From Bacteroidaceae bacterium (GTDB taxonomy: Bacteria; Bacteroidota; Bacteroidia; Bacteroidales; Bacteroidaceae), in contig JAFYYH010000018.1 of assembly GCA_017557635.1 (NCBI GenBank), positions 58,907 through 122,906 on the forward strand: a DNA stretch of 64,000 nt. The letters run 5' to 3'. Position numbers and translations under genes: made by a program. Under the pieces are notes generated by a model. It had not been told where the DNA came from. It made no database searches and was given only the letters and a program-made list of their open reading frames with translations. Shown in pieces: positions 1 through 64,000 of this stretch. The stretch's first letter is position 1. Every line of letters starts with the position of its first letter.

Positions 1-1917
1 GGAGTGCAGGCGCAGGATGAGCGCAGGGTGCTCACTATGGAGGAGGCCGTACTGGGCAGAGGCATAGGCGTATTCAACCCCGGCTATACATGGGATGAAG
101 GCGGTTCAGTCTACAGTTATTATGACAAGGAGTGGAATGTACTGCGTACCGATGCACGCACCGGACGCGACATAGGAGAGCCCACCGCAAAACTCAAGAA
201 GAGTGACTACTTCAGGGCTTTCAGCCGTGAGGGCGAGGTATGGTATATGGATACCGACAGCGTTGAACATCAGATAACCGACTTCAACCAGAAGGGAATT
301 GTATGCGGAGAGACCGTAAGCCGCAACGAGTTCGGCATAGACGGAGGCATATTCGTATCACCTGACCGCCGAAAGATTGCCTTCTACAAGAAGGATGAAA
401 GCCGCGTCACACTCTTCCCGCTGCTGGACATCACCACCCGCACCGGAACCTTGAAAGAGATACGCTACCCCATGAACGGCATGGTATCAGAGATCATCAC
501 CTTAGGTGTTTACGATATCGACAAAGGCACGACCGTATGGATGGACGTGACCGATTTTGACCAGGAGCGTTACCTGACCAACATCACATGGAGCCCGGCA
601 AGCGACCGCATCTTCATTCAGGTACTTGACCGCGCCCAGAAGAACATGCACCTTAACATGTACGATGCCGCCGACGGCAAGTTCCTGAGCACGCTCTTTA
701 CCGATCATGACGACCGGTATGTGGAGCCGCAGCATCCGCTCACATTCCTGCCCGATGACCCCGAGCATTTCATCTACCAGACCAACGTCCGTGACGGTTA
801 CTGGAACCTCTATCTGGGCAGCGTCAAAGGCGGCGAGCCCAAGCGCATAATCAATACCGATGCTGACCTGGAACTGCTGGACATCAAGGGAAAGTACGTC
901 TACTACTACTCATTTGAGGTATCACCGGCCGAGCAGCATCTGTTCCGCGCCGACATCAAGACCGGCAAGGCCCAGCGTCTTACAAAGGAATCCGGATGGC
1001 ACAACTGCCAGATCAGCCCAGACGGCAAGTATTTCCTGGACACCTGGTCTGAGCTCAACACACCACGCGTGGTCAATCTGGTCCAGACTGACGGCAAGAA
1101 GCCCAAGGAACTGTTCCGTGCCGATGACCCCACGGCCGCCCTCAACTACTGCCCCATTGAACTGGGCTCAATCAAGAGCGCTGACGGCAAGTATGACAAC
1201 CACTACCGCCTGATCAAGCCCATAGACTTTGATCCGGCCAAGAAATATCCCGTAATTCTCTACGTATACGGAGGCCCCCACTCACAGATGGTATCCAACA
1301 CATTCCAGGCACAGTTGCGCCGTTGGGAGATGTACATGGCTCAGCACGGATACGTGGTATTCGTAATGGACAACCGCGGCACTCAGCACCACGGAGCCGA
1401 TTATGAAAAGGCCATCCATAAGCAGTGTGGAAAGGCCGAGATGGCCGACCAGATGGAGGGCATGAAATGGCTCATGGCAAATGACTGGGTCGATAAGGAC
1501 CGCATAGGCGTCCACGGCTGGAGTTACGGCGGATTCATGACCATTTCACTGATGGTGAACTATCCTGAGGTATTCAAGGTCGGTGTTGCCGGAGGTCCCG
1601 TCATTGACTGGAAATGGTATGAGGTCATGTACGGCGAGCGTTACATGGAGACCGAGGCCACAAATGCCGAAGGTTTTGAAAGCACAAGCCTGATTCCCCG
1701 CGCCAAGGACCTCAAGGGTAAACTGTTGATTTGCCAGGGTGCCATTGACAACACCGTGGTATGGGAACACAGCCTGAGTTTTGTTGAGGCCTGCATCAAG
1801 GAGGGTGTCCAATTGGACTACTTCCCCTATCCCACCCACGAGCATAATGTATCAGGCAGGGACCGCATCCACCTGATGCAGAAGGTCACCGACTATTTTG
1901 AAGATTACCTTAAATAA
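1..1917 (+). CDS. S9 family prolyl (tri/di)peptidyl peptidase, 5' end missing
   Basis: This is a serine exopeptidase of the DPP IV/PtpA group, which clips di- or tripeptides after proline from peptides in the periplasm or at the cell surface. The visible part has the beta-propeller region (about residues 1-390, counting from base 4) and the alpha/beta-hydrolase domain after it. The nucleophile lies in GWSYGGF (Ser about 507), the Asp in GAIDNTV (about 582) and the His in THEHNV (about 614). The spacings of 75 and 32 residues match those I recall for Porphyromonas PtpA. The family is usually 700-740 residues, so roughly 90 N-terminal residues including the signal peptide lie upstream of the window. 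The GTG at base 4 is not a credible start. It is probably co-transcribed with the esterase lipoprotein 6 bases downstream. Whether it releases di- or tripeptides cannot be told from sequence. Confidence 0.93.
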   Translation, partial: GVQAQDERRVLTMEEAVLGRGIGVFNPGYTWDEGGSVYSYYDKEWNVLRTDARTGRDIGEPTAKLKKSDYFRAFSREGEVWYMDTDSVEHQITDFNQKGIVCGETVSRNEFGIDGGIFVSPDRRKIAFYKKDESRVTLFPLLDITTRTGTLKEIRYPMNGMVSEIITLGVYDIDKGTTVWMDVTDFDQERYLTNITWSPASDRIFIQVLDRAQKNMHLNMYDAADGKFLSTLFTDHDDRYVEPQHPLTFLPDDPEHFIYQTNVRDGYWNLYLGSVKGGEPKRIINTDADLELLDIKGKYVYYYSFEVSPAEQHLFRADIKTGKAQRLTKESGWHNCQISPDGKYFLDTWSELNTPRVVNLVQTDGKKPKELFRADDPTAALNYCPIELGSIKSADGKYDNHYRLIKPIDFDPAKKYPVILYVYGGPHSQMVSNTFQAQLRRWEMYMAQHGYVVFVMDNRGTQHHGADYEKAIHKQCGKAEMADQMEGMKWLMANDWVDKDRIGVHGWSYGGFMTISLMVNYPEVFKVGVAGGPVIDWKWYEVMYGERYMETEATNAEGFESTSLIPRAKDLKGKLLICQGAIDNTVVWEHSLSFVEACIKEGVQLDYFPYPTHEHNVSGRDRIHLMQKVTDYFEDYLK

Positions 1918-1923
1918 ACCGAT

Positions 1924-3063
1924 ATGAGAATTTCCAAGTTATCACTGCTTGTTGCAGCCGTTCTGCTGGTTTCCTGCGGAGGAACCAAGCAGGTGGGCGT
2001 ATTGACCAAGCCCACAAGCGCCACCACCAATCTGGAGGGCCACGAGTATCCCAAGATCAATCCGGATCTGAGCGCTACATTCCGTAATGATTTCCCCGAT
2101 GCAAAGACCGTGACCGTCAATGTAGGCGGCAAGAACTATCCTCTCGTTAAAGGTGAGGACGGCTTATGGGAGGTTACCACCGATCCTCTGGTGGTAGGTT
2201 TCCACTACTACACGATGAACGTGGACGGCAAGCGTATATCGGACCCTAACAGTAAGGAATTCTATGGCTCAAACTTCTGGCAGAGCGGTATCGACGTACC
2301 CGAGGCCGGCGTCGATTATTACCTGGAAAAGAAGGTTCCGCACGGTGAGATAGAGATTGTCAAGTACCACTCAGACCTGACCAACGCCGAGCGTACCACC
2401 TGGGTATATCTGCCGCCGCAGTATAAGAAGGAGCAGGACCGCCGTTTCCCCGTGCTCTACCTGTTCCACGGAGCCGGTGAGGATGAAACCGGATGGGGCA
2501 CCCAGGGCAAGCTGGGCAACATCATGGACAACCTGATTGCCAAGAAGGAGGCCGAGCCCATGATCATTGTCATGGAGCATGCCGTTGCAACCGATCCCAA
2601 CGCTACCGGACGTCAGAACATGTTTGACTTCACATTCTTTGAGAAGGTGATGGTAGAGGAGATTGTCCCCTACTTCGATGCTCACTACCGCACTCTCACC
2701 GACCGTGACAACCGCGCCATCTGCGGCCTTTCACTTGGCGGATTCCAGTCATATACCATCGGCCTTGACCATCCCGAGATGTTCGGATGGATTGGCGGAT
2801 TCAGTGGTTCAGGCCGCGGCCCCAATGACCGTCGCGATGCCGAGATGTATCCCAAGTCAATCAATGACCAGTACCACGTTCTCTATATCAGTATTGGTAC
2901 CGATGAGCCCTCCGGCATGTATCAGGGAATCCATGACCTGCATGTGGCACTTGAGGGACTGGGCATCAACCACATCTATTATGAGTCACCGGGCACAGGC
3001 CACGAGTGGCTGACATGGCGCCGCTCTTTGTATCAGTTCGCGCCGATGCTGTTTAAAAAGTAA
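1924..3063 (+). CDS. Secreted lipoprotein esterase (esterase D / feruloyl-esterase-like)
   Basis: The 379-residue protein starts with a lipoprotein signal whose lipobox LVSC places the lipidated cysteine near residue 19, so it is expected at the outer membrane or cell surface. Residues about 45-125 look like an N-terminal immunoglobulin/E-set-type domain. The rest is an alpha/beta-hydrolase of the esterase D family, also found in enterochelin esterases and xylanase-linked feruloyl esterases. The nucleophile is in GLSLGGF (Ser about 270) and the catalytic His in GTGHEW (about 360). It lies 6 bases after the prolyl peptidase, so the two probably share a transcript. No polysaccharide-utilisation genes are nearby, so the substrate is open. 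Its 3' end faces the HAD gene across a REP pair. Confidence 0.85.
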   Translation: MRISKLSLLVAAVLLVSCGGTKQVGVLTKPTSATTNLEGHEYPKINPDLSATFRNDFPDAKTVTVNVGGKNYPLVKGEDGLWEVTTDPLVVGFHYYTMNVDGKRISDPNSKEFYGSNFWQSGIDVPEAGVDYYLEKKVPHGEIEIVKYHSDLTNAERTTWVYLPPQYKKEQDRRFPVLYLFHGAGEDETGWGTQGKLGNIMDNLIAKKEAEPMIIVMEHAVATDPNATGRQNMFDFTFFEKVMVEEIVPYFDAHYRTLTDRDNRAICGLSLGGFQSYTIGLDHPEMFGWIGGFSGSGRGPNDRRDAEMYPKSINDQYHVLYISIGTDEPSGMYQGIHDLHVALEGLGINHIYYESPGTGHEWLTWRRSLYQFAPMLFKK

Positions 3064-3069
3064 AAACAG

Positions 3070-3171
3070 AAAGTAACAAAAGGGACGGTTCTGTTTTTCA
3101 CCTTTTGAGGGATTCAAGATAGCTTAGGATTTCCGGAAGGTGACAAACAGAACCGTCCCCTTTGTCACTTT
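3070..3171. repeat. Paired REP (BIME-like) inverted repeat, copy 1
   Basis: Two 35-base arms, 3070-3104 and 3137-3171, are inverted copies with 3 mismatches. Both contain the core GGGACGGTTCTGTTT. The right arm is itself a small hairpin, with an 8-base stem GTGACAAA/TTTGTCAC and a GGGGAC-type head, the usual shape of REP sequences moved by REP-associated tyrosine transposases. A diverged second pair with the same core lies at 57436-57530. Both sit between convergent gene ends. The left arm supplies the stop codon of the HAD gene and the right arm codes for about 11 of its residues. No transposase gene is present in the window. Confidence 0.85.
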
Positions 3172-3769
3172 GCAGGCTTAGCAAAATTGTGTGACAGCCT
3201 ATTGAATTGGCTGGGACGATGTCTTTTTCGTAGTTATCACCTATCATTACGGTTTCCTGTGGCTCAAGACCGAGAGCTTGAACTCCAAGGCGGAAGATTT
3301 CGGGATCGGGTTTGCGGACTCCTACTACGCTGGACTCTACTACTTCCTTAAATAAATGATCCAAACCAAACTCCGCTAACACAGTGTGCATGTTGCCGTA
3401 GAAGTTTGTTACCAGGACCATGGGTAGTTTTATCCTCTCAAGGACGGGCTTGGAGACTGTGGAAATATGCTTGACTACTTTATTGTAGCAGGTGTCAAGA
3501 ATTGTGTCCTGAGCGGTTATAGCTATCCCTTTGGACTGCAGATATTCAGTCTGAAGGCCTATCTTGGTCTGCAGGGTTTTGCAGAATGTGTCTGTGGGTT
3601 TGATTATGGGGTTACGGCCAAGGGTTCGCTCGGTGTTGACGTAGGCATCCCAAAGGAGGTCTTTGGGGACATCGGCCACCATGGCATAGGCGTCACTGAA
3701 TGCATTGAACCAGTGGATACCGTCGGAGTCAATAGTTCCGCCAAAGTCTATGAGTATACCCTTAATCAT
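3098..3769 (-). CDS. HAD-superfamily phosphatase with REP-derived C-terminal insert
   Basis: A 223-residue haloacid dehalogenase-like hydrolase. Motif I is DFGGTID near residue 8: the nucleophile Asp is present but the second Asp is Gly, as in YihX-type sugar-phosphate phosphatases. Motif II is VLVTN near residue 118, and motif IV is IGDNYEKD, preceded by RKPD. It is the last gene of the rlmN operon and overlaps the flippase-like gene by 8 bases. Its role may be to dephosphorylate a product of the preceding lipid-type enzymes (inference from position). Residues about 201-211 (SDKGDGSVCHL) and the stop codon are encoded by the two arms of a REP pair. The family-like ending PEILSYLESL lies between them, so the gene seems to have tolerated an in-frame insertion. 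Confidence 0.85.
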   Translation of the reverse strand: MIKGILIDFGGTIDSDGIHWFNAFSDAYAMVADVPKDLLWDAYVNTERTLGRNPIIKPTDTFCKTLQTKIGLQTEYLQSKGIAITAQDTILDTCYNKVVKHISTVSKPVLERIKLPMVLVTNFYGNMHTVLAEFGLDHLFKEVVESSVVGVRKPDPEIFRLGVQALGLEPQETVMIGDNYEKDIVPANSIGCHTILLSLQSDKGDGSVCHLPEILSYLESLKR

Positions 3770-4772
3770 GCTTGCGTCCCGTTTTCATCATTATTATGCC
3801 TATGATGGTCCAGACTATCTGACGCAGACGGGCCACCAGTGCGGTGTAGAGTCCGTATGCGCCGGGTACCTGAACGCCGCCGGCAGCAAGTGCCATTCCG
3901 CCTTCAAATCCGCCCACCTGCATGGGTGAGAAGAATATCAGGTTACTGAACAGCGATGAGAATGCCATTACCAGTATGCTGTCCCAGAAGCTGAATCCCG
4001 GCACCAGCATACCTATCAGAAGCCAGTACTCAAGACAGGATACCACGCGGGCTGCGTACTCTAAGAACAGTGACCACCAGAACGGTGCACGGCGACGGGT
4101 GTGCAGGAACGCAATCTGGCTGTCCACCTCTTCAAGTTCCGCGCGGTGCTTCTCCAGATAACCGGCTGCCCACTTCTTAACCAGAGGGATACGGCTCAGA
4201 AGGCCGAACACCTTTACCACAAATCCGTGGCGGTAACCCAGCGAAAAGAACCAGAGCACCAGCACAAATACCACTGTCATTACGCCAAGCATAATGCACA
4301 TCCACGCATTCAGCACATATCCCGAGCCAACACAGAAGTGGAGCACCACATAGAGCACCACAGCCGAGAGCCAGAAGCAGAAGTGCGAGCAGATATGCAT
4401 CATGGAGTAAAGGATTACGGCCGATGACGCCTTCTTGCCGCCCACATATCCCGAGAGTTCAAGTATGCGATAAGGCTCACCGCCCATCAGTCCCAAAGGA
4501 GTGACGTAGTTGAGTGCATAACCCGATACGGTCAGTTGGAACACCTTGCCAAAGGGTACGCGGTTATGGGTTCCGTCATTGATGATAAGCCCGAACGAAC
4601 AGGTGTTCATCAGGTAGATGAAACCCCAAAGAACAACTATCACTGGGAACCATATTCCTGCATCAGAGAGCACCTCTTTGACACGGTTCCAGTCCGCATC
4701 AAAGGTGACGAGCATCAGCACCACGGCTGCTACTCCAAAGATAAAGAATATGTCCCGCCAGCGTTTCTTCAT
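3762..4772 (-). CDS. Flippase-like integral membrane protein (LPG_synthase_TM family)
   Basis: A 336-residue multispanning protein with about 8 hydrophobic segments. It carries the two hallmarks of the LPG_synthase_TM / UPF0104 family, TPLGLMGGEPYR near residue 91 and MQVGGFEGG near residue 290. This family includes the lipid-flipping half of MprF and many bacterial and archaeal relatives placed next to lipid or glycan biosynthesis genes. The start overlaps the stop of the upstream CDP-alcohol phosphotransferase by 4 bases (ATGA), and the 3' end overlaps the HAD gene by 8, so translation is probably coupled. I infer that it moves the lipid product of this operon across the inner membrane. No enzymatic GNAT-like MprF domain is fused to it. 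Confidence 0.85.
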   Translation of the reverse strand: MKKRWRDIFFIFGVAAVVLMLVTFDADWNRVKEVLSDAGIWFPVIVVLWGFIYLMNTCSFGLIINDGTHNRVPFGKVFQLTVSGYALNYVTPLGLMGGEPYRILELSGYVGGKKASSAVILYSMMHICSHFCFWLSAVVLYVVLHFCVGSGYVLNAWMCIMLGVMTVVFVLVLWFFSLGYRHGFVVKVFGLLSRIPLVKKWAAGYLEKHRAELEEVDSQIAFLHTRRRAPFWWSLFLEYAARVVSCLEYWLLIGMLVPGFSFWDSILVMAFSSLFSNLIFFSPMQVGGFEGGMALAAGGVQVPGAYGLYTALVARLRQIVWTIIGIIMMKTGRKHD

Positions 4773-5698
4773 ATCTTGTCCGTCATATCACGGCATACAC
4801 GCTCATGTCCGGCTTTCATGCCAATGAATATGATGTTCATTACGATTATCTCAAACACAAAATATATCCACGGCATACCCACAAGAAGTGTTATGTAGAG
4901 CACGATTGCGCGGGTGTTGAAGGTGGATATGTTGGTCCACTTGAGCAGATGGTAGGTGCGGCTGCAAAACTCCTTTCCAAGTTCCGCGGGAATTTCATTG
5001 CCGTACTTCTCACGTACTGCAGCACGGAACTTCTGGAACCGCGGAGTCATGCCCTCCTGAGTGCGAGTGTAACCCTGATAGAAGAACAGCCATATCTTCC
5101 AGAACCAGCGCTCACGCCAAGGGGTGTTGCGCTGCTCATCGGCCAGTTCACGGCTGTCATTGAGTTCTGAATGGTCACCGTGGAACAGAAGGTATATGTT
5201 GCGGTAATAATCAGCCAGTCCTGCCTGGCGTGAGTGGAACACCATGCTTACCAGCATAATTATCCAAATCCATATGCTCCAGAATCGGCCGTTGCCAAAA
5301 GGAATAAGTTCAAAAGTGAGTCTCCATGCTATGAACACGTAGATGAAGAAGAACCAGACATCACCTGCAAAACCGTCAAGCAGACGGCCCCAGAGGGTCT
5401 TCTTGCCGGTCATTCGGGCCAGCTGGCCATCGGCACTGTCAAGGAAGTTGGCTACCATAAGCATGCCTATTCCCAGCAAGGTCCATCCCATCGTAGGGTG
5501 CCACCAGCAGAATCCGGCAAACGCACCCAGAAAAATGGATATTATGGTGATTACGTTTGGATGTATCCCGAAATAATCGAATGCCTTGGCAAACACCAAT
5601 CCGATGGGACGTGTAAACCAGATATCCAGCCACTCCTCTGTATCCTTTGACTTGAATGTAGCCTCAACCGCTCTTTTCTTCTTCTCTGTCATTTCCAC
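4769..5698 (-). CDS. CDP-alcohol phosphatidyltransferase family protein
   Basis: A 309-residue membrane enzyme with a CDP-alcohol phosphotransferase signature at about residues 87-113: DSADG, then QLAR, eight residues, G and LLD. Such enzymes displace CMP from a CDP-linked lipid or polyol to form a phosphodiester. The canonical last Asp (three residues after LLD) is Gly here, with the Asp one position later (GFAGD), a variant that may define a subfamily. Several transmembrane helices surround the motif, and an unusual soluble stretch lies at about 170-235. It overlaps the ATP-grasp gene upstream by 10 bases and the flippase-like gene by 4. The neighbouring nucleotidyltransferase could supply its CDP- or NDP-activated substrate, but the actual lipid is unknown. 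Confidence 0.87.
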   Translation of the reverse strand: MEMTEKKKRAVEATFKSKDTEEWLDIWFTRPIGLVFAKAFDYFGIHPNVITIISIFLGAFAGFCWWHPTMGWTLLGIGMLMVANFLDSADGQLARMTGKKTLWGRLLDGFAGDVWFFFIYVFIAWRLTFELIPFGNGRFWSIWIWIIMLVSMVFHSRQAGLADYYRNIYLLFHGDHSELNDSRELADEQRNTPWRERWFWKIWLFFYQGYTRTQEGMTPRFQKFRAAVREKYGNEIPAELGKEFCSRTYHLLKWTNISTFNTRAIVLYITLLVGMPWIYFVFEIIVMNIIFIGMKAGHERVCRDMTDKI

Positions 5699-6507
5699 TT
5701 TTTCATTATCAGTTCGGCAATCTGCTCTGCCGCACCCACCGTGCAGGTACGGAAACTGGGCCAGTCATTGAAATCAATTATGGTGATATCACCCTCCTGA
5801 CCTACCACAGCGTCGCCGCCATATACATCAACTCCAAGTATTCCTGATGCACGGTCGGCCGCAGCCGTCAGCACATCCATATCAACGCATGCCGCATCGG
5901 GCATGTCATTATGCTCCTCCAGACCGAACTTGCCGTCCTTGACAGTAGCCGCATAACAATCCGTAAGGCCGATGCCCTTGACACCGTAAAACTTGACCAG
6001 CCAGCCTTTGACGTGATCCTGAAGTACACACTCATTTATACCACGCTCTGCAAAACCGCACATGGCGGCTTCCAGTTCCGCAGCGTTCTGAATGAACCGG
6101 ACGTCATCCTTTTGGACCGCATGGCTGTCGGGACGCTTTATCCAGCAGGGATAGAGGTTCCATCCGGCAGGTACGCCCGATGTCGGACAAATCATGCTCT
6201 CCGGAATAAGACCGCTCTCCTTAAGCAGTCTGGTCTGGGCAGCACGGGCGCAGTTCAGAACCGCCTGCACCGTATTTGTAACCGGCACTTTTACCTGACC
6301 GAGAATGTCCAGAGCCTCACGGCTTCTTGCCATATGGAATATGCCGCCGATACCGTCCGGTATGGCTGTAAGTTCCTGCTCGCTTATGCAGATTACCTCA
6401 TGACCGTGACGTTCCAGTTCCGCTGCTACTGCACGGAAAACTGCCGTATCGCCCGATACACGGTTAGGCGAATACAACTCAGCACGGCTTACTCCAAGGT
6501 ACTTCAT
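5689..6507 (-). CDS. ATP-grasp family protein (putative carboxylate-amine ligase)
   Basis: A 272-residue protein with an ATP-grasp layout. The pre-ATP-grasp domain covers about residues 1-90. An ATP-binding Lys lies in CWIKRPD. LVKFYGVKG and GVDVYGGD strands follow, and a metal-binding acidic end IIDFNDWPSF is near residue 245. The fold is of the RimK/GshB type, which forms amide bonds between a carboxylate and an amine using ATP. It overlaps the nucleotidyltransferase by 4 bases and the CDP-alcohol phosphotransferase by 10. The pairing suggests it adds an amino acid or similar group to the molecule being built by its neighbours, but no specific substrate can be named. I do not recognise an individual gene symbol. 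Confidence 0.72.
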   Translation of the reverse strand: MKYLGVSRAELYSPNRVSGDTAVFRAVAAELERHGHEVICISEQELTAIPDGIGGIFHMARSREALDILGQVKVPVTNTVQAVLNCARAAQTRLLKESGLIPESMICPTSGVPAGWNLYPCWIKRPDSHAVQKDDVRFIQNAAELEAAMCGFAERGINECVLQDHVKGWLVKFYGVKGIGLTDCYAATVKDGKFGLEEHNDMPDAACVDMDVLTAAADRASGILGVDVYGGDAVVGQEGDITIIDFNDWPSFRTCTVGAAEQIAELIMKKWK

Positions 6508-7184
6508 AGTTTTGCTATCTCCTGGGCACGGGCCACATCACTGACATGGTCAACATCGACCACCTGTCCCATATCGAATGCCTTCAACCGCATGCCTGCC
6601 TCCAGTAACTGACGCTGAAAATAACGCATCCTGGTCTGTCCGCTCTCAAGGCAGCTTTTCAACACATTAAGCGCATCGGCCTTCAAGGCATATATTCCGG
6701 CCGATACGAACCGGCAGTTATCCCGTGAGTCATGGAAGCCATTTATCATCATCTCCCCGTCCACATCGACATAGAGGGGCTTTTCATCATCTATCAGTGA
6801 TGTAACACCCATCAGACCGTCCAGTGAACTCCTGGAGAACTCATCCATCATAATGCGGAAACGGCTCTCGGAAAAGACGGTGTCGACAGTGGTCACGCAG
6901 AAACGGTCACCCTCCAAATAGGGTGCAAGTTCCATCATGCTGTGCATGGGTGTGGGAGTCTTCTTTACCACCAGATCGACCGGAAGCTTCTTCAGCAGAC
7001 TGACAGTCTCGGAATTCTCACCGTTTACAATCACGGCAATGCGCTCGGCCCCGCACCCGTTCATGATGCGGACAAGACGTTCTATCATGGGAACGCCGCA
7101 TATAGGCACCAACGGCTTGGGCTGACTGAATCCTTCGGATGCCAGACGACTGCCCTCACCTGCTGAAATGATGCCGAAACGCAT
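6504..7184 (-). CDS. Nucleotidyltransferase (MobA/GlmU-type sugar- or polyol-phosphate NTP transferase)
   Basis: A 226-residue single-domain protein with the NTP-transferase fold. The N-terminal nucleotide loop is AGEGSRL at about residues 8-14, followed by KPLVPICGVPM, which holds the conserved Lys. TTVDTVF near residue 100 is the usual metal-binding position. It would join a phosphorylated sugar, polyol or amino alcohol to an NTP. It begins 17 bases after pdxA and ends overlapping the ATP-grasp gene by 4 bases. Together with the CDP-alcohol phosphotransferase two genes on, it recalls the inositol-1-phosphate cytidylyltransferase plus phosphotransferase pairs of phosphodiester-lipid pathways, but the base and substrate preference is unknown. 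It lacks the left-handed beta-helix of GlmU. Confidence 0.82.
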   Translation of the reverse strand: MRFGIISAGEGSRLASEGFSQPKPLVPICGVPMIERLVRIMNGCGAERIAVIVNGENSETVSLLKKLPVDLVVKKTPTPMHSMMELAPYLEGDRFCVTTVDTVFSESRFRIMMDEFSRSSLDGLMGVTSLIDDEKPLYVDVDGEMMINGFHDSRDNCRFVSAGIYALKADALNVLKSCLESGQTRMRYFQRQLLEAGMRLKAFDMGQVVDVDHVSDVARAQEIAKL

Positions 7185-7201
7185 AAGGAAAGATTTAGGA
7201 T

Positions 7202-8293
7202 TTACTCCTTGCCTGCGTCCAGATGCTTGAGTTTGTCGCTGTCGTCGCGACGGTCAAAATAGAGTTTCTTGAGAGGATTGGCATGTATCTCCTCCTCATT
7301 CTGACGTGAGCGGAAGATGTCAATGGCGGCAAACACTGCCTGGCGCATCGACTCCTCGCTTGCCAGGCCCTGACCTGCTATGTCGTAAGCGGTACCGTGA
7401 TCCGGCGATGTGCGTACCACCGGCAGGCCTGCGGTAAAGTTCACGCCGCAGTCCATGTCAAGAGCCTTGAGCGGAATGAGTCCCTGGTCATGATACATGG
7501 CCAGCACGGCATCGAACTTGCGGTACTCACCGCTGCCAAAGAAACCGTCGGCTGAGAAGGGGCCGAAGCACTGGATCTTATCGGCCACAGCCTCATCGAT
7601 GGCGGGCTTGATGATCTCACTCTCCTCCTTGCCGATGAGTCCGTCATCGCTGGCATGGGGGTTGAGTGCAAGCACTGCTATGCGCGGAATCTCTATTCCG
7701 AAATCGGTCTTGAGTGAGCGGTTGAGTATTCTGAGTTTCTCCTTGATGAGATCCTTGTTGAGCAGTGAAGCAACCTTGGCTATAGGCTCATGAACGGTGG
7801 CAAGAGCCACTCTCATGGAGCTGTTCATGAGAATCATCAACGCCTTGTTACCCTCGCCCAGCTGAGCCTCGATGTACTCGGTATGTCCGGGGAAATGGAA
7901 TGCCTCCGAATGGATAGTCTTCTTGTTGATGGGTGCGGTCACCAGCACATCGATCTTACCCTCGCGATACTCCTTGACAGCACGTTCCAGAGCCTGGAAT
8001 GCAGCCTGTCCGCTCTCCTCGGTGGGCATGCCGAAATCAACCTTGACATCCTCCTGATTGCAGTTGACCACATTCAGACGGTCGGGCTGTGCATCGGCGG
8101 CACTGTCCACAACATTGAAATTGGTGGGGGAATCTATCGCCTTGCGATGATAAGTCATTACCTTGGGTGAGCCGTACACCACCGGTGTGCAGAACTCAAA
8201 CATGGTGGGGTCCTCAAATGTCTTGAGAATAACCTCGTATCCTATGCCGTTCACATCACCCTGGGTGATGCCTACAACTATCCTTTCACTCAT
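7202..8293 (-). CDS. pdxA: 4-hydroxythreonine-4-phosphate dehydrogenase PdxA
   Basis: PdxA oxidises 4-phosphohydroxy-L-threonine in the DXP-dependent pathway to pyridoxal phosphate. The 363-residue protein begins with VGITQGDVNGIGYEV and carries TAPINKK near residue 122, HTEY near residue 136, ALNPHA near 215 and the metal/substrate segment AMYHDQGLIPLK near 287. These are all family features, including three metal-site histidines. Its length is slightly above the usual 330. It lies 12 bases after the DUF4837 lipoprotein gene and 17 before the nucleotidyltransferase, so it is part of the long rlmN operon. Confidence 0.95.
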   Translation of the reverse strand: MSERIVVGITQGDVNGIGYEVILKTFEDPTMFEFCTPVVYGSPKVMTYHRKAIDSPTNFNVVDSAADAQPDRLNVVNCNQEDVKVDFGMPTEESGQAAFQALERAVKEYREGKIDVLVTAPINKKTIHSEAFHFPGHTEYIEAQLGEGNKALMILMNSSMRVALATVHEPIAKVASLLNKDLIKEKLRILNRSLKTDFGIEIPRIAVLALNPHASDDGLIGKEESEIIKPAIDEAVADKIQCFGPFSADGFFGSGEYRKFDAVLAMYHDQGLIPLKALDMDCGVNFTAGLPVVRTSPDHGTAYDIAGQGLASEESMRQAVFAAIDIFRSRQNEEEIHANPLKKLYFDRRDDSDKLKHLDAGKE

Positions 8294-8305
8294 ATCTTTT
8301 TGTCG

Positions 8306-9496
8306 TTAATTATCGGGGGTTATTATGATTTCATCCAGGTCGTAACTGAACTTCTCCAGGTCAAGCTCATCGGGCAGACGCAGTGTATAGAGTGCTGCCT
8401 CGAGTTTGCGGAGATAGTCACGTTTGGGATGATTCGGGAAATATACGAATGCCTCGGCTACCACAACGCGCTGATTCTTCTCGTCAACACGTGATACCGA
8501 TACGAACGGACCGCCCATGTCGTAGTCCTTGATGTTCCAGAGTCCGCGGACTACCTGTGCATAGTGTTTGTGGACAACCTCGTCCGATACCAGATTGAAT
8601 CCCTTTGTGGTCATCATGTACTTGCCCTCAGTGGGACCGGGGATATTGGCCTTCATGACAGAGTCACGCTTGCGTACGAAATATGCCTCGGTGAATGTAT
8701 TCACGTCGCGGTACGGATAGGAGTAAACCACGATGTTCAACTCCTGCTCCACCCTCTTTACGAACCTCTGGCAACGGGCCCACACGAAATGACGGCCGGT
8801 GATGACCTTGTTCAGCTCGACGGGAATCCACATGTCGGCACCGAATGTCTTCCTTATTGCTTCCTGCATATGAGGCTGATGGTCTTCCTTGAGAAGGTCT
8901 ATCTGACGGTTCATTTCCGCATGAGTGAAGAAGTCCAGGATCATGTCATGGTTATCGGTCAGGAAATCATTGAACTGAACCACGTCATGTGCCTGTATGG
9001 TGGCTACCAACTGGGGAGCTGCATAGACATCCCTCGAGTACTTGAACCTGGCTTTGGTGTAAAGTGACGGATCAATCTTTATCTGAATGATGTTACGGCA
9101 AAGGCGCAAGGTCTTGGAAAGGTCACCCTGATTGATTCTGATAACCTTGAAGCTGGGCTCTGACTGAGCCACGCCTGCAACATCATCTGTGAGGACGGCG
9201 TAGAGGGAATCAACCGCACCGGTCCTGAAGTCCTCGGCTCCGCCTACAAGCAGAATCTCATAGGGAGAACCTGCCGATGTGGGAGTGAACACCGATTTCT
9301 TTTTCTTCTTATTTGCTTTTTTCTTTGTGGTCTTACCCGATTTCGTGGTCTTAGCACTCTGAGAGGCAGTTTTCACCTCAGTCTGGCCTCCGTCCAGATC
9401 GTTTCCGGCCTTCTGAGCCCTACCGCCGCATGCAACGGTAACCATTACCGCCAGCAGCATCATGCAAACCTTAAGGATAAACTTTTTCATAATCAT
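8306..9496 (-). CDS. DUF4837 family lipoprotein
   Basis: A 396-residue predicted lipoprotein with lipobox TVACGG near residue 23. A low-complexity Thr/Lys-rich stretch follows at about residues 42-68, probably a flexible linker. The remainder resembles the DUF4837 family, which I know only from Bacteroidota and which has no assigned function. Two in-frame ATGs (9496 and 9490) are possible starts. It follows rlmN by 5 bases and precedes pdxA by 12, so it is probably co-expressed with them. Confidence 0.75.
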   Translation of the reverse strand: MIMKKFILKVCMMLLAVMVTVACGGRAQKAGNDLDGGQTEVKTASQSAKTTKSGKTTKKKANKKKKKSVFTPTSAGSPYEILLVGGAEDFRTGAVDSLYAVLTDDVAGVAQSEPSFKVIRINQGDLSKTLRLCRNIIQIKIDPSLYTKARFKYSRDVYAAPQLVATIQAHDVVQFNDFLTDNHDMILDFFTHAEMNRQIDLLKEDHQPHMQEAIRKTFGADMWIPVELNKVITGRHFVWARCQRFVKRVEQELNIVVYSYPYRDVNTFTEAYFVRKRDSVMKANIPGPTEGKYMMTTKGFNLVSDEVVHKHYAQVVRGLWNIKDYDMGGPFVSVSRVDEKNQRVVVAEAFVYFPNHPKRDYLRKLEAALYTLRLPDELDLEKFSYDLDEIIITPDN

Positions 9497-9501
9497 ATGT
9501 T

Positions 9502-10533
9502 TTAAGGATTAGGATGTTCATTTTTTGCCGTACTCAACATTCCGCAGGCTGCCCAGATGTCCTCGCCGCGTGATGCACGGATCGTTGCAAAGACTCCGTG
9601 TCCGGTAAGCCAGTCGCGGAACTCCGTCATCTTTTCCTCCGATACGGGGCGCAGCGGACTGTCAGGTATGGCATGAAAGCGAATCAGGTTAACCCTGCAA
9701 CTGAGACCGTTAAGGGTCTTGACCAGCTGACGGGCATCGTCAATGGAATCATTCACACCATCGAACATGGTGTACTCGAATGACAGACGGCGCTGGTGGC
9801 TGAAGTCATATCGGCGCAGGACCTCAAGCATCTCGGTCATTGAGAATGCCTTCTCGGCCGGGATGAGCTCGCGGCGTTTCTCCGGTGTGGGAGCATGCAG
9901 ACTGACTGCAATGTGACACTCGCAGCCTTCAATAAGCTGTTTGAGTTCACGACGCAGACCTACAGTCGAGATCGTGATACGCTTGGGGCTCCATCCGAAT
10001 CCCCAGGATGCAGTCATGATCTCCTGTACGGCAAGCACATTCTCCAGATTGTCAAGAGGCTCACCCATACCCATGAACACCACGTTGGTAAGGTTCTCCT
10101 TGCCGGGCAGTGAGAGTATCTGGTTAAGGATCTCACCTGCGGTCAGGCTGGCGGTATAGTGCTGGCGTCCTGTCATGCAGAACACGCAGCCCATCTTGCA
10201 GCCCACCTGGCTGGATATGCACAGGGTGGCACGGTCATCATCGGGAATGTAAACAGCCTCCACAAAATGACCGTTCTGTACGGGGAAGAGATACTTGACC
10301 GTACCGTCAGTAGACGCAGCCTTGTGAGACGGTCCGGCCAGACCCACCTCATAGCCCTCCTTGAGCTTAGCCCTTGCCTTGAGAGAGAGGTTGGTCATAC
10401 CGTCAATGGAATCGACCTGCTTCACATAGAGCCAGTCGGCTATCTGCTTGGCGGTAAAAAGAGGCATGCCGTTCTCCACAGCCACCTGCTGCAGCTGTGC
10501 CAACGTCATTCCAACCAGATTCTTCAGAGCCAT
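9502..10533 (-). CDS. rlmN: Dual-specificity 23S rRNA/tRNA adenine C2-methyltransferase RlmN
   Basis: RlmN is a radical-SAM enzyme that methylates A2503 of 23S rRNA and A37 of some tRNAs. The 343-residue protein has the 4Fe-4S motif CKMGCVFC (CX3CX2C) at about residues 111-118. It has the GMGEPLDN segment near 154, the SVGL and SLHAP motifs, and the methyl-carrying cysteine in AACGML near the C-terminus. It is the first gene of the leftward eight-gene operon, with a good TAnnTTTG promoter about 70 bases upstream of the ATG. Confidence 0.96.
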   Translation of the reverse strand: MALKNLVGMTLAQLQQVAVENGMPLFTAKQIADWLYVKQVDSIDGMTNLSLKARAKLKEGYEVGLAGPSHKAASTDGTVKYLFPVQNGHFVEAVYIPDDDRATLCISSQVGCKMGCVFCMTGRQHYTASLTAGEILNQILSLPGKENLTNVVFMGMGEPLDNLENVLAVQEIMTASWGFGWSPKRITISTVGLRRELKQLIEGCECHIAVSLHAPTPEKRRELIPAEKAFSMTEMLEVLRRYDFSHQRRLSFEYTMFDGVNDSIDDARQLVKTLNGLSCRVNLIRFHAIPDSPLRPVSEEKMTEFRDWLTGHGVFATIRASRGEDIWAACGMLSTAKNEHPNP

Positions 10534-10602
10534 TTTCAGTGTTTCTTTATCGCTTTCATATTATGAACGTACCCAAGCCTGAAATACGTCACTAATAACG
10601 TG

Positions 10603-10610
10603 CAAAGATA
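10603..10610 (-). promoter_or_regulatory. Promoter (-7 box) of the rlmN operon
   Basis: On the minus strand the sequence TATCTTTGC matches the Bacteroidota -7 consensus TAnnTTTG. A T-rich TTTTA lies about 19 bases upstream in the -33 position. Transcription would begin near 10597, giving a leader of about 65 bases before rlmN. Confidence 0.7.
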
Positions 10611-10705
10611 ATGCAAGCCGAGAGGAGAATAAAATAAACTAGTTTATTTTTTGTCCCGAGGCGAAGCTTATCTTCACGGAACGTAAAGATATGAATTATA
10701 TTTCT

Positions 10706-10713
10706 TATTTTTG
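10706..10713 (+). promoter_or_regulatory. Possible promoter (-7 box) of the glycosyltransferase operon
   Basis: TATTTTTG fits the -7 consensus but ends only 5 bases before the ATG at 10719, so the mRNA would be leaderless or nearly so. I see no -33 TTTG at the right distance. Confidence 0.4.
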
Positions 10714-10718
10714 TTGAT

Positions 10719-12056
10719 ATGATACAGACCGTTGATTTACCCCAATACGGCAGTTCAACCAGATACGTAAAAGAGACTCTGGAAGCATGCCGAAACCGAT
10801 ATATCCTGCTCAATCTGACCGGCAGGGAAGTGACAATGACCGATGATGCCGCAGAGCGCATGAAACAGTTCGCTGATTCCGCCGGCGCCGGCATGGTATA
10901 TTCAGATTACGTAAAGACAATGGGGGCCGATGCCGTAGCACCCGCCCCGCTCATAGACATCCAGGCCGGAAGCCTGAGGGATGACTTTGACTTTGGTGCT
11001 CTGGTAATGATCACCCCGGCCGCAATAGAGGCAGTCCTCTCGTTCCAGGGCCAGGAGTTCAAGACCGCAGGATTCTACCAGATGCGTCTGACCATCCAGC
11101 GCACTCTCCCGATTGTACGTATGCCCCAGCCGCTCTACACCATCGCCGAGACTGATTTCCGCACATCGGGCCAGAAGCAGTTCGACTACGTGAACCCGCG
11201 TAACCGCGACGTCCAGATAGAGATGGAGGCCGCTTGCACCGAGCACCTGAAACTGATTGACGGTTACCTCAAACCCGGAGCCGGAGCAAAGGTCGATGCC
11301 ACCCAGGGCAGTTTCCCCGTGCTGGCATCGGTCATCATTCCCGTCCGCAACCGCGAGCGCACCGTAGCCGATGCTGTAAAGTCTGCCCTGAGCCAGCAGT
11401 TGGACGGCCCGTACAACGTGATTGTGGTGGACAACCACTCCACCGACAGCACCACTCAGATACTCTCTGACCTGGCCAAGGCCGATAACCGCCTGGTGCA
11501 CATCATACCCGAGCGCACAGACCTGGGCATAGGCGGCTGCTGGAACCTTGCCGTAAACGATGAGCGCTGTGGCCGTTTTGCCGTCCAGCTGGACAGCGAC
11601 GACCTCTACAGCGGCCCCGATACACTGCAGAAAATTATTGACAAGTTCCGCGAGGGCGGATACTCAATGGTAATAGGCAGTTACCGCATGTGCAACTTCA
11701 ACCTTGAGACCCTGCCTCCCGGCATAATCGACCATAAGGAGTGGACCGATGGGAACGGTCCCAACAACGCCCTGCGCATTAACGGCCTGGGTGCTCCCCG
11801 TGCCTTCTACACCCCTGTAGTACGTGAAATAGGATTCCCCAACGTAAGCTACGGTGAGGACTATGCAGTTGCCATCCGCATTGCCGGAGAGTACCGTCTG
11901 GGACGTATATTTGACGAGCTCTACCTGTGCCGTCGCTGGGAAGGCAACAGTGACGCCGCCCTGAGCGCCGAGAAGGTCAACGCAAACAATCTTTACAAGG
12001 ACTCCCTCCGCACCGCAGAGTTGCAGAGGCGTATCAATACTAACCGCAACATTTGA
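10719..12056 (+). CDS. Family 2 glycosyltransferase with extra N-terminal domain
   Basis: A 445-residue protein. Residues about 205-440 form a GT-A glycosyltransferase of family 2: [13 protein letters not shown] opens the fold, [10 protein letters not shown] follows, and the DXD-type metal motif is LDSDDL near residue 291. Residues 1-200 are a separate region with a YSD segment that faintly resembles a second, degenerate GT2 half. There is no signal peptide or clear transmembrane helix, so it should act at the cytoplasmic face. Its stop overlaps the start of the DUF4922-SpoIID fusion by 4 bases (ATGA), so the two are translationally coupled. The acceptor is unknown. Confidence 0.87.
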
Positions 12057-14209
12057 TGGAAGATATTTTCAAGCACCTTGGCCAGTGCCTTGAGGAACAG
12101 TTGGCCGTATGGCCTGCCGCCAAACAGGCTTTTGACAATCTGGAGCAGGTACAGACCCGCGTACTCTCATCGTCCGGTCTGGCTTTGCAGCATAACCCCG
12201 CACGCATCATATCCACCACTGCAAAGGTAAAGCCGGCCGAGACCGCTGTCCGCAGCTGTTTCCTCTGCCCGCAGAACCGTCCGCAGGAGCAGATATCATT
12301 TGATGCAGGTGACGGATTCGAGCTGTTGCTCAACCCCTATCCCATACTGCGCGAACACTTCTGTGTAGTAAGCCGCGAGCATCGGCTCCAGATGTTCCAT
12401 GACTGCTATGAGAAGATGCTCCGGATAGCAGAGGTGCTGGAACCCGGTTACATGATATTCTACAACGGCCCACGCAGCGGTGCATCGGCCCCGGACCACC
12501 TGCATATGCAGATAGGACGTCTGGAGGGTATTCCGCTTCTGGACAAACTGCGTGAGAACGAGCCGCCTGCAAAGGATGAGCCCGTCACCATTCAGCCGTT
12601 CGGATTCCCCATCATTGTCATCAAGGGATCGGATCCCGCAAAACTGTGGGATTACATATCGGGCATGACCATATATGACGGCGAGTATGAGCCTCGCATG
12701 AACGTGCTGGCTTTCAACCGCGAGGGTCAGGTTATCACCGCCATCATACCGCGCGGCAAACACCGTCCAGACTGCTACTACAGCGATGGTCCGGACAAGG
12801 TTATGGTGAGCCCCGGCGCAGTCGATATGTTCGGTCTGGTCATTACCCCGCGGAAGGAGGATTTTGAGACTCTTACTGAGAAACAGGTGCTTGACATATA
12901 CCGTCAGGTTACCCAACAGCAGCCCAAGATCCGCGTAGGCATCATGGCTGAAAAAGAAATCCGTTTCTGCCTGAACGACAGTTTCACTGACGGACGCAGC
13001 GTCTTTGAAGGCGAGATGCAGATAAGCGCCAGCGGCGGCAAGCTTAACTGGAACGGCGTACTGATTGACAGCCTTACACTTAAGCCCAGCGAGCACGGCA
13101 GCACATTCACGCTGCATGACGTAACCATAGGCATAGGCTTCCACTGGGAACGCAAGGAGGACCAGACTTTCTCCGGCCAGCTCAAGTTCATTATCGAGAA
13201 CGGACTGGTACGCGCCATCAACATTCTGCCCGTTGAGGATTACCTTACCAGTGTGATTTCATCGGAGATGAAACCCACCGCCACCAAGGAGTTCCTCAAG
13301 GCCCACGCCGTCATTTCACGCAGCTGGGTTCTGGCTCAGTTGCGTTCACCCTATCACATGGCTGCCACACCTGCAGCCGCGCCCAAACATGACTACATAC
13401 TGGACCGCATAATCAAGTGGTATGACCACGACCAGCACACCCTCTTTGATGTATGTGCCGATGACCACTGCCAGCGTTATCAGGGCCGCACCCGCATTAT
13501 CAACGCAGCGGCTGAGACCGCCGTCAAGGAGACCTTCGGCCAGACGTTGACTTTTGAGGGTCACCTTTGCGATGCCCGTTTCAGCAAGTGCTGCGGCGGC
13601 ATAACCGAGGAGTTTGAGACCTGCTGGCAGGACGAGCACAAACCCTACTTGATTGCCCTGCGTGACAGCAGCATCAACGAGGGCCAGCTGCCTGACCTTA
13701 CCATTGAGGAGAACGCCCGACAGTGGATACTCTCCGAGCCCAAGTCATTCTGTAATTCGGCCGACGGCAATATACTGTCCGAGTCACTTAACGGCTATGA
13801 CCTGGAGACTCCGGACTATTACCGCTGGGAGGTTGAATACACCACAGCCCAGGTATCGGACATATTCCGCCGCAAATCAGGTCTGGATATTGGTGACATA
13901 GTTGACCTTCGTCCCGTCAAGCGCGGACCTTCCGGCCGTATCTGTGAACTTGAGATTGAGGGTACAAAGCAGACCGTCACCATCGGCAAGGAACTGGAGA
14001 TACGCCGCACGCTTTCTGAGTCTCATCTGTTCAGTAGCGCGTTCATAGTAGAAAAGACTCAGGACGGATTCATACTTAAGGGAGCCGGCTGGGGGCACGG
14101 CGTTGGCCTATGCCAGATTGGAGCCGCAGTCATGGCCTCCAAGGGCTACACCTACCGCGAGATCCTGCGCCACTACTATCCCGGCACCACATTGGGTCGT
14201 TTCTATTGA
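12053..14209 (+). CDS. DUF4922 (HIT-like) - SpoIID/LytB fusion protein
   Basis: The 718-residue protein joins two unrelated parts. Residues about 1-297 are a DUF4922-type, HIT/GalT-like domain with PDHLHMQ near residue 149, the H-x-H-x-Q pattern of nucleotide-sugar phosphorylases. [10 protein letters not shown] segment near residue 65 may bind metal. From about residue 298 (MAEKEIRF) begins a SpoIID/LytB domain. Its ILPVEDYL...SSEM segment places the likely catalytic Glu near 405, and its C-terminal signature is [13 protein letters not shown]. SpoIID proteins are peptidoglycan lytic transglycosylases, normally exported. No signal peptide or transmembrane segment is visible, so this one looks cytoplasmic. 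It overlaps the GT2 gene by 4 bases, and amgK-rapZ and murU lie downstream, suggesting a role in recycling peptidoglycan fragments (inference). Confidence 0.85.
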
Positions 14210-14217
14210 TTAGGTGG

Positions 14218-14401
14218 GAAAACTTTAAGGGTATAGTCTCTGAAACTACGCGCTTCGCGCTATCCCTCCCATCCTCAATAAGACGCTCTGAAAGGCATGA
14301 GTAAACTCCTACCTTCCAGAGCATCTTCTTGAGCACGGGCCCCTCCCGTTCACAAGCCCACGGGCGGCCATGGTTTCTGAGACTATACCCTTAAAGTTTT
14401 C
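14218..14401. mobile_element. MITE-like long imperfect hairpin with terminal inverted repeats
   Basis: Outer arms 14218-14246 and 14373-14401 are 29-base inverted repeats with one mismatch, sharing the core CTTTAAGGGTATAGTCTC. Nested inside are 22-base inverted arms 14274-14295 and 14312-14333 with four mismatches around a 16-base loop. The 184-base unit has no coding capacity. It sits between convergent genes and 11 bases beyond the BspA-like stop codon. I see no clear target-site duplication and no transposase. It could also act as a terminator for both genes. Confidence 0.7.
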
Positions 14402-14412
14402 GCTCGTTATTG

Positions 14413-16590
14413 TTATTGTTTCAGGGCAGGGCAGTCGGTGAACGCTTCGATATCGATGAGGGTTACGCTTTCCGGTATGGCTATTGAGTTCAGGCTTTCG
14501 CATCCAGTGAATGTGAATCGGCCTATTCTTGTTACACCTTCAGGTATATTGACCTCAGTGAGGTCTGTACATCTGTAGAATGCCGAATCACATATCTCCG
14601 TAACGCTCTCGGGTATACTCACCGAGGTAATGAAACACTCTTCTTTAAACGCCCCGCTATCTATACCTGTAACGCGGTATGTCTTTCCTTTATACTTTAT
14701 TTTGGAAGGAATCTCCACATCATCAATGTAGATATCACTGCTTGTAACATATGCAGTCTTGGTTTTAGGATAGATGTTATAGCAGATATCATCTATTTCC
14801 ACTTTTTCCTTTTGGGGTTCAGCAACCACGGATGCGGTTCCTGGCACTACCGGTCGGATTGATGCTCCTACCACACGGTGACCTCCCCAGCTTATAGAGT
14901 TCGAGTTGAATAAGAGACTCCCCGTATACTCCGGCCCGTCAGTGTCACTCAGTGTAGATGACCAATACCAGCTCATATAATCGGACATCTCATAATCAGA
15001 ATGATTCATTATATCACCGGTACAATAACTTGCAGCAGGCAGGAATATGGAACGGTCTGTATAGCCGGGCTTGTTGCTTATTATTCTTAACCCGCTCACG
15101 CCACTGACTGTATCCCACGTCCATGTGCAACAGTTCCTCAACTCTTCCCATTCGGCTTTGGTTGGCATGCGCCAGCCCCCGCCCCATTTTACATGTGCAG
15201 CATCATCCTGAGGTTCAAGTACCGTGCGGCCATCAACTGTTCCAAAAATGGTGTCATTATTGTATTTATAAAACTTCATTTCCCAGAAATCAGTGGTATC
15301 GCCTAAAATGTAGTCTTCAAATCCATATCTGGACTTGGGCTCTGTCTCACCCCAGGAAAAGTAGTCACCGTTATCCTCGGGTTTCTCAGCGCCGATATTG
15401 AAAGGAGCCCACTTGACGCTAAGTCCCAGATCCACGGCAGCCGATTCATCCGGGTGTGATTCGTAGCCCAAACGTTCTTTCATGGATTTGGGTATAGGAG
15501 TCTTTATTCTCGCAGTTATCGGCTCTTTCAGCTTTGCATCAACTTGATCGGCTGTGATATCGGCAGAATCGGCAGGCTTAATTATTTTGCCGTTCATAAA
15601 ACTAATCAGTCTGTCCTTATGTAAACCTTCCAGCAATGAAATCATCTTATCGGCCACGAGGTCACTCTCTTTCAATCTTATATTGAATCGGCACGGGCTC
15701 TCCTCACTAATTTCAGGCTCATTCACATTGTCATCGACTATGAAAGTGGCGTAGTTGGAGTCATCGGCAAAATCAGACTGAACATATACCCAATATCCTA
15801 CTTCTTTCAACAGCTCCTGATATATGGCATAATACTGTTTCCTGTATTCAGATTTGTAACTGCCAGCAGTAAATTTGAATTGCACTCTGAATCCGCCCAA
15901 ATCACAATACCTCTGATAAGTCATCAGTTTTGATATATCAGAGCCTATATCTGCAGAGAGAGAAAGCGTATAAACCCTATCAGCCCCCCATGTGCTCGTA
16001 AGACCATGATGTGTCTGCAACATACTCTCATGATAGTTTGCCTTGAATTCATGATACAGGTAATCAGCTACTGCGGCATAACTCTCCAGGCACTCCATGT
16101 CACCAGCCATAACAGATGTGCCGATATGCTCGAACAGGCGTATGACCTGGGCCGGCAATTCATCGGGAGACCAGGTGGTAACCCCGTTATCATTTAGAAA
16201 GAGATAATAATCTGCACCGTCCAACCCTCCGCGATCCATTGTAAATGAAGCTGTATTTACGGCATGCTTTGTCAGGAGTATCAATGATGAATAGAGTTCC
16301 GGACTGCATTCCATAATGTAATTCTTCTTTATTGTACGGACTGTGATTATTCCGGCACTCTTATTCTCACTCATCCTGATGCTCAATGCTTCAAACGGTT
16401 GTGACACCAATGAATAAGACATCATGAAATTGACAAAGGAATAAGCATAATCGTCAAAGTGTTTGTCAAAAAACTCCTGATTGTCATTGTATAAGGATCT
16501 GGATATGGGAGTGAACGCTGTCTGTGCAGCCACCTTATTGGGTTCTATAAACAATATGCAAAGCAGAGAAAGTAACAGGACTCTTTTCAT
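14413..16590 (-). CDS. Secreted FISUMP / BspA-type leucine-rich repeat protein
   Basis: The ATG at 16590 gives a 725-residue protein with a signal peptide ending near VAAQ. Residues about 25-350 are not recognised. A FISUMP-type domain follows at about 385-590, with the diagnostic AVDLGLSVKWAPFNIGAEKPEDNG opening broken by this comma-free family pattern, WGGGWRMPTKAEWEEL, and SIRPV near its end. After that come about three BspA-type LRR_5 repeats (SVSIPESVTEICDSAF, EVNIPEGVTRIGRFTF, SIAIPESVTLIDIEAF). It ends abruptly after CPALKQ, with no sorting domain. The gene is visibly more A+T rich than its neighbours and lies antisense between two peptidoglycan-related genes, next to the MITE-like hairpin, which suggests later insertion. 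Such proteins are typically surface-exposed or secreted. Confidence 0.8.
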   Translation of the reverse strand: MKRVLLLSLLCILFIEPNKVAAQTAFTPISRSLYNDNQEFFDKHFDDYAYSFVNFMMSYSLVSQPFEALSIRMSENKSAGIITVRTIKKNYIMECSPELYSSLILLTKHAVNTASFTMDRGGLDGADYYLFLNDNGVTTWSPDELPAQVIRLFEHIGTSVMAGDMECLESYAAVADYLYHEFKANYHESMLQTHHGLTSTWGADRVYTLSLSADIGSDISKLMTYQRYCDLGGFRVQFKFTAGSYKSEYRKQYYAIYQELLKEVGYWVYVQSDFADDSNYATFIVDDNVNEPEISEESPCRFNIRLKESDLVADKMISLLEGLHKDRLISFMNGKIIKPADSADITADQVDAKLKEPITARIKTPIPKSMKERLGYESHPDESAAVDLGLSVKWAPFNIGAEKPEDNGDYFSWGETEPKSRYGFEDYILGDTTDFWEMKFYKYNNDTIFGTVDGRTVLEPQDDAAHVKWGGGWRMPTKAEWEELRNCCTWTWDTVSGVSGLRIISNKPGYTDRSIFLPAASYCTGDIMNHSDYEMSDYMSWYWSSTLSDTDGPEYTGSLLFNSNSISWGGHRVVGASIRPVVPGTASVVAEPQKEKVEIDDICYNIYPKTKTAYVTSSDIYIDDVEIPSKIKYKGKTYRVTGIDSGAFKEECFITSVSIPESVTEICDSAFYRCTDLTEVNIPEGVTRIGRFTFTGCESLNSIAIPESVTLIDIEAFTDCPALKQ

Positions 16591-16618
16591 AATCGGAGGA
16601 TAAAACATATGTCTATTG

Positions 16619-16626
16619 CAAATTTA
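16619..16626 (-). promoter_or_regulatory. Promoter (-7 box) of the BspA-like gene
   Basis: Minus-strand TAAATTTG matches TAnnTTTG. TTTG at 16645-16648, 18 bases upstream, is a good -33 element. The leader would be about 22 bases. Confidence 0.6.
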
Positions 16627-16730
16627 TTTGATTTTTTGACTGGAACAAAAGTAGCGGCATATTCAACCTCCGCCAAGGACAAGGCGTTGCAAAACCGTTG
16701 CAAATTCTTGGAAATGAGATGGCGATAACG

Positions 16731-16738
16731 TAATTTTG
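16731..16738 (+). promoter_or_regulatory. Promoter (-7 box) of the amgK-rapZ operon
   Basis: TAATTTTG fits the -7 consensus. CTTG at 16707-16710, 20 bases upstream, is at the -33 position. The ATG follows 8 bases later, so the leader is very short. Confidence 0.6.
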
Positions 16739-16746
16739 GTGTCATT

Positions 16747-18180
16747 ATGAATGAGAAGTTGAAAGAACTGTTCAGGCAGTATGCCGGATGTGAGGCTGAG
16801 AGCGTTACACGGCTTACTGCGGCGGGATCCAACCGGGTTTACTACCGTTTTGCTTTCAATGGCAAGACCGTAGTCGGTGTAGAGGGGACTAATGCCGATG
16901 AGAACGCGGCGTTCCTGAGCATCGGACAGGATCTTGCATCTAAGGGACTGCCGGTTCCGGGCATTCTGGCTGTGGCCGATGACCGTATGTGTTATCTGCT
17001 CCAGGACCTGGGCGATGTATCACTCTTTGACACACTCAAAAGCGCACGTGAAACCGGCGAATACTCTGCTGAGCAGACCCAGCTTCTTGAAAAGGTGATA
17101 CGCCTGCTGCCGCAGTTACAGTTCAAGGGCGGACACGGAATGGATTTCACGGTTTGTTTTCCCTGCGAGTCTTTTGACCGCCGCAGCATTTTCTGGGACC
17201 TGAACTATTTCAAATACAACTTCCTCAAGGCTGTAGGTCTGGAATTCCACGAGGCCCGTCTGGAGGATGACTTTGAGCGTTTTGCCACGCTGCTGCTCAA
17301 GGATGCACCTTACGATACATTCATGTACCGCGATTTCCAGGCACGCAACGTGATGGTTAAGGACGGAAATCCCTGGTTCATTGATTTCCAGGGTGGCCGA
17401 CGCGGTCCCATTGAGTATGACCTGGCATCGTTCCTGTGGCAGGCCCGGGCCGCTTATCCGGACAATCTCAAGCAGCACCTTATTGATGTTTATCTGGAGG
17501 CTCTTGCTCCTTTCCGCAAGGTAAGCGCCAAGGAGTTCCTTGCAAGCCTGCACAACATCGTGCTGTTCCGCACGCTCCAGGTTCTGGGCGCATACGGATT
17601 CCGCGGTTACTTTGAGCGCAAGCCTCATTTTGTTCAGAGCATTCCGGCTGCAATAGACAACCTCCGTGACCTGCTCAAACAGAATATCGAGGGATGCCCC
17701 TACCTGACACAGTTGTTGCGTGACATAACCAAGCTGCCGCAGTTCAACCCGCAGCCCGCACCTGAGAACGTAAAGCTCACCGTACGCGTAATGAGTTTTT
17801 CATACCGCAAGGGCCTGCCCCACGACGACAGCGGCAACGGCGGCGGATTCATATTTGACTGCCGCGGCATGCACAACCCGGGCAAGTATGACTGCTACAA
17901 GAAGATAACCGGGGCCGATGCTCCCGTCATTGAGTTCCTTGAGGAGCGTGGTGAAGTACAGAAGTTCCTTGAACATGCATACGGAATGGTTGATCCCTCG
18001 GTAGACCGTTACATAGAGCGCGGCTTTGCCAACCTGATGGTATCATTCGGATGCACCGGAGGCCAGCACCGCTCACTCTACTGTGCCAACCATATGGCAG
18101 AGCACCTGAAACTCAAATACGGTGACCGCATCAACATCCTGCTTGAACACCGTGAACAAGGCATCAGCAAACAGCTATGA
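16747..18180 (+). CDS. AmgK-like amino-sugar kinase fused to a RapZ C-terminal domain
   Basis: A 477-residue two-domain protein. Residues about 1-330 are an aminoglycoside-phosphotransferase-type kinase like AmgK, which phosphorylates MurNAc or GlcNAc at the anomeric position in peptidoglycan recycling. The catalytic loop is YRDFQARNV near residue 196 and the metal-binding motif is IDFQGG. Residues about 340-477 match the C-terminal domain of RapZ, including the hallmark GCTGGQHRS near residue 436. In E. coli that domain senses glucosamine-6-phosphate. The Walker-type kinase half of RapZ is absent. The stop overlaps murU by 4 bases. The fusion suggests that kinase activity or expression is tied to amino-sugar-phosphate levels (inference). 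Confidence 0.88.
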   Translation: MNEKLKELFRQYAGCEAESVTRLTAAGSNRVYYRFAFNGKTVVGVEGTNADENAAFLSIGQDLASKGLPVPGILAVADDRMCYLLQDLGDVSLFDTLKSARETGEYSAEQTQLLEKVIRLLPQLQFKGGHGMDFTVCFPCESFDRRSIFWDLNYFKYNFLKAVGLEFHEARLEDDFERFATLLLKDAPYDTFMYRDFQARNVMVKDGNPWFIDFQGGRRGPIEYDLASFLWQARAAYPDNLKQHLIDVYLEALAPFRKVSAKEFLASLHNIVLFRTLQVLGAYGFRGYFERKPHFVQSIPAAIDNLRDLLKQNIEGCPYLTQLLRDITKLPQFNPQPAPENVKLTVRVMSFSYRKGLPHDDSGNGGGFIFDCRGMHNPGKYDCYKKITGADAPVIEFLEERGEVQKFLEHAYGMVDPSVDRYIERGFANLMVSFGCTGGQHRSLYCANHMAEHLKLKYGDRINILLEHREQGISKQL

Positions 18181-18929
18181 ACGCACTGATTCTTGCCGCC
18201 GGACTGGGCACACGCCTTGGGGAGTTCACCGCTGACCGCCCCAAAGCACTTGTTGAGGTTCAGGGCCGCACCATGCTGGAGCACCAGTTGCGTCACCTGG
18301 CATCGGCCGGATTTGACCGTTTTGTAATCAATATCCACCACTTTGCAGGAAAGGTTGAACAGTACTTAAAAGACAATAACAACTTTGGTCTTGACATAAC
18401 CCTGTCCGACGAGAGCAATCTGTTGCTGGACACCGGCGGCGGAATCCGCCAGGCCATGCACCTGCTTAAGGATGACTCACCCCTGCTGGTCCACAACGTA
18501 GACATATTCTCAAACACAGACCTTAATAGTCTTTACCGGACCCATATAAAAAGCGGTGCCGATGCAACCCTGCTGACCGCCCGCCGCAGCACTTCCCGAT
18601 ACCTTTATTTTAATAATAGGGGCGCACTTTGCGGATGGAGCAATGAAAAGACGGGCGAGGTCCGTTCACCCTTATCCGACTTTGACAAGACAAAGTACAC
18701 TCCCTATGCATTCCAGGGAATACACGTAATATCAAAGAGTGTGCTGCCTCTGCTGGATGCCATACCGGAGCAGAGATTCGGCATAACCGATTTCTATGTA
18801 AGCAATGCGGGTAACCTGAATCTGCAGATGGTGGAGTGTGATCCGTCACAGTGGGTCGATGCCGGCAAACCCGAAACGCTTGACACTGCCGCACAGATTG
18901 TAAAGAGTATCTATGAACATACTGCTTGA
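18177..18929 (+). CDS. murU: MurU-like N-acetylmuramate-1-phosphate uridylyltransferase
   Basis: A 250-residue nucleotidyltransferase with LILAAGLGTRL at residues 4-14, RPKALVEVQG, the GGGI segment near residue 84 and HNVDIFSN near residue 107. In the AmgK-MurU pathway of Pseudomonas and several Bacteroidota, MurU converts MurNAc-1-phosphate to UDP-MurNAc, bypassing de novo (fosfomycin-sensitive) synthesis. The 4-base overlap with the AmgK-type kinase supports that role over a generic sugar-phosphate nucleotidyltransferase. Its end overlaps the AlkD-like gene by 17 bases. Confidence 0.82.
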   Translation: MNALILAAGLGTRLGEFTADRPKALVEVQGRTMLEHQLRHLASAGFDRFVINIHHFAGKVEQYLKDNNNFGLDITLSDESNLLLDTGGGIRQAMHLLKDDSPLLVHNVDIFSNTDLNSLYRTHIKSGADATLLTARRSTSRYLYFNNRGALCGWSNEKTGEVRSPLSDFDKTKYTPYAFQGIHVISKSVLPLLDAIPEQRFGITDFYVSNAGNLNLQMVECDPSQWVDAGKPETLDTAAQIVKSIYEHTA

Positions 18930-19617
18930 CCAGATTATGCAGCATGCTGACCCCTCTCAGGTAGAGGGTCTGATACGCTTTTTCAAGACCGGTCCCGGCC
19001 AGTACGGTTACGGTGACAAGTTCCTGGGCATAAAGGTGCCCGTTACCCGCGGCGTGGTAAAGGAGTGCTGGCAGAAGGTCAACTTTGACAATCTTGAGGA
19101 GTGCGTAACCAGCCAGTACCATGAGGTACGCCTGGCCGCCCTATTAACCCTTATAGAGATATTCAGCCACGCAAAGAAGAATCCCGGACTGCAGAAACAA
19201 TGCGTTGATTTCTACCTCTCACACACCGACCGCATCAACAACTGGGATCTGGTTGACCTGTCATGCTATCCCCTGCTTGGCACCTGGCTGCTGGACAAGG
19301 ACCGCACCCTGCTCTATGACCTGGCCCGCAACGGCAAGACCATGTGGGAGCAGCGCATCGGTATGGTAAGCACCATGCAGTTCATCCGTCACGGAGAGAC
19401 GGCCGATACATACGCGATCGCGGATATACTCATCGGCCACAAGCATGACCTTATACATAAAGCGGTGGGCTGGCTGCTGCGTGAGGCCGGCAAGCGTGAT
19501 ACGGATAAACTGAAAGCATGGCTGGAGCCGCGCTGTCACGCAATGCCCCGCACCATGCTCAGATATGCTATTGAAAAACTTCCGGAAACAGACCGCCGTT
19601 ATTTCATGGCGCTGTAA
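18913..19617 (+). CDS. DNA alkylation repair protein (AlkD-like HEAT-repeat family)
   Basis: A 234-residue all-helical protein. It has the N-terminal YGYGDKFLGIKVPVTR segment and NNWDLVDLSCYPLLG near residue 108, both features of the AlkC/AlkD-like DNA alkylation repair family. Family members such as AlkD excise positively charged alkylated bases using Trp and Asp residues in that central region. It overlaps murU by 17 bases, so it is co-transcribed with the recycling genes without an obvious functional link. Its 3' end overlaps the convergent M49-like gene by 19 bases. Confidence 0.85.
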   Translation: MNILLDQIMQHADPSQVEGLIRFFKTGPGQYGYGDKFLGIKVPVTRGVVKECWQKVNFDNLEECVTSQYHEVRLAALLTLIEIFSHAKKNPGLQKQCVDFYLSHTDRINNWDLVDLSCYPLLGTWLLDKDRTLLYDLARNGKTMWEQRIGMVSTMQFIRHGETADTYAIADILIGHKHDLIHKAVGWLLREAGKRDTDKLKAWLEPRCHAMPRTMLRYAIEKLPETDRRYFMAL

Positions 19618-21209
19618 CTGAAACGGATATCTACCGGAATATTCTCCAGACTCAGATTTCGACGGTCAGCGTCATAATCGGCGCTGCGCTTTGAGTACTT
19701 CTTCTCGAACTCGTCGGCAAATGCCTTGTCGCCGGTAGCCTGTGTCTTGAGTACAAGAGCTGTCAGGTCAGACAGAGCCTGCTCCATCTTGGCGGTGTTG
19801 ATTGAGTACTGTCCCGATGCCTTGCGCTCGAATGCGCCCTGCTCGCTCAGGTAGTTGTAAATGATGATGCTGGCGCGGCCAAGTGAAGAGCCTTCACCGA
19901 AACGTTCCGAGCGGGCCAGTGATACAAAGAATGTAACCAATGCATCATCCTTGGTGAACAGGTGACGGATGTCATAGTGGTTCTGGAGTTTGCAAACCAG
20001 CAGCATTCCGGCGGCATTGGCCTTGACCTCCTCAAAGGTGGGAGCAGCACTGCCCAGCGCATCCTCTACACTGCCCTTTCCGTTTACGGTCTCCTTTACG
20101 CCCAGTCCGTGGGCAACCTCGCGGAAGACGATGTTCCAGAAGAAGGCATCCTGTGAGAGGTGTTCCATGTCATCAGCCTCAAGCAGAACCTCACCGGTAG
20201 GATTAATGATGTGGTTATACTTGGCTTTGATGATGTTCTCAAGCAGGATGGTGCGTGTTCCGCGGTCACGCTGAACGTCATTGTCAAACGGGAGGTTCAG
20301 GGCGATTACCTTAATGCCTGCGTTGGCCTTGCCTGCGTAGTAGATGGCGTCGCATGAGAAGATGTTGGAGCCGGCGCCGGGCTGGAAGGTCTTGTAAGCT
20401 GAGTCACCGGGCAGATCCTGCTGGAACTCGCCGATGCGTGATACATACTGCATCAGCTCGTTGGTGCGGGCCTCATTCTTAAGCAGGACGAATGCCTCAT
20501 AAGAGCGCTTGATACCCAGCAGCTGGTCATCGGCCGCCTCATTGGGACCTACCACCAGGTCCATCTTGCTGTCATCCATGTCCAGCCATGCCATTGCACT
20601 CTCGTAGTAGTTGTCGGAGCGCAGGGCATCGGCCTTGGCCAACAGGTACTTCTTTACGCTGGGCTTGATGGTGATGTCAGCGGCGGCGGTCAGGTAGTTG
20701 GCGATCTTGTCCAGATGATCCTTGTATTCATCATGGTACCATACAGTCTCAAGCGAACCGTCAGCGGCACGACGGATGAGAGTGTACGGATTGTTCTTGT
20801 CGGGGTTGTCCCATGCGTTGAATTCATCCAGGGTCATATCGAAGGGATAGAACCTTGCACCGGGGCGACGGTCAAGATAATCCTCTACGAATGATTTTCC
20901 TGAGAGGCGGTCCCATGGACCGTAGTTGATCTCTGCGTAAGTTTTCTGCACGGGATCCGTGATGTCCTTAAAGAGTTCCTGTTTGTCACCAAAGTACTGT
21001 TCCCAGTAGATGGCGTCAATTTCATCGGCGATGAAACGGTAGAGGTTGAGCACCTCCTTTCCGTTGTCAGAGATTCCGCTCAAGTCAGGTGCAGGTATTT
21101 CAACGACTGCATAGTCGGCCACCCTGCGGCTGAACGGAGATTTACTTGTCTGATTGCATGATGCCGCACTCAGAAGCGCTACGGCGGCAAGAATAAATGT
21201 CTTTTTCAT
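19599..21209 (-). CDS. M49-like metallopeptidase lipoprotein with degenerate zinc site
   Basis: A 536-residue lipoprotein (lipobox SAASC, Cys near 19) resembling the short Bacteroidota relatives of dipeptidyl peptidase III (M49), sometimes labelled Zn-dependent hydrolase. In the relatives I recall, the zinc motif reads HEVAHGLG followed by an SALEEGKAD-type segment. Here it reads REVAHGLG (Arg 363, Glu 364, His 367), and the second segment reads PTFEEVKAN. The first zinc His is therefore Arg (CGC, one base from CAC) and the trailing Asp is Asn. It may be catalytically inactive. The reading frame is intact over its full length, arguing against a recent pseudogene. It overlaps the AlkD-like gene end by 19 bases and lies 20 bases upstream of the DASS transporter gene. 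Confidence 0.75.
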   Translation of the reverse strand: MKKTFILAAVALLSAASCNQTSKSPFSRRVADYAVVEIPAPDLSGISDNGKEVLNLYRFIADEIDAIYWEQYFGDKQELFKDITDPVQKTYAEINYGPWDRLSGKSFVEDYLDRRPGARFYPFDMTLDEFNAWDNPDKNNPYTLIRRAADGSLETVWYHDEYKDHLDKIANYLTAAADITIKPSVKKYLLAKADALRSDNYYESAMAWLDMDDSKMDLVVGPNEAADDQLLGIKRSYEAFVLLKNEARTNELMQYVSRIGEFQQDLPGDSAYKTFQPGAGSNIFSCDAIYYAGKANAGIKVIALNLPFDNDVQRDRGTRTILLENIIKAKYNHIINPTGEVLLEADDMEHLSQDAFFWNIVFREVAHGLGVKETVNGKGSVEDALGSAAPTFEEVKANAAGMLLVCKLQNHYDIRHLFTKDDALVTFFVSLARSERFGEGSSLGRASIIIYNYLSEQGAFERKASGQYSINTAKMEQALSDLTALVLKTQATGDKAFADEFEKKYSKRSADYDADRRNLSLENIPVDIRFSYSAMK

Positions 21210-21229
21210 ATCCTGAATTTAGAGATAAG

Positions 21230-22753
21230 TCATAACAATCCCCATTTCCCTACAAAGACAAGTACCGTGTATCCGAGCAAAAGGCCTACAGCACCCATTA
21301 TGATTCCAACCTTTGCCATGTCTTTCTGCTCTATGAAACCGGTTGAATGTGCGAGCGCATTCGGGGGTGTAGAGATGGGCAGAATCATGGAGAGTGACGA
21401 TCCCAGTGCCACGCCTGCAAGAAGTGTGGTCACACCGCCGTAAGGCTCCAGATTCTGTGCGGCAGACATTCCTGCCAGTGCAAGTATCGGAATGAGAAGG
21501 TTGGCCGTAGCCGTATGTGAAATGAAATTGGCAAGTGCATAGCAGATAAGACCTGAGCCGATGATCATGAGCACGGGAGGCCACTCATTGAACGGGATGG
21601 ACTCCACAAGATGCTTGGCCAGACCTGAATCCTGGAGTGCCAGACCCAGGGCGAAACCGCCGGCAACCATCCAGAGGATGCACCAGTTGATCTCCGCAAG
21701 GTCATATTTGGTGATGATTCTGGTCACGCAGAATACGCCTACCGGCAGCATGGCAACCACATTGGCATCGACATGAGTCCATTTGTCACTCATCCAGAGC
21801 AGCACGGTCAGGGCGAATGTCACATAGACGGTAATCTCCTGCCAGGGTTTGAGAACTCGTGTGGGGTTCTCCTCAATCTTGAGTTCAATACGTTTCTGGG
21901 TGAATGGGAACATGATTCTGATTACCAGCCATGAGATCACCAGCAGCACCAGGGTAAGAGGCAGCATGACCATCATCCAATCACCGAAGCCGATGTTCAT
22001 GCCCATGCCGGCAGGGTCATTGAGGAACCTGATGGCAATGGCGTTTGGAGGTGTGCCTATGGGAGTTGCTATACCTCCCAGGTTGGCTCCCACCGGGATA
22101 GCCAGTGCAAGAGCAAGCCTACCCTTTCCGTTAGAGGGAAGTGACTTTATGACGGGAGTCAGGAATGTAAGCATCATGGCCGCAGTTGCGGTATTGGACA
22201 GGAACATTGAGAAGAAGCCTGTCACCAGGATGAATCCCAGCAGTACGTTCTCTGACTTGGTGCCAAATGGAACCAGCAGTACCTTGGCCAGTTTTATGTC
22301 AAGTCCCGCCTTGGTGGCTGCAAAGGCCAGCATGAATCCGCCTATGAAGAGCATTATCACGGGATCCGCAAAGCAGGCCATGATTTTCTTGCTTGACATG
22401 AGCGTTCCAAAGAGAGGGTTTTCATCGGCATGAAGCCTGAACAGACACAGGCTGTTGTCACTTGCCGTAAAGAGCAGCACGACAATGATGGCCACCGAGG
22501 TAGCCCATGACGGGATTCCCTCGGTGATCCACATTATGGTAGCAAAACAGAACAGAGCTATGACACGCTGTTCTATCACTGTCAGGTTATCGATTCCGAA
22601 TACAGATGAAGGCAAATTCCACACTACCAATCCAACGATCACACCCAAAAGAACCTTCATTGCTCTACGAGACAAGGGCATTGAGGCTTTTTTCAGTGCT
22701 TTCTGCTTATCCTTCTCCTGCACAAGTTCCGAACCCAAGAATGTTTTCTGCAT
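21230..22753 (-). CDS. DASS-family (SLC13) sodium/dicarboxylate transporter, copy 1
   Basis: From the ATG at 22753 the protein has about 507 residues and roughly 11-12 transmembrane segments. The two sodium/substrate signature loops of the divalent anion:sodium symporter family appear as SNTATAAMML and SHTATANLLIP. The IATPIGTPPNAIA loop of the first half is mirrored by ISTPPNALA in the second. Family members import C4-dicarboxylates, citrate or sulfate. An in-frame GTG at 22780 is less likely, because the ATG is nearer the usual family start. It is read away from the LysR gene on the same strand. A paralogue lies on the other side of LysR. Confidence 0.9.
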   Translation of the reverse strand: MQKTFLGSELVQEKDKQKALKKASMPLSRRAMKVLLGVIVGLVVWNLPSSVFGIDNLTVIEQRVIALFCFATIMWITEGIPSWATSVAIIVVLLFTASDNSLCLFRLHADENPLFGTLMSSKKIMACFADPVIMLFIGGFMLAFAATKAGLDIKLAKVLLVPFGTKSENVLLGFILVTGFFSMFLSNTATAAMMLTFLTPVIKSLPSNGKGRLALALAIPVGANLGGIATPIGTPPNAIAIRFLNDPAGMGMNIGFGDWMMVMLPLTLVLLVISWLVIRIMFPFTQKRIELKIEENPTRVLKPWQEITVYVTFALTVLLWMSDKWTHVDANVVAMLPVGVFCVTRIITKYDLAEINWCILWMVAGGFALGLALQDSGLAKHLVESIPFNEWPPVLMIIGSGLICYALANFISHTATANLLIPILALAGMSAAQNLEPYGGVTTLLAGVALGSSLSMILPISTPPNALAHSTGFIEQKDMAKVGIIMGAVGLLLGYTVLVFVGKWGLL

Positions 22754-22813
22754 ACCACTTATTATCAACCAATTAAACACTTTTTCGCTGAGACAACCCA
22801 GCTAAAACCGCGG

Positions 22814-22821
22814 CGAAGGTA
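22814..22821 (-). promoter_or_regulatory. Possible promoter (-7 box) of DASS copy 1
   Basis: Minus-strand TACCTTCG differs by one base from TAnnTTTG. The same TTCG variant occurs before other genes in the window. The leader would be about 55 bases. No clear -33 box is seen. Confidence 0.35.
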
Positions 22822-22840
22822 TACAGAAAGGCGATTCGTT

Positions 22841-22917
22841 TTTATCGTTGAAATTGGTTTGTTTCTATAGAATTGTTTGATAAAAACGATAAATCCGGAT
22901 ATATTCGGAACGAATAT
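22841..22917. promoter_or_regulatory. Candidate LysR-type operator sites before DASS copy 1
   Basis: TTTATCGTT (22841-22849) and its inverse AACGATAAA (22885-22893) flank a 35-base gap. A perfect 7-base palindrome ATATTCG-GAA-CGAATAT lies at 22901-22917. TTTATCGTT recurs at 23874-23882 in the LysR/DASS copy 2 divergent region. Sharing a motif between the two transporter promoters suggests common control by the LysR protein between them. Confidence 0.45.
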
Positions 22918-22940
22918 AGCCCCGACTTAAAAAATGCAAA

Positions 22941-23840
22941 TCAGAGAATCCTGAGGTTTCGGTTGGATGAGTTGCGCTGCATCAGCATCTCCACGAACTT
23001 CTGTGCGGCCATCTTGTGGTATGAGCCCTTCAGGTAGTGGTAGCAACCGTCCATACGTCCGTCCGGATGGGTTATGGGAACTGCCTCAAGACCGGGAAAA
23101 TCGTGTATTGATTCTTCGGACAGCATGGTCATGAGCGAGCTGTTGCTTACCAGGTCCAGAAGCGAACGTACGCTATTGATTTCCAAACGGATATCAAGGT
23201 CAACATCCTCAGTGTAAAGTATAGATTCAAGCGTGTCTCTTGCCTGCAGTCCCTTGGACGGAAGAGCAAGCGGGAAACGGGAAAGATCCTGTACGCTGAC
23301 CTCCTTGCCCAAGCCCTTGAGTGTACCCTTTCGGCCTATCAGGCAGAGGCGACTTTGGAAAAGCATGTGTGACTCTATTCTATCCTCACCGATAGGCGAT
23401 TTGTAGGTAAGAGCCAGATCCAGTTCACGGTCCAGAAGTTTCTGACGCAGTTCCTCCTTTGAGGTGATGATGATATTCAGTTTTATGTGCGGAAATTCTC
23501 GGTAGAAATCCAATACGGTCTGTTTCAGAAGAAGGCTGAATGCATATGTGGAGCCCACGCTCAGTGTTCCCACATGAAGATTGACCACATCGCGGATACG
23601 GTCCCTTCCGGCTCTTGCATCCTCAAGAACCTGTACTGCGCATGGAAAGAACTGCTCACCGTAGTCACTCAGGATCACATGGCGGGTGTCACGTGTAAGC
23701 AACTCTACACCAAGTTCTTCCTCAAGTTTGCGGATCTGCTGGGAGATGGTACTCTGAGTAATGAAAAGAGTCTTTGAAGCAAGGGAGTAGCTCTTGAGTC
23801 TGGCTACCTCCACAAAGTATTTCAACTGCCTTAATTCCAT
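22941..23840 (-). CDS. LysR-family transcriptional regulator
   Basis: The start at 23840 (MELRQLKYFVEVARLKSYS) fits the family better than the ATG 7 codons upstream. The product has 299 residues. Its N-terminal winged helix-turn-helix is classic (SLASKTLFITQSTISQQIRKLEEELG). A periplasmic-binding-like effector domain follows from about residue 90, with LALTYKSPIGED near the domain hinge. It lies between two DASS transporter genes and is divergent from the second, a common arrangement for a LysR activator of its neighbour. The effector is probably a dicarboxylate (inference). Confidence 0.92.
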   Translation of the reverse strand: MELRQLKYFVEVARLKSYSLASKTLFITQSTISQQIRKLEEELGVELLTRDTRHVILSDYGEQFFPCAVQVLEDARAGRDRIRDVVNLHVGTLSVGSTYAFSLLLKQTVLDFYREFPHIKLNIIITSKEELRQKLLDRELDLALTYKSPIGEDRIESHMLFQSRLCLIGRKGTLKGLGKEVSVQDLSRFPLALPSKGLQARDTLESILYTEDVDLDIRLEINSVRSLLDLVSNSSLMTMLSEESIHDFPGLEAVPITHPDGRMDGCYHYLKGSYHKMAAQKFVEMLMQRNSSNRNLRIL

Positions 23841-23860
23841 AGTTGACCGGTTTAACTGCA

Positions 23861-23868
23861 CAAAGTTA
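23861..23868 (-). promoter_or_regulatory. Promoter (-7 box) of the lysR gene
   Basis: Minus-strand TAACTTTG matches TAnnTTTG exactly, about 20 bases before the ATG. The T-N11-A dyad TCGTTAATTACGA at 23878-23890 lies just upstream, a good position for autoregulation. Confidence 0.6.
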
Positions 23869-23945
23869 CTCCATTTATCGTTAATTACGAATAATCATAT
23901 TGAAAATAACATTAAGTACCGATTAAATAAGGTACACGTAATGAG

Positions 23946-23953
23946 TAATTTTG
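23946..23953 (+). promoter_or_regulatory. Promoter (-7 box) of the DASS copy 2 - porin operon
   Basis: TAATTTTG matches the -7 consensus 34 bases before the ATG at 23988. The TTTATCGTT/T-N11-A region at 23874-23890 lies about 60 bases upstream, as expected for LysR activation. Confidence 0.55.
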
Positions 23954-23987
23954 CACGCTCTATAAAAAATACAAACGATTCTATAAT

Positions 23988-25442
23988 ATGAGTGACAAGA
24001 AACTTAATGTCAAAATGTGCGTCCTCCTGCCCATAGTTCTGGCAGTGACCCTTTTCCTCTGGCTCGTGCCTGTAGATTTTTACGGTATCGAAGCTCTTAC
24101 AGTAGTCCAGCAGCGTGTAATTGCGCTGTTCGTATTCGCCGCACTGATGTGGATGTTCGAGATCATCCCCAACTGGACCACATCACTGTTGCTGATCGTA
24201 CTCACACTGCTTACCATATCCGACAAGGGTATCGGATTCCTGTGTGATCCCAAGTACGGCACACTGGTAGGATACAAGAGTCTGATGGCTTCATTCGCCG
24301 ATCCTGTTGTCATGCTGTTCATGGGCGGTTTCGTCCTGGCTATCATGGCCGAGAAATACGGACTCGACGTCACCCTGGCAAGAATACTCCTCAAGCCTTT
24401 CGGAACCAAGCCTCAGATGGTTCTTCTGGGTTTCCTGGTAGTTATTGCCGTATTCTCAATGTTCATGTCAAACACCGCCACAGCCGCTATGATGCTGGCC
24501 TTCCTGGCACCTGTGCTTCAGGTTCTTCCGTCCGATGACAAGGGCCGTATAGGTCTTTCACTGGCCATTCCCGTGGCAGCCAACATCGGTGGTATCGGCA
24601 CACCTATCGGCACACCTCCCAATGCCACAGCTGTCCGTTTCCTGACAGAAGCCGGTTATGAGGTTACATTCTCCGAGTGGTCAATGAGAATGATTCCCTA
24701 CGTGCTCATCATGATCCTGGTAGCATGGGTTCTGCTTCAGATAATGTTCCCCTTCAAGACCAAGAGACTGGTACTTGACATCCCCGAGAACAAGCGTCCC
24801 GTAGACTGGAAGACATATGTTGTATGGATCACCTTTATCGGCACCATCCTTCTGTGGGCAACCGAGAGCCTCACCGGCATCAACTCCAACGTAGTTGCTC
24901 TTATCCCGCTGGGCGTTCTCACCATGACCGGAATCTTCACCAAGGAAGATATCAAGGAGATCAACTGGACAGTGCTCTGGTTGGTAGCCGGAGGTTTCGC
25001 TCTGGGTACCGCACTGCAGGGTACAGGTCTTGCCAAGACTCTGATCAACGCCATCCCGTTCGGTTCAATGAGCGTGCTTTCAGTGCTCATCATCGCAGGT
25101 CTGGTCTGTTACTTCCTTTCAAACTTCATCAGCAACTCAGCAACTGCCGCCCTGCTTATCCCGATCCTGATCGTGGTTGCCGAGGGTATGGCTGATCCCG
25201 CTGCCACCAACAACGCTTCATTCCTGTCATTCGGCGGTACTCACGCAATGATCTCATTCATCGCCGTCTGCGCATCAATAGCAATGCTGTTCCCCATCTC
25301 CACACCTCCTAATGCCATCGCATCAAGTACAGGTCTGGTAAACACCAAGGATATGGCCAAGGTAGGTATCGTTGTAGGTGCCATAGGATTTACACTGGGA
25401 TTCTTCTGGCTGACCAAGATCTTCCCGTTCGCAACTATTTGA
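23988..25442 (+). CDS. DASS-family (SLC13) sodium/dicarboxylate transporter, copy 2
   Basis: A 484-residue membrane protein of the divalent anion:sodium symporter family, a paralogue of the gene at 21230-22753. The signature loops are SNTATAAMML and SNSATAALLIP, and the two helical-hairpin loops read IGTPIGTPPNATA and ISTPPNAIA. It is divergent from the LysR gene and 27 bases upstream of a PorO/P-type porin. That suggests a matched outer- and inner-membrane uptake route for an organic anion. Confidence 0.92.
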   Translation: MSDKKLNVKMCVLLPIVLAVTLFLWLVPVDFYGIEALTVVQQRVIALFVFAALMWMFEIIPNWTTSLLLIVLTLLTISDKGIGFLCDPKYGTLVGYKSLMASFADPVVMLFMGGFVLAIMAEKYGLDVTLARILLKPFGTKPQMVLLGFLVVIAVFSMFMSNTATAAMMLAFLAPVLQVLPSDDKGRIGLSLAIPVAANIGGIGTPIGTPPNATAVRFLTEAGYEVTFSEWSMRMIPYVLIMILVAWVLLQIMFPFKTKRLVLDIPENKRPVDWKTYVVWITFIGTILLWATESLTGINSNVVALIPLGVLTMTGIFTKEDIKEINWTVLWLVAGGFALGTALQGTGLAKTLINAIPFGSMSVLSVLIIAGLVCYFLSNFISNSATAALLIPILIVVAEGMADPAATNNASFLSFGGTHAMISFIAVCASIAMLFPISTPPNAIASSTGLVNTKDMAKVGIVVGAIGFTLGFFWLTKIFPFATI

Positions 25443-25469
25443 TAAACACATAATTTGAAATAGACCAAA

Positions 25470-26531
25470 ATGAAAAAACTCTTCTTGACAGTTGTTGCTG
25501 CATGCCTTGCCATCGCTCCTGTTATGGCTCAGGAACTGCAGTACGGACGTAATGTATCAGACTTTGCCAGCACTCCCAAATTCGGAGGTTATGTTATCGG
25601 CAAGTACACATATACCGACCAGGCCGGCCAGAACGGCGGCAACGGCTTCAGCCAGCGTCTTATCCGTGCATACGTTGACGGAACCATTCTGAAAGACTTC
25701 AAGTACCGCGTTCAGATTCAGGCCAACAACGCTTCATTCCACATGAAGGACTACTTTGTTGAGTGGACTCATTGGAAAGAGTTCTCAGTAAAGGTTGGTC
25801 AGTACAAGCGCGCCTTCCTGTTTGAGAACCCCTACAACCCCTGGAACGTCGGTTTCGGTGACTATTCACAGATCATCAAGAAGTTCTCAGGCATGGGCGA
25901 CTACTGCGGCGAAGGCAGTTCTACAGGCGGCCGCGACCAGGGTATCCAGATCCAGGGTGACGTACTCCCCATGGGTGACGGAAGCTATCGTCTCATCCAC
26001 TATCAGCTCCAGCTCATGAACGGTCAGGGTATCAATGCAGCCGATGCAAACTCAACCAAGGACGTTATCGGTACTCTGCAGGTTCAGCCTATCAAGGACC
26101 TCTATATCGGCGCATTCGCATGGAAGGGCAACTACACCGCCAGCGGTGTTACAGTTGACCGTAGCCGTTGGGCTCTGGCTGCCAAGTACGAGCACAATGA
26201 CTGGAGCGCACGTGCTGAGTACGTGAACTCAAAGGGTCATAAGATCAGTGAGTACAATGCTTTGGACGGCTCATTCTTTGGTGCCGGTAAGGCCGATGGC
26301 TGGTACGCAGCCGTAGGTGTTCCCTGCACTGACTGGCTCAAGGTTTACGCCAAGTATGACGTTTACCGCGACCAGGCTTCAAAGGAGACCGCACGTACCA
26401 TGTACTGCCTTGCTCCCAACTTTCAGATTCACAAGAATCTCATGCTTCAGCTTCAGTACAACTACGTGAACGACGCCGCCAAATCTTCACATTGGAACGA
26501 GTTCTGGGCTGAGTTCTACTTCAGGTTCTGA
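25470..26531 (+). CDS. PorO/P-type outer membrane porin
   Basis: A 353-residue protein with a clear signal peptide ending at VMAQ and many alternating amphipathic strands ending in aromatic residues (final residue Phe, as usual for outer-membrane barrels). KVGQYKRAFLFENPYNP and the GGRDQGIQIQGD segment resemble the phosphate-selective porin O/P family, which in Bacteroidota is used broadly for anionic solutes. It follows the DASS transporter by 27 bases and precedes the AraC regulator by 22, pointing to one operon for organic-anion entry. Confidence 0.83.
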   Translation: MKKLFLTVVAACLAIAPVMAQELQYGRNVSDFASTPKFGGYVIGKYTYTDQAGQNGGNGFSQRLIRAYVDGTILKDFKYRVQIQANNASFHMKDYFVEWTHWKEFSVKVGQYKRAFLFENPYNPWNVGFGDYSQIIKKFSGMGDYCGEGSSTGGRDQGIQIQGDVLPMGDGSYRLIHYQLQLMNGQGINAADANSTKDVIGTLQVQPIKDLYIGAFAWKGNYTASGVTVDRSRWALAAKYEHNDWSARAEYVNSKGHKISEYNALDGSFFGAGKADGWYAAVGVPCTDWLKVYAKYDVYRDQASKETARTMYCLAPNFQIHKNLMLQLQYNYVNDAAKSSHWNEFWAEFYFRF

Positions 26532-26553
26532 ACCTGAGTCCCAGCCTTCCGAC

Positions 26554-27348
26554 ATGCAGCCTAAACCTCACTTTGATTCCCGAATTGACCTTACCAAGTG
26601 CCGATTTTATATCAGGCGCCTGGGTAAAGGTACGGGGACCGATGAGGTTCCGGAAACAAAACTTCCGCTTATAGGTTTCATTTACGTGACTCTGGGTGAG
26701 GTCCTTGTCGAGACCGACGGCAACACCTGTCTGTGCCAGCCCGGACACGTACTTATAATACCATCTGAGTGCCCGTTTACCATCCGGTATTACAACAATG
26801 CCAAGGGGTATACGGGCGCTTTTTCTTTATCCGCACTTCAGGATTCCAAGCCTCTCAGATACATGACCGCCCCGCTCCATCAGGCCTTCTGGTTTGATGA
26901 GGGTGTCTTTATGGCCGAGCTCTTCAACATGATGCAGATATCATTCGACAAGGGTGACGACCTCTTTGTGGAGAAGGCTCTTGACCTCCTTGTTTCACGC
27001 CTCAAGACAGGTCAGTCGCCGGTGGTACCGCAGGCCGTCAACGCATTCCTGGAATCCGTCTTTGACCCCAGCCGCCGGATAGGCACTCTTACCGAATACG
27101 CCCGGGCCGCCGGCATCAGCGAGAACTACCTGAGCCGTCAGGTCAAGCAGTCGACCGGACACAGCGTAGGCAACTGGATTGACAATGCCCGTCTGGTAAG
27201 AGCCAAAAGACTGTTGGCCGATACACAACTGCCCATAATCGAGGTGGCCACAGCCGTGGGACTGGAGGATCAGTCCTACTTTGCCCGATTCTTCAAACGC
27301 CAAACCGGACAGACACCGTCTGAGTTCCGTAAGGCCACGCAAGGATAA
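26554..27348 (+). CDS. AraC-family transcriptional regulator
   Basis: A 264-residue regulator with an N-terminal cupin-like sensing domain (the GEVLVETDGNTCLCQPGHVLIIP region, here described in two parts around residues 48-72). A C-terminal pair of helix-turn-helix motifs follows at about 170-262, including SENYLSRQVKQSTG and the signature VGLEDQSYFARFFKRQTG. It sits 22 bases after the porin and about 60 bases before a TonB receptor, so it could control either group. Confidence 0.9.
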   Translation: MQPKPHFDSRIDLTKCRFYIRRLGKGTGTDEVPETKLPLIGFIYVTLGEVLVETDGNTCLCQPGHVLIIPSECPFTIRYYNNAKGYTGAFSLSALQDSKPLRYMTAPLHQAFWFDEGVFMAELFNMMQISFDKGDDLFVEKALDLLVSRLKTGQSPVVPQAVNAFLESVFDPSRRIGTLTEYARAAGISENYLSRQVKQSTGHSVGNWIDNARLVRAKRLLADTQLPIIEVATAVGLEDQSYFARFFKRQTGQTPSEFRKATQG

Positions 27349-27411
27349 TCCTAATTCCTGCAATTTCCGTTCTAAAATCCAAAGCTGTTTTTGCGGACCT
27401 TTGCAACCGCT

Positions 27412-29604
27412 ATGACAGCAACGGTTCTTTTATCCCTTTTTGCAGTATTTTCACCTCTGGAAGATACTCTGACGCAGCAACTCCCCATGATCACAGTTGC
27501 CGCGGTGAAAGAGCAGGTTCCGTTGGAAAAGGTTGCGTCGGCCGTATCGGCCTTATCATATGAGACATTACAGAAAAACAGCACATATCGTCCTAATGCG
27601 CTGTCATCGATCATACCTGGACTACACATTCCCGAATACGGGGCATCACTTACTTCAACCATCTATCTGCGTGGACTTGGCTCTAGGATGGAGAATCCTG
27701 TGATGGGCCTTTACATTGACGGTATCCCGGTAATTGACAAGAACGCCTATGACTTTGACTGGGAGGGCATAAGCCGGGCTACCATGTTGCGCGGACCGCA
27801 GGGTACCCTGTACGGACGCAATTCGATGAGCGGCGTGCTGTCGCTCTGCACTTTCTCACCGTGTGATGACTGCCGGCCCACCCTGCGTATTGAATACGGT
27901 ACGGCAAACACCGTTAGGGCCGGTATCTCATTCACGGCGGGGAAAAGCGCCCTGTCTGCCACTTTCCGCCACACTGACGGTTTTTTCAACAACGCTTACA
28001 AAAACGGGCCATGTGATCCCTACGACGGCCTGGCCCTGCGCTGGAAATGGGTAAGTCACTGCACAGACCGCATGTGCCTTACCAATAACCTGTCGGCCAA
28101 CATCTCAAAGGAGGGCGGCTTTGCCCACGGCATGTGGAAGGAGAACACACAGTACCCCGTATCATATAATGATGAGGGCAGTTACAAGAGGCTGTCGGTC
28201 ATTGAGGGCTTCCGCCTGCACCGTCGCGGAGAGCTGCTGGTAACTGATGCCACCGCATCACTCCAACTGCTGGCCGATGATATGCACATGGACCAGGACT
28301 ACACCGACAAATCCATCTTCACCCTGCAGCAGAAGCAGCTGAGCGGTGCCGGCACCATGGAATTCACCATACGCAGGGCTGATGAGGAGGCACTCTGGCA
28401 GCCGCAGACCGGCTTGTTCACATTCTACCGGCTGAATCAGTTATCGGCCCCGGTCACATTCAAACGGGACGGCATTGAGACCCTGATACTGAACAACGCC
28501 AACAGCCATATCCCCACGGAGATTGGTTACCTGGCAATATCAGACATGGAGATGCCGGTTTATTCGGACTTCATGATCGACACTTGGAACGCAGCGCTGT
28601 TCCACGAGTCAGTCTTTGACCTGGACCGATGGCTCATCACCGCCGGCGTAAGGTTTGACTATGAGGGCGGCACCATGGATTATGACTGCTTAACCCGCCT
28701 GCACTACCGCTTTGAGCCCATCATGACGGCCGACCGTAACCTCTCCATTCCTTATAAAGGTACTGTAAGCCACAGTCACTTTGAGGTGCTGCCCAAACTG
28801 TCGGTGCTGTTCAAGGCATCCGGTGCGATAACACTCTTCTCGACCATGTCAAAAGGTTACAGAGCAGGAGGATTCAACACCCAGATATTCTCGGACATAC
28901 TGCAGAACATGACCATGACCGCCACCATGAACGACATGGGAGTTTATCTGGACAGACCGTTCGTATCGGTATCGGCCAAGAACACCGAATATAATCCTGA
29001 GACCGCCTGGAACCTGGAGGCTGGCACACGCATCCGCCATGAGTCATTCAGTGCGGAGGCATCGGCCTACTATATGGATGTCCGCAGCCAGCAGCTCACG
29101 GTATTCCCGCCCGGAATGTCCACGGGTCGTATGATGACCAATGCCGGACGCAGCCGCAGCATTGGCGTGGAAACCGAACTGGGATGGAATCCGGGGCAGT
29201 TCCGTTCACATATCTCCTACTCATGGTGTGACGCCCGCTTTGTCACATTCAACGACGGTAATAATGACTACTCCGGCAACAGACTTCCATATGTGCCCGA
29301 GCATACACTCTATGTAAATACAGGATACAGTTTCAATATAGGAAACAAGACACTTGATATAGATGCCTCCCTTCGCGGCGAAGGTCCGTTCTGCTGGAAT
29401 GAATCCGGAACGCAGAAGGAACCGTTCCGCCTCAAGACCGGCGCGCGCATTGCACTTGTTTTCAATGACTGGGAGCTATACGTTAGGGCCGATAACCTAA
29501 CCGATGAACCCGGCCGCAGTTTCTACTTCAAATCCATGGGCAACGAGTTCTTTGCATCCTCCAAGCCCCGCACGATAATGACAGGTATAACATTAAAACT
29601 ATAA
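27412..29604 (+). CDS. TonB-dependent receptor
   Basis: The ATG at 27412 is preferred to the TTG at 27391. It gives a 730-residue outer-membrane receptor. A plug domain at about residues 35-140 has SSIIPGLHI, YLRGLG, VMGLYIDGIPV and LRGPQGTLYGRNSMSGV. A beta-barrel follows, ending in MTGITLKL. The expected signal peptide is short and atypical, and there is no N-terminal carboxypeptidase-like domain and no SusD partner. A GACCTTTGC box at 27397-27405 resembles a weak -7 element. The calycin-like lipoprotein 4 bases downstream is probably co-translated and may be its surface partner. The ligand is unknown. Confidence 0.9.
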   Translation: MTATVLLSLFAVFSPLEDTLTQQLPMITVAAVKEQVPLEKVASAVSALSYETLQKNSTYRPNALSSIIPGLHIPEYGASLTSTIYLRGLGSRMENPVMGLYIDGIPVIDKNAYDFDWEGISRATMLRGPQGTLYGRNSMSGVLSLCTFSPCDDCRPTLRIEYGTANTVRAGISFTAGKSALSATFRHTDGFFNNAYKNGPCDPYDGLALRWKWVSHCTDRMCLTNNLSANISKEGGFAHGMWKENTQYPVSYNDEGSYKRLSVIEGFRLHRRGELLVTDATASLQLLADDMHMDQDYTDKSIFTLQQKQLSGAGTMEFTIRRADEEALWQPQTGLFTFYRLNQLSAPVTFKRDGIETLILNNANSHIPTEIGYLAISDMEMPVYSDFMIDTWNAALFHESVFDLDRWLITAGVRFDYEGGTMDYDCLTRLHYRFEPIMTADRNLSIPYKGTVSHSHFEVLPKLSVLFKASGAITLFSTMSKGYRAGGFNTQIFSDILQNMTMTATMNDMGVYLDRPFVSVSAKNTEYNPETAWNLEAGTRIRHESFSAEASAYYMDVRSQQLTVFPPGMSTGRMMTNAGRSRSIGVETELGWNPGQFRSHISYSWCDARFVTFNDGNNDYSGNRLPYVPEHTLYVNTGYSFNIGNKTLDIDASLRGEGPFCWNESGTQKEPFRLKTGARIALVFNDWELYVRADNLTDEPGRSFYFKSMGNEFFASSKPRTIMTGITLKL

Positions 29605-29608
29605 GAAC

Positions 29609-30082
29609 ATGAAGAAGATTTTATTTGTAATGGCTGCCCTTGCAGCAGTGATGGTAAGCTGCGACAAGCAGGAAACCGAAATCGAGAACCAGCAGGAGAT
29701 TGTAGTAAGCAATGATACCGTATTCTACAACGGTACCCTGATTGCCAACGCATCAAGCGGTGACTGCCAGACCCCCGACACCAGAATCAGCATCAACCCT
29801 TCAGACAAGGCCGATTCCATATCAATCACCATTTTCAAGGCTAAACTGGCACAGAGAATGCCTGCAATGGATATCATCATTCCCGGCATCACGGTAGCAA
29901 AGAACGGAGACGTAACCCTGCTCTCATCAGAGACATCTGTTCCTCTGGCAATGGGCAACCCGTTCCCCAACTACACAGTCACGGAGTTTGAAGGCGAGAT
30001 CGTGAACGACGAGATCACTTTCTCACTCAAGTTCGGTTCAACCCCCACCTCTTTCAGCGGTCAGAAGGAGAGCCTCAAGTAA
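29609..30082 (+). CDS. Small lipoprotein, calycin-like
   Basis: A 157-residue lipoprotein (VMVSC lipobox, Cys near 18) rich in beta-strand pattern. It resembles the calycin-like lipoprotein domain of Bacteroidota, a lipocalin-type barrel of unknown ligand. It begins 4 bases after the TonB receptor stop, implying a receptor/lipoprotein pair. Its last 8 bases overlap the convergent membrane-protein gene. Family assignment is moderate; localisation is firm. Confidence 0.65.
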   Translation: MKKILFVMAALAAVMVSCDKQETEIENQQEIVVSNDTVFYNGTLIANASSGDCQTPDTRISINPSDKADSISITIFKAKLAQRMPAMDIIIPGITVAKNGDVTLLSSETSVPLAMGNPFPNYTVTEFEGEIVNDEITFSLKFGSTPTSFSGQKESLK

Positions 30083-30986
30083 TCATGACAAGGACTGCGC
30101 CAACGAGCAGCAGGAATAAGAGAAATAGCAAGAATATGTACAGGGCGGTCTTTAGGGTAAGCCATAAACTCTTGCGGAAACCTGTCTCCAGCAACTGATG
30201 ATAGTCTATCATCACGAGCAGTCCCATAAACAAAAAGCCTATCTCATTTTTCTGACCCAAAGACAGGATGAGTACAAACAGCATAAAGAAACTGAACTGA
30301 CACAGTATATACGCTGAAGCCGTTGCGGATGCGGCCCACCCCATGGATTGTTTCCGCAGCGCTATGCGCATAGCCGGCCACATAAGCAGGAATATGCCAA
30401 GGAAGTAGTTTATGCCCTGGCTGCGGAGAGCACTCTCAAAAGCAGCCAGGGATGCTCTTTTAGGAGAGTTTATAGCCTCGGGATATCTGTTCAGATAAAT
30501 CAGGGTATCCGCGACAGCAACAAGTTGAGACATCCTGACTGTTTTCTCCCGGTCTGTATCCGTCTTTACCGAATCATCTCCGAAACTCAGCGAAATACTG
30601 ACATTATTTTTTAAGGAATCAGATGCAACCACCTGGCTCTGTTCCTTTTTACCTTCAAAATCAGGATGGGCTATCGATGATACCAACGAAAAGAAGGCAT
30701 AGAAGATTATAAGGGATGTAAGCGGCGCCAGATATATATCGTGTTTGCCTTTTATGTAGTCACGGATCATGTAACCCGGACGCAGCAGCAGGTGCACGAA
30801 CGTACGCTTGGCATCATCGTTCAGGAACGGTATGCTGTCAAACGCGCCACGGTAGAAGCCCTTTATATTACCCTCCGGCTTGTCATCGGCCACGGTCCAC
30901 TCCGACTTCCAGGGACTGTAACCCAGAAGCTGCCAGATATGGAACGCCCTGCGCCGAACCTTAAAACTGTGCCGCCGTCCTTTCAT
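30075..30986 (-). CDS. DUF3667-like membrane protein
   Basis: A 303-residue protein with about 5 hydrophobic segments. The region FVHLLLRPGYMIRDYIKGKHDIYLAPLTSL near residues 63-92 matches the pattern of DUF3667 proteins (a T/V-x3-LLxRPGxxIxxYIxGKRxxYxxP-type core). The N-terminal zinc-ribbon usual for that family is missing, replaced by a short basic segment. A hydrophilic stretch at about 110-175 separates the helices. It is 3 bases downstream of ybjQ and overlaps the calycin-like gene tail by 8 bases. Function unknown. Confidence 0.6.
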   Translation of the reverse strand: MKGRRHSFKVRRRAFHIWQLLGYSPWKSEWTVADDKPEGNIKGFYRGAFDSIPFLNDDAKRTFVHLLLRPGYMIRDYIKGKHDIYLAPLTSLIIFYAFFSLVSSIAHPDFEGKKEQSQVVASDSLKNNVSISLSFGDDSVKTDTDREKTVRMSQLVAVADTLIYLNRYPEAINSPKRASLAAFESALRSQGINYFLGIFLLMWPAMRIALRKQSMGWAASATASAYILCQFSFFMLFVLILSLGQKNEIGFLFMGLLVMIDYHQLLETGFRKSLWLTLKTALYIFLLFLLFLLLVGAVLVMIT

Positions 30987-30989
30987 TTC

Positions 30990-31310
30990 TTATCCTAATT
31001 TCACCGCTGTACCTGAGGCAGTCACCATAAGCATACTGTTGCTCTGGCCAAGCACCTCATAGTCTATGTCAATGCCGACTACGGCATCGGCACCTACTTT
31101 ATGTGCCCTATCCTCGAGTTCCCTCATAGCCTGGGCACGGGCATTCAGCAGTTCATCCTCATAGGAACCGCTGCGTCCACCCACGAAATCCCTTATGCTG
31201 GCGGCAAAATCCTTAAGGAAGTTTACACCGGTAATAACCTCGCCAAACACTACACCACGGTATTCGGTAATGGTACGACCTTCGATGGTCGGAGTTGTTG
31301 TCAGTATCAT
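30990..31310 (-). CDS. YbjQ family (UPF0145) protein
   Basis: The ATG at 31310 gives 106 residues. The protein has [18 protein letters not shown] at the start, a Gly/Arg-rich GGRSGSYE turn, and the [13 protein letters not shown] core near residue 77. These are typical of the YbjQ/UPF0145 family, which forms pentameric rings sometimes described as heavy-metal binding. A TTG two codons upstream is a less likely start. It is transcribed with the DUF3667-like gene. Confidence 0.88.
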
Positions 31311-31334
31311 ATGCAATTCAATTATTGTTCAGGG

Positions 31335-31342
31335 CGAAGATA
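31335..31342 (-). promoter_or_regulatory. Possible promoter (-7 box) of ybjQ
   Basis: Minus-strand TATCTTCG, the TTCG variant of TAnnTTTG, lies 24 bases before the ATG at 31310. Confidence 0.4.
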
Positions 31343-31401
31343 CTCTCTTTTTTTCATATATTCGCAGTTCAGACAGCAACTAACTAAACAAAGATAGAAC
31401 T

Positions 31402-31956
31402 ATGAAGAAAAGTCTTATTCTCACACTTGCGGTCATGTTCATGACAGTTTGCGCCGCAAAGGAACCTAAAGTACTGATTACCTATTTCTCACCCACAGGA
31501 ACCACCAAGTCTTTGGCACAGGAACTTGGTACCGCTACCGGTGCTGACCTGTTCGAGATAGAGGGTGCTCAGCCCTACACCGCCGATGATGTAAACCTGG
31601 GAAACCGTGAGGCACGCGCCTTCAAGGAGATGGCCGACAAGTCTCTCCGTCCCGAGGTAAAGGGCAAGCCCGACAAACTGAAAAGTTACGATGTAGTGTT
31701 CATAGGATTCCCCATCTGGGGCGATGCAGCACCCAACATCATCAATACGTTCATTGAGCAGAGTGACCTTAAGGGCAAGACCGTCATCATCTTCTCAACT
31801 TCAGGCAGCAGCAATCTGACCAACTCATACAACAAGCTCAAGCAGCAGTATCCTGACCTGAACATGGTAGAGGGCACAACACTTAAACGCAACCCCACCC
31901 CTGAGGCTCGCCAGAACGTAATCAACACGCTTAAAGAGGCCATCCCCGCAAAGTAA
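31402..31956 (+). CDS. Exported flavodoxin-like protein
   Basis: A 184-residue flavodoxin. The FMN phosphate loop is TYFSPTGTTKSLA at about residues 28-40, GFPIWGDAAPN near residue 92 is the isoalloxazine loop, and FSTSGSS is near 118. An N-terminal hydrophobic segment (MKKSLILTLAVMFMTVCA) looks like a signal peptide, possibly a lipoprotein signal with Cys near 17, so it is predicted to leave the cytoplasm. That is unusual for a flavodoxin, although similar genes occur in Bacteroides. The stop codon directly abuts the ATG of the AmpG-like gene (TAAATG). Confidence 0.85.
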   Translation: MKKSLILTLAVMFMTVCAAKEPKVLITYFSPTGTTKSLAQELGTATGADLFEIEGAQPYTADDVNLGNREARAFKEMADKSLRPEVKGKPDKLKSYDVVFIGFPIWGDAAPNIINTFIEQSDLKGKTVIIFSTSGSSNLTNSYNKLKQQYPDLNMVEGTTLKRNPTPEARQNVINTLKEAIPAK

Positions 31957-33222
31957 ATGGCATCACCTAGAGCATCATGGGCCTGGGTGCCCACACTGTA
32001 TTTTGCCGAAGGACTACCCTACGTACTTGTGGTTACGGTATCGGGACTTATGTTCAAGCAGTTGGGCATAAGTGTGGCCGATGCCACCCTATACACCAGT
32101 TGGTTATACCTGCCTTGGGTCATCAAACCGTTCTGGAGCCCCTTTGTGGATCTGGTCAAGACCAAGCGCTGGTGGCTGTTGCTCACTCAGCTGATACTGG
32201 GAGCAGGTCTGGCCGGTATAGGACTGACGCTTAACACCACAAACTTTTTCAGGTGGTCTCTTGCCATCATGTGGCTGTTGGCGTTCAGTTCAGCCACTCA
32301 TGACATATCCATTGACGGATTCTACCTGCTCGGCCTGGACGAGGGCGAGCAGTCCCTTTTTGTAGGTATCAGAAATACCGCATACCGCATCGCCATGATT
32401 GCCGGTCAGGGAGGTCTGCTCATACTGGTGGGACAGTTTGAGAAGATGTTCGGATCTGCCGTACGTGCTTGGAGTCTGGGATTCCTGGTTGCCGGCGGCC
32501 TGATGATACTGCTCTGGCTCTATCACTCCTACATCCTGCCCCATCCGGTAGCAGACTGCACGATAGGTATTTCCTCAAGCAATATCCTCAAGGAGTTCGG
32601 AATGACTTTTGTAAGTTACTTCAAGAAGCCGTACATCCTGTCCGCACTGCTTTTCATACTGCTGTTCCGTTTCCCCGAGGCACAGTTGGGCAAAATAGCC
32701 CCTCTGTTCCTGGTCGATGACGCCGCAGCAGGAGGTCTGGCCCTTACTACGGGTCAGGTGGGTTTTGCACAGGGCACCTTAGGTGTCATCGGACTCCTGC
32801 TGGGCGGTATCCTGGGCGGAATAGCCCTGTCCCGTTTCGGACTCAAAAAGTGCATCTGGTATATGGTTGCCGCCATATCAGTACCTGATCTGGTATATGT
32901 ATACCTGAGCTGGTTCCCCACACAGAACATGGCCCTGGTAAGCACCTGCATATTCATTGAGCAGATGGGATACGGATTCGGCTTCACGGCATACACACTG
33001 TTCCTGATGTATTTTGCACGCGGTGAACACCAGACATCACACTATGCCATCAGCACCGGAATCATGGCCCTTGGCATGATGCTGCCCGGCATGATATCCG
33101 GAATACTCCAGGAGAGCATGGGATACCGCACATTCTTTATCTGGGTTATTGCCTGTTGCGCCGTAACCTGTGCCGTATCGGCATTTATCAAATACGAACC
33201 TGATTTTGGAAAGAAACAATGA
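31957..33222 (+). CDS. ampG: AmpG-like muropeptide MFS transporter
   Basis: A 421-residue major-facilitator protein with about 12 transmembrane segments. The start has WVPTLYFAEGLPYVLV. The segment TSWLYLPWVIKPFWSPFVD matches the AmpG family, and DISIDGFYLLGLDEG is the conserved charged turn after helix 4. AmpG imports anhydro-muropeptides released from peptidoglycan. Coupling to the sugar-kinase gene (4-base overlap) supports a recycling role. It abuts the flavodoxin stop with no spacer. Confidence 0.85.
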   Translation: MASPRASWAWVPTLYFAEGLPYVLVVTVSGLMFKQLGISVADATLYTSWLYLPWVIKPFWSPFVDLVKTKRWWLLLTQLILGAGLAGIGLTLNTTNFFRWSLAIMWLLAFSSATHDISIDGFYLLGLDEGEQSLFVGIRNTAYRIAMIAGQGGLLILVGQFEKMFGSAVRAWSLGFLVAGGLMILLWLYHSYILPHPVADCTIGISSSNILKEFGMTFVSYFKKPYILSALLFILLFRFPEAQLGKIAPLFLVDDAAAGGLALTTGQVGFAQGTLGVIGLLLGGILGGIALSRFGLKKCIWYMVAAISVPDLVYVYLSWFPTQNMALVSTCIFIEQMGYGFGFTAYTLFLMYFARGEHQTSHYAISTGIMALGMMLPGMISGILQESMGYRTFFIWVIACCAVTCAVSAFIKYEPDFGKKQ

Positions 33223-34073
33223 AACTTGTAGTTGACAGCGGCTCCACCAAGACTGATTGGGGATTCTTCAATACCGTTTATGACCTTAAGGCTGTAAAGA
33301 CACAGGGCATCAACCCCTGTCATCAGAGTGAAGAGGAGATAAGGAGCATTATACGTAACGAGTTGCTGCCCAATACACAGAGCATAGACCTGACCGCCAT
33401 AACAGAGGTTTTCTACTATGGTGCCGGCTGCGCCACCCAGTCCATCTGTGAACAGATGGCAGCACTGCTGAAGGAGTTCATACCCAACGCAGCCATTGCA
33501 GTTGACAGCGACATGCTTGGAGCGGCCCGCGCCCTGTGCGGTCACGCCGAGGGTGTGGCTTGCGTACTTGGCACAGGTTCCAACTCATGCCTCTACAACG
33601 GCAAGGCAATTGAGGATCAGGTACCGTCACTGGGCTACATACTGGGTGATGAAGGCAGCAGCGCCGCACTGGGACGCCGCCTGATAGGTGACTGTCTGAA
33701 GCGCCAGTTGCCCGAGGCCGTAAGCCGCGAGTTCATGGAGCGTTACTCCCTGACCAAGGAGAGCATCATAGAGAGCGTTTACCGCAAGCCTCTGCCCAAC
33801 AGGTTCATTGCAGGTTTTGCCCCGTTCGTATATGAGAAACGCGCCATACCTGAGGTTCACAAGATGATAATCCAGTGTTTCTCTGAATTCTTTACCCGCA
33901 ACGTGATAAACTACCACAAGCCGTGGCTGCCCGTACACTTTGTGGGCTCGCTTGCAGGCAGTTTTGCCGAAGAATTGAGGGAAACGGCCGATTCACTGGG
34001 AATGACCATAGGAAAGATTGAGGCCAGCCCCTTGAGCGGCCTGGTTGATTACCACGCAACAGATAAGGCGTAA
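33219..34073 (+). CDS. BadF/BadG-type N-acetylglucosamine (or MurNAc) kinase
   Basis: A 284-residue ASKHA-fold kinase. The phosphate-1 loop is DSGSTKTDWG at the N-terminus, ACVLGTGSNSCLYNG near 108 is phosphate-2, and LGDEGSSAALGRRL near 144 is the BadF/GlcNAc-kinase signature. This family includes GlcNAc kinases and the clostridial MurNAc/GlcNAc kinase MurK. The 4-base overlap with the AmpG-like transporter indicates that imported cell-wall sugars are phosphorylated here. Its 3' end overlaps the phosphopantetheinyl transferase gene by 25 bases. Confidence 0.87.
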   Translation: MKLVVDSGSTKTDWGFFNTVYDLKAVKTQGINPCHQSEEEIRSIIRNELLPNTQSIDLTAITEVFYYGAGCATQSICEQMAALLKEFIPNAAIAVDSDMLGAARALCGHAEGVACVLGTGSNSCLYNGKAIEDQVPSLGYILGDEGSSAALGRRLIGDCLKRQLPEAVSREFMERYSLTKESIIESVYRKPLPNRFIAGFAPFVYEKRAIPEVHKMIIQCFSEFFTRNVINYHKPWLPVHFVGSLAGSFAEELRETADSLGMTIGKIEASPLSGLVDYHATDKA

Positions 34074-34615
34074 CCCTTCTCCAGGTTGAGTTTGGTGCCG
34101 GTGGTTACACCGCCCGAAAGTATATTATGCAGGTTATCGGTTATTCCGGTACCCTGCATTTTAAATACCGCCTCCTTGCAGGTCCAGAGTGATGCGAATT
34201 TCTCTTCGTGTGAGTCCGATGACAGTATGGCGGCCTTCTCTTCAGGATTCATGGTCTTGTCAAGCAGCCCCTCGCTGAAATGGCGGAAAGACTCCACGTC
34301 AATACCCACAGGACTGTCGCTGACGGCAACGGCTATGGCCTTCTGACAATGGCTTATGCTGAAATGGATATCGGGATGGCCGGACAGGAAAGGCTTGCCG
34401 TGCTCCGTCTTCTCCATGCTGAACTCATCCAATCCGAACTCATCGTGAAGCAGTTCGGCAAGCATAAGATATGACTTGAGGCATGCAAACCGGCCGAACG
34501 TATGCTTGAAACCCAATGCATAGTTGCGACGCGGTTCCGGCACCGACGGCAGCATACGTTCCACCTCTACGTCAGTGCATAACGACATGTCATCAAAAAC
34601 AGAAACGCGTATCAT
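34049..34615 (-). CDS. 4'-phosphopantetheinyl transferase (Sfp-type)
   Basis: The ATG at 34615, overlapping the ThrE stop by 4 bases, gives a 188-residue protein. A longer frame upstream lies inside thrE and is not a real extension. The signature residues are GIDVESF near residue 105 (metal-binding Asp and Glu) and WTCKEAVFKMQGTG near 148. The enzyme transfers the phosphopantetheine arm from CoA to acyl or peptidyl carrier proteins. No carrier protein is encoded nearby, so it may serve fatty-acid synthesis or a remote pathway. Confidence 0.88.
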   Translation of the reverse strand: MIRVSVFDDMSLCTDVEVERMLPSVPEPRRNYALGFKHTFGRFACLKSYLMLAELLHDEFGLDEFSMEKTEHGKPFLSGHPDIHFSISHCQKAIAVAVSDSPVGIDVESFRHFSEGLLDKTMNPEEKAAILSSDSHEEKFASLWTCKEAVFKMQGTGITDNLHNILSGGVTTGTKLNLEKGYALSVAW

Positions 34616-35859
34616 GCCTTCTTTTGGGCTATCTTGAACATACGCCCCGGAAGGCTTGTCATGAAGATGATACCGAGCACAATGGCTACGGCTACTCCCA
34701 GAGCGGTGAAGCCGGTGGTAACTGCCACTGACAACTCCTTGTTTACAATGTAATATACGGTCCAGAAGATACCGGCACCCGGAATAAGCGGGAACACACC
34801 GCAAATCTGGTATACAATTACAGGACATTTGCGGTCAACCGCCATGAATCTTGATACCAGAACCACTACGACAGTAGCCACGAAATTGGACTCAATGACG
34901 GTAGCACCCACCAGACGGAGCATGAGCAGATATGCCATCCAACCCACTGTACTGCAAACTCCCACATGAATGTATTCACTGCGCGGAACTCCGTACAGCA
35001 CCGCAAATCCCACCGTTCCTACAAACGCTGCAACAGCCTGAATAAGCCACCCTGAAGTCTCGGCACTGGTCTGCATTCCGTCCAGCACTATGATACCGTT
35101 CTCAATACGGCCATCCACCAGGAATGTAAGAGCCACACCCGCTGCGATACAGAAAAACACGGTAAGCGCATCTATCATTCTTGTTGAACCCGCAATGTAA
35201 TCCTCATTGGCCAGGTCGCGGATACCGTTGGTAAAGGGTACACCGGGAATAAGAGGGATAAGTGAGCCGATTATCATGTTACCGGGATGCTCGCCGAATC
35301 CTATGTTCATGAACACTACCGAAAGGCTTGTAGCAAGAATACTGCCCAGGATGTTGGTTACAATCTTGGACATGCCCCTGCGGCTTACCAGAAGCACGAA
35401 CACATACAGCAGCAGGCCTGCCACGAATGATGCCGCACAATCCAGGATACTACCGCCGAATATGGCACAGAATGCACCGCTGCCAACAGCAGATCCCATA
35501 ACCTGCTCCAGGAACGGTTTGGATTTCATGTTCCTGATCTCAGCCAGACGATCACGGGCTTCCTCAATGGGACAGCCGCCCTTCTCTATGGCACGTGAGA
35601 GGCGGTTTACCGCAACGACCTTCTCCAACTGGGCGCCCTTGAACGGAATGAATTCCACGTTCGAGTATCGGTTTCCGCCTGACGTCAGTATACCGTTGCT
35701 AAGGACAAAGAAATGGCCTGAATCCACTCCGTAGTGACGGGTGATGCGTTCCATGGTCTCTTCCACACGGAAGATCTCGGCACCGTTCTCAAGCATTATA
35801 TGCCCGGCTTCGGTTGCCACCTGCATCACCTCGGTCAACAGGTCATCCCTCTCGTCCAT
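34612..35859 (-). CDS. Threonine/serine exporter ThrE family (fused ThrE-ThrE_2)
   Basis: A 415-residue membrane protein with an N-terminal soluble segment ending in the conserved GAEIFRVEETMERITRHYG region (residues 26-44). About 10 transmembrane helices follow. PLIPGVPFTNGIRDL near residue 207 is the ThrE signature and PLIPGAGIFWTVYYI near 362 is its counterpart in the second half. It exports threonine/serine in Corynebacterium. Many Bacteroidota carry the single-chain version. It begins 2 bases after the DUF1846 stop and overlaps the PPTase gene by 4 bases. Confidence 0.9.
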   Translation of the reverse strand: MDERDDLLTEVMQVATEAGHIMLENGAEIFRVEETMERITRHYGVDSGHFFVLSNGILTSGGNRYSNVEFIPFKGAQLEKVVAVNRLSRAIEKGGCPIEEARDRLAEIRNMKSKPFLEQVMGSAVGSGAFCAIFGGSILDCAASFVAGLLLYVFVLLVSRRGMSKIVTNILGSILATSLSVVFMNIGFGEHPGNMIIGSLIPLIPGVPFTNGIRDLANEDYIAGSTRMIDALTVFFCIAAGVALTFLVDGRIENGIIVLDGMQTSAETSGWLIQAVAAFVGTVGFAVLYGVPRSEYIHVGVCSTVGWMAYLLMLRLVGATVIESNFVATVVVVLVSRFMAVDRKCPVIVYQICGVFPLIPGAGIFWTVYYIVNKELSVAVTTGFTALGVAVAIVLGIIFMTSLPGRMFKIAQKKA

Positions 35860-35861
35860 TA

Positions 35862-37343
35862 TTATTTGCCGTTAGGAAAGTACTTCTTCTTTACAGGGTC
35901 ACAGGTCAGGCCCACGCCCAGCTTGCGGAATATCTTGCGGTCCACCTCACTGAGCAGTACCGTGCAGTGAACCTGACATCCGCGAAGTTCAGGCAGCATA
36001 TCGAGAGCCTTGCGGCAGTTCTCATCCTGCTGGCTGAGTATTGAGAGAGCAACCAGAACCTCATCGGTATGCAGACGCGGGTTGTTACCGTGCAAATAGT
36101 CGACCTTGGTCTTCTGGATAGGCTCAATCATGTTCTGCGGAATGAGCTTGACATTATGGTCAATGCCGGCCAGATGCTTTGTGGCATTGAGAATCAATGC
36201 GGCACTCGGACCAAGCAGAGCTGTAGTCTTGGATGTTATGATAGTGCCATCGGACAACTCCATGGCAGCGGCCGGTACTCCGGTCTCCTCCTGACGCTCC
36301 TTGGCGGCTACGGTGGTACGGCGTGTGGCTGTGGTGATTCCTGCCTTGTTCATGAGCAGCGCAATCTTGTTGACCTCAGTCTCGCTGTTCTTGCCGCTGG
36401 CCATATCGTTAAGAGCCGTGTAGTAACGGCGGATCACCTCATCCTTGGCGGCACGGCAGCATACCTCATCATCGCTGATGCAGAAGCCGGCCATGTTAAC
36501 GCCCATGTCGGTGGGTGACTTATACGGGTTCTCGCCATAGATTCCCTTGAACAATGCGTCAAGTACGGGGAATATCTCAATGTCACGGTTATAGTTGACG
36601 GTTGTCTTGCCGTATGCCTCCAGATGGAACGGGTCAATCATGTTCACGTCATCAAGATCGGCAGTGGCTGCCTCATATGCTATGTTGACGGGATGATTGA
36701 GCGGGAGGTTCCAGATGGGAAATGTCTCGAACTTGGCATAACCGGCCTTGACTCCGTGTTTCTGTTCCTGATAAAGCTGGCTCAGGCAGACAGCCATCTT
36801 GCCGCTTCCGGGACCGGGTGCGGTGACAACCACGAGAGGACGTGAGGTAACGACATAATCGTTACGGCCGAATCCCTCATCGGACGCAATAAGAGTGACG
36901 TTGTTGGGGTATCCTTCGATGATGTAGTGAACGTAAGTCACAATACCCAGACGTTTCAGGCGCTCGCGGAAAGCATCGGCACTGGCCTGGCCGTTGTAGT
37001 GGGTTATTACCACCGAGCCTACCAGAAGGCCGCGGCTCTGGAACTCCTCACGCAGACGCAGGACGTCCATGTCATAGGTGATACCCAGGTCACTGCGAAC
37101 CTTGTTCTTCTCAATGTCAACAGCACTGATTACGATGATGATTTCAGCGTAGTCGCTCAGCTGGTTGAGCATGCGCAACTTACTGTCAGGCTGGAAACCG
37201 GGAAGGACGCGGCTGGCGTGGTGATCGTCGAAGAGTTTGCCTCCGAACTCAAGATAAAGTTTGTCGCCGAACTGAGCTATGCGCTCCTTGATGTGTTCGG
37301 ACTGTATCCGCAGATACTTGTCGTTGTCAAATCCGTATATCAT
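35862..37343 (-). CDS. DUF1846 family protein
   Basis: The ATG at 37343 (MIYGFDNDKYLRIQSEHIKE) gives 493 residues. The longer frame begins with a TTG. It closely resembles DUF1846, a conserved family with crystal structures but no agreed function. PGPGSGKMAVCLSQLYQE near residue 167 is a P-loop-like glycine-rich segment, and LHGNNPRLHTDEVLVALSI is near the C-terminus. It heads the DUF1846-ThrE-PPTase operon. A TATATTTG box lies 10 bases upstream of the ATG. Confidence 0.88.
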   Translation of the reverse strand: MIYGFDNDKYLRIQSEHIKERIAQFGDKLYLEFGGKLFDDHHASRVLPGFQPDSKLRMLNQLSDYAEIIIVISAVDIEKNKVRSDLGITYDMDVLRLREEFQSRGLLVGSVVITHYNGQASADAFRERLKRLGIVTYVHYIIEGYPNNVTLIASDEGFGRNDYVVTSRPLVVVTAPGPGSGKMAVCLSQLYQEQKHGVKAGYAKFETFPIWNLPLNHPVNIAYEAATADLDDVNMIDPFHLEAYGKTTVNYNRDIEIFPVLDALFKGIYGENPYKSPTDMGVNMAGFCISDDEVCCRAAKDEVIRRYYTALNDMASGKNSETEVNKIALLMNKAGITTATRRTTVAAKERQEETGVPAAAMELSDGTIITSKTTALLGPSAALILNATKHLAGIDHNVKLIPQNMIEPIQKTKVDYLHGNNPRLHTDEVLVALSILSQQDENCRKALDMLPELRGCQVHCTVLLSEVDRKIFRKLGVGLTCDPVKKKYFPNGK

Positions 37344-37352
37344 AACGGATTG

Positions 37353-37360
37353 CAAATATA
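37353..37360 (-). promoter_or_regulatory. Promoter (-7 box) of the DUF1846 operon
   Basis: Minus-strand TATATTTG matches TAnnTTTG. The leader would be only a few bases. It is divergent from the promoter at 37416. Confidence 0.55.
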
Positions 37361-37415
37361 TCAGTTTTTAAAATATATGCCCATATCCGTTAACTCTACT
37401 TTTCCACATTTTCAC

Positions 37416-37423
37416 TATTTTTG
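37416..37423 (+). promoter_or_regulatory. Promoter (-7 box) of the MG2-type gene
   Basis: TATTTTTG fits the -7 consensus 20 bases before the ATG at 37444. Confidence 0.55.
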
Positions 37424-37443
37424 CAACAACAAAGAACCGACTT

Positions 37444-40026
37444 ATGCTAACCAGAATCGCCTTAATATTAGTCTCATTATTCATTGCCGCCGCCCCCTGT
37501 TCAGGGCAGTCATCAAGTGTGGACTCACTGATGAAATTCGCAGGCAACATACATCAGTTCAACGCCCTGTTCCCTCAGGAGAAGGTGTACCTGCAGTTTG
37601 ACAACACATCCTACTACACCGGTGAGACAATCTGGTTCAAGGCATTCGTTACCACCGCCTCAACCCTGGGACGTGCCCAGAGCAAGGTGCTTTATGTAGA
37701 ACTTCTGTCGCCCACCGGTGAGGTGCTGAAGCAGGAGAAACTCAAGATCGTGGCCGGTCAGGCCGACGGCTCATTCCCGCTGCTGGACGGCTCCACGCAA
37801 CAGGCCCGTGAGCGCCGAGGCGTAACACCATATCCAAGCGGTTTCTACGAAGTCCGGGCGTACACCAGTTATATGCTCAACTTTGACAATGAAATACTTT
37901 TCTCCAGAGTCCTGGCCGTATATGATCCGCCCAAGGAAGAGGGAAATTATTACGAGTCCAGCCCGGTAATCACCATCAAGCGTTCCGATGCTCCCGAGCA
38001 CCGTCCCGAAACTGAAAAACTGCGTAAGATAAACGCCTCATTCTACCCAGAGGGAGGCCATCTCATTCTGGGCCAACCCTGCCGCATCGCCTTCAAGGTA
38101 ACCGATGATACCGGATTCGGCATTGACGCAACCGGACAGGTGGAGGGCAAGGATATTACATTCAGCACCGTCCATGACGGCATGGGATGGTTCACCTTAA
38201 CGCCTCAGGACAGACGCAACAAAGTTGAAATAACCGCCGGCGGAACCACCCGCTCCTTTGACCTTCCACAGGCAGAACCGTTCGGTTTCGCAATGACAGT
38301 CAACCCGTTGGGTTCCGACAGCATAATCATCAAAGTAGAGAGTCCTCAAAGCATGCCGGCCATGGAACTGGGTATTGGACTCACCTGCCGCGGTGAACTG
38401 ATGGATTTCGGCACTGTCCAGACCGGTTCCGCTCCCGCCGAGAAGATCATCTCGCTGCATGGAGTACCCGAGGGAGTCTGCCGCGTCTATCTTTTCGACA
38501 AGAACGGCATCAATTACTCCAGCCGTTCATTCTACCACCGCAGCAAGGTCACCAAGGCTCCTGTCCTGGAGATGACGGCCGACAAAGAGAATTACGGACC
38601 GTTTGAGAAGATAACACTCGATTTCACCCTTACGGATAAGGACAACCCCTTCCGTGACCGTTTCTGCCTCTCAGTACGCGACTCACGCACTCAGAACAAC
38701 GCATATACCGATGACCTCAGGACTTCAATGCTGCTGTCATCGGACCTGAAGGGTTTCATCGAACACCCCTCCTGGTATTTTGATTCCGATGACCCGCAAT
38801 GCGACGAGGCATTGGACCTGCTCTGCCTTATACAGGGATGGGAGCGCTACGACTGGGACATCATGACCGGCCAGAAAGAGTTTACCGAGAGGCACCGTAT
38901 GGAGGAGAGTCTGACTCTGAACGGATGGATCCTGAACTCATCGGGCAAGAAAAAACTGGAAGGTGTTGTGGTAAGCGCTTCACTTGTTCCTCAGGACAGG
39001 TCACTCACCGAGATATACGAATACAATACCGACTCCACCGGCTATTTCGGATTTGACATAGGGGCTGAGTTCTATGACAAGGCCAAGTTCACCATCAACG
39101 CACAGACCGAACGCGAACGCCTTATCGGCACCAGTGCCCGAATCCGAATTGACCGTCCCACGACCCCCGAAGCCAGGGCATTCACGCCGGGAGAACTCAT
39201 CTTTACAGGAATCAAGGGCAACGGCTCGAGAAAAAGCGCTCCCAAGAGCGGCGAAGAGATGGAATACCCCACTGTCATCAACATACAGACAGGATTCCTG
39301 CTCCCTGATGTCGACATTGACGAGGAACGCATGTACATAGACTACTTCACCTTCAGTGCCTATGACGTACCAAAGGATGTGGAAGTGGAACTCGACAAGG
39401 GCGATTATTCCACAGACCTGTTCGGCTACCTGCTCGATAAAGGCTATGACGCATGGGTGGGCGATGAAGGAAACATTGACACCATCAACGGATGGCCGAC
39501 CTTCTTCTACATCCACAACAACAAGAGATATCTGGACAAGGGAATGTATGAGTCCAACTCGTCATTAGATACAAAGGACATCAAGAGCATCATAGTATTT
39601 GACAGGCCTATGTTCCTGATGAACATTCTTGCCCAATGCCCCCTCTATCAGGATTATCTGAATTCATCCATACAGACCATTTTCGGTGACAGCCTCTACC
39701 AAAGGATGATATTGGTTGACGTGCAGATGAAGGAGGACGGCGAATTGAGCACACGTGAAGAACTGTTCAAGATTAACAAACGCATAACTACCGTTGACGG
39801 TTATTCCAGACCGTACAGTTTCTACTCGCCGGAATATCCCGACGGTCCCATTTTCGGTGATGTCGATTACCGCCGCACCCTCTATTGGAACCCCAACGTG
39901 ATAACCGATGAGGATGGCAAAGCACAGGTTCAATTCTACAACAACTCCATAACAAGGCGTTTCAACGTAGAGGCTGCAGGAATCACATCGGCCGGTGTAC
40001 CGTACATTCTGGACACACGGTTCTGA
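37444..40026 (+). CDS. Secreted MG2/macroglobulin-type repeat protein
   Basis: An 860-residue exported protein with a type I signal peptide ending near SGQ (a Pro before the Cys argues against a lipobox). Residues about 38-150 (EKVYLQFDNTSYYTGETIWFKAFV) match the MG2-like domain found in large Bacteroidota surface proteins. Several beta-sandwich repeats follow. A carboxypeptidase-regulatory-like domain lies at about 495-550 (GWILNSSGKKKLEGVVVSA). A conserved C-terminus near 800-860 reads YWNPNVITDEDGKAQVQFYN. Related proteins often end with a TonB-plug-like segment. Function is unknown; protein capture or export assistance is possible. It stands alone between two promoters. Confidence 0.75.
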   Translation: MLTRIALILVSLFIAAAPCSGQSSSVDSLMKFAGNIHQFNALFPQEKVYLQFDNTSYYTGETIWFKAFVTTASTLGRAQSKVLYVELLSPTGEVLKQEKLKIVAGQADGSFPLLDGSTQQARERRGVTPYPSGFYEVRAYTSYMLNFDNEILFSRVLAVYDPPKEEGNYYESSPVITIKRSDAPEHRPETEKLRKINASFYPEGGHLILGQPCRIAFKVTDDTGFGIDATGQVEGKDITFSTVHDGMGWFTLTPQDRRNKVEITAGGTTRSFDLPQAEPFGFAMTVNPLGSDSIIIKVESPQSMPAMELGIGLTCRGELMDFGTVQTGSAPAEKIISLHGVPEGVCRVYLFDKNGINYSSRSFYHRSKVTKAPVLEMTADKENYGPFEKITLDFTLTDKDNPFRDRFCLSVRDSRTQNNAYTDDLRTSMLLSSDLKGFIEHPSWYFDSDDPQCDEALDLLCLIQGWERYDWDIMTGQKEFTERHRMEESLTLNGWILNSSGKKKLEGVVVSASLVPQDRSLTEIYEYNTDSTGYFGFDIGAEFYDKAKFTINAQTERERLIGTSARIRIDRPTTPEARAFTPGELIFTGIKGNGSRKSAPKSGEEMEYPTVINIQTGFLLPDVDIDEERMYIDYFTFSAYDVPKDVEVELDKGDYSTDLFGYLLDKGYDAWVGDEGNIDTINGWPTFFYIHNNKRYLDKGMYESNSSLDTKDIKSIIVFDRPMFLMNILAQCPLYQDYLNSSIQTIFGDSLYQRMILVDVQMKEDGELSTREELFKINKRITTVDGYSRPYSFYSPEYPDGPIFGDVDYRRTLYWNPNVITDEDGKAQVQFYNNSITRRFNVEAAGITSAGVPYILDTRF

Positions 40027-40090
40027 GCGTATCCTACAGATTTACATTAAATTTTGGATCGATTTTCGCTTTATTTAAATAATAAAGTGC

Positions 40091-40178
40091 TATCTTTGCG
40101 CCCGCTAAGTGCCCAAGGGGCCTTGGCATGTGTTTACAACATATTGTCTAACTTTATCTTAGTTTCAAAATTTAACTA
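40091..40178 (+). promoter_or_regulatory. rpsA promoter and structured leader
   Basis: TATCTTTG at 40091-40098 is a strong -7 box. A leader of about 75 bases follows, with a short hairpin CCAAGG-GG-CCTTGG at 40113-40126. It could be an autoregulatory site, since ribosomal protein S1 represses its own mRNA in other bacteria, but that is inference. Confidence 0.55.
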
Positions 40179-41969
40179 ATGGAAGATTTAAAGAATGTAG
40201 CTCCCCTTCAGGAATTTGACTGGGATGCTTTTGAAAACGGAAGTGCCGCAGCAGGCATGTCAAAAGAGCAGCTCGAGCAGGCTTATGACACTACCCTCAA
40301 CAAGGTAGCCGACAACGAGGTTGTCAACGGAACTGTCACAGCCATCAACAAGCGCGAGGTTATCGTAAACATCGGTTACAAGTCCGATGGTATCATCCCC
40401 ATCAGCGAATTCCGCTACAACCCCGACCTCAAGGTAGGTGACGAGGTAGAGGTTTACATTGAGAACACAGAGGACAGGAAGGGTCAGCTGCTTCTGTCAC
40501 ATAAGAAGGCTCGTGAGTCACGCTCATGGGACCGCGTGAACGAGGCTCTCGATTCACAGGAGATTGTAAAGGGTTACATCAAGTGCCGCACAAAGGGTGG
40601 TATGATTGTCGATGTATTCGGCATCGAGGCCTTCCTCCCCGGCTCACAGATCGATGTAAAGCCCATCCGCGACTACGATGTATTCGTTGGCAAGACCATG
40701 GAGTTCAAGGTTATCAAGATCAACCAGGAATACCGCAACGTAGTTGTTTCACACAAGGCTCTTATCGAAGAGGAGCTTGAGCAGCAGAAGAAAGAGATCA
40801 TCAGCAAGCTTGAGAAGGGTCAGGTACTTGAAGGTACCGTTAAGAACATCACCTCTTACGGTGTATTCATCGACCTGGGCGGTGTTGACGGTCTTATCCA
40901 TATCACAGACCTCAGCTGGGGCCGCGTAAGCGATCCTAAGGAGATCGTTGAGCTTGACCAGAAGATCAACGTCGTTATTCTTGACTTTGATGACGAGAAG
41001 AAGCGTATCGCTCTGGGTCTCAAGCAGCTCACTCCGCACCCATGGGATTCTCTGGATCCCAACCTCAAGGTTGGCGACGTTGTCAAGGGCAAGGTTGTCG
41101 TTATGGCCGATTACGGTGCATTCATCGAGATTGCTCCGGGCGTAGAGGGTCTGATCCACGTATCAGAGATGTCATGGAGCCAGCACCTGCGTTCAGCTCA
41201 GGACTTCATCAAGGTTGGTGACGAGGTTGAGGCAGTTATCCTGACACTTGACCGTGCAGAGCGCAAGATGTCTCTCGGTATCAAGCAGCTCAAGCAGGAT
41301 CCGTGGGAGAACATCGAGGAGAAGTATCCCGTTGGTTCAAAGCACACCGCTACCGTACGCAACTTCACCAACTTCGGTATCTTCGTTGAGATCGAGGAGG
41401 GTGTTGACGGTCTGATCCACATCAGCGACCTGAGCTGGACCAAGAAGGTTAAGCATCCGTCAGAGTTCACCACCATCGGTGCTCCCATCGATGTTGTAGT
41501 TCTCGAAATAGACAAGGAGAACCGTCGTCTCAGCCTCGGCCACAAGCAGCTTGAGGAGAATCCTTGGGATGCATATGAGTCAATCTACACCGTTGATTCA
41601 ATCCACGAGGGTAAGATCACCGAGATGATGGACAAGGGCGCAGTTATCTCACTCGCAGAGGGTGTTGAGGGCTTCGCTACTCCCAAGCATCTTGTTAAGG
41701 AGGACGGCTCACAGGCTCAGCAGGGTGAGACTCTCCAGTTCAAGGTAATCGAGTTCAACAAGGATTCAAAGAGAATCATCCTCTCACACAGCCGTATCTT
41801 CGAGGATATCGCCAAGGCTGAGGCTAAGGCTGAGAAGAAGGCTGCACGCAAGACCAGCGCCAAGAAGGAGAAGGAGGAGCCCGTTATTCAGAACCAGGCT
41901 GCTTCAACAACTCTCGGTGACATCGATGCTCTTGCAGCTCTGAAGGAGCAGCTCGAGGGTGGTAAGTAA
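40179..41969 (+). CDS. rpsA: 30S ribosomal protein S1
   Basis: A 596-residue protein with about six S1 RNA-binding repeats from residue 45 to 550, for example GTVKNITSYGVFIDLGGVDG, GKVVVMADYGAFIEIAPG and ATVRNFTNFGIFVEIEEG. A Lys/Ala/Glu-rich tail follows. S1 binds mRNA and aids translation initiation on the 30S subunit. In Bacteroidota, which lack strong Shine-Dalgarno use, it is expected to matter especially. The codon usage is clearly biased as in highly expressed genes. It is monocistronic, bounded by a strong promoter and a strong terminator. Confidence 0.97.
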   Translation: MEDLKNVAPLQEFDWDAFENGSAAAGMSKEQLEQAYDTTLNKVADNEVVNGTVTAINKREVIVNIGYKSDGIIPISEFRYNPDLKVGDEVEVYIENTEDRKGQLLLSHKKARESRSWDRVNEALDSQEIVKGYIKCRTKGGMIVDVFGIEAFLPGSQIDVKPIRDYDVFVGKTMEFKVIKINQEYRNVVVSHKALIEEELEQQKKEIISKLEKGQVLEGTVKNITSYGVFIDLGGVDGLIHITDLSWGRVSDPKEIVELDQKINVVILDFDDEKKRIALGLKQLTPHPWDSLDPNLKVGDVVKGKVVVMADYGAFIEIAPGVEGLIHVSEMSWSQHLRSAQDFIKVGDEVEAVILTLDRAERKMSLGIKQLKQDPWENIEEKYPVGSKHTATVRNFTNFGIFVEIEEGVDGLIHISDLSWTKKVKHPSEFTTIGAPIDVVVLEIDKENRRLSLGHKQLEENPWDAYESIYTVDSIHEGKITEMMDKGAVISLAEGVEGFATPKHLVKEDGSQAQQGETLQFKVIEFNKDSKRIILSHSRIFEDIAKAEAKAEKKAARKTSAKKEKEEPVIQNQAASTTLGDIDALAALKEQLEGGK

Positions 41970-41997
41970 TCCATAGATTATCACATTATTTAATAGA

Positions 41998-42028
41998 AGG
42001 ACCGCACACGCGTGCGGTCCTTTTTTTG
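41998..42028 (+). terminator. Rho-independent terminator of rpsA
   Basis: A 10-base-pair perfect stem AGGACCGCAC / GTGCGGTCCT with a 4-base loop (ACGC) is followed by seven T residues. Confidence 0.92.
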
Positions 42029-42036
42029 TACTTTTG
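42029..42036 (+). promoter_or_regulatory. Promoter (-7 box) of rnz, abutting the rpsA terminator
   Basis: TACTTTTG matches TAnnTTTG and begins directly after the terminator T-run. Its -33 region therefore falls in the terminator stem. The ATG at 42050 is 13 bases downstream. Confidence 0.55.
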
Positions 42037-42049
42037 CCAACGTTCGGTT

Positions 42050-42964
42050 ATGGAGAAGTTTGAAATCACCATATTGGGATGCGGCTCTGCCACACCCAGT
42101 CCCAAGCACTACACTTCGTCGCAGGTCGTTGAGGTCCGCGGCAAACTGTTCATGGTGGACTGCGGCGAGGGTACACAGATTCAGTTGCGCCGCTCACGCG
42201 TGGCATTTGCCCGGATCAACCATATCTTCATATCCCACCTGCATGGTGACCACTGCTTCGGACTGCTGGGCATGATTTCATCATTCGGACTGCTGGGCCG
42301 TACCGCACCCTTGTTCGTGCACGCACCCCAGGAACTCGAGCCCATGCTCACACAGGAACTGGCGTTCTACTGCCGCGACCTGGAATTCCCGGTAGAGTTC
42401 CAAGGTTTTGACCCCTCGGAAACCGCAGTTATCTATGACGACCGTTCCCTCTCGGTGACAGCATTTCCCCTCAAGCACCGCGTACCCTGCGCAGGATTCC
42501 TGTTCCGTGAGAAAGCCTCATCGGACCATCTGGACCGCGCTGCAGCCGATTTCTACGGAGTTCCGCAGTGGGATTACAACCGCATCAAGGACGGAGGCGA
42601 TTTCGTGACAGCCGACGGCACCGTCATACCCCATGACCGCCTTACCAAACCGGCTGATCCCGGACGCAGTTACGCTTACTGCTGTGACACCGCCTACAAT
42701 CCCTCGATGATACCTGTCATCAAGGGAGCAGACATGATCTATCACGACTGCACCTATGCGGCCGATGATGCCGACCGTGCCAAAAAGCATTTCCACAGCA
42801 CCACCGCCGATGCCGCCCGCACAGCACTTGAGGCCGGAGCAGGAAAGCTCATTTTAGGCCATTTCTCGGCCCGCTACACCGATGAAAGCATCCTGCTTGA
42901 AGAGGCAAAGCAGACATTCCCCGAAACAATCCTGGCAAAGGAAAACCTCACTGTTTCTATCTGA
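42050..42964 (+). CDS. rnz: Ribonuclease Z
   Basis: The ATG at 42050 gives 304 residues. An upstream TTG frame overlaps the promoter and is rejected. The metallo-beta-lactamase fold has the zinc motif SHLHGDHCFG near residue 62 (HxHxDH), YCCDTAYN near 205 and LGHFSARY near 264. RNase Z trims the 3' trailer of tRNA precursors. It heads an operon in which an ECF sigma gene begins 2 bases after its stop. Confidence 0.95.
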   Translation: MEKFEITILGCGSATPSPKHYTSSQVVEVRGKLFMVDCGEGTQIQLRRSRVAFARINHIFISHLHGDHCFGLLGMISSFGLLGRTAPLFVHAPQELEPMLTQELAFYCRDLEFPVEFQGFDPSETAVIYDDRSLSVTAFPLKHRVPCAGFLFREKASSDHLDRAAADFYGVPQWDYNRIKDGGDFVTADGTVIPHDRLTKPADPGRSYAYCCDTAYNPSMIPVIKGADMIYHDCTYAADDADRAKKHFHSTTADAARTALEAGAGKLILGHFSARYTDESILLEEAKQTFPETILAKENLTVSI

Positions 42965-42966
42965 TT

Positions 42967-43530
42967 ATGACAATGATGGCTTACGACGAACGCAGGATAC
43001 TGGAAATGCTCCATGAGGATGACTTTTCCCGTCGCCGCGCCTTTGAAGCCATAGTAAGGAATTTCAGCGAGCAACTCTACTGGCAGATACGTCACATGGT
43101 ACTCTCCCATGATGATGCCAACGACATACTTCAGAACACCTTTATCAAAGCCTGGACGAACCTTGACTCATTCATGGGTTATTCCAGGATTTCCACATGG
43201 CTCTACCGAATAGCCGTCAACGAGACCCTGACCTTCATGAACAAGCAGAAACCCTGCGTTCCTTTGGAGACCGACAATGACGGCGAACTGAGTATTGCCG
43301 ACCAGTTGGAGAGTGACCCATACTTTGACGGAGACCTGACCGAACGCCAGCTTCAGGAAGCCATCGCCACCCTGCCCGACAAACAGCGCATGGTGTTTAA
43401 CATGAAGTATTTCAATGAGATGAAATATGAGGAAATATCGGAGGTCCTAGGAACCAGCGTAGGAGCCCTCAAAGCCTCATTTCACATAGCAGTCAAAAAA
43501 ATAGAAGAGTATTTCAACAAAATAGATTAA
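42967..43530 (+). CDS. ECF-type RNA polymerase sigma factor
   Basis: A 187-residue sigma-70-family protein with region 2 (SHDDANDILQNTFIKAW near residue 47, then TWLYRIAVNE) and region 4 (LPDKQRMVFNMKYFNEMKYEEISEVLG near 137-163). It lies 2 bases after rnz and 32 bases before a membrane protein that probably acts as its anti-sigma factor, then a CpxP/Spy-like periplasmic protein. The trio resembles envelope-stress modules. Confidence 0.93.
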   Translation: MTMMAYDERRILEMLHEDDFSRRRAFEAIVRNFSEQLYWQIRHMVLSHDDANDILQNTFIKAWTNLDSFMGYSRISTWLYRIAVNETLTFMNKQKPCVPLETDNDGELSIADQLESDPYFDGDLTERQLQEAIATLPDKQRMVFNMKYFNEMKYEEISEVLGTSVGALKASFHIAVKKIEEYFNKID

Positions 43531-43562
43531 ACCATTTATCTGTTAATCAGTCAAAACAACGG

Positions 43563-43931
43563 ATGGAAAAAGAAAGATTATACAAGATTGATGAACGTGA
43601 AGCCCGCAGACCGTTCACTGTTCCGGAAGGTTACTTTGAAAACCTGACGCAGAACATCATGGCCTCACTGCCCGAGCAGGAGTCAATCTATTCCACCAAT
43701 ATCGTAGTGACTCCGTGGATGCGCATCAGACCTTACCTGTATGCCGCAGCCGCTTTTGCAGGCATTTTCTTCTGTATAAAGGCTGCAGTTGGAATCAACT
43801 CACGCAACGCCGTTGAAGTGGCGCAGACCGAAGAGACCACCATCTACTCTGACGAGTACATCGACTCATTCCTGGAAACGGCAATGGTCGATGACTATAC
43901 CCTTTATTACACCCTTGTTGACGCAAACTGA
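43563..43931 (+). CDS. Small single-pass membrane protein, probable anti-sigma factor
   Basis: A 122-residue protein with a soluble N-terminus containing the FTVPEGYFENL segment common to small Bacteroidota proteins encoded after ECF sigma genes. One transmembrane helix lies at about 55-75 (YLYAAAAFAGIFFCIKAAV), followed by an acidic periplasmic tail. Topology and position, between the sigma factor and a periplasmic CpxP-like protein, fit an anti-sigma factor, but there is no recognised zinc motif. Confidence 0.6.
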   Translation: MEKERLYKIDEREARRPFTVPEGYFENLTQNIMASLPEQESIYSTNIVVTPWMRIRPYLYAAAAFAGIFFCIKAAVGINSRNAVEVAQTEETTIYSDEYIDSFLETAMVDDYTLYYTLVDAN

Positions 43932-43938
43932 TCACAGT

Positions 43939-44469
43939 ATGAAACAGCTAATTACAATTGTCTGCATCCTGCTGACACTGTCAGTTTCCGCACAAGACAG
44001 GAGACCAAACCCCAGCGGCCAGTTCTCACCGGCCGAGTATGCCAAGCAGCAGAGAGAGTTCTTTACAAAGAATGCCGAACTCACCCAGGAGGAGGCCGAT
44101 GCATTCTTCCCCATATATAACGAGTTACAGCAGAAAAAGCGTGAAATCAACCGCCAGATCAGAATGACCATGCGTCAGGAAGGAGGCGCCGAGACTTCCG
44201 AAGAGCAGAGTCTCAAGGCTATAGACGCCAAGGCCGATGCCAACATCCGCATTGCGGAACTCGAGAAAGAGTACCTGAAGAAGTTTAAAGAGGTGCTTCC
44301 CGCCTCCAAGATCCTCAAGGTGCAGAATGCCGAAGAGCAATTTAACAGCCAAATATTAAAAGATATTCAGCAGTCCAGAGGACACCAGTTCCAACAGGGC
44401 CAGCAGAGGCCGGGTCAAATGCAACCGCAGAGATTTGGAAGGCCTCAGCAAGTCCGGTCCGGTAATTAA
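43939..44469 (+). CDS. CpxP/Spy-like periplasmic helical protein
   Basis: From the ATG at 43939 the protein has 176 residues. A signal peptide ends at VSAQ. A charged helical region at about 30-140 has AELTQEEADAFFPIYNELQQ, an LTxxQ-like arrangement as in CpxP, Spy and zinc-resistance proteins. A Gln/Gly/Pro/Arg-rich tail follows. It starts 7 bases after the probable anti-sigma gene. By analogy with CnrX-type systems it may sense unfolded protein or metal for the sigma factor (inference). Confidence 0.65.
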   Translation: MKQLITIVCILLTLSVSAQDRRPNPSGQFSPAEYAKQQREFFTKNAELTQEEADAFFPIYNELQQKKREINRQIRMTMRQEGGAETSEEQSLKAIDAKADANIRIAELEKEYLKKFKEVLPASKILKVQNAEEQFNSQILKDIQQSRGHQFQQGQQRPGQMQPQRFGRPQQVRSGN

Positions 44470-44489
44470 GACATCACGAACCAATTGCT

Positions 44490-44525
44490 AAAAAAAGGAG
44501 TAGGTCAGCCTACTCCTTTTTTTTT
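44490..44525. terminator. Bidirectional terminator between the CpxP-like gene and nrdG
   Basis: Stem GGAGTAGG / CCTACTCC around a 4-base loop is flanked by an A-run (44490-44496) on one side and a T-run (44517-44525) on the other, so it can work in both directions. The nrdG stop codon lies within the stem. Confidence 0.9.
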
Positions 44526-44971
44526 CTGAAACTAGCCGTAATGTCCGTCATGTTGCCGTTTTCAATCCTATACATACGTTGATTGGTATTGGGATTCGGC
44601 AATGGTCCCCTACTCTCTATGTAAGGCCCCACCTTGACATAATCCAGAGATTCCATCCTGAAACACTCCGGCAGTTCCTGACGGCCTGAATACCAGGCAG
44701 TCCTTATACCCGCGGCATGTACACGGTCGGCAAGCCGCATAACCTCCCCTGGTTCACGGTCGCCTCCCATGAAACATACACACGTCACGTCTCGTCCATA
44801 GCGATCCAGAAGTCCGTCGAGCATGTCGTCATCCAATAACAAACCTATATCATCCTGCAACAGCGGGCTGTGACAACCTGGACAACGGTTAGGACACTGG
44901 GAGAGGTTAAGCGATAGCGTAACCTCTCCCGGTACATCCTGAAAAACTATGTCGTAAGACGCAATTTTCAT
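44510..44971 (-). CDS. nrdG: Anaerobic ribonucleotide reductase activating protein
   Basis: A 153-residue radical-SAM activase that installs the glycyl radical on NrdD. The 4Fe-4S motif is CPNRCPGC near residue 27 (CX3CX2C), and CFMGGDREP near 67 is the GGE-like SAM-binding strand. Its ATG directly abuts the nrdD stop codon (TAAATG). The gene is controlled by the cobalamin riboswitch upstream of nrdD. Confidence 0.94.
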   Translation of the reverse strand: MKIASYDIVFQDVPGEVTLSLNLSQCPNRCPGCHSPLLQDDIGLLLDDDMLDGLLDRYGRDVTCVCFMGGDREPGEVMRLADRVHAAGIRTAWYSGRQELPECFRMESLDYVKVGPYIESRGPLPNPNTNQRMYRIENGNMTDITASFRKKKE

Positions 44972-47053
44972 TTACATAGTAGCGTAATAACGCTTTGCAG
45001 CCTCTACCTGACGGGCAGCTGAGAAGTTGCTTACACGCTTCATATAACCGATGATACGTGTCAGGTAGTCTACATTGGTAGAGTGGCAGTGCGGGCACTC
45101 CTTCAGGTAGCGCTTGTCAATGTTACCGCACTCGTTGCAGATGGTGTTCGGGATGTTGAACGTGAAGTAGTTGCAACCCTCCTGAGCAGCCACTCTGAGC
45201 AACTGACGGTACTGAGCCTTTGACAGGTGCTCCTCAAGGTTGCAGTGCAGTGCTGAACCACCGGTCAGGTGCTCGATGTATTTGACACCGTGCAGACGGA
45301 AACGGTCAATTACGTTCAGTGTGTTATCCTCAACCTTGTAGAAGTAGCTGTTGTAGCAGTCACGCGGTACAACATAACCGTCCTCCTTGTCCCACTTGGC
45401 GTTCTTTACACCTACGTTCTCGGCCGGGATCATCTCGCAGTTGAACATGACACCCTTTGAGTGGTAGTGCTTGTTCAGTTTCTCGATGATACCCAGAACG
45501 GTCTGAACATACTCGGTATAACGCGGGTTGTCGCTGATCTCGATACCCAGGAACTCAGCTGACTCAACCAGACCGTTTACACCGATGGTCAGATACTGAC
45601 GGCCGATGTTGATGTAACCTGAATCGAACAGCGGAAGCATACCCTTGCTCTGCAGCTCCTTGAGGTTCTCGTTGTAAGCCAGCTGAACCTTGTGCATCAG
45701 GTCAACAACCTCCTCTATATAGTTCTGATAAGGAATACCCATGCGCTGTGCATACTGAACGCAACGGTTCAGGTTGATGGTGAGCACGCTCTTAGAACCG
45801 GTACTTACGCCGCCGGCACCAAGTGTATATGAGAATCCGTTATCGGTAATGGCGTTTCTAAGACGGCAGCAGCTTGACAGTGAGTCAGCGTTGTCGCTGA
45901 TGTAGGTGAAGAATGAATGACCTTCGGCATACATCTCGGCTGTGAAATCACCGTACTCCTTATCCTTAACGTCACCGTTCTCGGTAAGAAGAGCCATTGT
46001 CTCAACCGGGAATGTGAGTACGCAGCGCAGACGCTCCTCGTTGAACCACTTCATGAAACGCTTCTGCAGCCATGAGAGAGACTCCCAATGGGGCTTCTCG
46101 CCGTCCGGGAAGCGGAACTCGCCGAACAGTGACTCAAAGTAGTAGCGGTCGTAGTAGCTGATGTTCCAGAACACTGACTGGAAATTACGTGCACCGGTAG
46201 GCTGGTTAATGCTGTATACAACCTGCTGGAAGTAGTCAGTGATAACCTTATCGATGGAACGCTTCTTTATGCTAAGATCAACAATCTCGTCGGCACGCTT
46301 GTAGTAATCCTCACCGTACTCCTTCTCGATGAAGTAGTTCATGTACATGAGGAACTCAGGAGTAGCGCATGCACCTGAAAGCATTGATGATACCATGAAG
46401 ACCATGTTGATGAAACCGCCGCAGAAAGCCTTGAGGTTGGTGGGCTGTGTTGCGTTGCCGCCTATTGACTTGGTACCGCCGAGCAACCAGGGATACATGG
46501 TGATACTTGCGCAGTAGTTAGCCAGGTTTGTCTCATCGTTCTTGTAGATGAAGTGCTGGTGAAGCAGACTGATGTACTTATCGGCAACCTCCTTACCGAA
46601 CATGGTACGGATACGGTCGCAGAGAAGACGACGGTTCAGACGGATAAAGCCCTTTTTAGGCAACTCACCGATAAGAGTTGCAATGTTCTTGTTTTCAACA
46701 TTGGCGTTTGCGTCGAACTTGCTTCCTTCAGCAGCGTTCGCAGCTTGACAATAGCCCATGAGGAACTCGAGTTTTGATTTAGTCTCACGGTCCTCAGCGT
46801 GACGGTTGCGGTACAGCATGTACGTTTTGGCAACCTGATAGTAGCCCTCGGCCATCAAAGCAACCTCAACCTGGTTCTGGATCTCCTCCACGCTGATACC
46901 GCTTTGGATATTCAGATGGCTCAGGATTCCGGTCATAACCTCTTCGGTAGCAAAAGCACCTGAAGCCAGGAAAGACTTGGAGATAGCGGCCTTAATCTTG
47001 TCAATGGTAAACACCTCGTGTTTGCCATCTCTTTTTACAATATATGTCTCCAT
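44972..47053 (-). CDS. nrdD: Anaerobic (class III) ribonucleoside-triphosphate reductase
   Basis: A 693-residue oxygen-sensitive reductase that makes dNTPs. An N-terminal ATP-cone lies at residues 1-90 (VKRDGKHEVFTIDKIKAAI). The C-terminal zinc site is CNECG...CPHC, and the glycyl-radical segment RIIGYMK places the radical Gly near residue 669. The conserved NFQSVFWNISYYDRYYFESL region is in the core. It is followed with no spacer by nrdG and preceded by a 300-base leader holding an adenosylcobalamin riboswitch. It implies an anaerobic lifestyle. Confidence 0.97.
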   Translation of the reverse strand: METYIVKRDGKHEVFTIDKIKAAISKSFLASGAFATEEVMTGILSHLNIQSGISVEEIQNQVEVALMAEGYYQVAKTYMLYRNRHAEDRETKSKLEFLMGYCQAANAAEGSKFDANANVENKNIATLIGELPKKGFIRLNRRLLCDRIRTMFGKEVADKYISLLHQHFIYKNDETNLANYCASITMYPWLLGGTKSIGGNATQPTNLKAFCGGFINMVFMVSSMLSGACATPEFLMYMNYFIEKEYGEDYYKRADEIVDLSIKKRSIDKVITDYFQQVVYSINQPTGARNFQSVFWNISYYDRYYFESLFGEFRFPDGEKPHWESLSWLQKRFMKWFNEERLRCVLTFPVETMALLTENGDVKDKEYGDFTAEMYAEGHSFFTYISDNADSLSSCCRLRNAITDNGFSYTLGAGGVSTGSKSVLTINLNRCVQYAQRMGIPYQNYIEEVVDLMHKVQLAYNENLKELQSKGMLPLFDSGYINIGRQYLTIGVNGLVESAEFLGIEISDNPRYTEYVQTVLGIIEKLNKHYHSKGVMFNCEMIPAENVGVKNAKWDKEDGYVVPRDCYNSYFYKVEDNTLNVIDRFRLHGVKYIEHLTGGSALHCNLEEHLSKAQYRQLLRVAAQEGCNYFTFNIPNTICNECGNIDKRYLKECPHCHSTNVDYLTRIIGYMKRVSNFSAARQVEAAKRYYATM

Positions 47054-47180
47054 AAATAACTAAAAGTATTCATCAATTCAGCATAGCAGAGTGACCTTGT
47101 CCCTCCACAAAGTTGTACTATCAAAATCAGGATAACTCCCTCAAAATCCCCGGCCTTGTAGTCCTGCAAGAACCAGGGCC

Positions 47181-47360
47181 CCAATGTCATTGGCAGGTCT
47201 TCTGACTTGTCCCGTCCCATGCGCCTTCCCGGTCCCTTAACGGCCAGTGGCAGAGAGTGCATCGGACTCATAATCAGGGATTTACAGCAGCAGGTACTGT
47301 CCCGGATTTTCACCGGATTCCAAATTATTCCTTATGGCTGTCCCCATTCGGAAACCAATG
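47181..47360 (-). ncRNA. Cobalamin (B12) riboswitch in the nrdDG leader
   Basis: On the minus strand the aptamer shows the hallmark blocks in order. GGTGAAAATCCGGGACAG comes first, then the TACCTGCTGCTGTAA block. GTCCGATGCACTCTCTGCCACTGG follows in two parts, then GGGAAGGCGC. The block GACAAGTCAGAAGACCTGCC closes the aptamer. CATTGG / CCAATG closes the P1 stem. The region from 47180 to the ATG at 47053 (about 125 bases) would be the expression platform, for which I cannot assign the switching helix. The riboswitch class normally shuts expression off when cobalamin is abundant. Confidence 0.95.
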
Positions 47361-47367
47361 ACGTAGG

Positions 47368-47375
47368 CAAAGATA
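47368..47375 (-). promoter_or_regulatory. Promoter (-7 box) of the riboswitch-nrdDG transcript
   Basis: Minus-strand TATCTTTG is an exact -7 consensus. Transcription would begin near 47361, at the 5' edge of the aptamer, giving a leader of about 308 bases. The rest of the gap, 47376-47480, shows nothing else I recognise. Confidence 0.7.
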
Positions 47376-47480
47376 TTATAAAAAGGATAAGTTGGTACGG
47401 CCTGTTGATAACTTCAAAGGCGTTCCGAAAGAGAAGTTTTCAACAGCCCCTGTACAGTATATCAGAGGCGGTTCAAACTA

Positions 47481-48518
47481 TTAAGCAAGAATAAAATCTA
47501 AATCATTCCAATCAATACAAACAGTCAGCACTCCGCCGGCAGGTTTATTGCGAAGCTGCTCGGTAATTTCATATACTACGGTGTAGGGTCTTCCGTTGCG
47601 GAGTGTAAAATCAATAGCGATAAAGTTCTGATTGCCCACAGCAGCCTTGGAACCATTCTTCGTGGGCGCCATAGGATTGATGCCAGGTAGTCCCCATGTA
47701 AGCATTCTTGCAGCAAGTATATCGGCATTCTCAACTATTGTACCATCCTCCAGACGGACGTTGGCGTGATTCTGGAGAGGCTTGATATCTTCAGTAGTGA
47801 TCAAGATTGTTTTGTCGAAAGTCTTGCGGGTAAACAAATCAACGCCCTGGGAAAGACCTGTTATGGTAATCCCACTGGCACCGATGGCTTGCGTTTCCTG
47901 ATCATCGTCATTATTCAGAATAACCACCTGAATAAGATAGATTATGGAATAAGGATTCAATTCCACATCTATCTCCATTGAGTCTGTCGATGGTTTACTG
48001 ATATCAACTCCCGTCACCAATGCACCCAACAATTCATCAGGCTCATAGAGATGTTTGTCAACCCCCATAGAGTCAAGCCCAGTAATAGTGGTTGAAGCCG
48101 TATATTTTTCAAAGTCATCGCTTGCCTGGAAAATGATGTTTTCCGTATCTGTATTATATAACAGCATATCATACTTGCCGCCAGCAGGCAATGTGGCAGA
48201 ATTATCCTTAAGACCGAACAGCTTAAAGAAACTGTTATAACGCTTGCCCGTGTTGGCATCAAGGTTGTAAATAGTACCCTTGATTATTTCAGGTGTAGAG
48301 TAACCTAACGTACCATATGTAGTATCACTGCTATCCCAGTCATACTGCCACTCAGTTTTCCAGTTCTCTCCCCAGAGAAAATCCGGATCAGGATTCTTGA
48401 ATGAAACCGATAAACGGACTGAGTCTACAACTTCAAGATCATTATCTTTATTCTCGTCACATGAAGCAAATAAAGTCAAAGCAATGACTGCCAACGGAAA
48501 AATGCGGAATGATTTCAT
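47481..48518 (-). CDS. Fimbrillin-type / DUF5119-like lipoprotein
   Basis: A 345-residue lipoprotein (LFASC lipobox, Cys near 20) with an Asp-rich linker after the cysteine and a mostly beta-strand body. The layout (short lipidated N-terminus, YDML-type strand near residue 115, and conserved PAGGVLTVCIDWNDLDF ending) resembles the DUF5119/Mfa-like proteins of Bacteroidota fimbrial systems. No fimbrial partner genes are nearby, so it appears solitary. Its base composition is more A+T rich than the housekeeping genes around it. It is divergent from the nikR-like gene. Confidence 0.6.
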   Translation of the reverse strand: MKSFRIFPLAVIALTLFASCDENKDNDLEVVDSVRLSVSFKNPDPDFLWGENWKTEWQYDWDSSDTTYGTLGYSTPEIIKGTIYNLDANTGKRYNSFFKLFGLKDNSATLPAGGKYDMLLYNTDTENIIFQASDDFEKYTASTTITGLDSMGVDKHLYEPDELLGALVTGVDISKPSTDSMEIDVELNPYSIIYLIQVVILNNDDDQETQAIGASGITITGLSQGVDLFTRKTFDKTILITTEDIKPLQNHANVRLEDGTIVENADILAARMLTWGLPGINPMAPTKNGSKAAVGNQNFIAIDFTLRNGRPYTVVYEITEQLRNKPAGGVLTVCIDWNDLDFILA

Positions 48519-48542
48519 TTTAGGATACTTCTATTCTTTTGA

Positions 48543-48580
48543 CAAACTTAATACAAATGTGTCTATTTTGTGTATGTTTG
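48543..48580. promoter_or_regulatory. Divergent promoters of the DUF5119-like and nikR-like genes
   Basis: Minus-strand TAAGTTTG (48543-48550) and plus-strand TATGTTTG (48573-48580) are -7 boxes facing apart. An inverted repeat AATACAAA (48550-48557) / TTTGTATT (48577-48584) overlaps both, a possible shared or autoregulatory operator. Confidence 0.5.
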
Positions 48581-48605
48581 TATTGAATTTTTAGTTTCAC
48601 GGATC

Positions 48606-49007
48606 ATGGCACTGAAAAGATTCGGAGTATCGCTTGAGGACGAGTTGCTTGAGCAGCTTGACTCGCTGGTTAAGGAGGACGGTTTCGCCAACCGTTCGCA
48701 GGCCATACGTTTTCTGATAGAGAAGAATGTGGCCGAAAAGAAATGGCAGTGCAACCACATTGTTGCCGGCACCATATTCATCATATATGACCAGCAGCGG
48801 ACCGATATACCCGCACGCATATCGGATATACAGATCCGCCACCAGATTCTTGTCCTTTCATCTCAGCAGCACTACATCAATGAGGGCACCTGTCTGCACG
48901 TATGCACCGTCATGGGTGAGGCCCGTCTGCTTACTGCCCTGGCCGATGAGATGACGTCTATCAAGGGTATCCGTCACGGCAAGCTCCTTATGAGCCGCGC
49001 CGATTAA
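48606..49007 (+). CDS. NikR-family regulator lacking the canonical nickel ligands
   Basis: The ATG at 48606 gives 133 residues. Residues 1-45 are a ribbon-helix-helix DNA-binding domain (LKRFGVSLEDELLEQLD...NRSQAIRFLIE). Residues 50-133 are the ACT-like NikR metal-binding domain, with the family ending KGIRHGKLLMSRAD. Aligned without gaps to E. coli NikR (ligands His76, His87, His89, Cys95), the equivalents here are Ile77, Gln88, Tyr90 and Cys96, so only the cysteine is kept. It may sense another ligand via other His/Cys residues (His79, His89, His98, Cys100). Directly downstream lies a 28-base palindrome of NikR-operator geometry and a TonB receptor. Confidence 0.82.
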   Translation: MALKRFGVSLEDELLEQLDSLVKEDGFANRSQAIRFLIEKNVAEKKWQCNHIVAGTIFIIYDQQRTDIPARISDIQIRHQILVLSSQQHYINEGTCLHVCTVMGEARLLTALADEMTSIKGIRHGKLLMSRAD

Positions 49008-49024
49008 AAACTGACCGCAAATAC

Positions 49025-49062
49025 AAAAAGTAGCACGAATTTGATTATTCGTGCTACTTTTT
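49025..49062. promoter_or_regulatory. Perfect palindrome: NikR-type operator doubling as terminator
   Basis: Two 16-base arms (49025-49040 and 49047-49062) are perfect inverted copies around TTGATT, with A- and T-runs at the outer ends. As a terminator it would close the nikR-like gene. As DNA it contains GTAGCA-N16-TGCTAC (49030-49057), the same 6-16-6 geometry as the E. coli NikR operator GTATGA-N16-TCATAC. It covers the -33 TTTG (49040-49043) of the following TonB-receptor promoter. Confidence 0.75.
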
Positions 49063-49064
49063 TC

Positions 49065-49072
49065 TACCTTTG
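49065..49072 (+). promoter_or_regulatory. Promoter (-7 box) of the TonB receptor
   Basis: TACCTTTG is an exact -7 consensus. TTTG at 49040-49043 is 21 bases upstream, inside the palindrome. The ATG is 18 bases downstream. Confidence 0.75.
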
Positions 49073-49090
49073 CCTCAAACTTACACAATC

Positions 49091-50986
49091 ATGAAGCGAA
49101 TAACCTTATTATTGGCATCGGCATTCATATTCAACATTGCGAATGCAGCCGAGTCAACAGACACCCTCAAATCAGGATCAATCCAGGAGGTAGTAATAAC
49201 CGGAACACGTGCAGCCACTGATGTAAGGCACCTTTCCCAGACCGTCAACGTTATTGACCGTGCGGCCATCGAGGAGACCCACCGCACATCACTCCTGCCC
49301 TTGCTTACCCAGCAGGTTCCCGGACTCTTCATCACCCAGCGCGGCTATGCCGGTTACGGCGTATCTGATGGTGCAGCAGGCATAATCTCCATGCGAGGAT
49401 TAACAGGCTCAGGCACAGCAGTCCGTACTCTTGTTCTGATAGATGGCCATCCAAATTATGCAGGAATATTCGGGCATCCCATAGCTGATTCTTATCAGTC
49501 ACTCATGACTGAAAGAGTAGAGGTATTACGTGGTCCAGCATCAATGCTATATGGTTCATATGCAATGTCCGGTGTAATCAATATTGTTACAAAAAAGACT
49601 GAAGATGGCACTCACGCATATGTCCGCGCCGGTTATGGTTCATTCAACACAGCAGAGACAGAAATGTCAGTAAATACACGTCAGGGAAAAATGAGTGCAG
49701 TAGCAGGCGGATCTTACAATCGCACTGACGGACATCGCGACAACATGAACTTTGAGCAATTCAGCGGTTATGCCAAATTGGGTTATGACATTTCCCAAAA
49801 CTGGAAAGCATCTGCAAATATTGATATCACACGTTTCAAAGCATCATATCCAGGACCAACTTATAAGCCCCAGATAGATGCATTTCAGGATATAACCCGT
49901 GGCACATCATCACTGTTTGTAGAAAACAGTTACGACCGCACATCCGGTGGTGTCAGTATGTTTTACAGTTGGGGCAACCACTGGATCAATGATGGTTATC
50001 CCCAAGGCGAATCCGCCCCTTTGTTCCGTTTTACATCATTTGATGATATGGCAGGTGCTTCAATCTGGCAGAGCATAAACCTTTTTGAGGGTAACCGCGT
50101 GACATTTGGAGTTGACTACTATAGATACGGAGGTATTGTGGAATACGATTCAATTGAGGGACGTTCAAAATCTCTGCAGGTTGACAAACATGAAAACGAA
50201 CTGGCAGGATACATTGAGATGCGTCAGGAGTTAGGATCTTGGCTCACCCTGAATGCGGGTATACGTGCAGACCGTCACTTCAGGATTGGAACCGAGCTTG
50301 TGCCTCAGTTGGGTGCAGCATTCCATTTGCCCGCAAACGCAGAGGCTAAACTGTCGGTTGGCAAAGGATTCCGCTATCCCACCCTGAAAGATAATTTCTT
50401 ATTCCCACCCCAGAACGCTGACCTTGAACCAGAATCACTTTGGAATTATGAAATCGCGTTTTCTCAAACTCTGTTTGACGGCAGATTCCAATATGGAATC
50501 AACCTGTTCTATATGGATGTCAAGAATACGATACAGGCTATGAAGCCTGGTCCAAAAAACCTAAACACAGGAGAGCTCAAGAACTCAGGCGTAGAAGTTC
50601 AGGCCGCATACATAATATCGCGCACATTCACTGTGAATGGCAACTATAGTTACCTCAAGATGGAAACGCCCGTGGTAGGCTCACCTACACACAAAGCATA
50701 TCTGGGAGGTTCGTTCAGCAAGGGCAGTTGGCATGCAAGCACGGGACTACAATATATTAACTCTCTCTATACAACACCAATGCAGCTTAAACCGGCAACA
50801 GTTCTTGCTAACCCTGAAATAAAGGAGAACTTCCTGCTCTGGAACGCACGCGTATCATATCAGGTATCGGATATGATAGGTGTATGGGTAAACGGAGACA
50901 ACCTGCTTAATACTAAGTATCAGATAAACGACGGATATCCAATGCCGGGCATCGCCTTTATGGCCGGTGTTACCCTGACATTATAA
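49091..50986 (+). CDS. TonB-dependent receptor, BtuB/FepA-like
   Basis: The ATG at 49091 gives 631 residues with a signal peptide ending at ANAAE. A TonB box-like EVVITGTR precedes the plug domain (about 25-145: LLTQQVPGLFI, ISMRGLTGSG, LVLIDGHPNY, VLRGPASMLYGSYAMSGVINIVT, quoted separately). A beta-barrel follows, ending in FMAGVTLTL. It has no carboxypeptidase-like N-domain and no SusD, so the substrate is probably a metal chelate or corrinoid-like compound rather than a glycan. The nikR-like gene and the operator over its promoter suggest metal-linked control. From about base 49430 the gene is noticeably more A+T rich than its first 340 bases. Confidence 0.92.
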   Translation: MKRITLLLASAFIFNIANAAESTDTLKSGSIQEVVITGTRAATDVRHLSQTVNVIDRAAIEETHRTSLLPLLTQQVPGLFITQRGYAGYGVSDGAAGIISMRGLTGSGTAVRTLVLIDGHPNYAGIFGHPIADSYQSLMTERVEVLRGPASMLYGSYAMSGVINIVTKKTEDGTHAYVRAGYGSFNTAETEMSVNTRQGKMSAVAGGSYNRTDGHRDNMNFEQFSGYAKLGYDISQNWKASANIDITRFKASYPGPTYKPQIDAFQDITRGTSSLFVENSYDRTSGGVSMFYSWGNHWINDGYPQGESAPLFRFTSFDDMAGASIWQSINLFEGNRVTFGVDYYRYGGIVEYDSIEGRSKSLQVDKHENELAGYIEMRQELGSWLTLNAGIRADRHFRIGTELVPQLGAAFHLPANAEAKLSVGKGFRYPTLKDNFLFPPQNADLEPESLWNYEIAFSQTLFDGRFQYGINLFYMDVKNTIQAMKPGPKNLNTGELKNSGVEVQAAYIISRTFTVNGNYSYLKMETPVVGSPTHKAYLGGSFSKGSWHASTGLQYINSLYTTPMQLKPATVLANPEIKENFLLWNARVSYQVSDMIGVWVNGDNLLNTKYQINDGYPMPGIAFMAGVTLTL

Positions 50987-51007
50987 GAAGGGCTAGATAT
51001 TTGTTGA

Positions 51008-51046
51008 AAGTGCCATACTTGCTCTCAAGTATGGCACTTATTTTAT
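51008..51046 (+). terminator. Terminator after the TonB receptor
   Basis: A 14-base-pair perfect stem AAGTGCCATACTTG / CAAGTATGGCACTT with a CTCT loop is followed by a T-rich tail. It lies between convergent genes and touches the end of the helicase gene. Confidence 0.85.
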
Positions 51047-52989
51047 CTGCGGGAACGTTTGGGCTTGGCCGCGGTACGGGCGGCTTTGCGGCCGTTTACC
51101 TTTTCCTTATGGGCAGGCTTTTTCTCCTTATGTTTCTTGGAGGGTTTGCCGTTACCGCTGCGGAAGAACTGGTGCCAGTCCTCATTTTCAAAGTTGTTCC
51201 AGAAGTCATCATCATCCTGAACCTTCTTTGATTTCTTCTTTTCAGGTGCTCTTTCCGGCTTTCTCTCCGGCTTGCGATCGGACCTGCGATCTGATTTGTG
51301 ATCTGATTTGCGCTCAGGCTTGCGTTCCGGTTTACGCTCCGGCTTCTTCTCCCCTCCTTCCTCAGAGCGAGTCTCCGCAACCTCAACATGAACCTGGCGG
51401 CCCTTGTAGTTTACGCCGTCCATTCCGGAGAGTATCTCCTCAGTATACTCCTCGGGGCACTCAAAGAATGAGAAACTCTGCATCAGGTCGATTCGGCCCA
51501 CATCCACGCGTCCGGCCACGTTGCGGTTGAGCATCTCAATGATATGAACGGGCTGAACGTGATCTTTCTTACCTATATTGATAAAGAAGCGGGTATAACC
51601 CTTCTGTGCGCGATGGCGGTCCTTCTTCTTACGCTTCTCATCATCGGCATCCTTGCGGGTAACCTCCTCAAGTTCCGGAGCATCCTGATAGTAGCGCACA
51701 AAACGGCCGAACTCACGGGTTACTATGCGCTTGATGATATCGTTCTTGTCCATCCAGTCCAGACGGCGGAATATCTCGGGCAGGAAGCCCTCAATCTGCT
51801 CCTCATTGACCTCGATACGCTCCAGGTCATCAATAACCTTGTAGAGCTGCTTCTCGCAAATCTGGGTGCCGGTAGGCATCGTACCCTGAACGAATGTCTT
51901 GCCGATGGCCTTCTCGATGAAACGGATCTTACCCTTCTCACGCAGGTTTACGATAGCGATAGATATACCCTTCTTGCCGGCACGGCCGGTACGGCCGCTG
52001 CGGTGGGTATAGTTCTCAATGTCATCGGGCAGACCAAAATTGATTACATGTGTCAGGTTATCCACATCCAGTCCGCGTGCTGCCACATCGGTAGCAACCA
52101 GAAGCTGCAGCTGATGCTTGCGGAACTTGTTCATGGTCAGATCACGCTGTGCCTGTGAAAGGTCGCCGTGCAGCGAATCGGCATTATAGCCGTCCTGCAT
52201 CAGCTTGTCGGCAATCTCCTGGGTCTCCAGACGGGTACGGCAGAATATGATTGCGTATATTGACGGGTAATAATCGACAATGCGTTTCAGAGCCAGGTAT
52301 TTGTCCTTGGCATGAACCATATAATAGACATGCTCCACGTTCTCGGCGCCCTCATTACGTGTGCCGATGACAATCTCGCGGGCATGGTTCAGGTACTTCT
52401 GTGATATAGCCTGGATCTCCTTGCTCATGGTGGCCGAGAACATAAGCATCTTACGCTCTACGGGGACCGATGACAGGATCTTCTCCAAGTCCTCGCTGAA
52501 TCCCATGTTGAGCATCTCATCGGCCTCATCAAGGATGACGGTGCGGATGGTGTCAAGACTTACCACACCGCGTTCCATAAGGTCAATCAGACGGCCCGGA
52601 GTTGCTACGATGACGTGTGCTCCGCGCTTGAAGTTGCGTATCTGGTTCTCGATTGATGAACCTCCGTACATGGGTATTACATGCAGGCCCTCAATGTAAT
52701 GGGAGAAATCGGCCAGGTCACTGGCTATCTGCACGCACAATTCGCGTGTGGGACTCAGGATCAGGAACTGGGCGTCCTTACTGTCAACATCAGTCTGCTG
52801 GATTACAGGGATACCGTATGCGGCTGTCTTGCCGGTACCGGTCTGGGCCAAAGCCACTACATCGCCGCTGCCCTCCTCCAGAAGATATGGAATGACAGCC
52901 TCCTGGACCGGCATGGGCTGCTCGAATCCAAGCTCCTCAATTGCCTTGAGTATCCTCTCGGATACGCCAAGCTCGCGGAATGAACTCAT
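51043..52989 (-). CDS. deaD: DEAD-box ATP-dependent RNA helicase
   Basis: A 648-residue helicase with the Q motif (ELGFEQPMPVQEAVIP), AQTGTGKT near residue 45, PTREL, DEAD near 154, SAT near 185, ARGLD and HRSGRTGRAG near 331. A DbpA-like RNA-binding domain lies at about 470-545. After that comes a basic low-complexity tail of KPER-type repeats. DeaD helicases unwind RNA during ribosome assembly and cold stress. It is the third gene of a valS operon, 12 bases after the coiled-coil protein gene. Confidence 0.93.
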   Translation of the reverse strand: MSSFRELGVSERILKAIEELGFEQPMPVQEAVIPYLLEEGSGDVVALAQTGTGKTAAYGIPVIQQTDVDSKDAQFLILSPTRELCVQIASDLADFSHYIEGLHVIPMYGGSSIENQIRNFKRGAHVIVATPGRLIDLMERGVVSLDTIRTVILDEADEMLNMGFSEDLEKILSSVPVERKMLMFSATMSKEIQAISQKYLNHAREIVIGTRNEGAENVEHVYYMVHAKDKYLALKRIVDYYPSIYAIIFCRTRLETQEIADKLMQDGYNADSLHGDLSQAQRDLTMNKFRKHQLQLLVATDVAARGLDVDNLTHVINFGLPDDIENYTHRSGRTGRAGKKGISIAIVNLREKGKIRFIEKAIGKTFVQGTMPTGTQICEKQLYKVIDDLERIEVNEEQIEGFLPEIFRRLDWMDKNDIIKRIVTREFGRFVRYYQDAPELEEVTRKDADDEKRKKKDRHRAQKGYTRFFINIGKKDHVQPVHIIEMLNRNVAGRVDVGRIDLMQSFSFFECPEEYTEEILSGMDGVNYKGRQVHVEVAETRSEEGGEKKPERKPERKPERKSDHKSDRRSDRKPERKPERAPEKKKSKKVQDDDDFWNNFENEDWHQFFRSGNGKPSKKHKEKKPAHKEKVNGRKAARTAAKPKRSRR

Positions 52990-53001
52990 TATATGGGTTT
53001 A

Positions 53002-53898
53002 TCAGTTAAGTGTAACGCTCTGCTCACCTATCATCACGCCATCCACGAACAGATAGGCGTTATAGGTGCCTGCGCTAAGGTATTCCTCAACATCCCAATA
53101 CATGGTTACCTCCTGCTGCTCGCCGGTGTACTCAATGTACTTCTTTGCTGAGTATTCAAGATTCACGTTCTCATACTTGAACGTGTTGCTGGCATCCTTT
53201 ACCAACGGCTCGCCGTCGGGTTTGGTAATGCGGAGATAGACGGTCTTTTCACCGGTCTGAACGGTAATGTTCTTTACGATTGTGAAGTTAACTACGAACT
53301 GTGTAACGTTCTTGACCTTGTGCTCCTCCTTGCCGCGCTTGTTATGAGGCGTAACGGTGATGGCCGCTGCATCCAACTGTGATGCCAGGGCCACCTTCTC
53401 CTCGGCCTTTTCCTTATCGATGGTAAGTTTCTCAACAACCTTGGTCTGCTCCTGGTACTGCTGTTTTACGCGGGTATTCTCCTTGGCCAGCTGCTTGTTG
53501 ATCTGATCCAGAGAGTCTATCTGCCTTACATAAGTACGCATCACTGTACGGACGGTTGTGAGCTCCTTCTTGAGTCGGGTGATCTCGGCCGCATTGGTAG
53601 CCTTGGTCTGACGCAGTTCCTCCAGAAGCTGCTGGGTGCGCTGCTTCTCGCGGTCCAGCTGACGGATCAGAGAGTCGTTTGAGATATGAACCTTCATCTC
53701 ATCGTACTGAACGGCGAATCCGGAGTACTCATTCTCCATCTCCTCCTTCTCAATCTCAAAGAGCTGGGTCATCTCCTCAATCTCACGGCCCTTGTTCTGG
53801 CTGTCGATGAACAGATACACTGCAGCGCCTGCAAGCAGGACGGCAGCGACGATTAATAATATCAGTCCGGTCTTACCCGATTTCTTCTCTTCTTCCAT
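53002..53898 (-). CDS. Membrane-anchored coiled-coil protein of unknown function
   Basis: A 298-residue protein. An N-terminal transmembrane helix lies at about 10-31 (GLILLIVAAVLLAGAAVYLF), then a long coiled coil at about 35-190 rich in Glu, Lys, Gln and Leu heptads. A C-terminal beta-rich domain (about 195-298) holds TAYLRITKPDGEPL-like and EEYLSAGTYNAYLFVDG segments. The start codon overlaps the valS stop by 1 base (TAATG). I recognise no named family. The layout suggests an envelope scaffolding or adaptor protein, with the C-terminal domain in the periplasm. Confidence 0.7.
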   Translation of the reverse strand: MEEEKKSGKTGLILLIVAAVLLAGAAVYLFIDSQNKGREIEEMTQLFEIEKEEMENEYSGFAVQYDEMKVHISNDSLIRQLDREKQRTQQLLEELRQTKATNAAEITRLKKELTTVRTVMRTYVRQIDSLDQINKQLAKENTRVKQQYQEQTKVVEKLTIDKEKAEEKVALASQLDAAAITVTPHNKRGKEEHKVKNVTQFVVNFTIVKNITVQTGEKTVYLRITKPDGEPLVKDASNTFKYENVNLEYSAKKYIEYTGEQQEVTMYWDVEEYLSAGTYNAYLFVDGVMIGEQSVTLN

Positions 53899-56582
53899 TA
53901 TTTCTTAAGAGCTGCGATGCTCTCCTTTAATGTTGCAATCTTCTGAGTGGCATCGGCCTGCTTCTTGCGCTCGTTCTCAACGACGGCGGCAGGTGCGTGT
54001 GCCACAAAGTTCTCATTTGAAAGCTTTGCATTGACACCCTTCAGGAATCCCTCCAGATGCTCCAGCTCGGCCTCCATCTTCTTAAGCTCAGCCTCAACGT
54101 CAATCAGGCCGCCCAGACGTACAGCGTACTCCTGAGTTCCGACCATGAATGCTGCTGTGCCCTCGCTCTTGGCAGCTACTACAACAATCTCCTCAAGTCC
54201 GGCCATCTTCAGAACCACGCTGTCAAGTGCTGAAAGCGGGTTGGAGCCCACAGCCTCAACGGTCAGCGGCTCACGGGGGCCGATGTTCTTGGCCTTGCGT
54301 ACTGAGCGGACCTCAGTTACAATCTGCTTGGCATCCTCAAACTGGGCCAGGAGTTTGGCATCGGCCTTACCCTTAACCAGTTCTACGATGCTCTCGTTCA
54401 TGATGCTTGCGCCGGCCTTACGCTCGCGTACAACCTGCCAGAGCTCCTCAGTGATGAACGGCATGAACGGATGCAGAAGCATGAGCAGCTCCTCAAACAA
54501 CTGCAGTGTTGCATTGTATGTCTTTGAATCGATGGGCTGTCCGTAAACAGGCTTGATGATCTCCAGATACCAGCTTGCGAACTCATCCCAGAACAGCTTG
54601 TAAACTGCCATCAGAGCCTCGCTGATACGGTACTTTGACATCAGGTCATCCATCTCGGCAGCGGTGCTGTTGAGCTTGCTGCGGAACCAGTCAACAGCCA
54701 GCTTAGAGCTCTCGGGCTGCTCAATATCGGCTACGGTCCAGGTCTGTGTCAGACGGAACGCATTCCATATCTTGTTGTTGAAGTTACGGCCCTGCTCGCA
54801 GATTGCCTCATCAAACGGTATGTCGTTACCTGCAGGTGCAGAGAGCATAAGACCCATACGTACGCCGTCGGCGCCGTACTTCTCAATAAGGCCGATGGGA
54901 TCAGGTGAGTTTCCTAGTGACTTACTCATCTTGCGGCCCAGCTTGTCACGTACGATACCGGTAAAGTAAACGTTCTTGAACGGCATATCCTTGCGGTACT
55001 CGTAACCTGACATGATCATACGTGCTACCCAGAAGAAGATGATATCCGGACCGGTTACCAGATCGTTTGTGGGATAGTAGTAGTTGATTTCCTTGTTGTC
55101 GGGGTTGTTGATGCCGTCAAAGAGACTGATAGGCCAGAGCCATGAGCTGAACCATGTATCCAGCACATCCTCATCCTGACGCAGGTCAGCAGCGGTCAGA
55201 GTGTTGTCACCGCTCTTGGCGCGTGCCAGCTCAACTGCCTTCTCAATGGTCTCGGCAACTACAAAGCCGCCCTTGGGCATGAAGTAAGCGGGAATTCTGT
55301 GACCCCACCAGAGCTGACGGCTAATGCACCAGTCCTTGATGTTCTCCAACCAGTTGCGGTATGTATTCTTGTACTTGGGCGGATAGAACTTGAGCTCATC
55401 GTTCATTACAGGAGGCAGAGCCATATCGGCAAAGTGCTGCATCTTGAGGAACCACTGCATTGAGAGCTTGGGCTCAATTACGGTGTCCGGATTACGCTCG
55501 CTGTAGCCAACCTTGTTGGTGTAGTCTTCCATCTTCTCCAGCAGGCCTGCAGCCTCCAGGTCAACGGCAATCTGCTTCTTTACAGCAAAGCGGTCCATGC
55601 CGATGTAAAGGCCGGCCTTCTCGCTCAGTGTACCGTTGTCATTGAAGATATCGATGGTCTCCAGGTTGTACTTCTCACCCAGCATATAGTCATTGACATC
55701 ATGAGCAGGGGTAACCTTCAAGCAACCGGTACCGAACTCAATGTCAACATAATCATCCTCTATTACAGGTATTACTCGGTTCACCAGGGGAACGATAACC
55801 TTGTGACCCTTCAGCCAGCCGTTCTTGGGATCGGCGGGGTTGATGCACATTGCGGTATCACCCATGATGGTCTCGGGACGTGTGGTGGCAACCACTGCGT
55901 AGTAGCCCTTAGTATCCTTGTGAACAATCTCACCCTCGGCACCGGTAGGCTTAACAGTCTCCTGGTCGGCAACATAGTACTTCAGGTAGTACAGCTTGCT
56001 GTGCTCCTCCTTGTAAACCACCTCCTCATCACTCAGAGCGGTCTGAGCCTTGGGATCCCAGTTTACCATACGAACGCCGCGATAGATCAGACCCTTGTTG
56101 TAGAGGTCTACGAACACCTTGATTACGCTCTCAGAGCGCAGGTCATCCATGGTGAATGCGGTGCGGTCCCAGTCACAGCTGCAACCCAGACGGCGCAACT
56201 GCTTGAGGATAATGCCTCCGTGCTCCTCTTTCCACTCCCATGCGTGCTTAAGGAACTCCTCACGGGTAAGGTCTGTCTTCTTTATTCCCTGAGCTGCAAG
56301 CTTGGCAACAACCTTGGCCTCGGTAGCGATAGAAGCGTGGTCAGTTCCGGGCACCCAGAGAGCGTTCTTGCCCATCATACGGGCGCGGCGCACCAGGATA
56401 TCCTGAATGGTGTTGTTGAGCATATGTCCCATATGCAGAACACCGGTCACGTTTGGTGGCGGAATGACGATAGTGTAAGGCTCACGGCCATCCGGCTCTG
56501 AGTGGAAAAACTTGCCATCCTCCCAATACTTGTACCACTTTCCCTCCACATCGGCGGGGTTGTATTTGCTTGCTAATTCCAT
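53898..56582 (-). CDS. valS: Valyl-tRNA synthetase
   Basis: An 894-residue class I aminoacyl-tRNA synthetase. It has the HIGH motif as HMGH in [14 protein letters not shown] near residue 47 and the KMSKS motif in [10 protein letters not shown] near residue 530. The editing domain lies between them ([12 protein letters not shown] near 233). A C-terminal coiled-coil arm is present (about 830-894), typical of ValS. It heads an operon with the coiled-coil membrane protein and deaD. A TACCTTTG promoter sits 32 bases upstream. Confidence 0.97.
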
Positions 56583-56613
56583 ATGAAATATTACCTGTAT
56601 CTAAAATTGCCTG

Positions 56614-56642
56614 CAAAGGTACTGATTTAATGTGTAATTTTG
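56614..56642. promoter_or_regulatory. Divergent promoters of valS and mazG
   Basis: Minus-strand TACCTTTG (56614-56621) serves valS, and plus-strand TAATTTTG (56635-56642) serves mazG. Both are exact TAnnTTTG boxes. Confidence 0.7.
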
Positions 56643-56659
56643 CGCTAAAATATAATAAT

Positions 56660-57463
56660 ATGCACACGAGAGAAGAACAGATGCAGGCATTCGGCCGCCT
56701 GCTGGACATAATGGATGAACTCAGGGAGAAGTGTCCTTGGGACAGCGTTCAGACCAATGACTCACTGCGCCAGAATACCATCGAGGAGGTTTATGAGCTT
56801 TGCGATGCCATCATGAAGGACAACAAGGCCGATATCTGCAAGGAGTTGGGCGATGTTTTGCTGCATGTAGTGTTCTACGCAAAGATAGGCAGCGAGACCG
56901 GCGATTACGATATCAAGGACGTTTGTGACAAGCTTTGCGACAAGCTTATCTACCGCCATCCCCACATTTACGGCACCACCAACGTAAACGGTGAGGAGCA
57001 GGTACTGCAGAACTGGGAACAGCTCAAGCTCAAGGAGAAAGGCGGCAACAAACGCGTGCTTGCCGGTGTGCCCGATGCCCTGCCCTCAACCATCAAGGCT
57101 TTCCGCATCCAGGAGAAAGCCGCTCATGTGGGCTTTGACTGGGATACACCCCAGCAGGCTTTCGAAAAAATCCGCGAAGAATATGCAGAACTTGCACATG
57201 AGATTGATGCAAACGATAAGGAAAAAGCTGAGCAGGAACTTGGCGATCTGCTGTTTGCCATCATCAATGTGGCACGCCTTTACAAGATCCATCCCGACGA
57301 TGCTCTTGAGCGCACCAACAAGAAATTCATACGCCGCTTCAACTATGTAGAAGAGGCAGCCATCAACCAAGGCAAGCAACTCAAGGATATGACCCTTGAG
57401 GAGATGGATGCGCTTTGGAATGAAGCCAAAGCTAAAGAGACCAAAAGGGACGGTTCTGTTTGA
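56660..57463 (+). CDS. mazG: Nucleoside triphosphate pyrophosphohydrolase MazG
   Basis: The ATG at 56660 gives 267 residues, the normal length for a two-domain MazG. The first domain has CPWDSVQTNDSLRQNTIEEVYEL near residues 24-46 (in two stretches) and the ELGDVLLHVVFYAKIG motif. The second has EEYAELAHEI and ELGDLLFAIINVARL. The enzyme hydrolyses NTPs to NMPs and helps clear aberrant nucleotides. The last 8 residues (ETKRDGSV region) and the stop codon are encoded by the left arm of a REP pair, so the native C-terminus seems to have been replaced. Confidence 0.95.
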   Translation: MHTREEQMQAFGRLLDIMDELREKCPWDSVQTNDSLRQNTIEEVYELCDAIMKDNKADICKELGDVLLHVVFYAKIGSETGDYDIKDVCDKLCDKLIYRHPHIYGTTNVNGEEQVLQNWEQLKLKEKGGNKRVLAGVPDALPSTIKAFRIQEKAAHVGFDWDTPQQAFEKIREEYAELAHEIDANDKEKAEQELGDLLFAIINVARLYKIHPDDALERTNKKFIRRFNYVEEAAINQGKQLKDMTLEEMDALWNEAKAKETKRDGSV

Positions 57464-57530
57464 CACGTGCTTAAATTTGCTCTAATAGCAGCTTTCCATG
57501 CGCCAAACAAAACCGTCCCCTTTGATCTCT
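57436..57530. repeat. Paired REP (BIME-like) inverted repeat, copy 2
   Basis: Arms 57436-57469 and 57497-57530 are 34-base inverted copies with 6 mismatches, all transitions, sharing GGGACGGTT and TGTTT with the pair at 3070-3171. It sits between the convergent mazG and GH30 genes, and its left arm provides the mazG stop codon. The outer stem differs from that of copy 1 (AGAGA/TCTCT rather than the GTGAC type), so the two copies have diverged outside the core. Confidence 0.8.
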
Positions 57531-57533
57531 TGG

Positions 57534-59036
57534 CTACTTTGTGCGTATTTGGAAGGTTGTAACCGAGTTCGGTATTAGGGTTACCTCCAACTTTGAATCT
57601 TTGATCTTTCCCAGATCTGTTTCTGACCAGTGTTCTCCGTCTTGGAATTGACCACTGGTTCTTATTTGTTTTACGTTTCCTTTAAGTTTGAACTCACTCA
57701 TATCTATAGTCATGTCCTTTTCCTGATTTGTAGTATTGGTGAAAACTATAGTGAGTTGTTTGTGCTTGCTATCTATTGCGGCAAGGACTTTGGTGCCGGA
57801 GCGGCGGTCGGTGGGGCAGAGAATCAGAGTGGAGCCGGGACGGATGTAGCGGCTGAACTGGCCCAGTGCATAGTACTTCTGGGTGAGCAGGATCTCACCG
57901 GTATCATGATTGGCGCAGGCGGTTCCCCAGTAGCCTCCGGCAGTACGCAACGGGCCTCCGTCACGACGGCCCTGATAGCCCTCCTTACTGATGTGGGTGT
58001 CTATTACCTGCCAGAGTACCCAGGCCGATGGCTCCAACGCTTCAATGTCAGTAATTATCTTTTCTGCGAGCCACAGTCCGGCAGCCATCTCTCCGGCGTT
58101 CTGGCCGGCGGTTCCGTTGCCGTCCACCTCACTCATCCAGAGGTTTATCTTCTCGTCCTTGGCCAGCTGGCCCATCTCGCGGATGCTGTTGGTGCCGTAG
58201 GTATGTACGCTGATGCGGTTAATGGCAGCGCGGGCATCGGGAGTAAGAGTCTTTATCTCCTCAATCTGTTTACCGGGATTGGTCTCGTCGCTGGTTGTCA
58301 GGACTATGTCGTTAAGACCGTAGCGTCCAAGTGCCTCCTTAGTCAGTACCAGCAGTTTGGACTGAGCCTCACCGGCATCGATATGACAGCCCTCCTGCTT
58401 GTAGTTCATGGCGGGCCAATAGTTGGTGTTGGGCTCGTTCATGGGCGATACGCTGCGGACCTTAAGTTTCATCTCACGGGTCATGTAGTTTGCCACATGA
58501 GCCATATACTCGGCAAAGTCATCATACTCATCGTCCTTGATGTTGTTCTCCTCGGCCTTGAAGTTACCGGTTGAGCAGCCGCTGTTAGTCATGAAGTATG
58601 GCGGTGAGTTGCTGAATATCTCCAGATAGGCATCCTGACCGGCGGCATTCATTGCGGCTTTCACCACATTCAGCTGGCGGGCATCGGCCGTATAGTCATA
58701 CTTGCGCTCTCCGTCGGTGTCTATGTACATCCAACCGGGAACGTCGCTGTCGGTGCGGGTTATGTGATGGTGTGTGGGATCATCGCCTCCGCCTACGTTG
58801 TAGCGCATAATATTTAGGCCAAGACCTTTATCGGCATCAAAGAAAAGGTCGGCCGATTTTGACGTAAGCGTTTCGTTGTAACCGATGCGGTTAGCCCACC
58901 AGCAGAGACTGGTGCCCCATCCTTCCCATCGGCCCCCGTTGGTCTGGATGGCGTTGTCCATTGACACTTTTATTACGGTCTCAGCGTGGCAAACCATTGA
59001 GGCGGCCAGCAACAGTACAAAGGCGAATCTTCTCAT
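57534..59036 (-). CDS. GH30-family glycoside hydrolase (endo-beta-1,6-galactanase-like)
   Basis: A 500-residue secreted enzyme with a signal peptide ending at CHAE. A (beta/alpha)8 catalytic domain is followed by a C-terminal beta-sandwich (from about 400). The acid/base Glu is in SPMNEP near residue 199 and the nucleophile Glu in MSEVDG near 307. The N-terminal GWGTSLCWWANR and NIMRYNVGGGDDP segments resemble GH30 subfamily 5, which cleaves beta-1,6-galactan side chains of arabinogalactan. No SusC/D pair or other glycosidase is adjacent, so it is an orphan. Its 3' end lies 4 bases from REP pair 2. Confidence 0.85.
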   Translation of the reverse strand: MRRFAFVLLLAASMVCHAETVIKVSMDNAIQTNGGRWEGWGTSLCWWANRIGYNETLTSKSADLFFDADKGLGLNIMRYNVGGGDDPTHHHITRTDSDVPGWMYIDTDGERKYDYTADARQLNVVKAAMNAAGQDAYLEIFSNSPPYFMTNSGCSTGNFKAEENNIKDDEYDDFAEYMAHVANYMTREMKLKVRSVSPMNEPNTNYWPAMNYKQEGCHIDAGEAQSKLLVLTKEALGRYGLNDIVLTTSDETNPGKQIEEIKTLTPDARAAINRISVHTYGTNSIREMGQLAKDEKINLWMSEVDGNGTAGQNAGEMAAGLWLAEKIITDIEALEPSAWVLWQVIDTHISKEGYQGRRDGGPLRTAGGYWGTACANHDTGEILLTQKYYALGQFSRYIRPGSTLILCPTDRRSGTKVLAAIDSKHKQLTIVFTNTTNQEKDMTIDMSEFKLKGNVKQIRTSGQFQDGEHWSETDLGKIKDSKLEVTLIPNSVTTFQIRTK

Positions 59037-59043
59037 AACAGTG

Positions 59044-59051
59044 CGAAGATA
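59044..59051 (-). promoter_or_regulatory. Possible promoter (-7 box) of the GH30 gene
   Basis: Minus-strand TATCTTCG, the TTCG variant of the -7 box, lies 7 bases before the ATG and directly follows the T-run of the upstream terminator. Confidence 0.4.
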
Positions 59052-59077
59052 AAAAAAGGGGCGGAATAATCCGCCCC
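59051..59077 (-). terminator. Terminator after the small outer-membrane protein gene
   Basis: On the minus strand GGGGCGGA pairs with TCCGCCCC around a 4-base loop and is followed by seven T residues. Confidence 0.9.
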
Positions 59078-59100
59078 CTCTATCTGATCAAAATCAATTA

Positions 59101-59607
59101 TCAGAACATGTAGGTGATACCAAAGCGAAGCTCGGGGAACCAGTTCGCATAACCAGTCTCAGCCAAAACAGCCAGACCTTCAGTTAAGAAGTAACGGCAA
59201 CCAACCATCTCGCTATGGAGAATGAAAGAATCTGTATTCTTTACGTCCTTCTCACCGTTCCAATAAGTATAAGATCTCATACCGAAACCGAGTTCTGCAG
59301 TTGCATGAACCTCAAATTCGGGAGTAATATTCAGACCGTAAGTGCAACGGGGAGTTACACCGATAGCTGTCTCATGCTTGTAAGGTACACTGAAATCAAA
59401 CTCTCCACCAACGGTAAAATGACCTTTCCACCACTCGTCAACAAGGACATAATCTACAGAAACAGCACCGCCAAAACCGGGAACTACGCCTAACTCGGCG
59501 TTAACCATTGCTGTACCCTTGGACCACTGAGGCTCCAGTTCTGCTGATGCACTGTAAGAAACCATTGCCATAGCGGCAATCATCACAAACTTTCCAAATC
59601 TTTTCAT
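59101..59607 (-). CDS. Small outer-membrane beta-barrel protein
   Basis: A 168-residue protein with a signal peptide ending at SASAE. About 8 amphipathic strands follow, ending in the barrel terminus RFGITYMF with C-terminal Phe, so it should form a small outer-membrane barrel. I do not recognise a specific family. It is monocistronic, with its own TACCTTTG promoter and a strong terminator, which suggests good expression. Function unknown. Confidence 0.7.
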   Translation of the reverse strand: MKRFGKFVMIAAMAMVSYSASAELEPQWSKGTAMVNAELGVVPGFGGAVSVDYVLVDEWWKGHFTVGGEFDFSVPYKHETAIGVTPRCTYGLNITPEFEVHATAELGFGMRSYTYWNGEKDVKNTDSFILHSEMVGCRYFLTEGLAVLAETGYANWFPELRFGITYMF

Positions 59608-59651
59608 AAATATTCTGTTTAATAATAAGGTTAATCGGGTTTACCTGTTAG

Positions 59652-59659
59652 CAAAGGTA
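59652..59659 (-). promoter_or_regulatory. Promoter (-7 box) of the small barrel protein gene
   Basis: Minus-strand TACCTTTG is an exact -7 consensus 44 bases before the ATG at 59607. Confidence 0.65.
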
Positions 59660-59668
59660 AGTCATTTT

Positions 59669-61501
59669 TCAATACAATATCTCCATCTGACACTTTGAGC
59701 AGTCAAATCTCAGTCGGAACCGGCGGCCGTCCTGTGACACCAGCCAGAGCGGTTCCTGTACTTTCATATCACGTCTTGGGTTCTTAGTGCAAAGTCCCAT
59801 AGCGTTTTTGATGCAGTGACGGCAAAACATAATCACGCCGCTGTCCGGTGCGTTTTTTTCAAAAGCATCATCGATATTTTTCACGCCGTGATCCTGATAA
59901 AAGGTTCTGGCTTGGGCGTTCATCACATTACCCAGATAGGTCAGCTGATTAACCGGATAAACGGGATTGGCCGATGCCCCCACGTCCGGACGGACATAAG
60001 AATCCAAGCGGGTCTTTTCAAGCTCGGCGGTAACCTGACGGCGCATATCAGAGAGCAGTGACGACGGGATGAAACGCTCTCCCTCAAGTCTGACATCCAC
60101 ATCCTGCACCTCAAAACCGGTATTACCCATTTTACCCAACTGGGTGCGTATGTTATCCTGCTGCGCAGTACGGGCATCCTCTTTCTGCCATTCAACTGAT
60201 GACGTAGCGGAGAGTCCGTCCTCATCGGTCATTGTTACCTGATAGCCTGTGGCGGTCTCCTCAAACAGGATGTCAACCCCAATCTTTCTTGTGGCCGATT
60301 CCTTGGAGAGCACCTTCTCAAACTCCAGGTCATAGTTGCGGTAGAGTTCCGTTCCTGCACTGAGTGACGGCATTTCACCACTCTCCAGGAAAAGGAATAC
60401 ACGGTTGCCTTCCACTCGGTTCACGCGGTAACCCTCAAGTTCCCCTGCGCGGTTAAAGAAGCATATTCCGTCACCGTTATGGAATGCCTTGAAACCGGAT
60501 ACTTTGATCCAGCCGCGGCCCACTTCCTTTACGGGACCCATCTTCTCACCTATTGACTTGGGAGTACCGAAAGAGTATATGTCATCAGTGCGGCCGTGAA
60601 GGAAATAGTCAGTGAATCCGCGATTGAAACTGCGGTTCACATCCGGGCTGAAATGCGGAACGCTGCGGCCCGATGAGGCTCTGACAAAATCGTCCCTGCG
60701 ATTCAGTATCTTCTCTATAGCCTGACTGTAGGCGGCGGTCACGTTCTTTACGTACGATACCTCTTTGAGACGACCCTCTATCTTGAATGAGCATACGCCT
60801 GCATCCATCAGTTCCTCCAGATAGGCCATACGGTTCATATCACGGAGTGAAAGCAGGTGCTTGCCCGCAATCAGGGTGTTGCCGTCAGAGTCTGCCAGGT
60901 CATATTTGAGACGGCAGAACTGGGCGCACTCGCCGCGGTTGGCGCTGCGTCCAAAGCAGTATTGTGAGGCATAGCACTGTCCGCTGTAACTTACGCAGAG
61001 CGCTCCGTGTACAAAGCACTCCAGTTCAACATCGGGGCATGCCTTATGAATTTCTGTTATTTCAGCGAGCGAAAGCTCACGGGCCAGCACCACACGGGTA
61101 AAACCGCAGTCAGCCAGAAAACGGACCTTATCGGCTGAACGTACATCGCACTGTGTGCTGGCATGCAGTGCAATGGGTGGCAGTTTCATCTTGAGAACCG
61201 CCATATCCTGCACAAGCAGGGCATCGGCTCCGGCCTCATAGAGTTGCCATATGAGTTTCTCCGCATCGGCCAACTCGGAGTCCTTGAGTATGGTGTTTAC
61301 GGTCACGTAGACCTTGGCTCCGTAAAAGTGTGCAAAACGGGTAAGTTCAGTAATGTCTTCAACTGAGTTTCCGGCAGCCTGACGGGCACCGAAACGGCCG
61401 GCACCGATATAGACGGCATCAGCTCCGTGCTTTATGGCTTCAATTCCGCACTCCAGATTCTTGGCGGGTGAAAGCAGTTCTATGGTCCTACCCTCTTTCA
61501 T
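59669..61501 (-). CDS. U32 peptidase-family protein (RlhA/TrhP/YegQ-like)
   Basis: A 610-residue protein. Residues 1-330 hold the U32 domain: LLSPAKNLECGIEAIKHGADAVY in two parts near the start, LHASTQCDV near 112, and the PROSITE-type signature ECFVHGALCVSYSGQC near 160. Conserved cysteines follow (CFGRSANRGECAQFCR). A middle DUF3656-like region and a C-terminal Cys-rich end (FCRHCIKNAMGLC, CSKC) may bind a cluster. E. coli relatives hydroxylate RNA (RlhA, TrhP) rather than cleave collagen, so an RNA-modifying role is more likely than proteolysis. Its ATG abuts the M13 stop codon in the same frame. Confidence 0.88.
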   Translation of the reverse strand: MKEGRTIELLSPAKNLECGIEAIKHGADAVYIGAGRFGARQAAGNSVEDITELTRFAHFYGAKVYVTVNTILKDSELADAEKLIWQLYEAGADALLVQDMAVLKMKLPPIALHASTQCDVRSADKVRFLADCGFTRVVLARELSLAEITEIHKACPDVELECFVHGALCVSYSGQCYASQYCFGRSANRGECAQFCRLKYDLADSDGNTLIAGKHLLSLRDMNRMAYLEELMDAGVCSFKIEGRLKEVSYVKNVTAAYSQAIEKILNRRDDFVRASSGRSVPHFSPDVNRSFNRGFTDYFLHGRTDDIYSFGTPKSIGEKMGPVKEVGRGWIKVSGFKAFHNGDGICFFNRAGELEGYRVNRVEGNRVFLFLESGEMPSLSAGTELYRNYDLEFEKVLSKESATRKIGVDILFEETATGYQVTMTDEDGLSATSSVEWQKEDARTAQQDNIRTQLGKMGNTGFEVQDVDVRLEGERFIPSSLLSDMRRQVTAELEKTRLDSYVRPDVGASANPVYPVNQLTYLGNVMNAQARTFYQDHGVKNIDDAFEKNAPDSGVIMFCRHCIKNAMGLCTKNPRRDMKVQEPLWLVSQDGRRFRLRFDCSKCQMEILY

Positions 61502-63460
61502 TTACCAGATATGTACCCTGTTTTGGGGTGCAATATACATAGAATCTTTTTCAGTTACCCCAAAAGCATCGTACCATTCGTCAATATGAGGCAAAGCACC
61601 GTTTACGCGCAGGCGACTCAGAGAGTGTTCGTCGCTCTTGGTCTGTTGCAGAATCATCTCGTCACGGCAGTTCTCGGCCCACGTGCAGGCGTATGCTATG
61701 AAGAAGCGCTGCAGCGGCGTGAAGCCAAGTTTGACCTCGTCATCACAGACCTCCTTGAACGCCTCAAGGGCTACTGTCAGTCCGCCGTGGTCGGCAATGT
61801 TCTCACCCAGGGTGAGTTTGCCGTTGGCCTTGATGCCGGGCAGTACCTCCATGCCGTTGAACCAATCCACCAGCACCTTGACGCGGCGGTTGAAACGGCG
61901 GGTATCGGACGTACTCCACCAGTTACGCATGTTGCCCTCCTTGTCAAACTGGCGGCCCTCGTCATCAAATCCGTGGGTCATCTCATGGCCCATGATTGTG
62001 CCGATGGCCCCGTAGTTGAAGGCGTCATCGGCCTCCATACTGAAGAAGGGGTACTGCAGTATTCCGGCGGGGAAACAGATCTCGTTGATGGATACGTCAT
62101 AGTAGGCGTTGATCTCCTGCGGGTTCATGTACCACTCGGTCTGGTCAACCGGCTTCTTGAACTTGCGCTCCACCATATCGTTCCAGAAGAAACGGCTTAT
62201 GGAAGCGGAGTTCTCAAAGAGGGATTTCTTAAAGTCAATCTCCATCTTGGAGTAGTCACGCCACTTGTCGGGATAGCCTATCTTGAACTTGAAAGCATCC
62301 AGTTTTTCAAGCGCCAGACTGCGGCTCTCGTCACTCATCCACTCCTGTGCCTCAATGCGGCGTGCAAGCGCACGTTTAAGGCGCTGGAACATATCTATCA
62401 TACGTTCCTTGGCGTCGGCCGAGAAATACTTCTCAACATACATGCGTCCCATGGCGTCGCCCAGAGTTCCGTTTACGGCCGATGTAGCCCGCTTCCACAT
62501 GGGTTTGGGCTCCTTCTGGCCGCTCAGGGTGCGTCCGTAGAAAGCAAAGTCGGCGTCATCCAGCTTCTTGCCCAGTCGGGTGCCGTTGGAGTCAAGCATC
62601 TGCCACTCCATAAGGATCTTCTGGTCCTCAAGAGGCTCCTCATTGAAGACGCGGATAGCCTCACGGATGGCATCGGGCTGACCTACATCGACCCACTCCA
62701 CTCCTTCCAGACCCAGCTTCTTGAAGAACGGTTTCCAGTCCAGTCCGGGCAGTTGGGTATAGAGTTCATCGATTGACCACTTGTGGTAGTTGCCGGCGGG
62801 ATCACGCAGCTGCACATTGTTGCGTGACGCACGTGCCAGGCGCTTCTCTATGCGCCAGATAGTACGCATGTTTTTGAATGCCTCCCACCGGCTGTAACCG
62901 GCCAGCATCATCATACGCACCATGTGTTTCTTGAACGCCTTCCGGATATTGATGGTCTGCAAGTCACGGTCAGTGTAGTACTCCTTGTCGCCAAGGGTAA
63001 GACCACCCTGACTCAGACCCACAATGTTTGTCTTGCTGTCCTTAAGGTCCGGTCCGATGCCCACGTCAAAGTAACCCGTCACGCCATAGGGATCAAGTTC
63101 CAGCATGGCATCCAGCAGTTCCTCGCGGCTGCTGATGGCGCGGATACGCTCCACGTACGGTTTCATCGGCCCTATTCCCTCACGGTCACGGCGTTCAGTG
63201 TCCATGACCAGATTGTACAGGTCAGCAATACGGGCGGCATCACTGCCCGCAGGATTATCCTGTGCAGTGATGCCGTCTATAAGTTCCTTGAGCTGCTTAC
63301 GGTTAAGTTCAGCAAGCTCGTCGTATGTACCGTAACAGGGAAAGTCATCAGGCAGAGGGTTGGCGTCAAGCCAGCCTCCGCAACTGAAGCGGTAAAAATC
63401 CTGGCCGGGGCTGACGCTCCGGTCCAGATAGTCCTCTCTTATCCCTGCCGCTTTATTCAT
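61502..63460 (-). CDS. M13-family metallopeptidase (PepO/neprilysin-like), no signal peptide
   Basis: A 652-residue protein spanning the whole M13 body. DRSVSPGQDFYRFSCGGW is near the N-terminus, the zinc motif GHEMTH has His492, Glu493 and His496, and ENIADHGG carries the third ligand Glu and the Asp. The family ending (QNRVHIW) is intact. The ATG is immediately preceded in frame by the stop codon of a second M13 gene, so no extra N-terminal sequence is possible, and no signal peptide or lipobox is present. It is probably cytoplasmic, whereas most Bacteroidota M13 enzymes are exported. It abuts the U32 gene (TAAATG). Confidence 0.93.
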   Translation of the reverse strand: MNKAAGIREDYLDRSVSPGQDFYRFSCGGWLDANPLPDDFPCYGTYDELAELNRKQLKELIDGITAQDNPAGSDAARIADLYNLVMDTERRDREGIGPMKPYVERIRAISSREELLDAMLELDPYGVTGYFDVGIGPDLKDSKTNIVGLSQGGLTLGDKEYYTDRDLQTINIRKAFKKHMVRMMMLAGYSRWEAFKNMRTIWRIEKRLARASRNNVQLRDPAGNYHKWSIDELYTQLPGLDWKPFFKKLGLEGVEWVDVGQPDAIREAIRVFNEEPLEDQKILMEWQMLDSNGTRLGKKLDDADFAFYGRTLSGQKEPKPMWKRATSAVNGTLGDAMGRMYVEKYFSADAKERMIDMFQRLKRALARRIEAQEWMSDESRSLALEKLDAFKFKIGYPDKWRDYSKMEIDFKKSLFENSASISRFFWNDMVERKFKKPVDQTEWYMNPQEINAYYDVSINEICFPAGILQYPFFSMEADDAFNYGAIGTIMGHEMTHGFDDEGRQFDKEGNMRNWWSTSDTRRFNRRVKVLVDWFNGMEVLPGIKANGKLTLGENIADHGGLTVALEAFKEVCDDEVKLGFTPLQRFFIAYACTWAENCRDEMILQQTKSDEHSLSRLRVNGALPHIDEWYDAFGVTEKDSMYIAPQNRVHIW

Positions 63461-64000
63461 TTACCAGATACGTGCTCTCTTCTCAGGAGCCAGATAGAGT
63501 GCATTGTCGGGAGTTACGCCGAATGCCTCGTACCAGGCGTCAATGTGAGGCAGTGTACCGTTTACACGCCAGCGACCCAGTGCATGGGGATCACTCTTTG
63601 TCTGGTTGCGGATCTGCTCGTCACGGATGTTGCCGGCCCAAACACCAGCGTAAGCCATGAAGAAGCGCTGCTCGGGAGTGAAACCGTTCACGGTCTTCAG
63701 AGGAGCATCCTTGGTGGCGTTCTTGAATGCCTGATAAGCAACCATCAGACCGCCGTGGTCAGCAATGTTCTCACCCAGTGTAAGTGAACCGTTTGCATTC
63801 AGGTCAGGCAGAACCTTGATACCGTCAAAGTGGTCAACGATAACCTGAACGTGCTCCTTGAACTTGTCGGCATCACCGGGAGCCCACCAGTCAGTGAAGT
63901 TACCCTCCTTGTCAAACTGACGGCCCTGGTCATCGAATCCGTGAGTCATCTCATGGCCTATTACAACACCGATTGCACCGTAGTTGAATGCATCATCGGC
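63461..64000 (-). CDS. M13-family metallopeptidase, second copy, cut by the window end
   Basis: Only the last 179 or so codons are visible. The frame continues beyond 64000, reading ADDAFNYGAIGVVIGHEMTH in the visible part, then ENIADHGG, NQTKSDPHALGRWRVNGTLPH and a final RARIW. By eye it is roughly half identical to the adjacent copy in this region. The internal ATG at 63949 is just the Met of GHEMTH, not a start. Its single TAA is followed at once by the ATG of the next M13 gene in the same frame. Confidence 0.92.
   Translation of the reverse strand, partial: ADDAFNYGAIGVVIGHEMTHGFDDQGRQFDKEGNFTDWWAPGDADKFKEHVQVIVDHFDGIKVLPDLNANGSLTLGENIADHGGLMVAYQAFKNATKDAPLKTVNGFTPEQRFFMAYAGVWAGNIRDEQIRNQTKSDPHALGRWRVNGTLPHIDAWYEAFGVTPDNALYLAPEKRARIW

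Follow-up and report, generated by a model that had tools for sequence, protein, structure and literature searches.

Bacteroides thetaiotaomicron makes inositol lipids by the PIP-synthase route of BT_1522-1526, which is fed by myo-inositol-phosphate synthase (MIPS) and runs through a phosphorylated intermediate and a phosphatase. For Bacteroides vulgatus and Prevotella an alternative inositol-lipid cluster has been proposed but is unconfirmed (Heaver et al. 2022, PMC9246714). As outlined there, it brings together an NTP transferase, a CDP-alcohol phosphotransferase and a HAD protein, with MIPS and a lysyl-PG-synthase-like protein nearby (exceptions to the vicinity of MIPS, e.g., P. copri, are allowed), and proceeds through a PI-DAG intermediate. 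The main text does not mention ATP-grasp, grasp, RimK or ligase. Lipidomics reported Cer-PI without diacyl-PI in B. vulgatus, and both lipids in B. thetaiotaomicron and B. ovatus (PMC10056535). In Caulobacter, the cytidylyltransferase CpgD, with IPCT as its top structural match, also feeds a ceramide head group (ceramide diphosphoglycerate); unlike in the locus considered here, its substrate is phosphoglycerate, and a cassette of the present make-up is not described in the available part of that study (PMC12275187).

Layout and conservation of the cassette

The window, a 64,000-nucleotide stretch of DNA from a Bacteroidaceae bacterium, carries a cassette of five overlapping minus-strand ORFs at 3098-7184, listed here with its neighbours:

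NTP, 7184-6504, minus strand: ORF, MobA-like/sugar-phosphate nucleotidyltransferase (Pfam NTP_transf_3, 1.1e-12)
GRASP, 6507-5689, minus strand: ORF, divergent ATP-grasp enzyme
CDPOH, 5698-4769, minus strand: ORF, CDP-alcohol phosphotransferase (Pfam PF01066, 3e-11)
LPG, 4772-3762, minus strand: ORF, LPG_synthase_TM membrane protein (Pfam PF03706, 1.4e-20)
HAD, 3769-3098, minus strand: ORF, HAD-IA-type hydrolase (Pfam, 7e-17)
pdxA, 7202..8293, minus strand: 17 bases upstream of NTP; adjoins the cassette in many other families too
DUF4837 protein, 8306..9496, minus strand: context gene
rlmN, 9502..10533, minus strand: starts the same-strand run
Hairpin-forming inverted repeat, 3078..3164: overlaps the 3' end of the HAD ORF (-49.6 kcal/mol, z -8.4)

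The coordinates and the overlaps of 4, 10, 4 and 8 bases, in cassette order, were given correctly in the earlier note, and the overlapping run looks co-transcribed, in line with its view that the genes are made together for one lipid head-group pathway. The 10-base overlap between GRASP and CDPOH depends on a GTG start of CDPOH at 5698; an in-frame ATG two codons on, at 5692, would give a 4-base ATGA overlap. With rlmN, the DUF4837 gene and pdxA (gaps of 5, 12 and 17 bases) the cassette forms an eight-gene same-strand run. Pfam matches exceed the cut-off for four of the five proteins (NTP_transf_3, CDP-OH_P_transf, LPG_synthase_TM and HAD families). The hairpin, which has a second copy at 57447-57519 of the window, is likely a dispersed repeat.

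The suspected likeness to inositol-lipid loci of Bacteroidota is borne out by families and gene order, the basis of our comparison: NTP, CDPOH and HAD belong to the families of the Heaver 2022 cluster, and the tag numbers BVU_RS13095/13105/13115 would allow one further gene in each interval, matching the layout of the cassette. In contrast to that cluster, MIPS is not linked to the cassette in the window genome; it lies on another contig (G000:C19:17465-17803). Thus the cassette does lack an inositol-phosphate synthase, as the earlier note held, but the genome does not.

All five families occur in the window order in 25/29 same-genus loci inspected, which were the best-scoring places of the search, and the gene order is therefore beyond chance. 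Co-occurrence far beyond close relatives, a check set in advance, was found: 18 of the 19 GRASP-holding families of the order have NTP-GRASP-CDPOH-(LPG)-HAD in one locus, usually with MIPS at one end (MIPS is within the locus in 27/36 order-level loci). The order is represented by 295 genomes. GRASP occurs in 37 of them, 35 with MIPS and 36 with a cassette-type CDPOH, whereas MIPS occurs in 15 of the 258 genomes without GRASP; GRASP and MIPS lie at most 12 kb apart in 29 of the 35 genomes with both. The P values for co-occurrence take no account of shared ancestry. The ATP-grasp gene had been regarded as an addition that might make the product new. This does not hold, given that the cluster families are already in print (PMC9246714) and that GRASP is present in 92/92 loci having NTP, CDPOH and HAD, many of which were fetched through GRASP. 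By the fairer, CDPOH-based count, GRASP is found in 36/44 genomes with a strong CDPOH; in seven of the other eight, which were inspected, NTP and HAD are not beside CDPOH.

In contrast to the BT_1522-1526 route, neither PIPS nor PgpA was found in G000, G017, G030, G001 and G027, five genomes of the window genus, which leaves the cassette as the only visible route in them. In 10/24 distant contig loci the cassette is interleaved with characterised PIP-synthase genes (PgpA, GtrA, PIPS, PAP2), with MIPS in view in 4 of the 10. MIPS was not found in four cassette genomes that are 93-100% complete (G272, G288, G027 and G524), nor in the genomes of L016 and L020, which have no completeness figure. 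A PfkB kinase is beside the cassette in only 2 of the 4; in these MIPS-less genomes it directly follows HAD (L180 and L143), which suggests that the pathway starts from inositol phosphate and that its entry kinase is not GRASP. A distant lineage (L181-L184, L186, L187 and L189) combines the core cassette with an IolG-like dehydrogenase, an aminotransferase and adjacent Mla lipid-transport genes, and has tandem GRASP in 4/7 loci.

The association is not universal. Five genomes (G165 and those of L020, L023, L025 and L032) have GRASP with PIPS-type genes but without the cassette NTP, a search for which gave weak matches in two alone (E 9e-5 and 9.5e-4); a kinase feeding NTP would have no job there, which argues against that role. 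None of NTP, PIPS, PgpA or MIPS was found in the GRASP-bearing genomes of L019 and L021. Copies of the CDPOH family also occur without NTP, GRASP or HAD in view, four of them in a locus with pdxA (L156, L158, L191 and L193), so CDPOH may have another partner or donor.

Predicted activities of the five proteins

NTP matches T. maritima inositol-1-phosphate cytidylyltransferase (PDB 4jd0, 1.7e-7; PMC12275187), and its R13 and K23 align with the R and K that are catalytic N-terminal-loop residues of that enzyme; the sugar-nucleotide enzymes 6jq8 and 5xhw score slightly higher. We propose that NTP may act as a CTP:inositol-phosphate cytidylyltransferase. LPG (336 aa) consists of the membrane domain alone, the C-terminal lysyl-PG synthase domain of MprF not being found in it, and its family suggests a role as a lipid flippase. 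HAD, with motif I D8-F-G-G-T (pattern D[FY]G[GA]T in 93/99 family members), is proposed to be a phosphatase. HAD-IA proteins are soluble phosphatases, unlike PAP2/AUR1-type transferases.

CDPOH scores 44.4 bits against Pfam PF01066 (cut-off 22), matches AF2299 in the PDB, and reaches 5.7e-12, below the cut-off, with the archaetidylinositol-phosphate synthase model. The signature D1xxD2G1xxAR..G2xxxD3xxxD4 has been called absolutely conserved, D4 being the likely catalytic base (PMC4634129). In CDPOH it reads D87..D90-G91..A94-R95...G104...D108, with G112 at the D4 place (5360-5440). Of the 111 family sequences compared, 110 have Gly here, one has Ser and none has the catalytic Asp, which is present in 17/17 PIPS and 4/4 paralogues; roughly 19 of the 111 come from loci where NTP and HAD are not in view. 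The separateness of the phosphotransferase stands in part: CDPOH falls on a branch outside the PIP-synthase proteins and six other CDP-OH proteins of the sampled genomes, but the deep fork is weakly supported (64/69) and the tree comprises sampled-genome proteins, without characterised references. Catalysis by CDPOH and HAD is presumed, given that CDPOH has its D4 displaced and HAD carries a Gly at motif I.

Taken by itself, the GRASP of the window matches neither a Pfam family (at E 0.01) nor an NCBIfam model, and so does not pass the NCBIfam cut-off for RimK/LysX membership. All eight PDB profile matches with E <0.04 are ATP-grasp enzymes. Among 33 family members, 27 match rimK_fam (E up to 1, best 1.4e-7), 24 match MptN (best 3.6e-9) and one matches Pfam ITPK PF05770, below the cut-off (E 0.13). 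By overall profile, LysX/RimK/MptN ligases are slightly closer to GRASP than ITPK is (hhalign 97.0% vs 95.1%; PDB profile E 5e-6 vs 4e-3). The active site differs: K172-x-Y174 (5986-5994) and D245-x-N247 (5767-5775) align by hhalign with K199 and the D-x-N of human ITPK1. K172, Y174 and G168 are found in 108/108 unique sequences, D245 in 106/108 and N247 in 107/108. At the K172 and D245 positions published ITPKs have K and D, whereas published ligases (three LysX and 7drm) have R and E; the ligase-type R and E (E-x-N) are absent from all 108 sequences. These near-invariant residues point to a kinase rather than an amino-acid ligase. A kinase is the reading we tentatively favour, a role that is neither of the two is quite possible, and a ligase is rather unlikely.

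Proposed pathway and alternatives

Our preferred model, at about even chances, has the cassette build a lipid with an inositol-phosphate head group through CDP-inositol, with GRASP as a kinase on the way; the product would most likely be inositol phosphoceramide (PI-DHC). An inositol head group is very probable, and ceramide is its probable acceptor. Inositol phosphoceramide is the preferred product because a serine palmitoyltransferase (NCBIfam, above cut-off) lies about 6 kb or less from the cassette in L180, L079 and L149, from two families, and because B. vulgatus has Cer-PI without diacyl-PI. What is observed is gene content and order, shared open frames, the tie to MIPS, the tie to ceramide genes in some genomes, and active-site residues; each of the following reactions is a proposal. 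MIPS, in trans in the window genome, would supply Ins(3)P. GRASP, as an ITPK-like ATP-grasp kinase, would phosphorylate this once more, possibly on position 1, and NTP would activate the new phosphate with CTP. CDPOH would move the phosphoinositol (phosphate) onto the 1-OH of dihydroceramide directly, in contrast to the PI-DAG intermediate of Heaver 2022; HAD would take off the remaining phosphate, and LPG would flip the lipid outward. In plants, Ins3P is a substrate of ITPK1, and the human enzyme uses it in vitro (PMC7618535, PMC12077091). As reported there, the Arabidopsis enzyme phosphorylates position 4 first and adds the 1-phosphate last, so position 1 for GRASP is a guess. It is doubtful whether an ATP-grasp inositol-phosphate kinase is obligate in a direct CDP-inositol(phosphate)-to-ceramide route with a D4-less CDPOH, and whether the distant lineage makes an amino-inositol lipid handled by the adjacent Mla.

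An unlikely alternative is that NTP, CDPOH and HAD make plain PI-DHC and that GRASP is a ligase adding an amino acid or another carboxylate to the inositol head group. The overall profile of GRASP would fit, as would the presence of GRASP with a PIP-synthase cluster without NTP, CDPOH or HAD, which a decoration enzyme could show, and the aminotransferase and IolG-like dehydrogenase of the distant lineage; yet the ligase R and E are absent, an optional decoration would seldom be as constant as GRASP is, and B. vulgatus is reported to make plain Cer-PI. Amino-acid addition, as put forward in the earlier note, is possible, but the near-invariant residues are rather kinase-like. Less probable still, GRASP may phosphorylate free inositol (salvage) or, with HAD, relocate the phosphate from the 3- to the 1-position ahead of activation. 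Such a role would serve PIP-synthase genomes too, and would agree with the kinase-like residues, with GRASP-HAD shared open frames (L029 and the near-identical L033 and L035) and with the full cassette in MIPS-less G288, G524 and G027. The near-constant MIPS of GRASP genomes speaks against it, as does the separate PfkB kinase in the place of MIPS in L180 and L143 despite GRASP in the genome.

Of lower probability again is the model already in print, in which NTP makes CDP-inositol directly from Ins-P, CDPOH joins it to diacylglycerol to give PI-DAG, HAD converts PI-DAG to PI-DHC and GRASP is accessory. It would ask a HAD-IA protein to do the work of a PAP2/AUR1-kind transferase. It also has no role for GRASP, which is constant and shares open frames with NTP (L077, L155), with NTP and CDPOH (L154), with CDPOH (L063) or with HAD. 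A CDPOH-HAD fusion reported in P. veroralis is in its favour (PMC9246714); that diacyl-PI was not detected in B. vulgatus is against it (PMC10056535). The remaining alternative, a soluble product akin to the di-inositol phosphate of hyperthermophiles (IPCT/DIPP synthase) and dephosphorylated by HAD, is very improbable: NTP and CDPOH do match the bifunctional IPCT/DIPPS model weakly, below the cut-off (1.8e-8 and 4.4e-5), but a flippase-family gene within the cassette, ceramide or Mla lipid-transport genes nearby elsewhere and the Cer-PI of B. vulgatus argue for a lipid.

Meaning for inositol-lipid synthesis

Inositol lipids of gut Bacteroidota are reported to influence fitness as well as resistance to antimicrobial peptides, and inositol itself to influence capsule expression (PMC9246714). 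The inositol-lipid route of B. vulgatus and Prevotella is still unproven, hence the relevance of the cassette. New here are the constancy of the ATP-grasp gene, with its shared open frames and its ITPK-like K-x-Y and D-x-N residues, the CDPOH family without D4, and a PfkB kinase after the cassette in 2/4 MIPS-less genomes, findings that give concrete handles on the pathway. Also at stake is whether bacteria have working ITPK-like inositol-phosphate kinases.

A conserved cassette at the end of an eight-gene run

The cassette is real and widely conserved. Its five open reading frames and their overlaps, as described in the earlier note, were confirmed on the minus strand of the window:

7184-6504, minus strand, nucleotidyltransferase (NTP)
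6507-5689, minus strand, ATP-grasp-like protein (GRASP)
5698-4769, minus strand, CDP-alcohol phosphotransferase (CDPOH)
4772-3762, minus strand, LPG_synthase_TM protein (LPG)
3769-3098, minus strand, HAD-type hydrolase (HAD)

Pfam models above cut-off were NTP_transf_3, CDP-OH_P_transf, LPG_synthase_TM and HAD families. The cassette forms the tail of an eight-gene run, since pdxA, DUF4837 and rlmN precede it in the same orientation, separated by 17, 12 and 5 bases. An inverted repeat with GGGACGGTTCTGTTT arms (window 3078-3164 and 57430-57535) makes a strong hairpin, and GGGACGGTTCTGTTT has 4 matches in the window versus 0.1 expected. One repeat copy encodes the final residues of the HAD frame, so the HAD C-terminus is unlike that of its relatives. 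At 16747-18929 of the window, a 477-aa open reading frame precedes a nucleotidyltransferase-like frame weakly matching the NTP profile, a pair that we take to resemble a sugar kinase/MurU-type pair.

Sampling of the order found GRASP in 37 of 295 genomes, from 19 families (38 matches, with genome G146 dropped at E 5e-4); in the phylum, 12 of 296 sampled genomes had it with strong E-values (14 matches, 2 of them marginal). It was also found at 35 distinct loci in named-species genomes. Neighbours were annotated by profiles, and single-linkage clustering was dropped since fusions merged the cassette families. The order NTP-GRASP-CDPOH-LPG-HAD is kept in 25 of 29 same-genus loci and in 8 of 11 close-kin contigs, the remaining 3 being cut by contig ends. 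All three of NTP, CDPOH and HAD are found with GRASP in 32 of 36 loci at order level, in 9 of 24 loci on distant contigs and in all 11 wider-phylum loci. Co-occurrence, which the earlier note suggested as a check, extends beyond close relatives. These four genes share one locus in 18 of the 19 families; in the remaining one (genome G272) they are split over two contigs. LPG is often missing, and all five genes are present in 15 of 36 order-level loci.

GRASP is present in 92 of 92 loci having NTP, CDPOH and HAD, many of which were fetched via GRASP. Three loci in the survey are without GRASP: a same-genus contig that begins inside CDPOH (L069), and L143 and L153, whose genomes carry GRASP elsewhere (L142, L152). 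Locus L080, on a 4.4-kb contig of a genome that is 61% complete, reads CDPOH-LPG-HAD followed by myo-inositol-phosphate synthase (MIPS), with no NTP or GRASP in view. Locus L015, from a record titled 'Staphylococcus sp.', has the gene order of Muribaculaceae-type Bacteroidales and is probably a mislabelled assembly.

Links to inositol and ceramide

The inositol-phosphate synthase that the earlier note reported as lacking from the cassette is present in the window genome, on another contig beside arg genes; that locus (L076) was rejected as a PIP-synthase cluster, given the arg genes found there by Pfam. MIPS shares a locus with GRASP in 27 of 36 order-level loci. Among the 295 genomes of the order, it occurs in 35 of 37 with GRASP versus 15 of 258 without (P = 4e-31, computed ignoring ancestry), and lies within 12 kb of GRASP in 29 of the 35 genomes having both. 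In the window genus, MIPS is found in 31 of 37 genomes. PIP synthase (PIPS) and PgpA were sought in five genomes of this genus, one of them 100% complete, and neither was found. Since PgpA, GtrA, PIPS and PAP2 are interleaved between GRASP and CDPOH in Muribaculaceae-type loci, the cassette route and the B. thetaiotaomicron-type route are not simply alternatives.

MIPS was not found in cassette genomes G272 (cassette on two contigs), G288, G027 and G524, which are 93-100% complete. A PfkB-family kinase directly follows HAD in two of these, G524 (L180) and G272 (L143). At E 1e-15, PfkB had matches in no other locus examined, including the cassette stretches fetched from G288 and G027. We read this PfkB as an inositol kinase standing in for MIPS, and therefore inositol phosphate as the input of the cassette.

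Locus L180 carries, close to the cassette and in the same orientation, genes for serine palmitoyltransferase (SPT; NCBIfam equivalog, 736 bits versus a cut-off of 640), a 373-aa protein of no assigned family and an NAD-dependent epimerase. We presume these to be ceramide synthesis genes, SPT being the only one named by a tool. SPT is also near the cassette in L079 (681 bits) and L149 (666 bits), both of one family; an SPT-like protein in L137 below the cut-off (356 versus 640 bits) and a 115-residue match at the edge of L156 were not counted. Another CDP-alcohol phosphotransferase, with the canonical fourth Asp of the signature (D4), is paired with a nucleotidyltransferase near the cassette in L079 (5376-7008), L147 and L149, and SPT is also near in L079 and L149. 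This pair is perhaps for a second sphingolipid head group.

As to the lipid acceptor, a PI-DAG intermediate was suggested by Heaver 2022 (PMC9246714). According to PMC10056535, B. vulgatus, a carrier of the alternative cluster, makes inositol phosphoceramide with no diacyl-PI detected, whereas both lipids are made by B. thetaiotaomicron and B. ovatus. For this reason we favour direct transfer to ceramide. Inositol is nowhere mentioned in PMC11334938.

Active sites of CDPOH and GRASP

CDPOH falls with neither PIPS nor other CDP-OH groups in a tree whose deep fork is weakly supported. The proteins compared with it were 10 PIPS rows, one further PIPS (L220) and, from six genomes, six CDP-OH proteins of other kinds, which we assume to be PssA-like; row OTH_L221 duplicates, in truncated form, a cassette protein that the tree already includes, and L229 was left out as not matching the pattern. 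The CDPOH search of the order gave 115 genomes. The 44 with E <= about 1e-49 were taken as cassette-type, and the 71 with weaker matches were set aside as having other CDP-OH proteins. Eight genomes have CDPOH but no GRASP; 7 of them were examined and G075 left out.

The signature residues D1, D2 and D3 are kept, and the place of D4, the likely catalytic base, is taken by Gly (Ser in one) in 111 of 111 family sequences, not made unique (motif LDGxxG[D/N]). Seven of 115 sequences missed the pattern and were read separately; all seven have G at D3+4. Asp occupies D4 in 17 of 17 PIPS and 4 of 4 neighbouring paralogues, and a PIP synthase loses nearly all activity when its D4 is replaced by N (PMC4634129). 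Some CDPOH members have N one residue beyond the D4 position. Either the catalytic base has shifted by one residue, or the reaction follows a different chemistry. The same displaced motif occurs in L086 (5359-8951), where a second CDPOH-LPG pair is followed by two related acyltransferase-like proteins of ~280 aa, with NTP, GRASP and HAD not in view. In several loci, CDPOH of this family has none of NTP, GRASP or HAD in view. Four of these (L156, L158, L191 and L193) also hold rlmN and pdxA, and there CDPOH may be a relic or may serve another purpose.

The window GRASP alone had no match in Pfam or NCBIfam. Since at family level it matches the MptN (best E 3.6e-9) and RimK (1.4e-7) models, and in PDB profiles 7drm, LysX and three inositol-phosphate kinases (ITPKs), it is a divergent ATP-grasp protein. 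By its profile as a whole, GRASP is a little closer to LysX (97.0%) than to ITPK (95.1%), so family membership alone does not decide between ligase and kinase. Among 108 unique sequences, K124, G168, K172 and Y174 are invariant, D245 is kept in 106 and N247 in 107. In the printed sequences, ITPKs share K and D at the K172 and D245 places, whereas the ligases (LysX x3, 7drm) have R and E.

A possible pathway and its misfits

GRASP as an ordinary ITPK family member was rejected on a score under the Pfam cut-off, and our first idea, an entry kinase for free inositol, was weakened by the loci with PfkB. The reading that we prefer is that GRASP adds a second phosphate to Ins(3)P, given the K and D residues, the association with MIPS, which makes Ins(3)P, the PfkB found as a separate entry kinase, and open frames shared with nucleotidyltransferase or phosphatase. 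Two domains are said to share one open frame when no stop codon separates them, which is not proof of a fused protein. NTP-GRASP is so arranged in L077 and L155, GRASP-CDPOH in L063, GRASP-HAD in L029, L033 and L035, and LPG-HAD in L137; in L154 (7437-9890), a frame of ~820 codons runs without a break through the NTP, GRASP and CDPOH domains, which may be a fusion of three enzymes. In this scheme, GRASP would phosphorylate Ins(3)P a second time. Were this phosphate placed at position 1, NTP and CDPOH could build a head group linked through that position, after which HAD would take off the 3-phosphate. Arabidopsis ITPK1 starts at position 4 rather than position 1; this reaction order and the added shared frames pull the odds opposite ways.

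A distant lineage within the phylum combines the cassette core with MlaE/F/D, a class-III aminotransferase and an IolG-like (inositol-2-dehydrogenase-like) dehydrogenase. Both enzymes are in 7 loci (L181-L184, L186, L187, L189), MlaE is in 8, and GRASP is in tandem in four; a Binataceae contig carries NTP-GRASP-aminotransferase. These clusters may mark an amino-inositol (aminocyclitol) lipid pathway, and would leave room for GRASP as a ligase.

Several cases, the distant lineage and the CDPOH loci without NTP, GRASP and HAD among them, do not fit the proposed pathway. In L020, L023, L025, L032 and L125, GRASP has GtrA-PIPS-PAP2 genes next to it although the cassette NTP is missing from the genome; in G165 it likewise occurs with PIP-synthase genes and no cassette NTP. 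The genomes of L019 and L021 have GRASP; NTP, PIPS, PgpA and MIPS were sought there and none was found.

The cassette is the known but unproven alternative inositol-lipid cluster, from which the window genome differs by a relocated MIPS. It also has an ATP-grasp component, which goes unnamed in the main text of PMC9246714.
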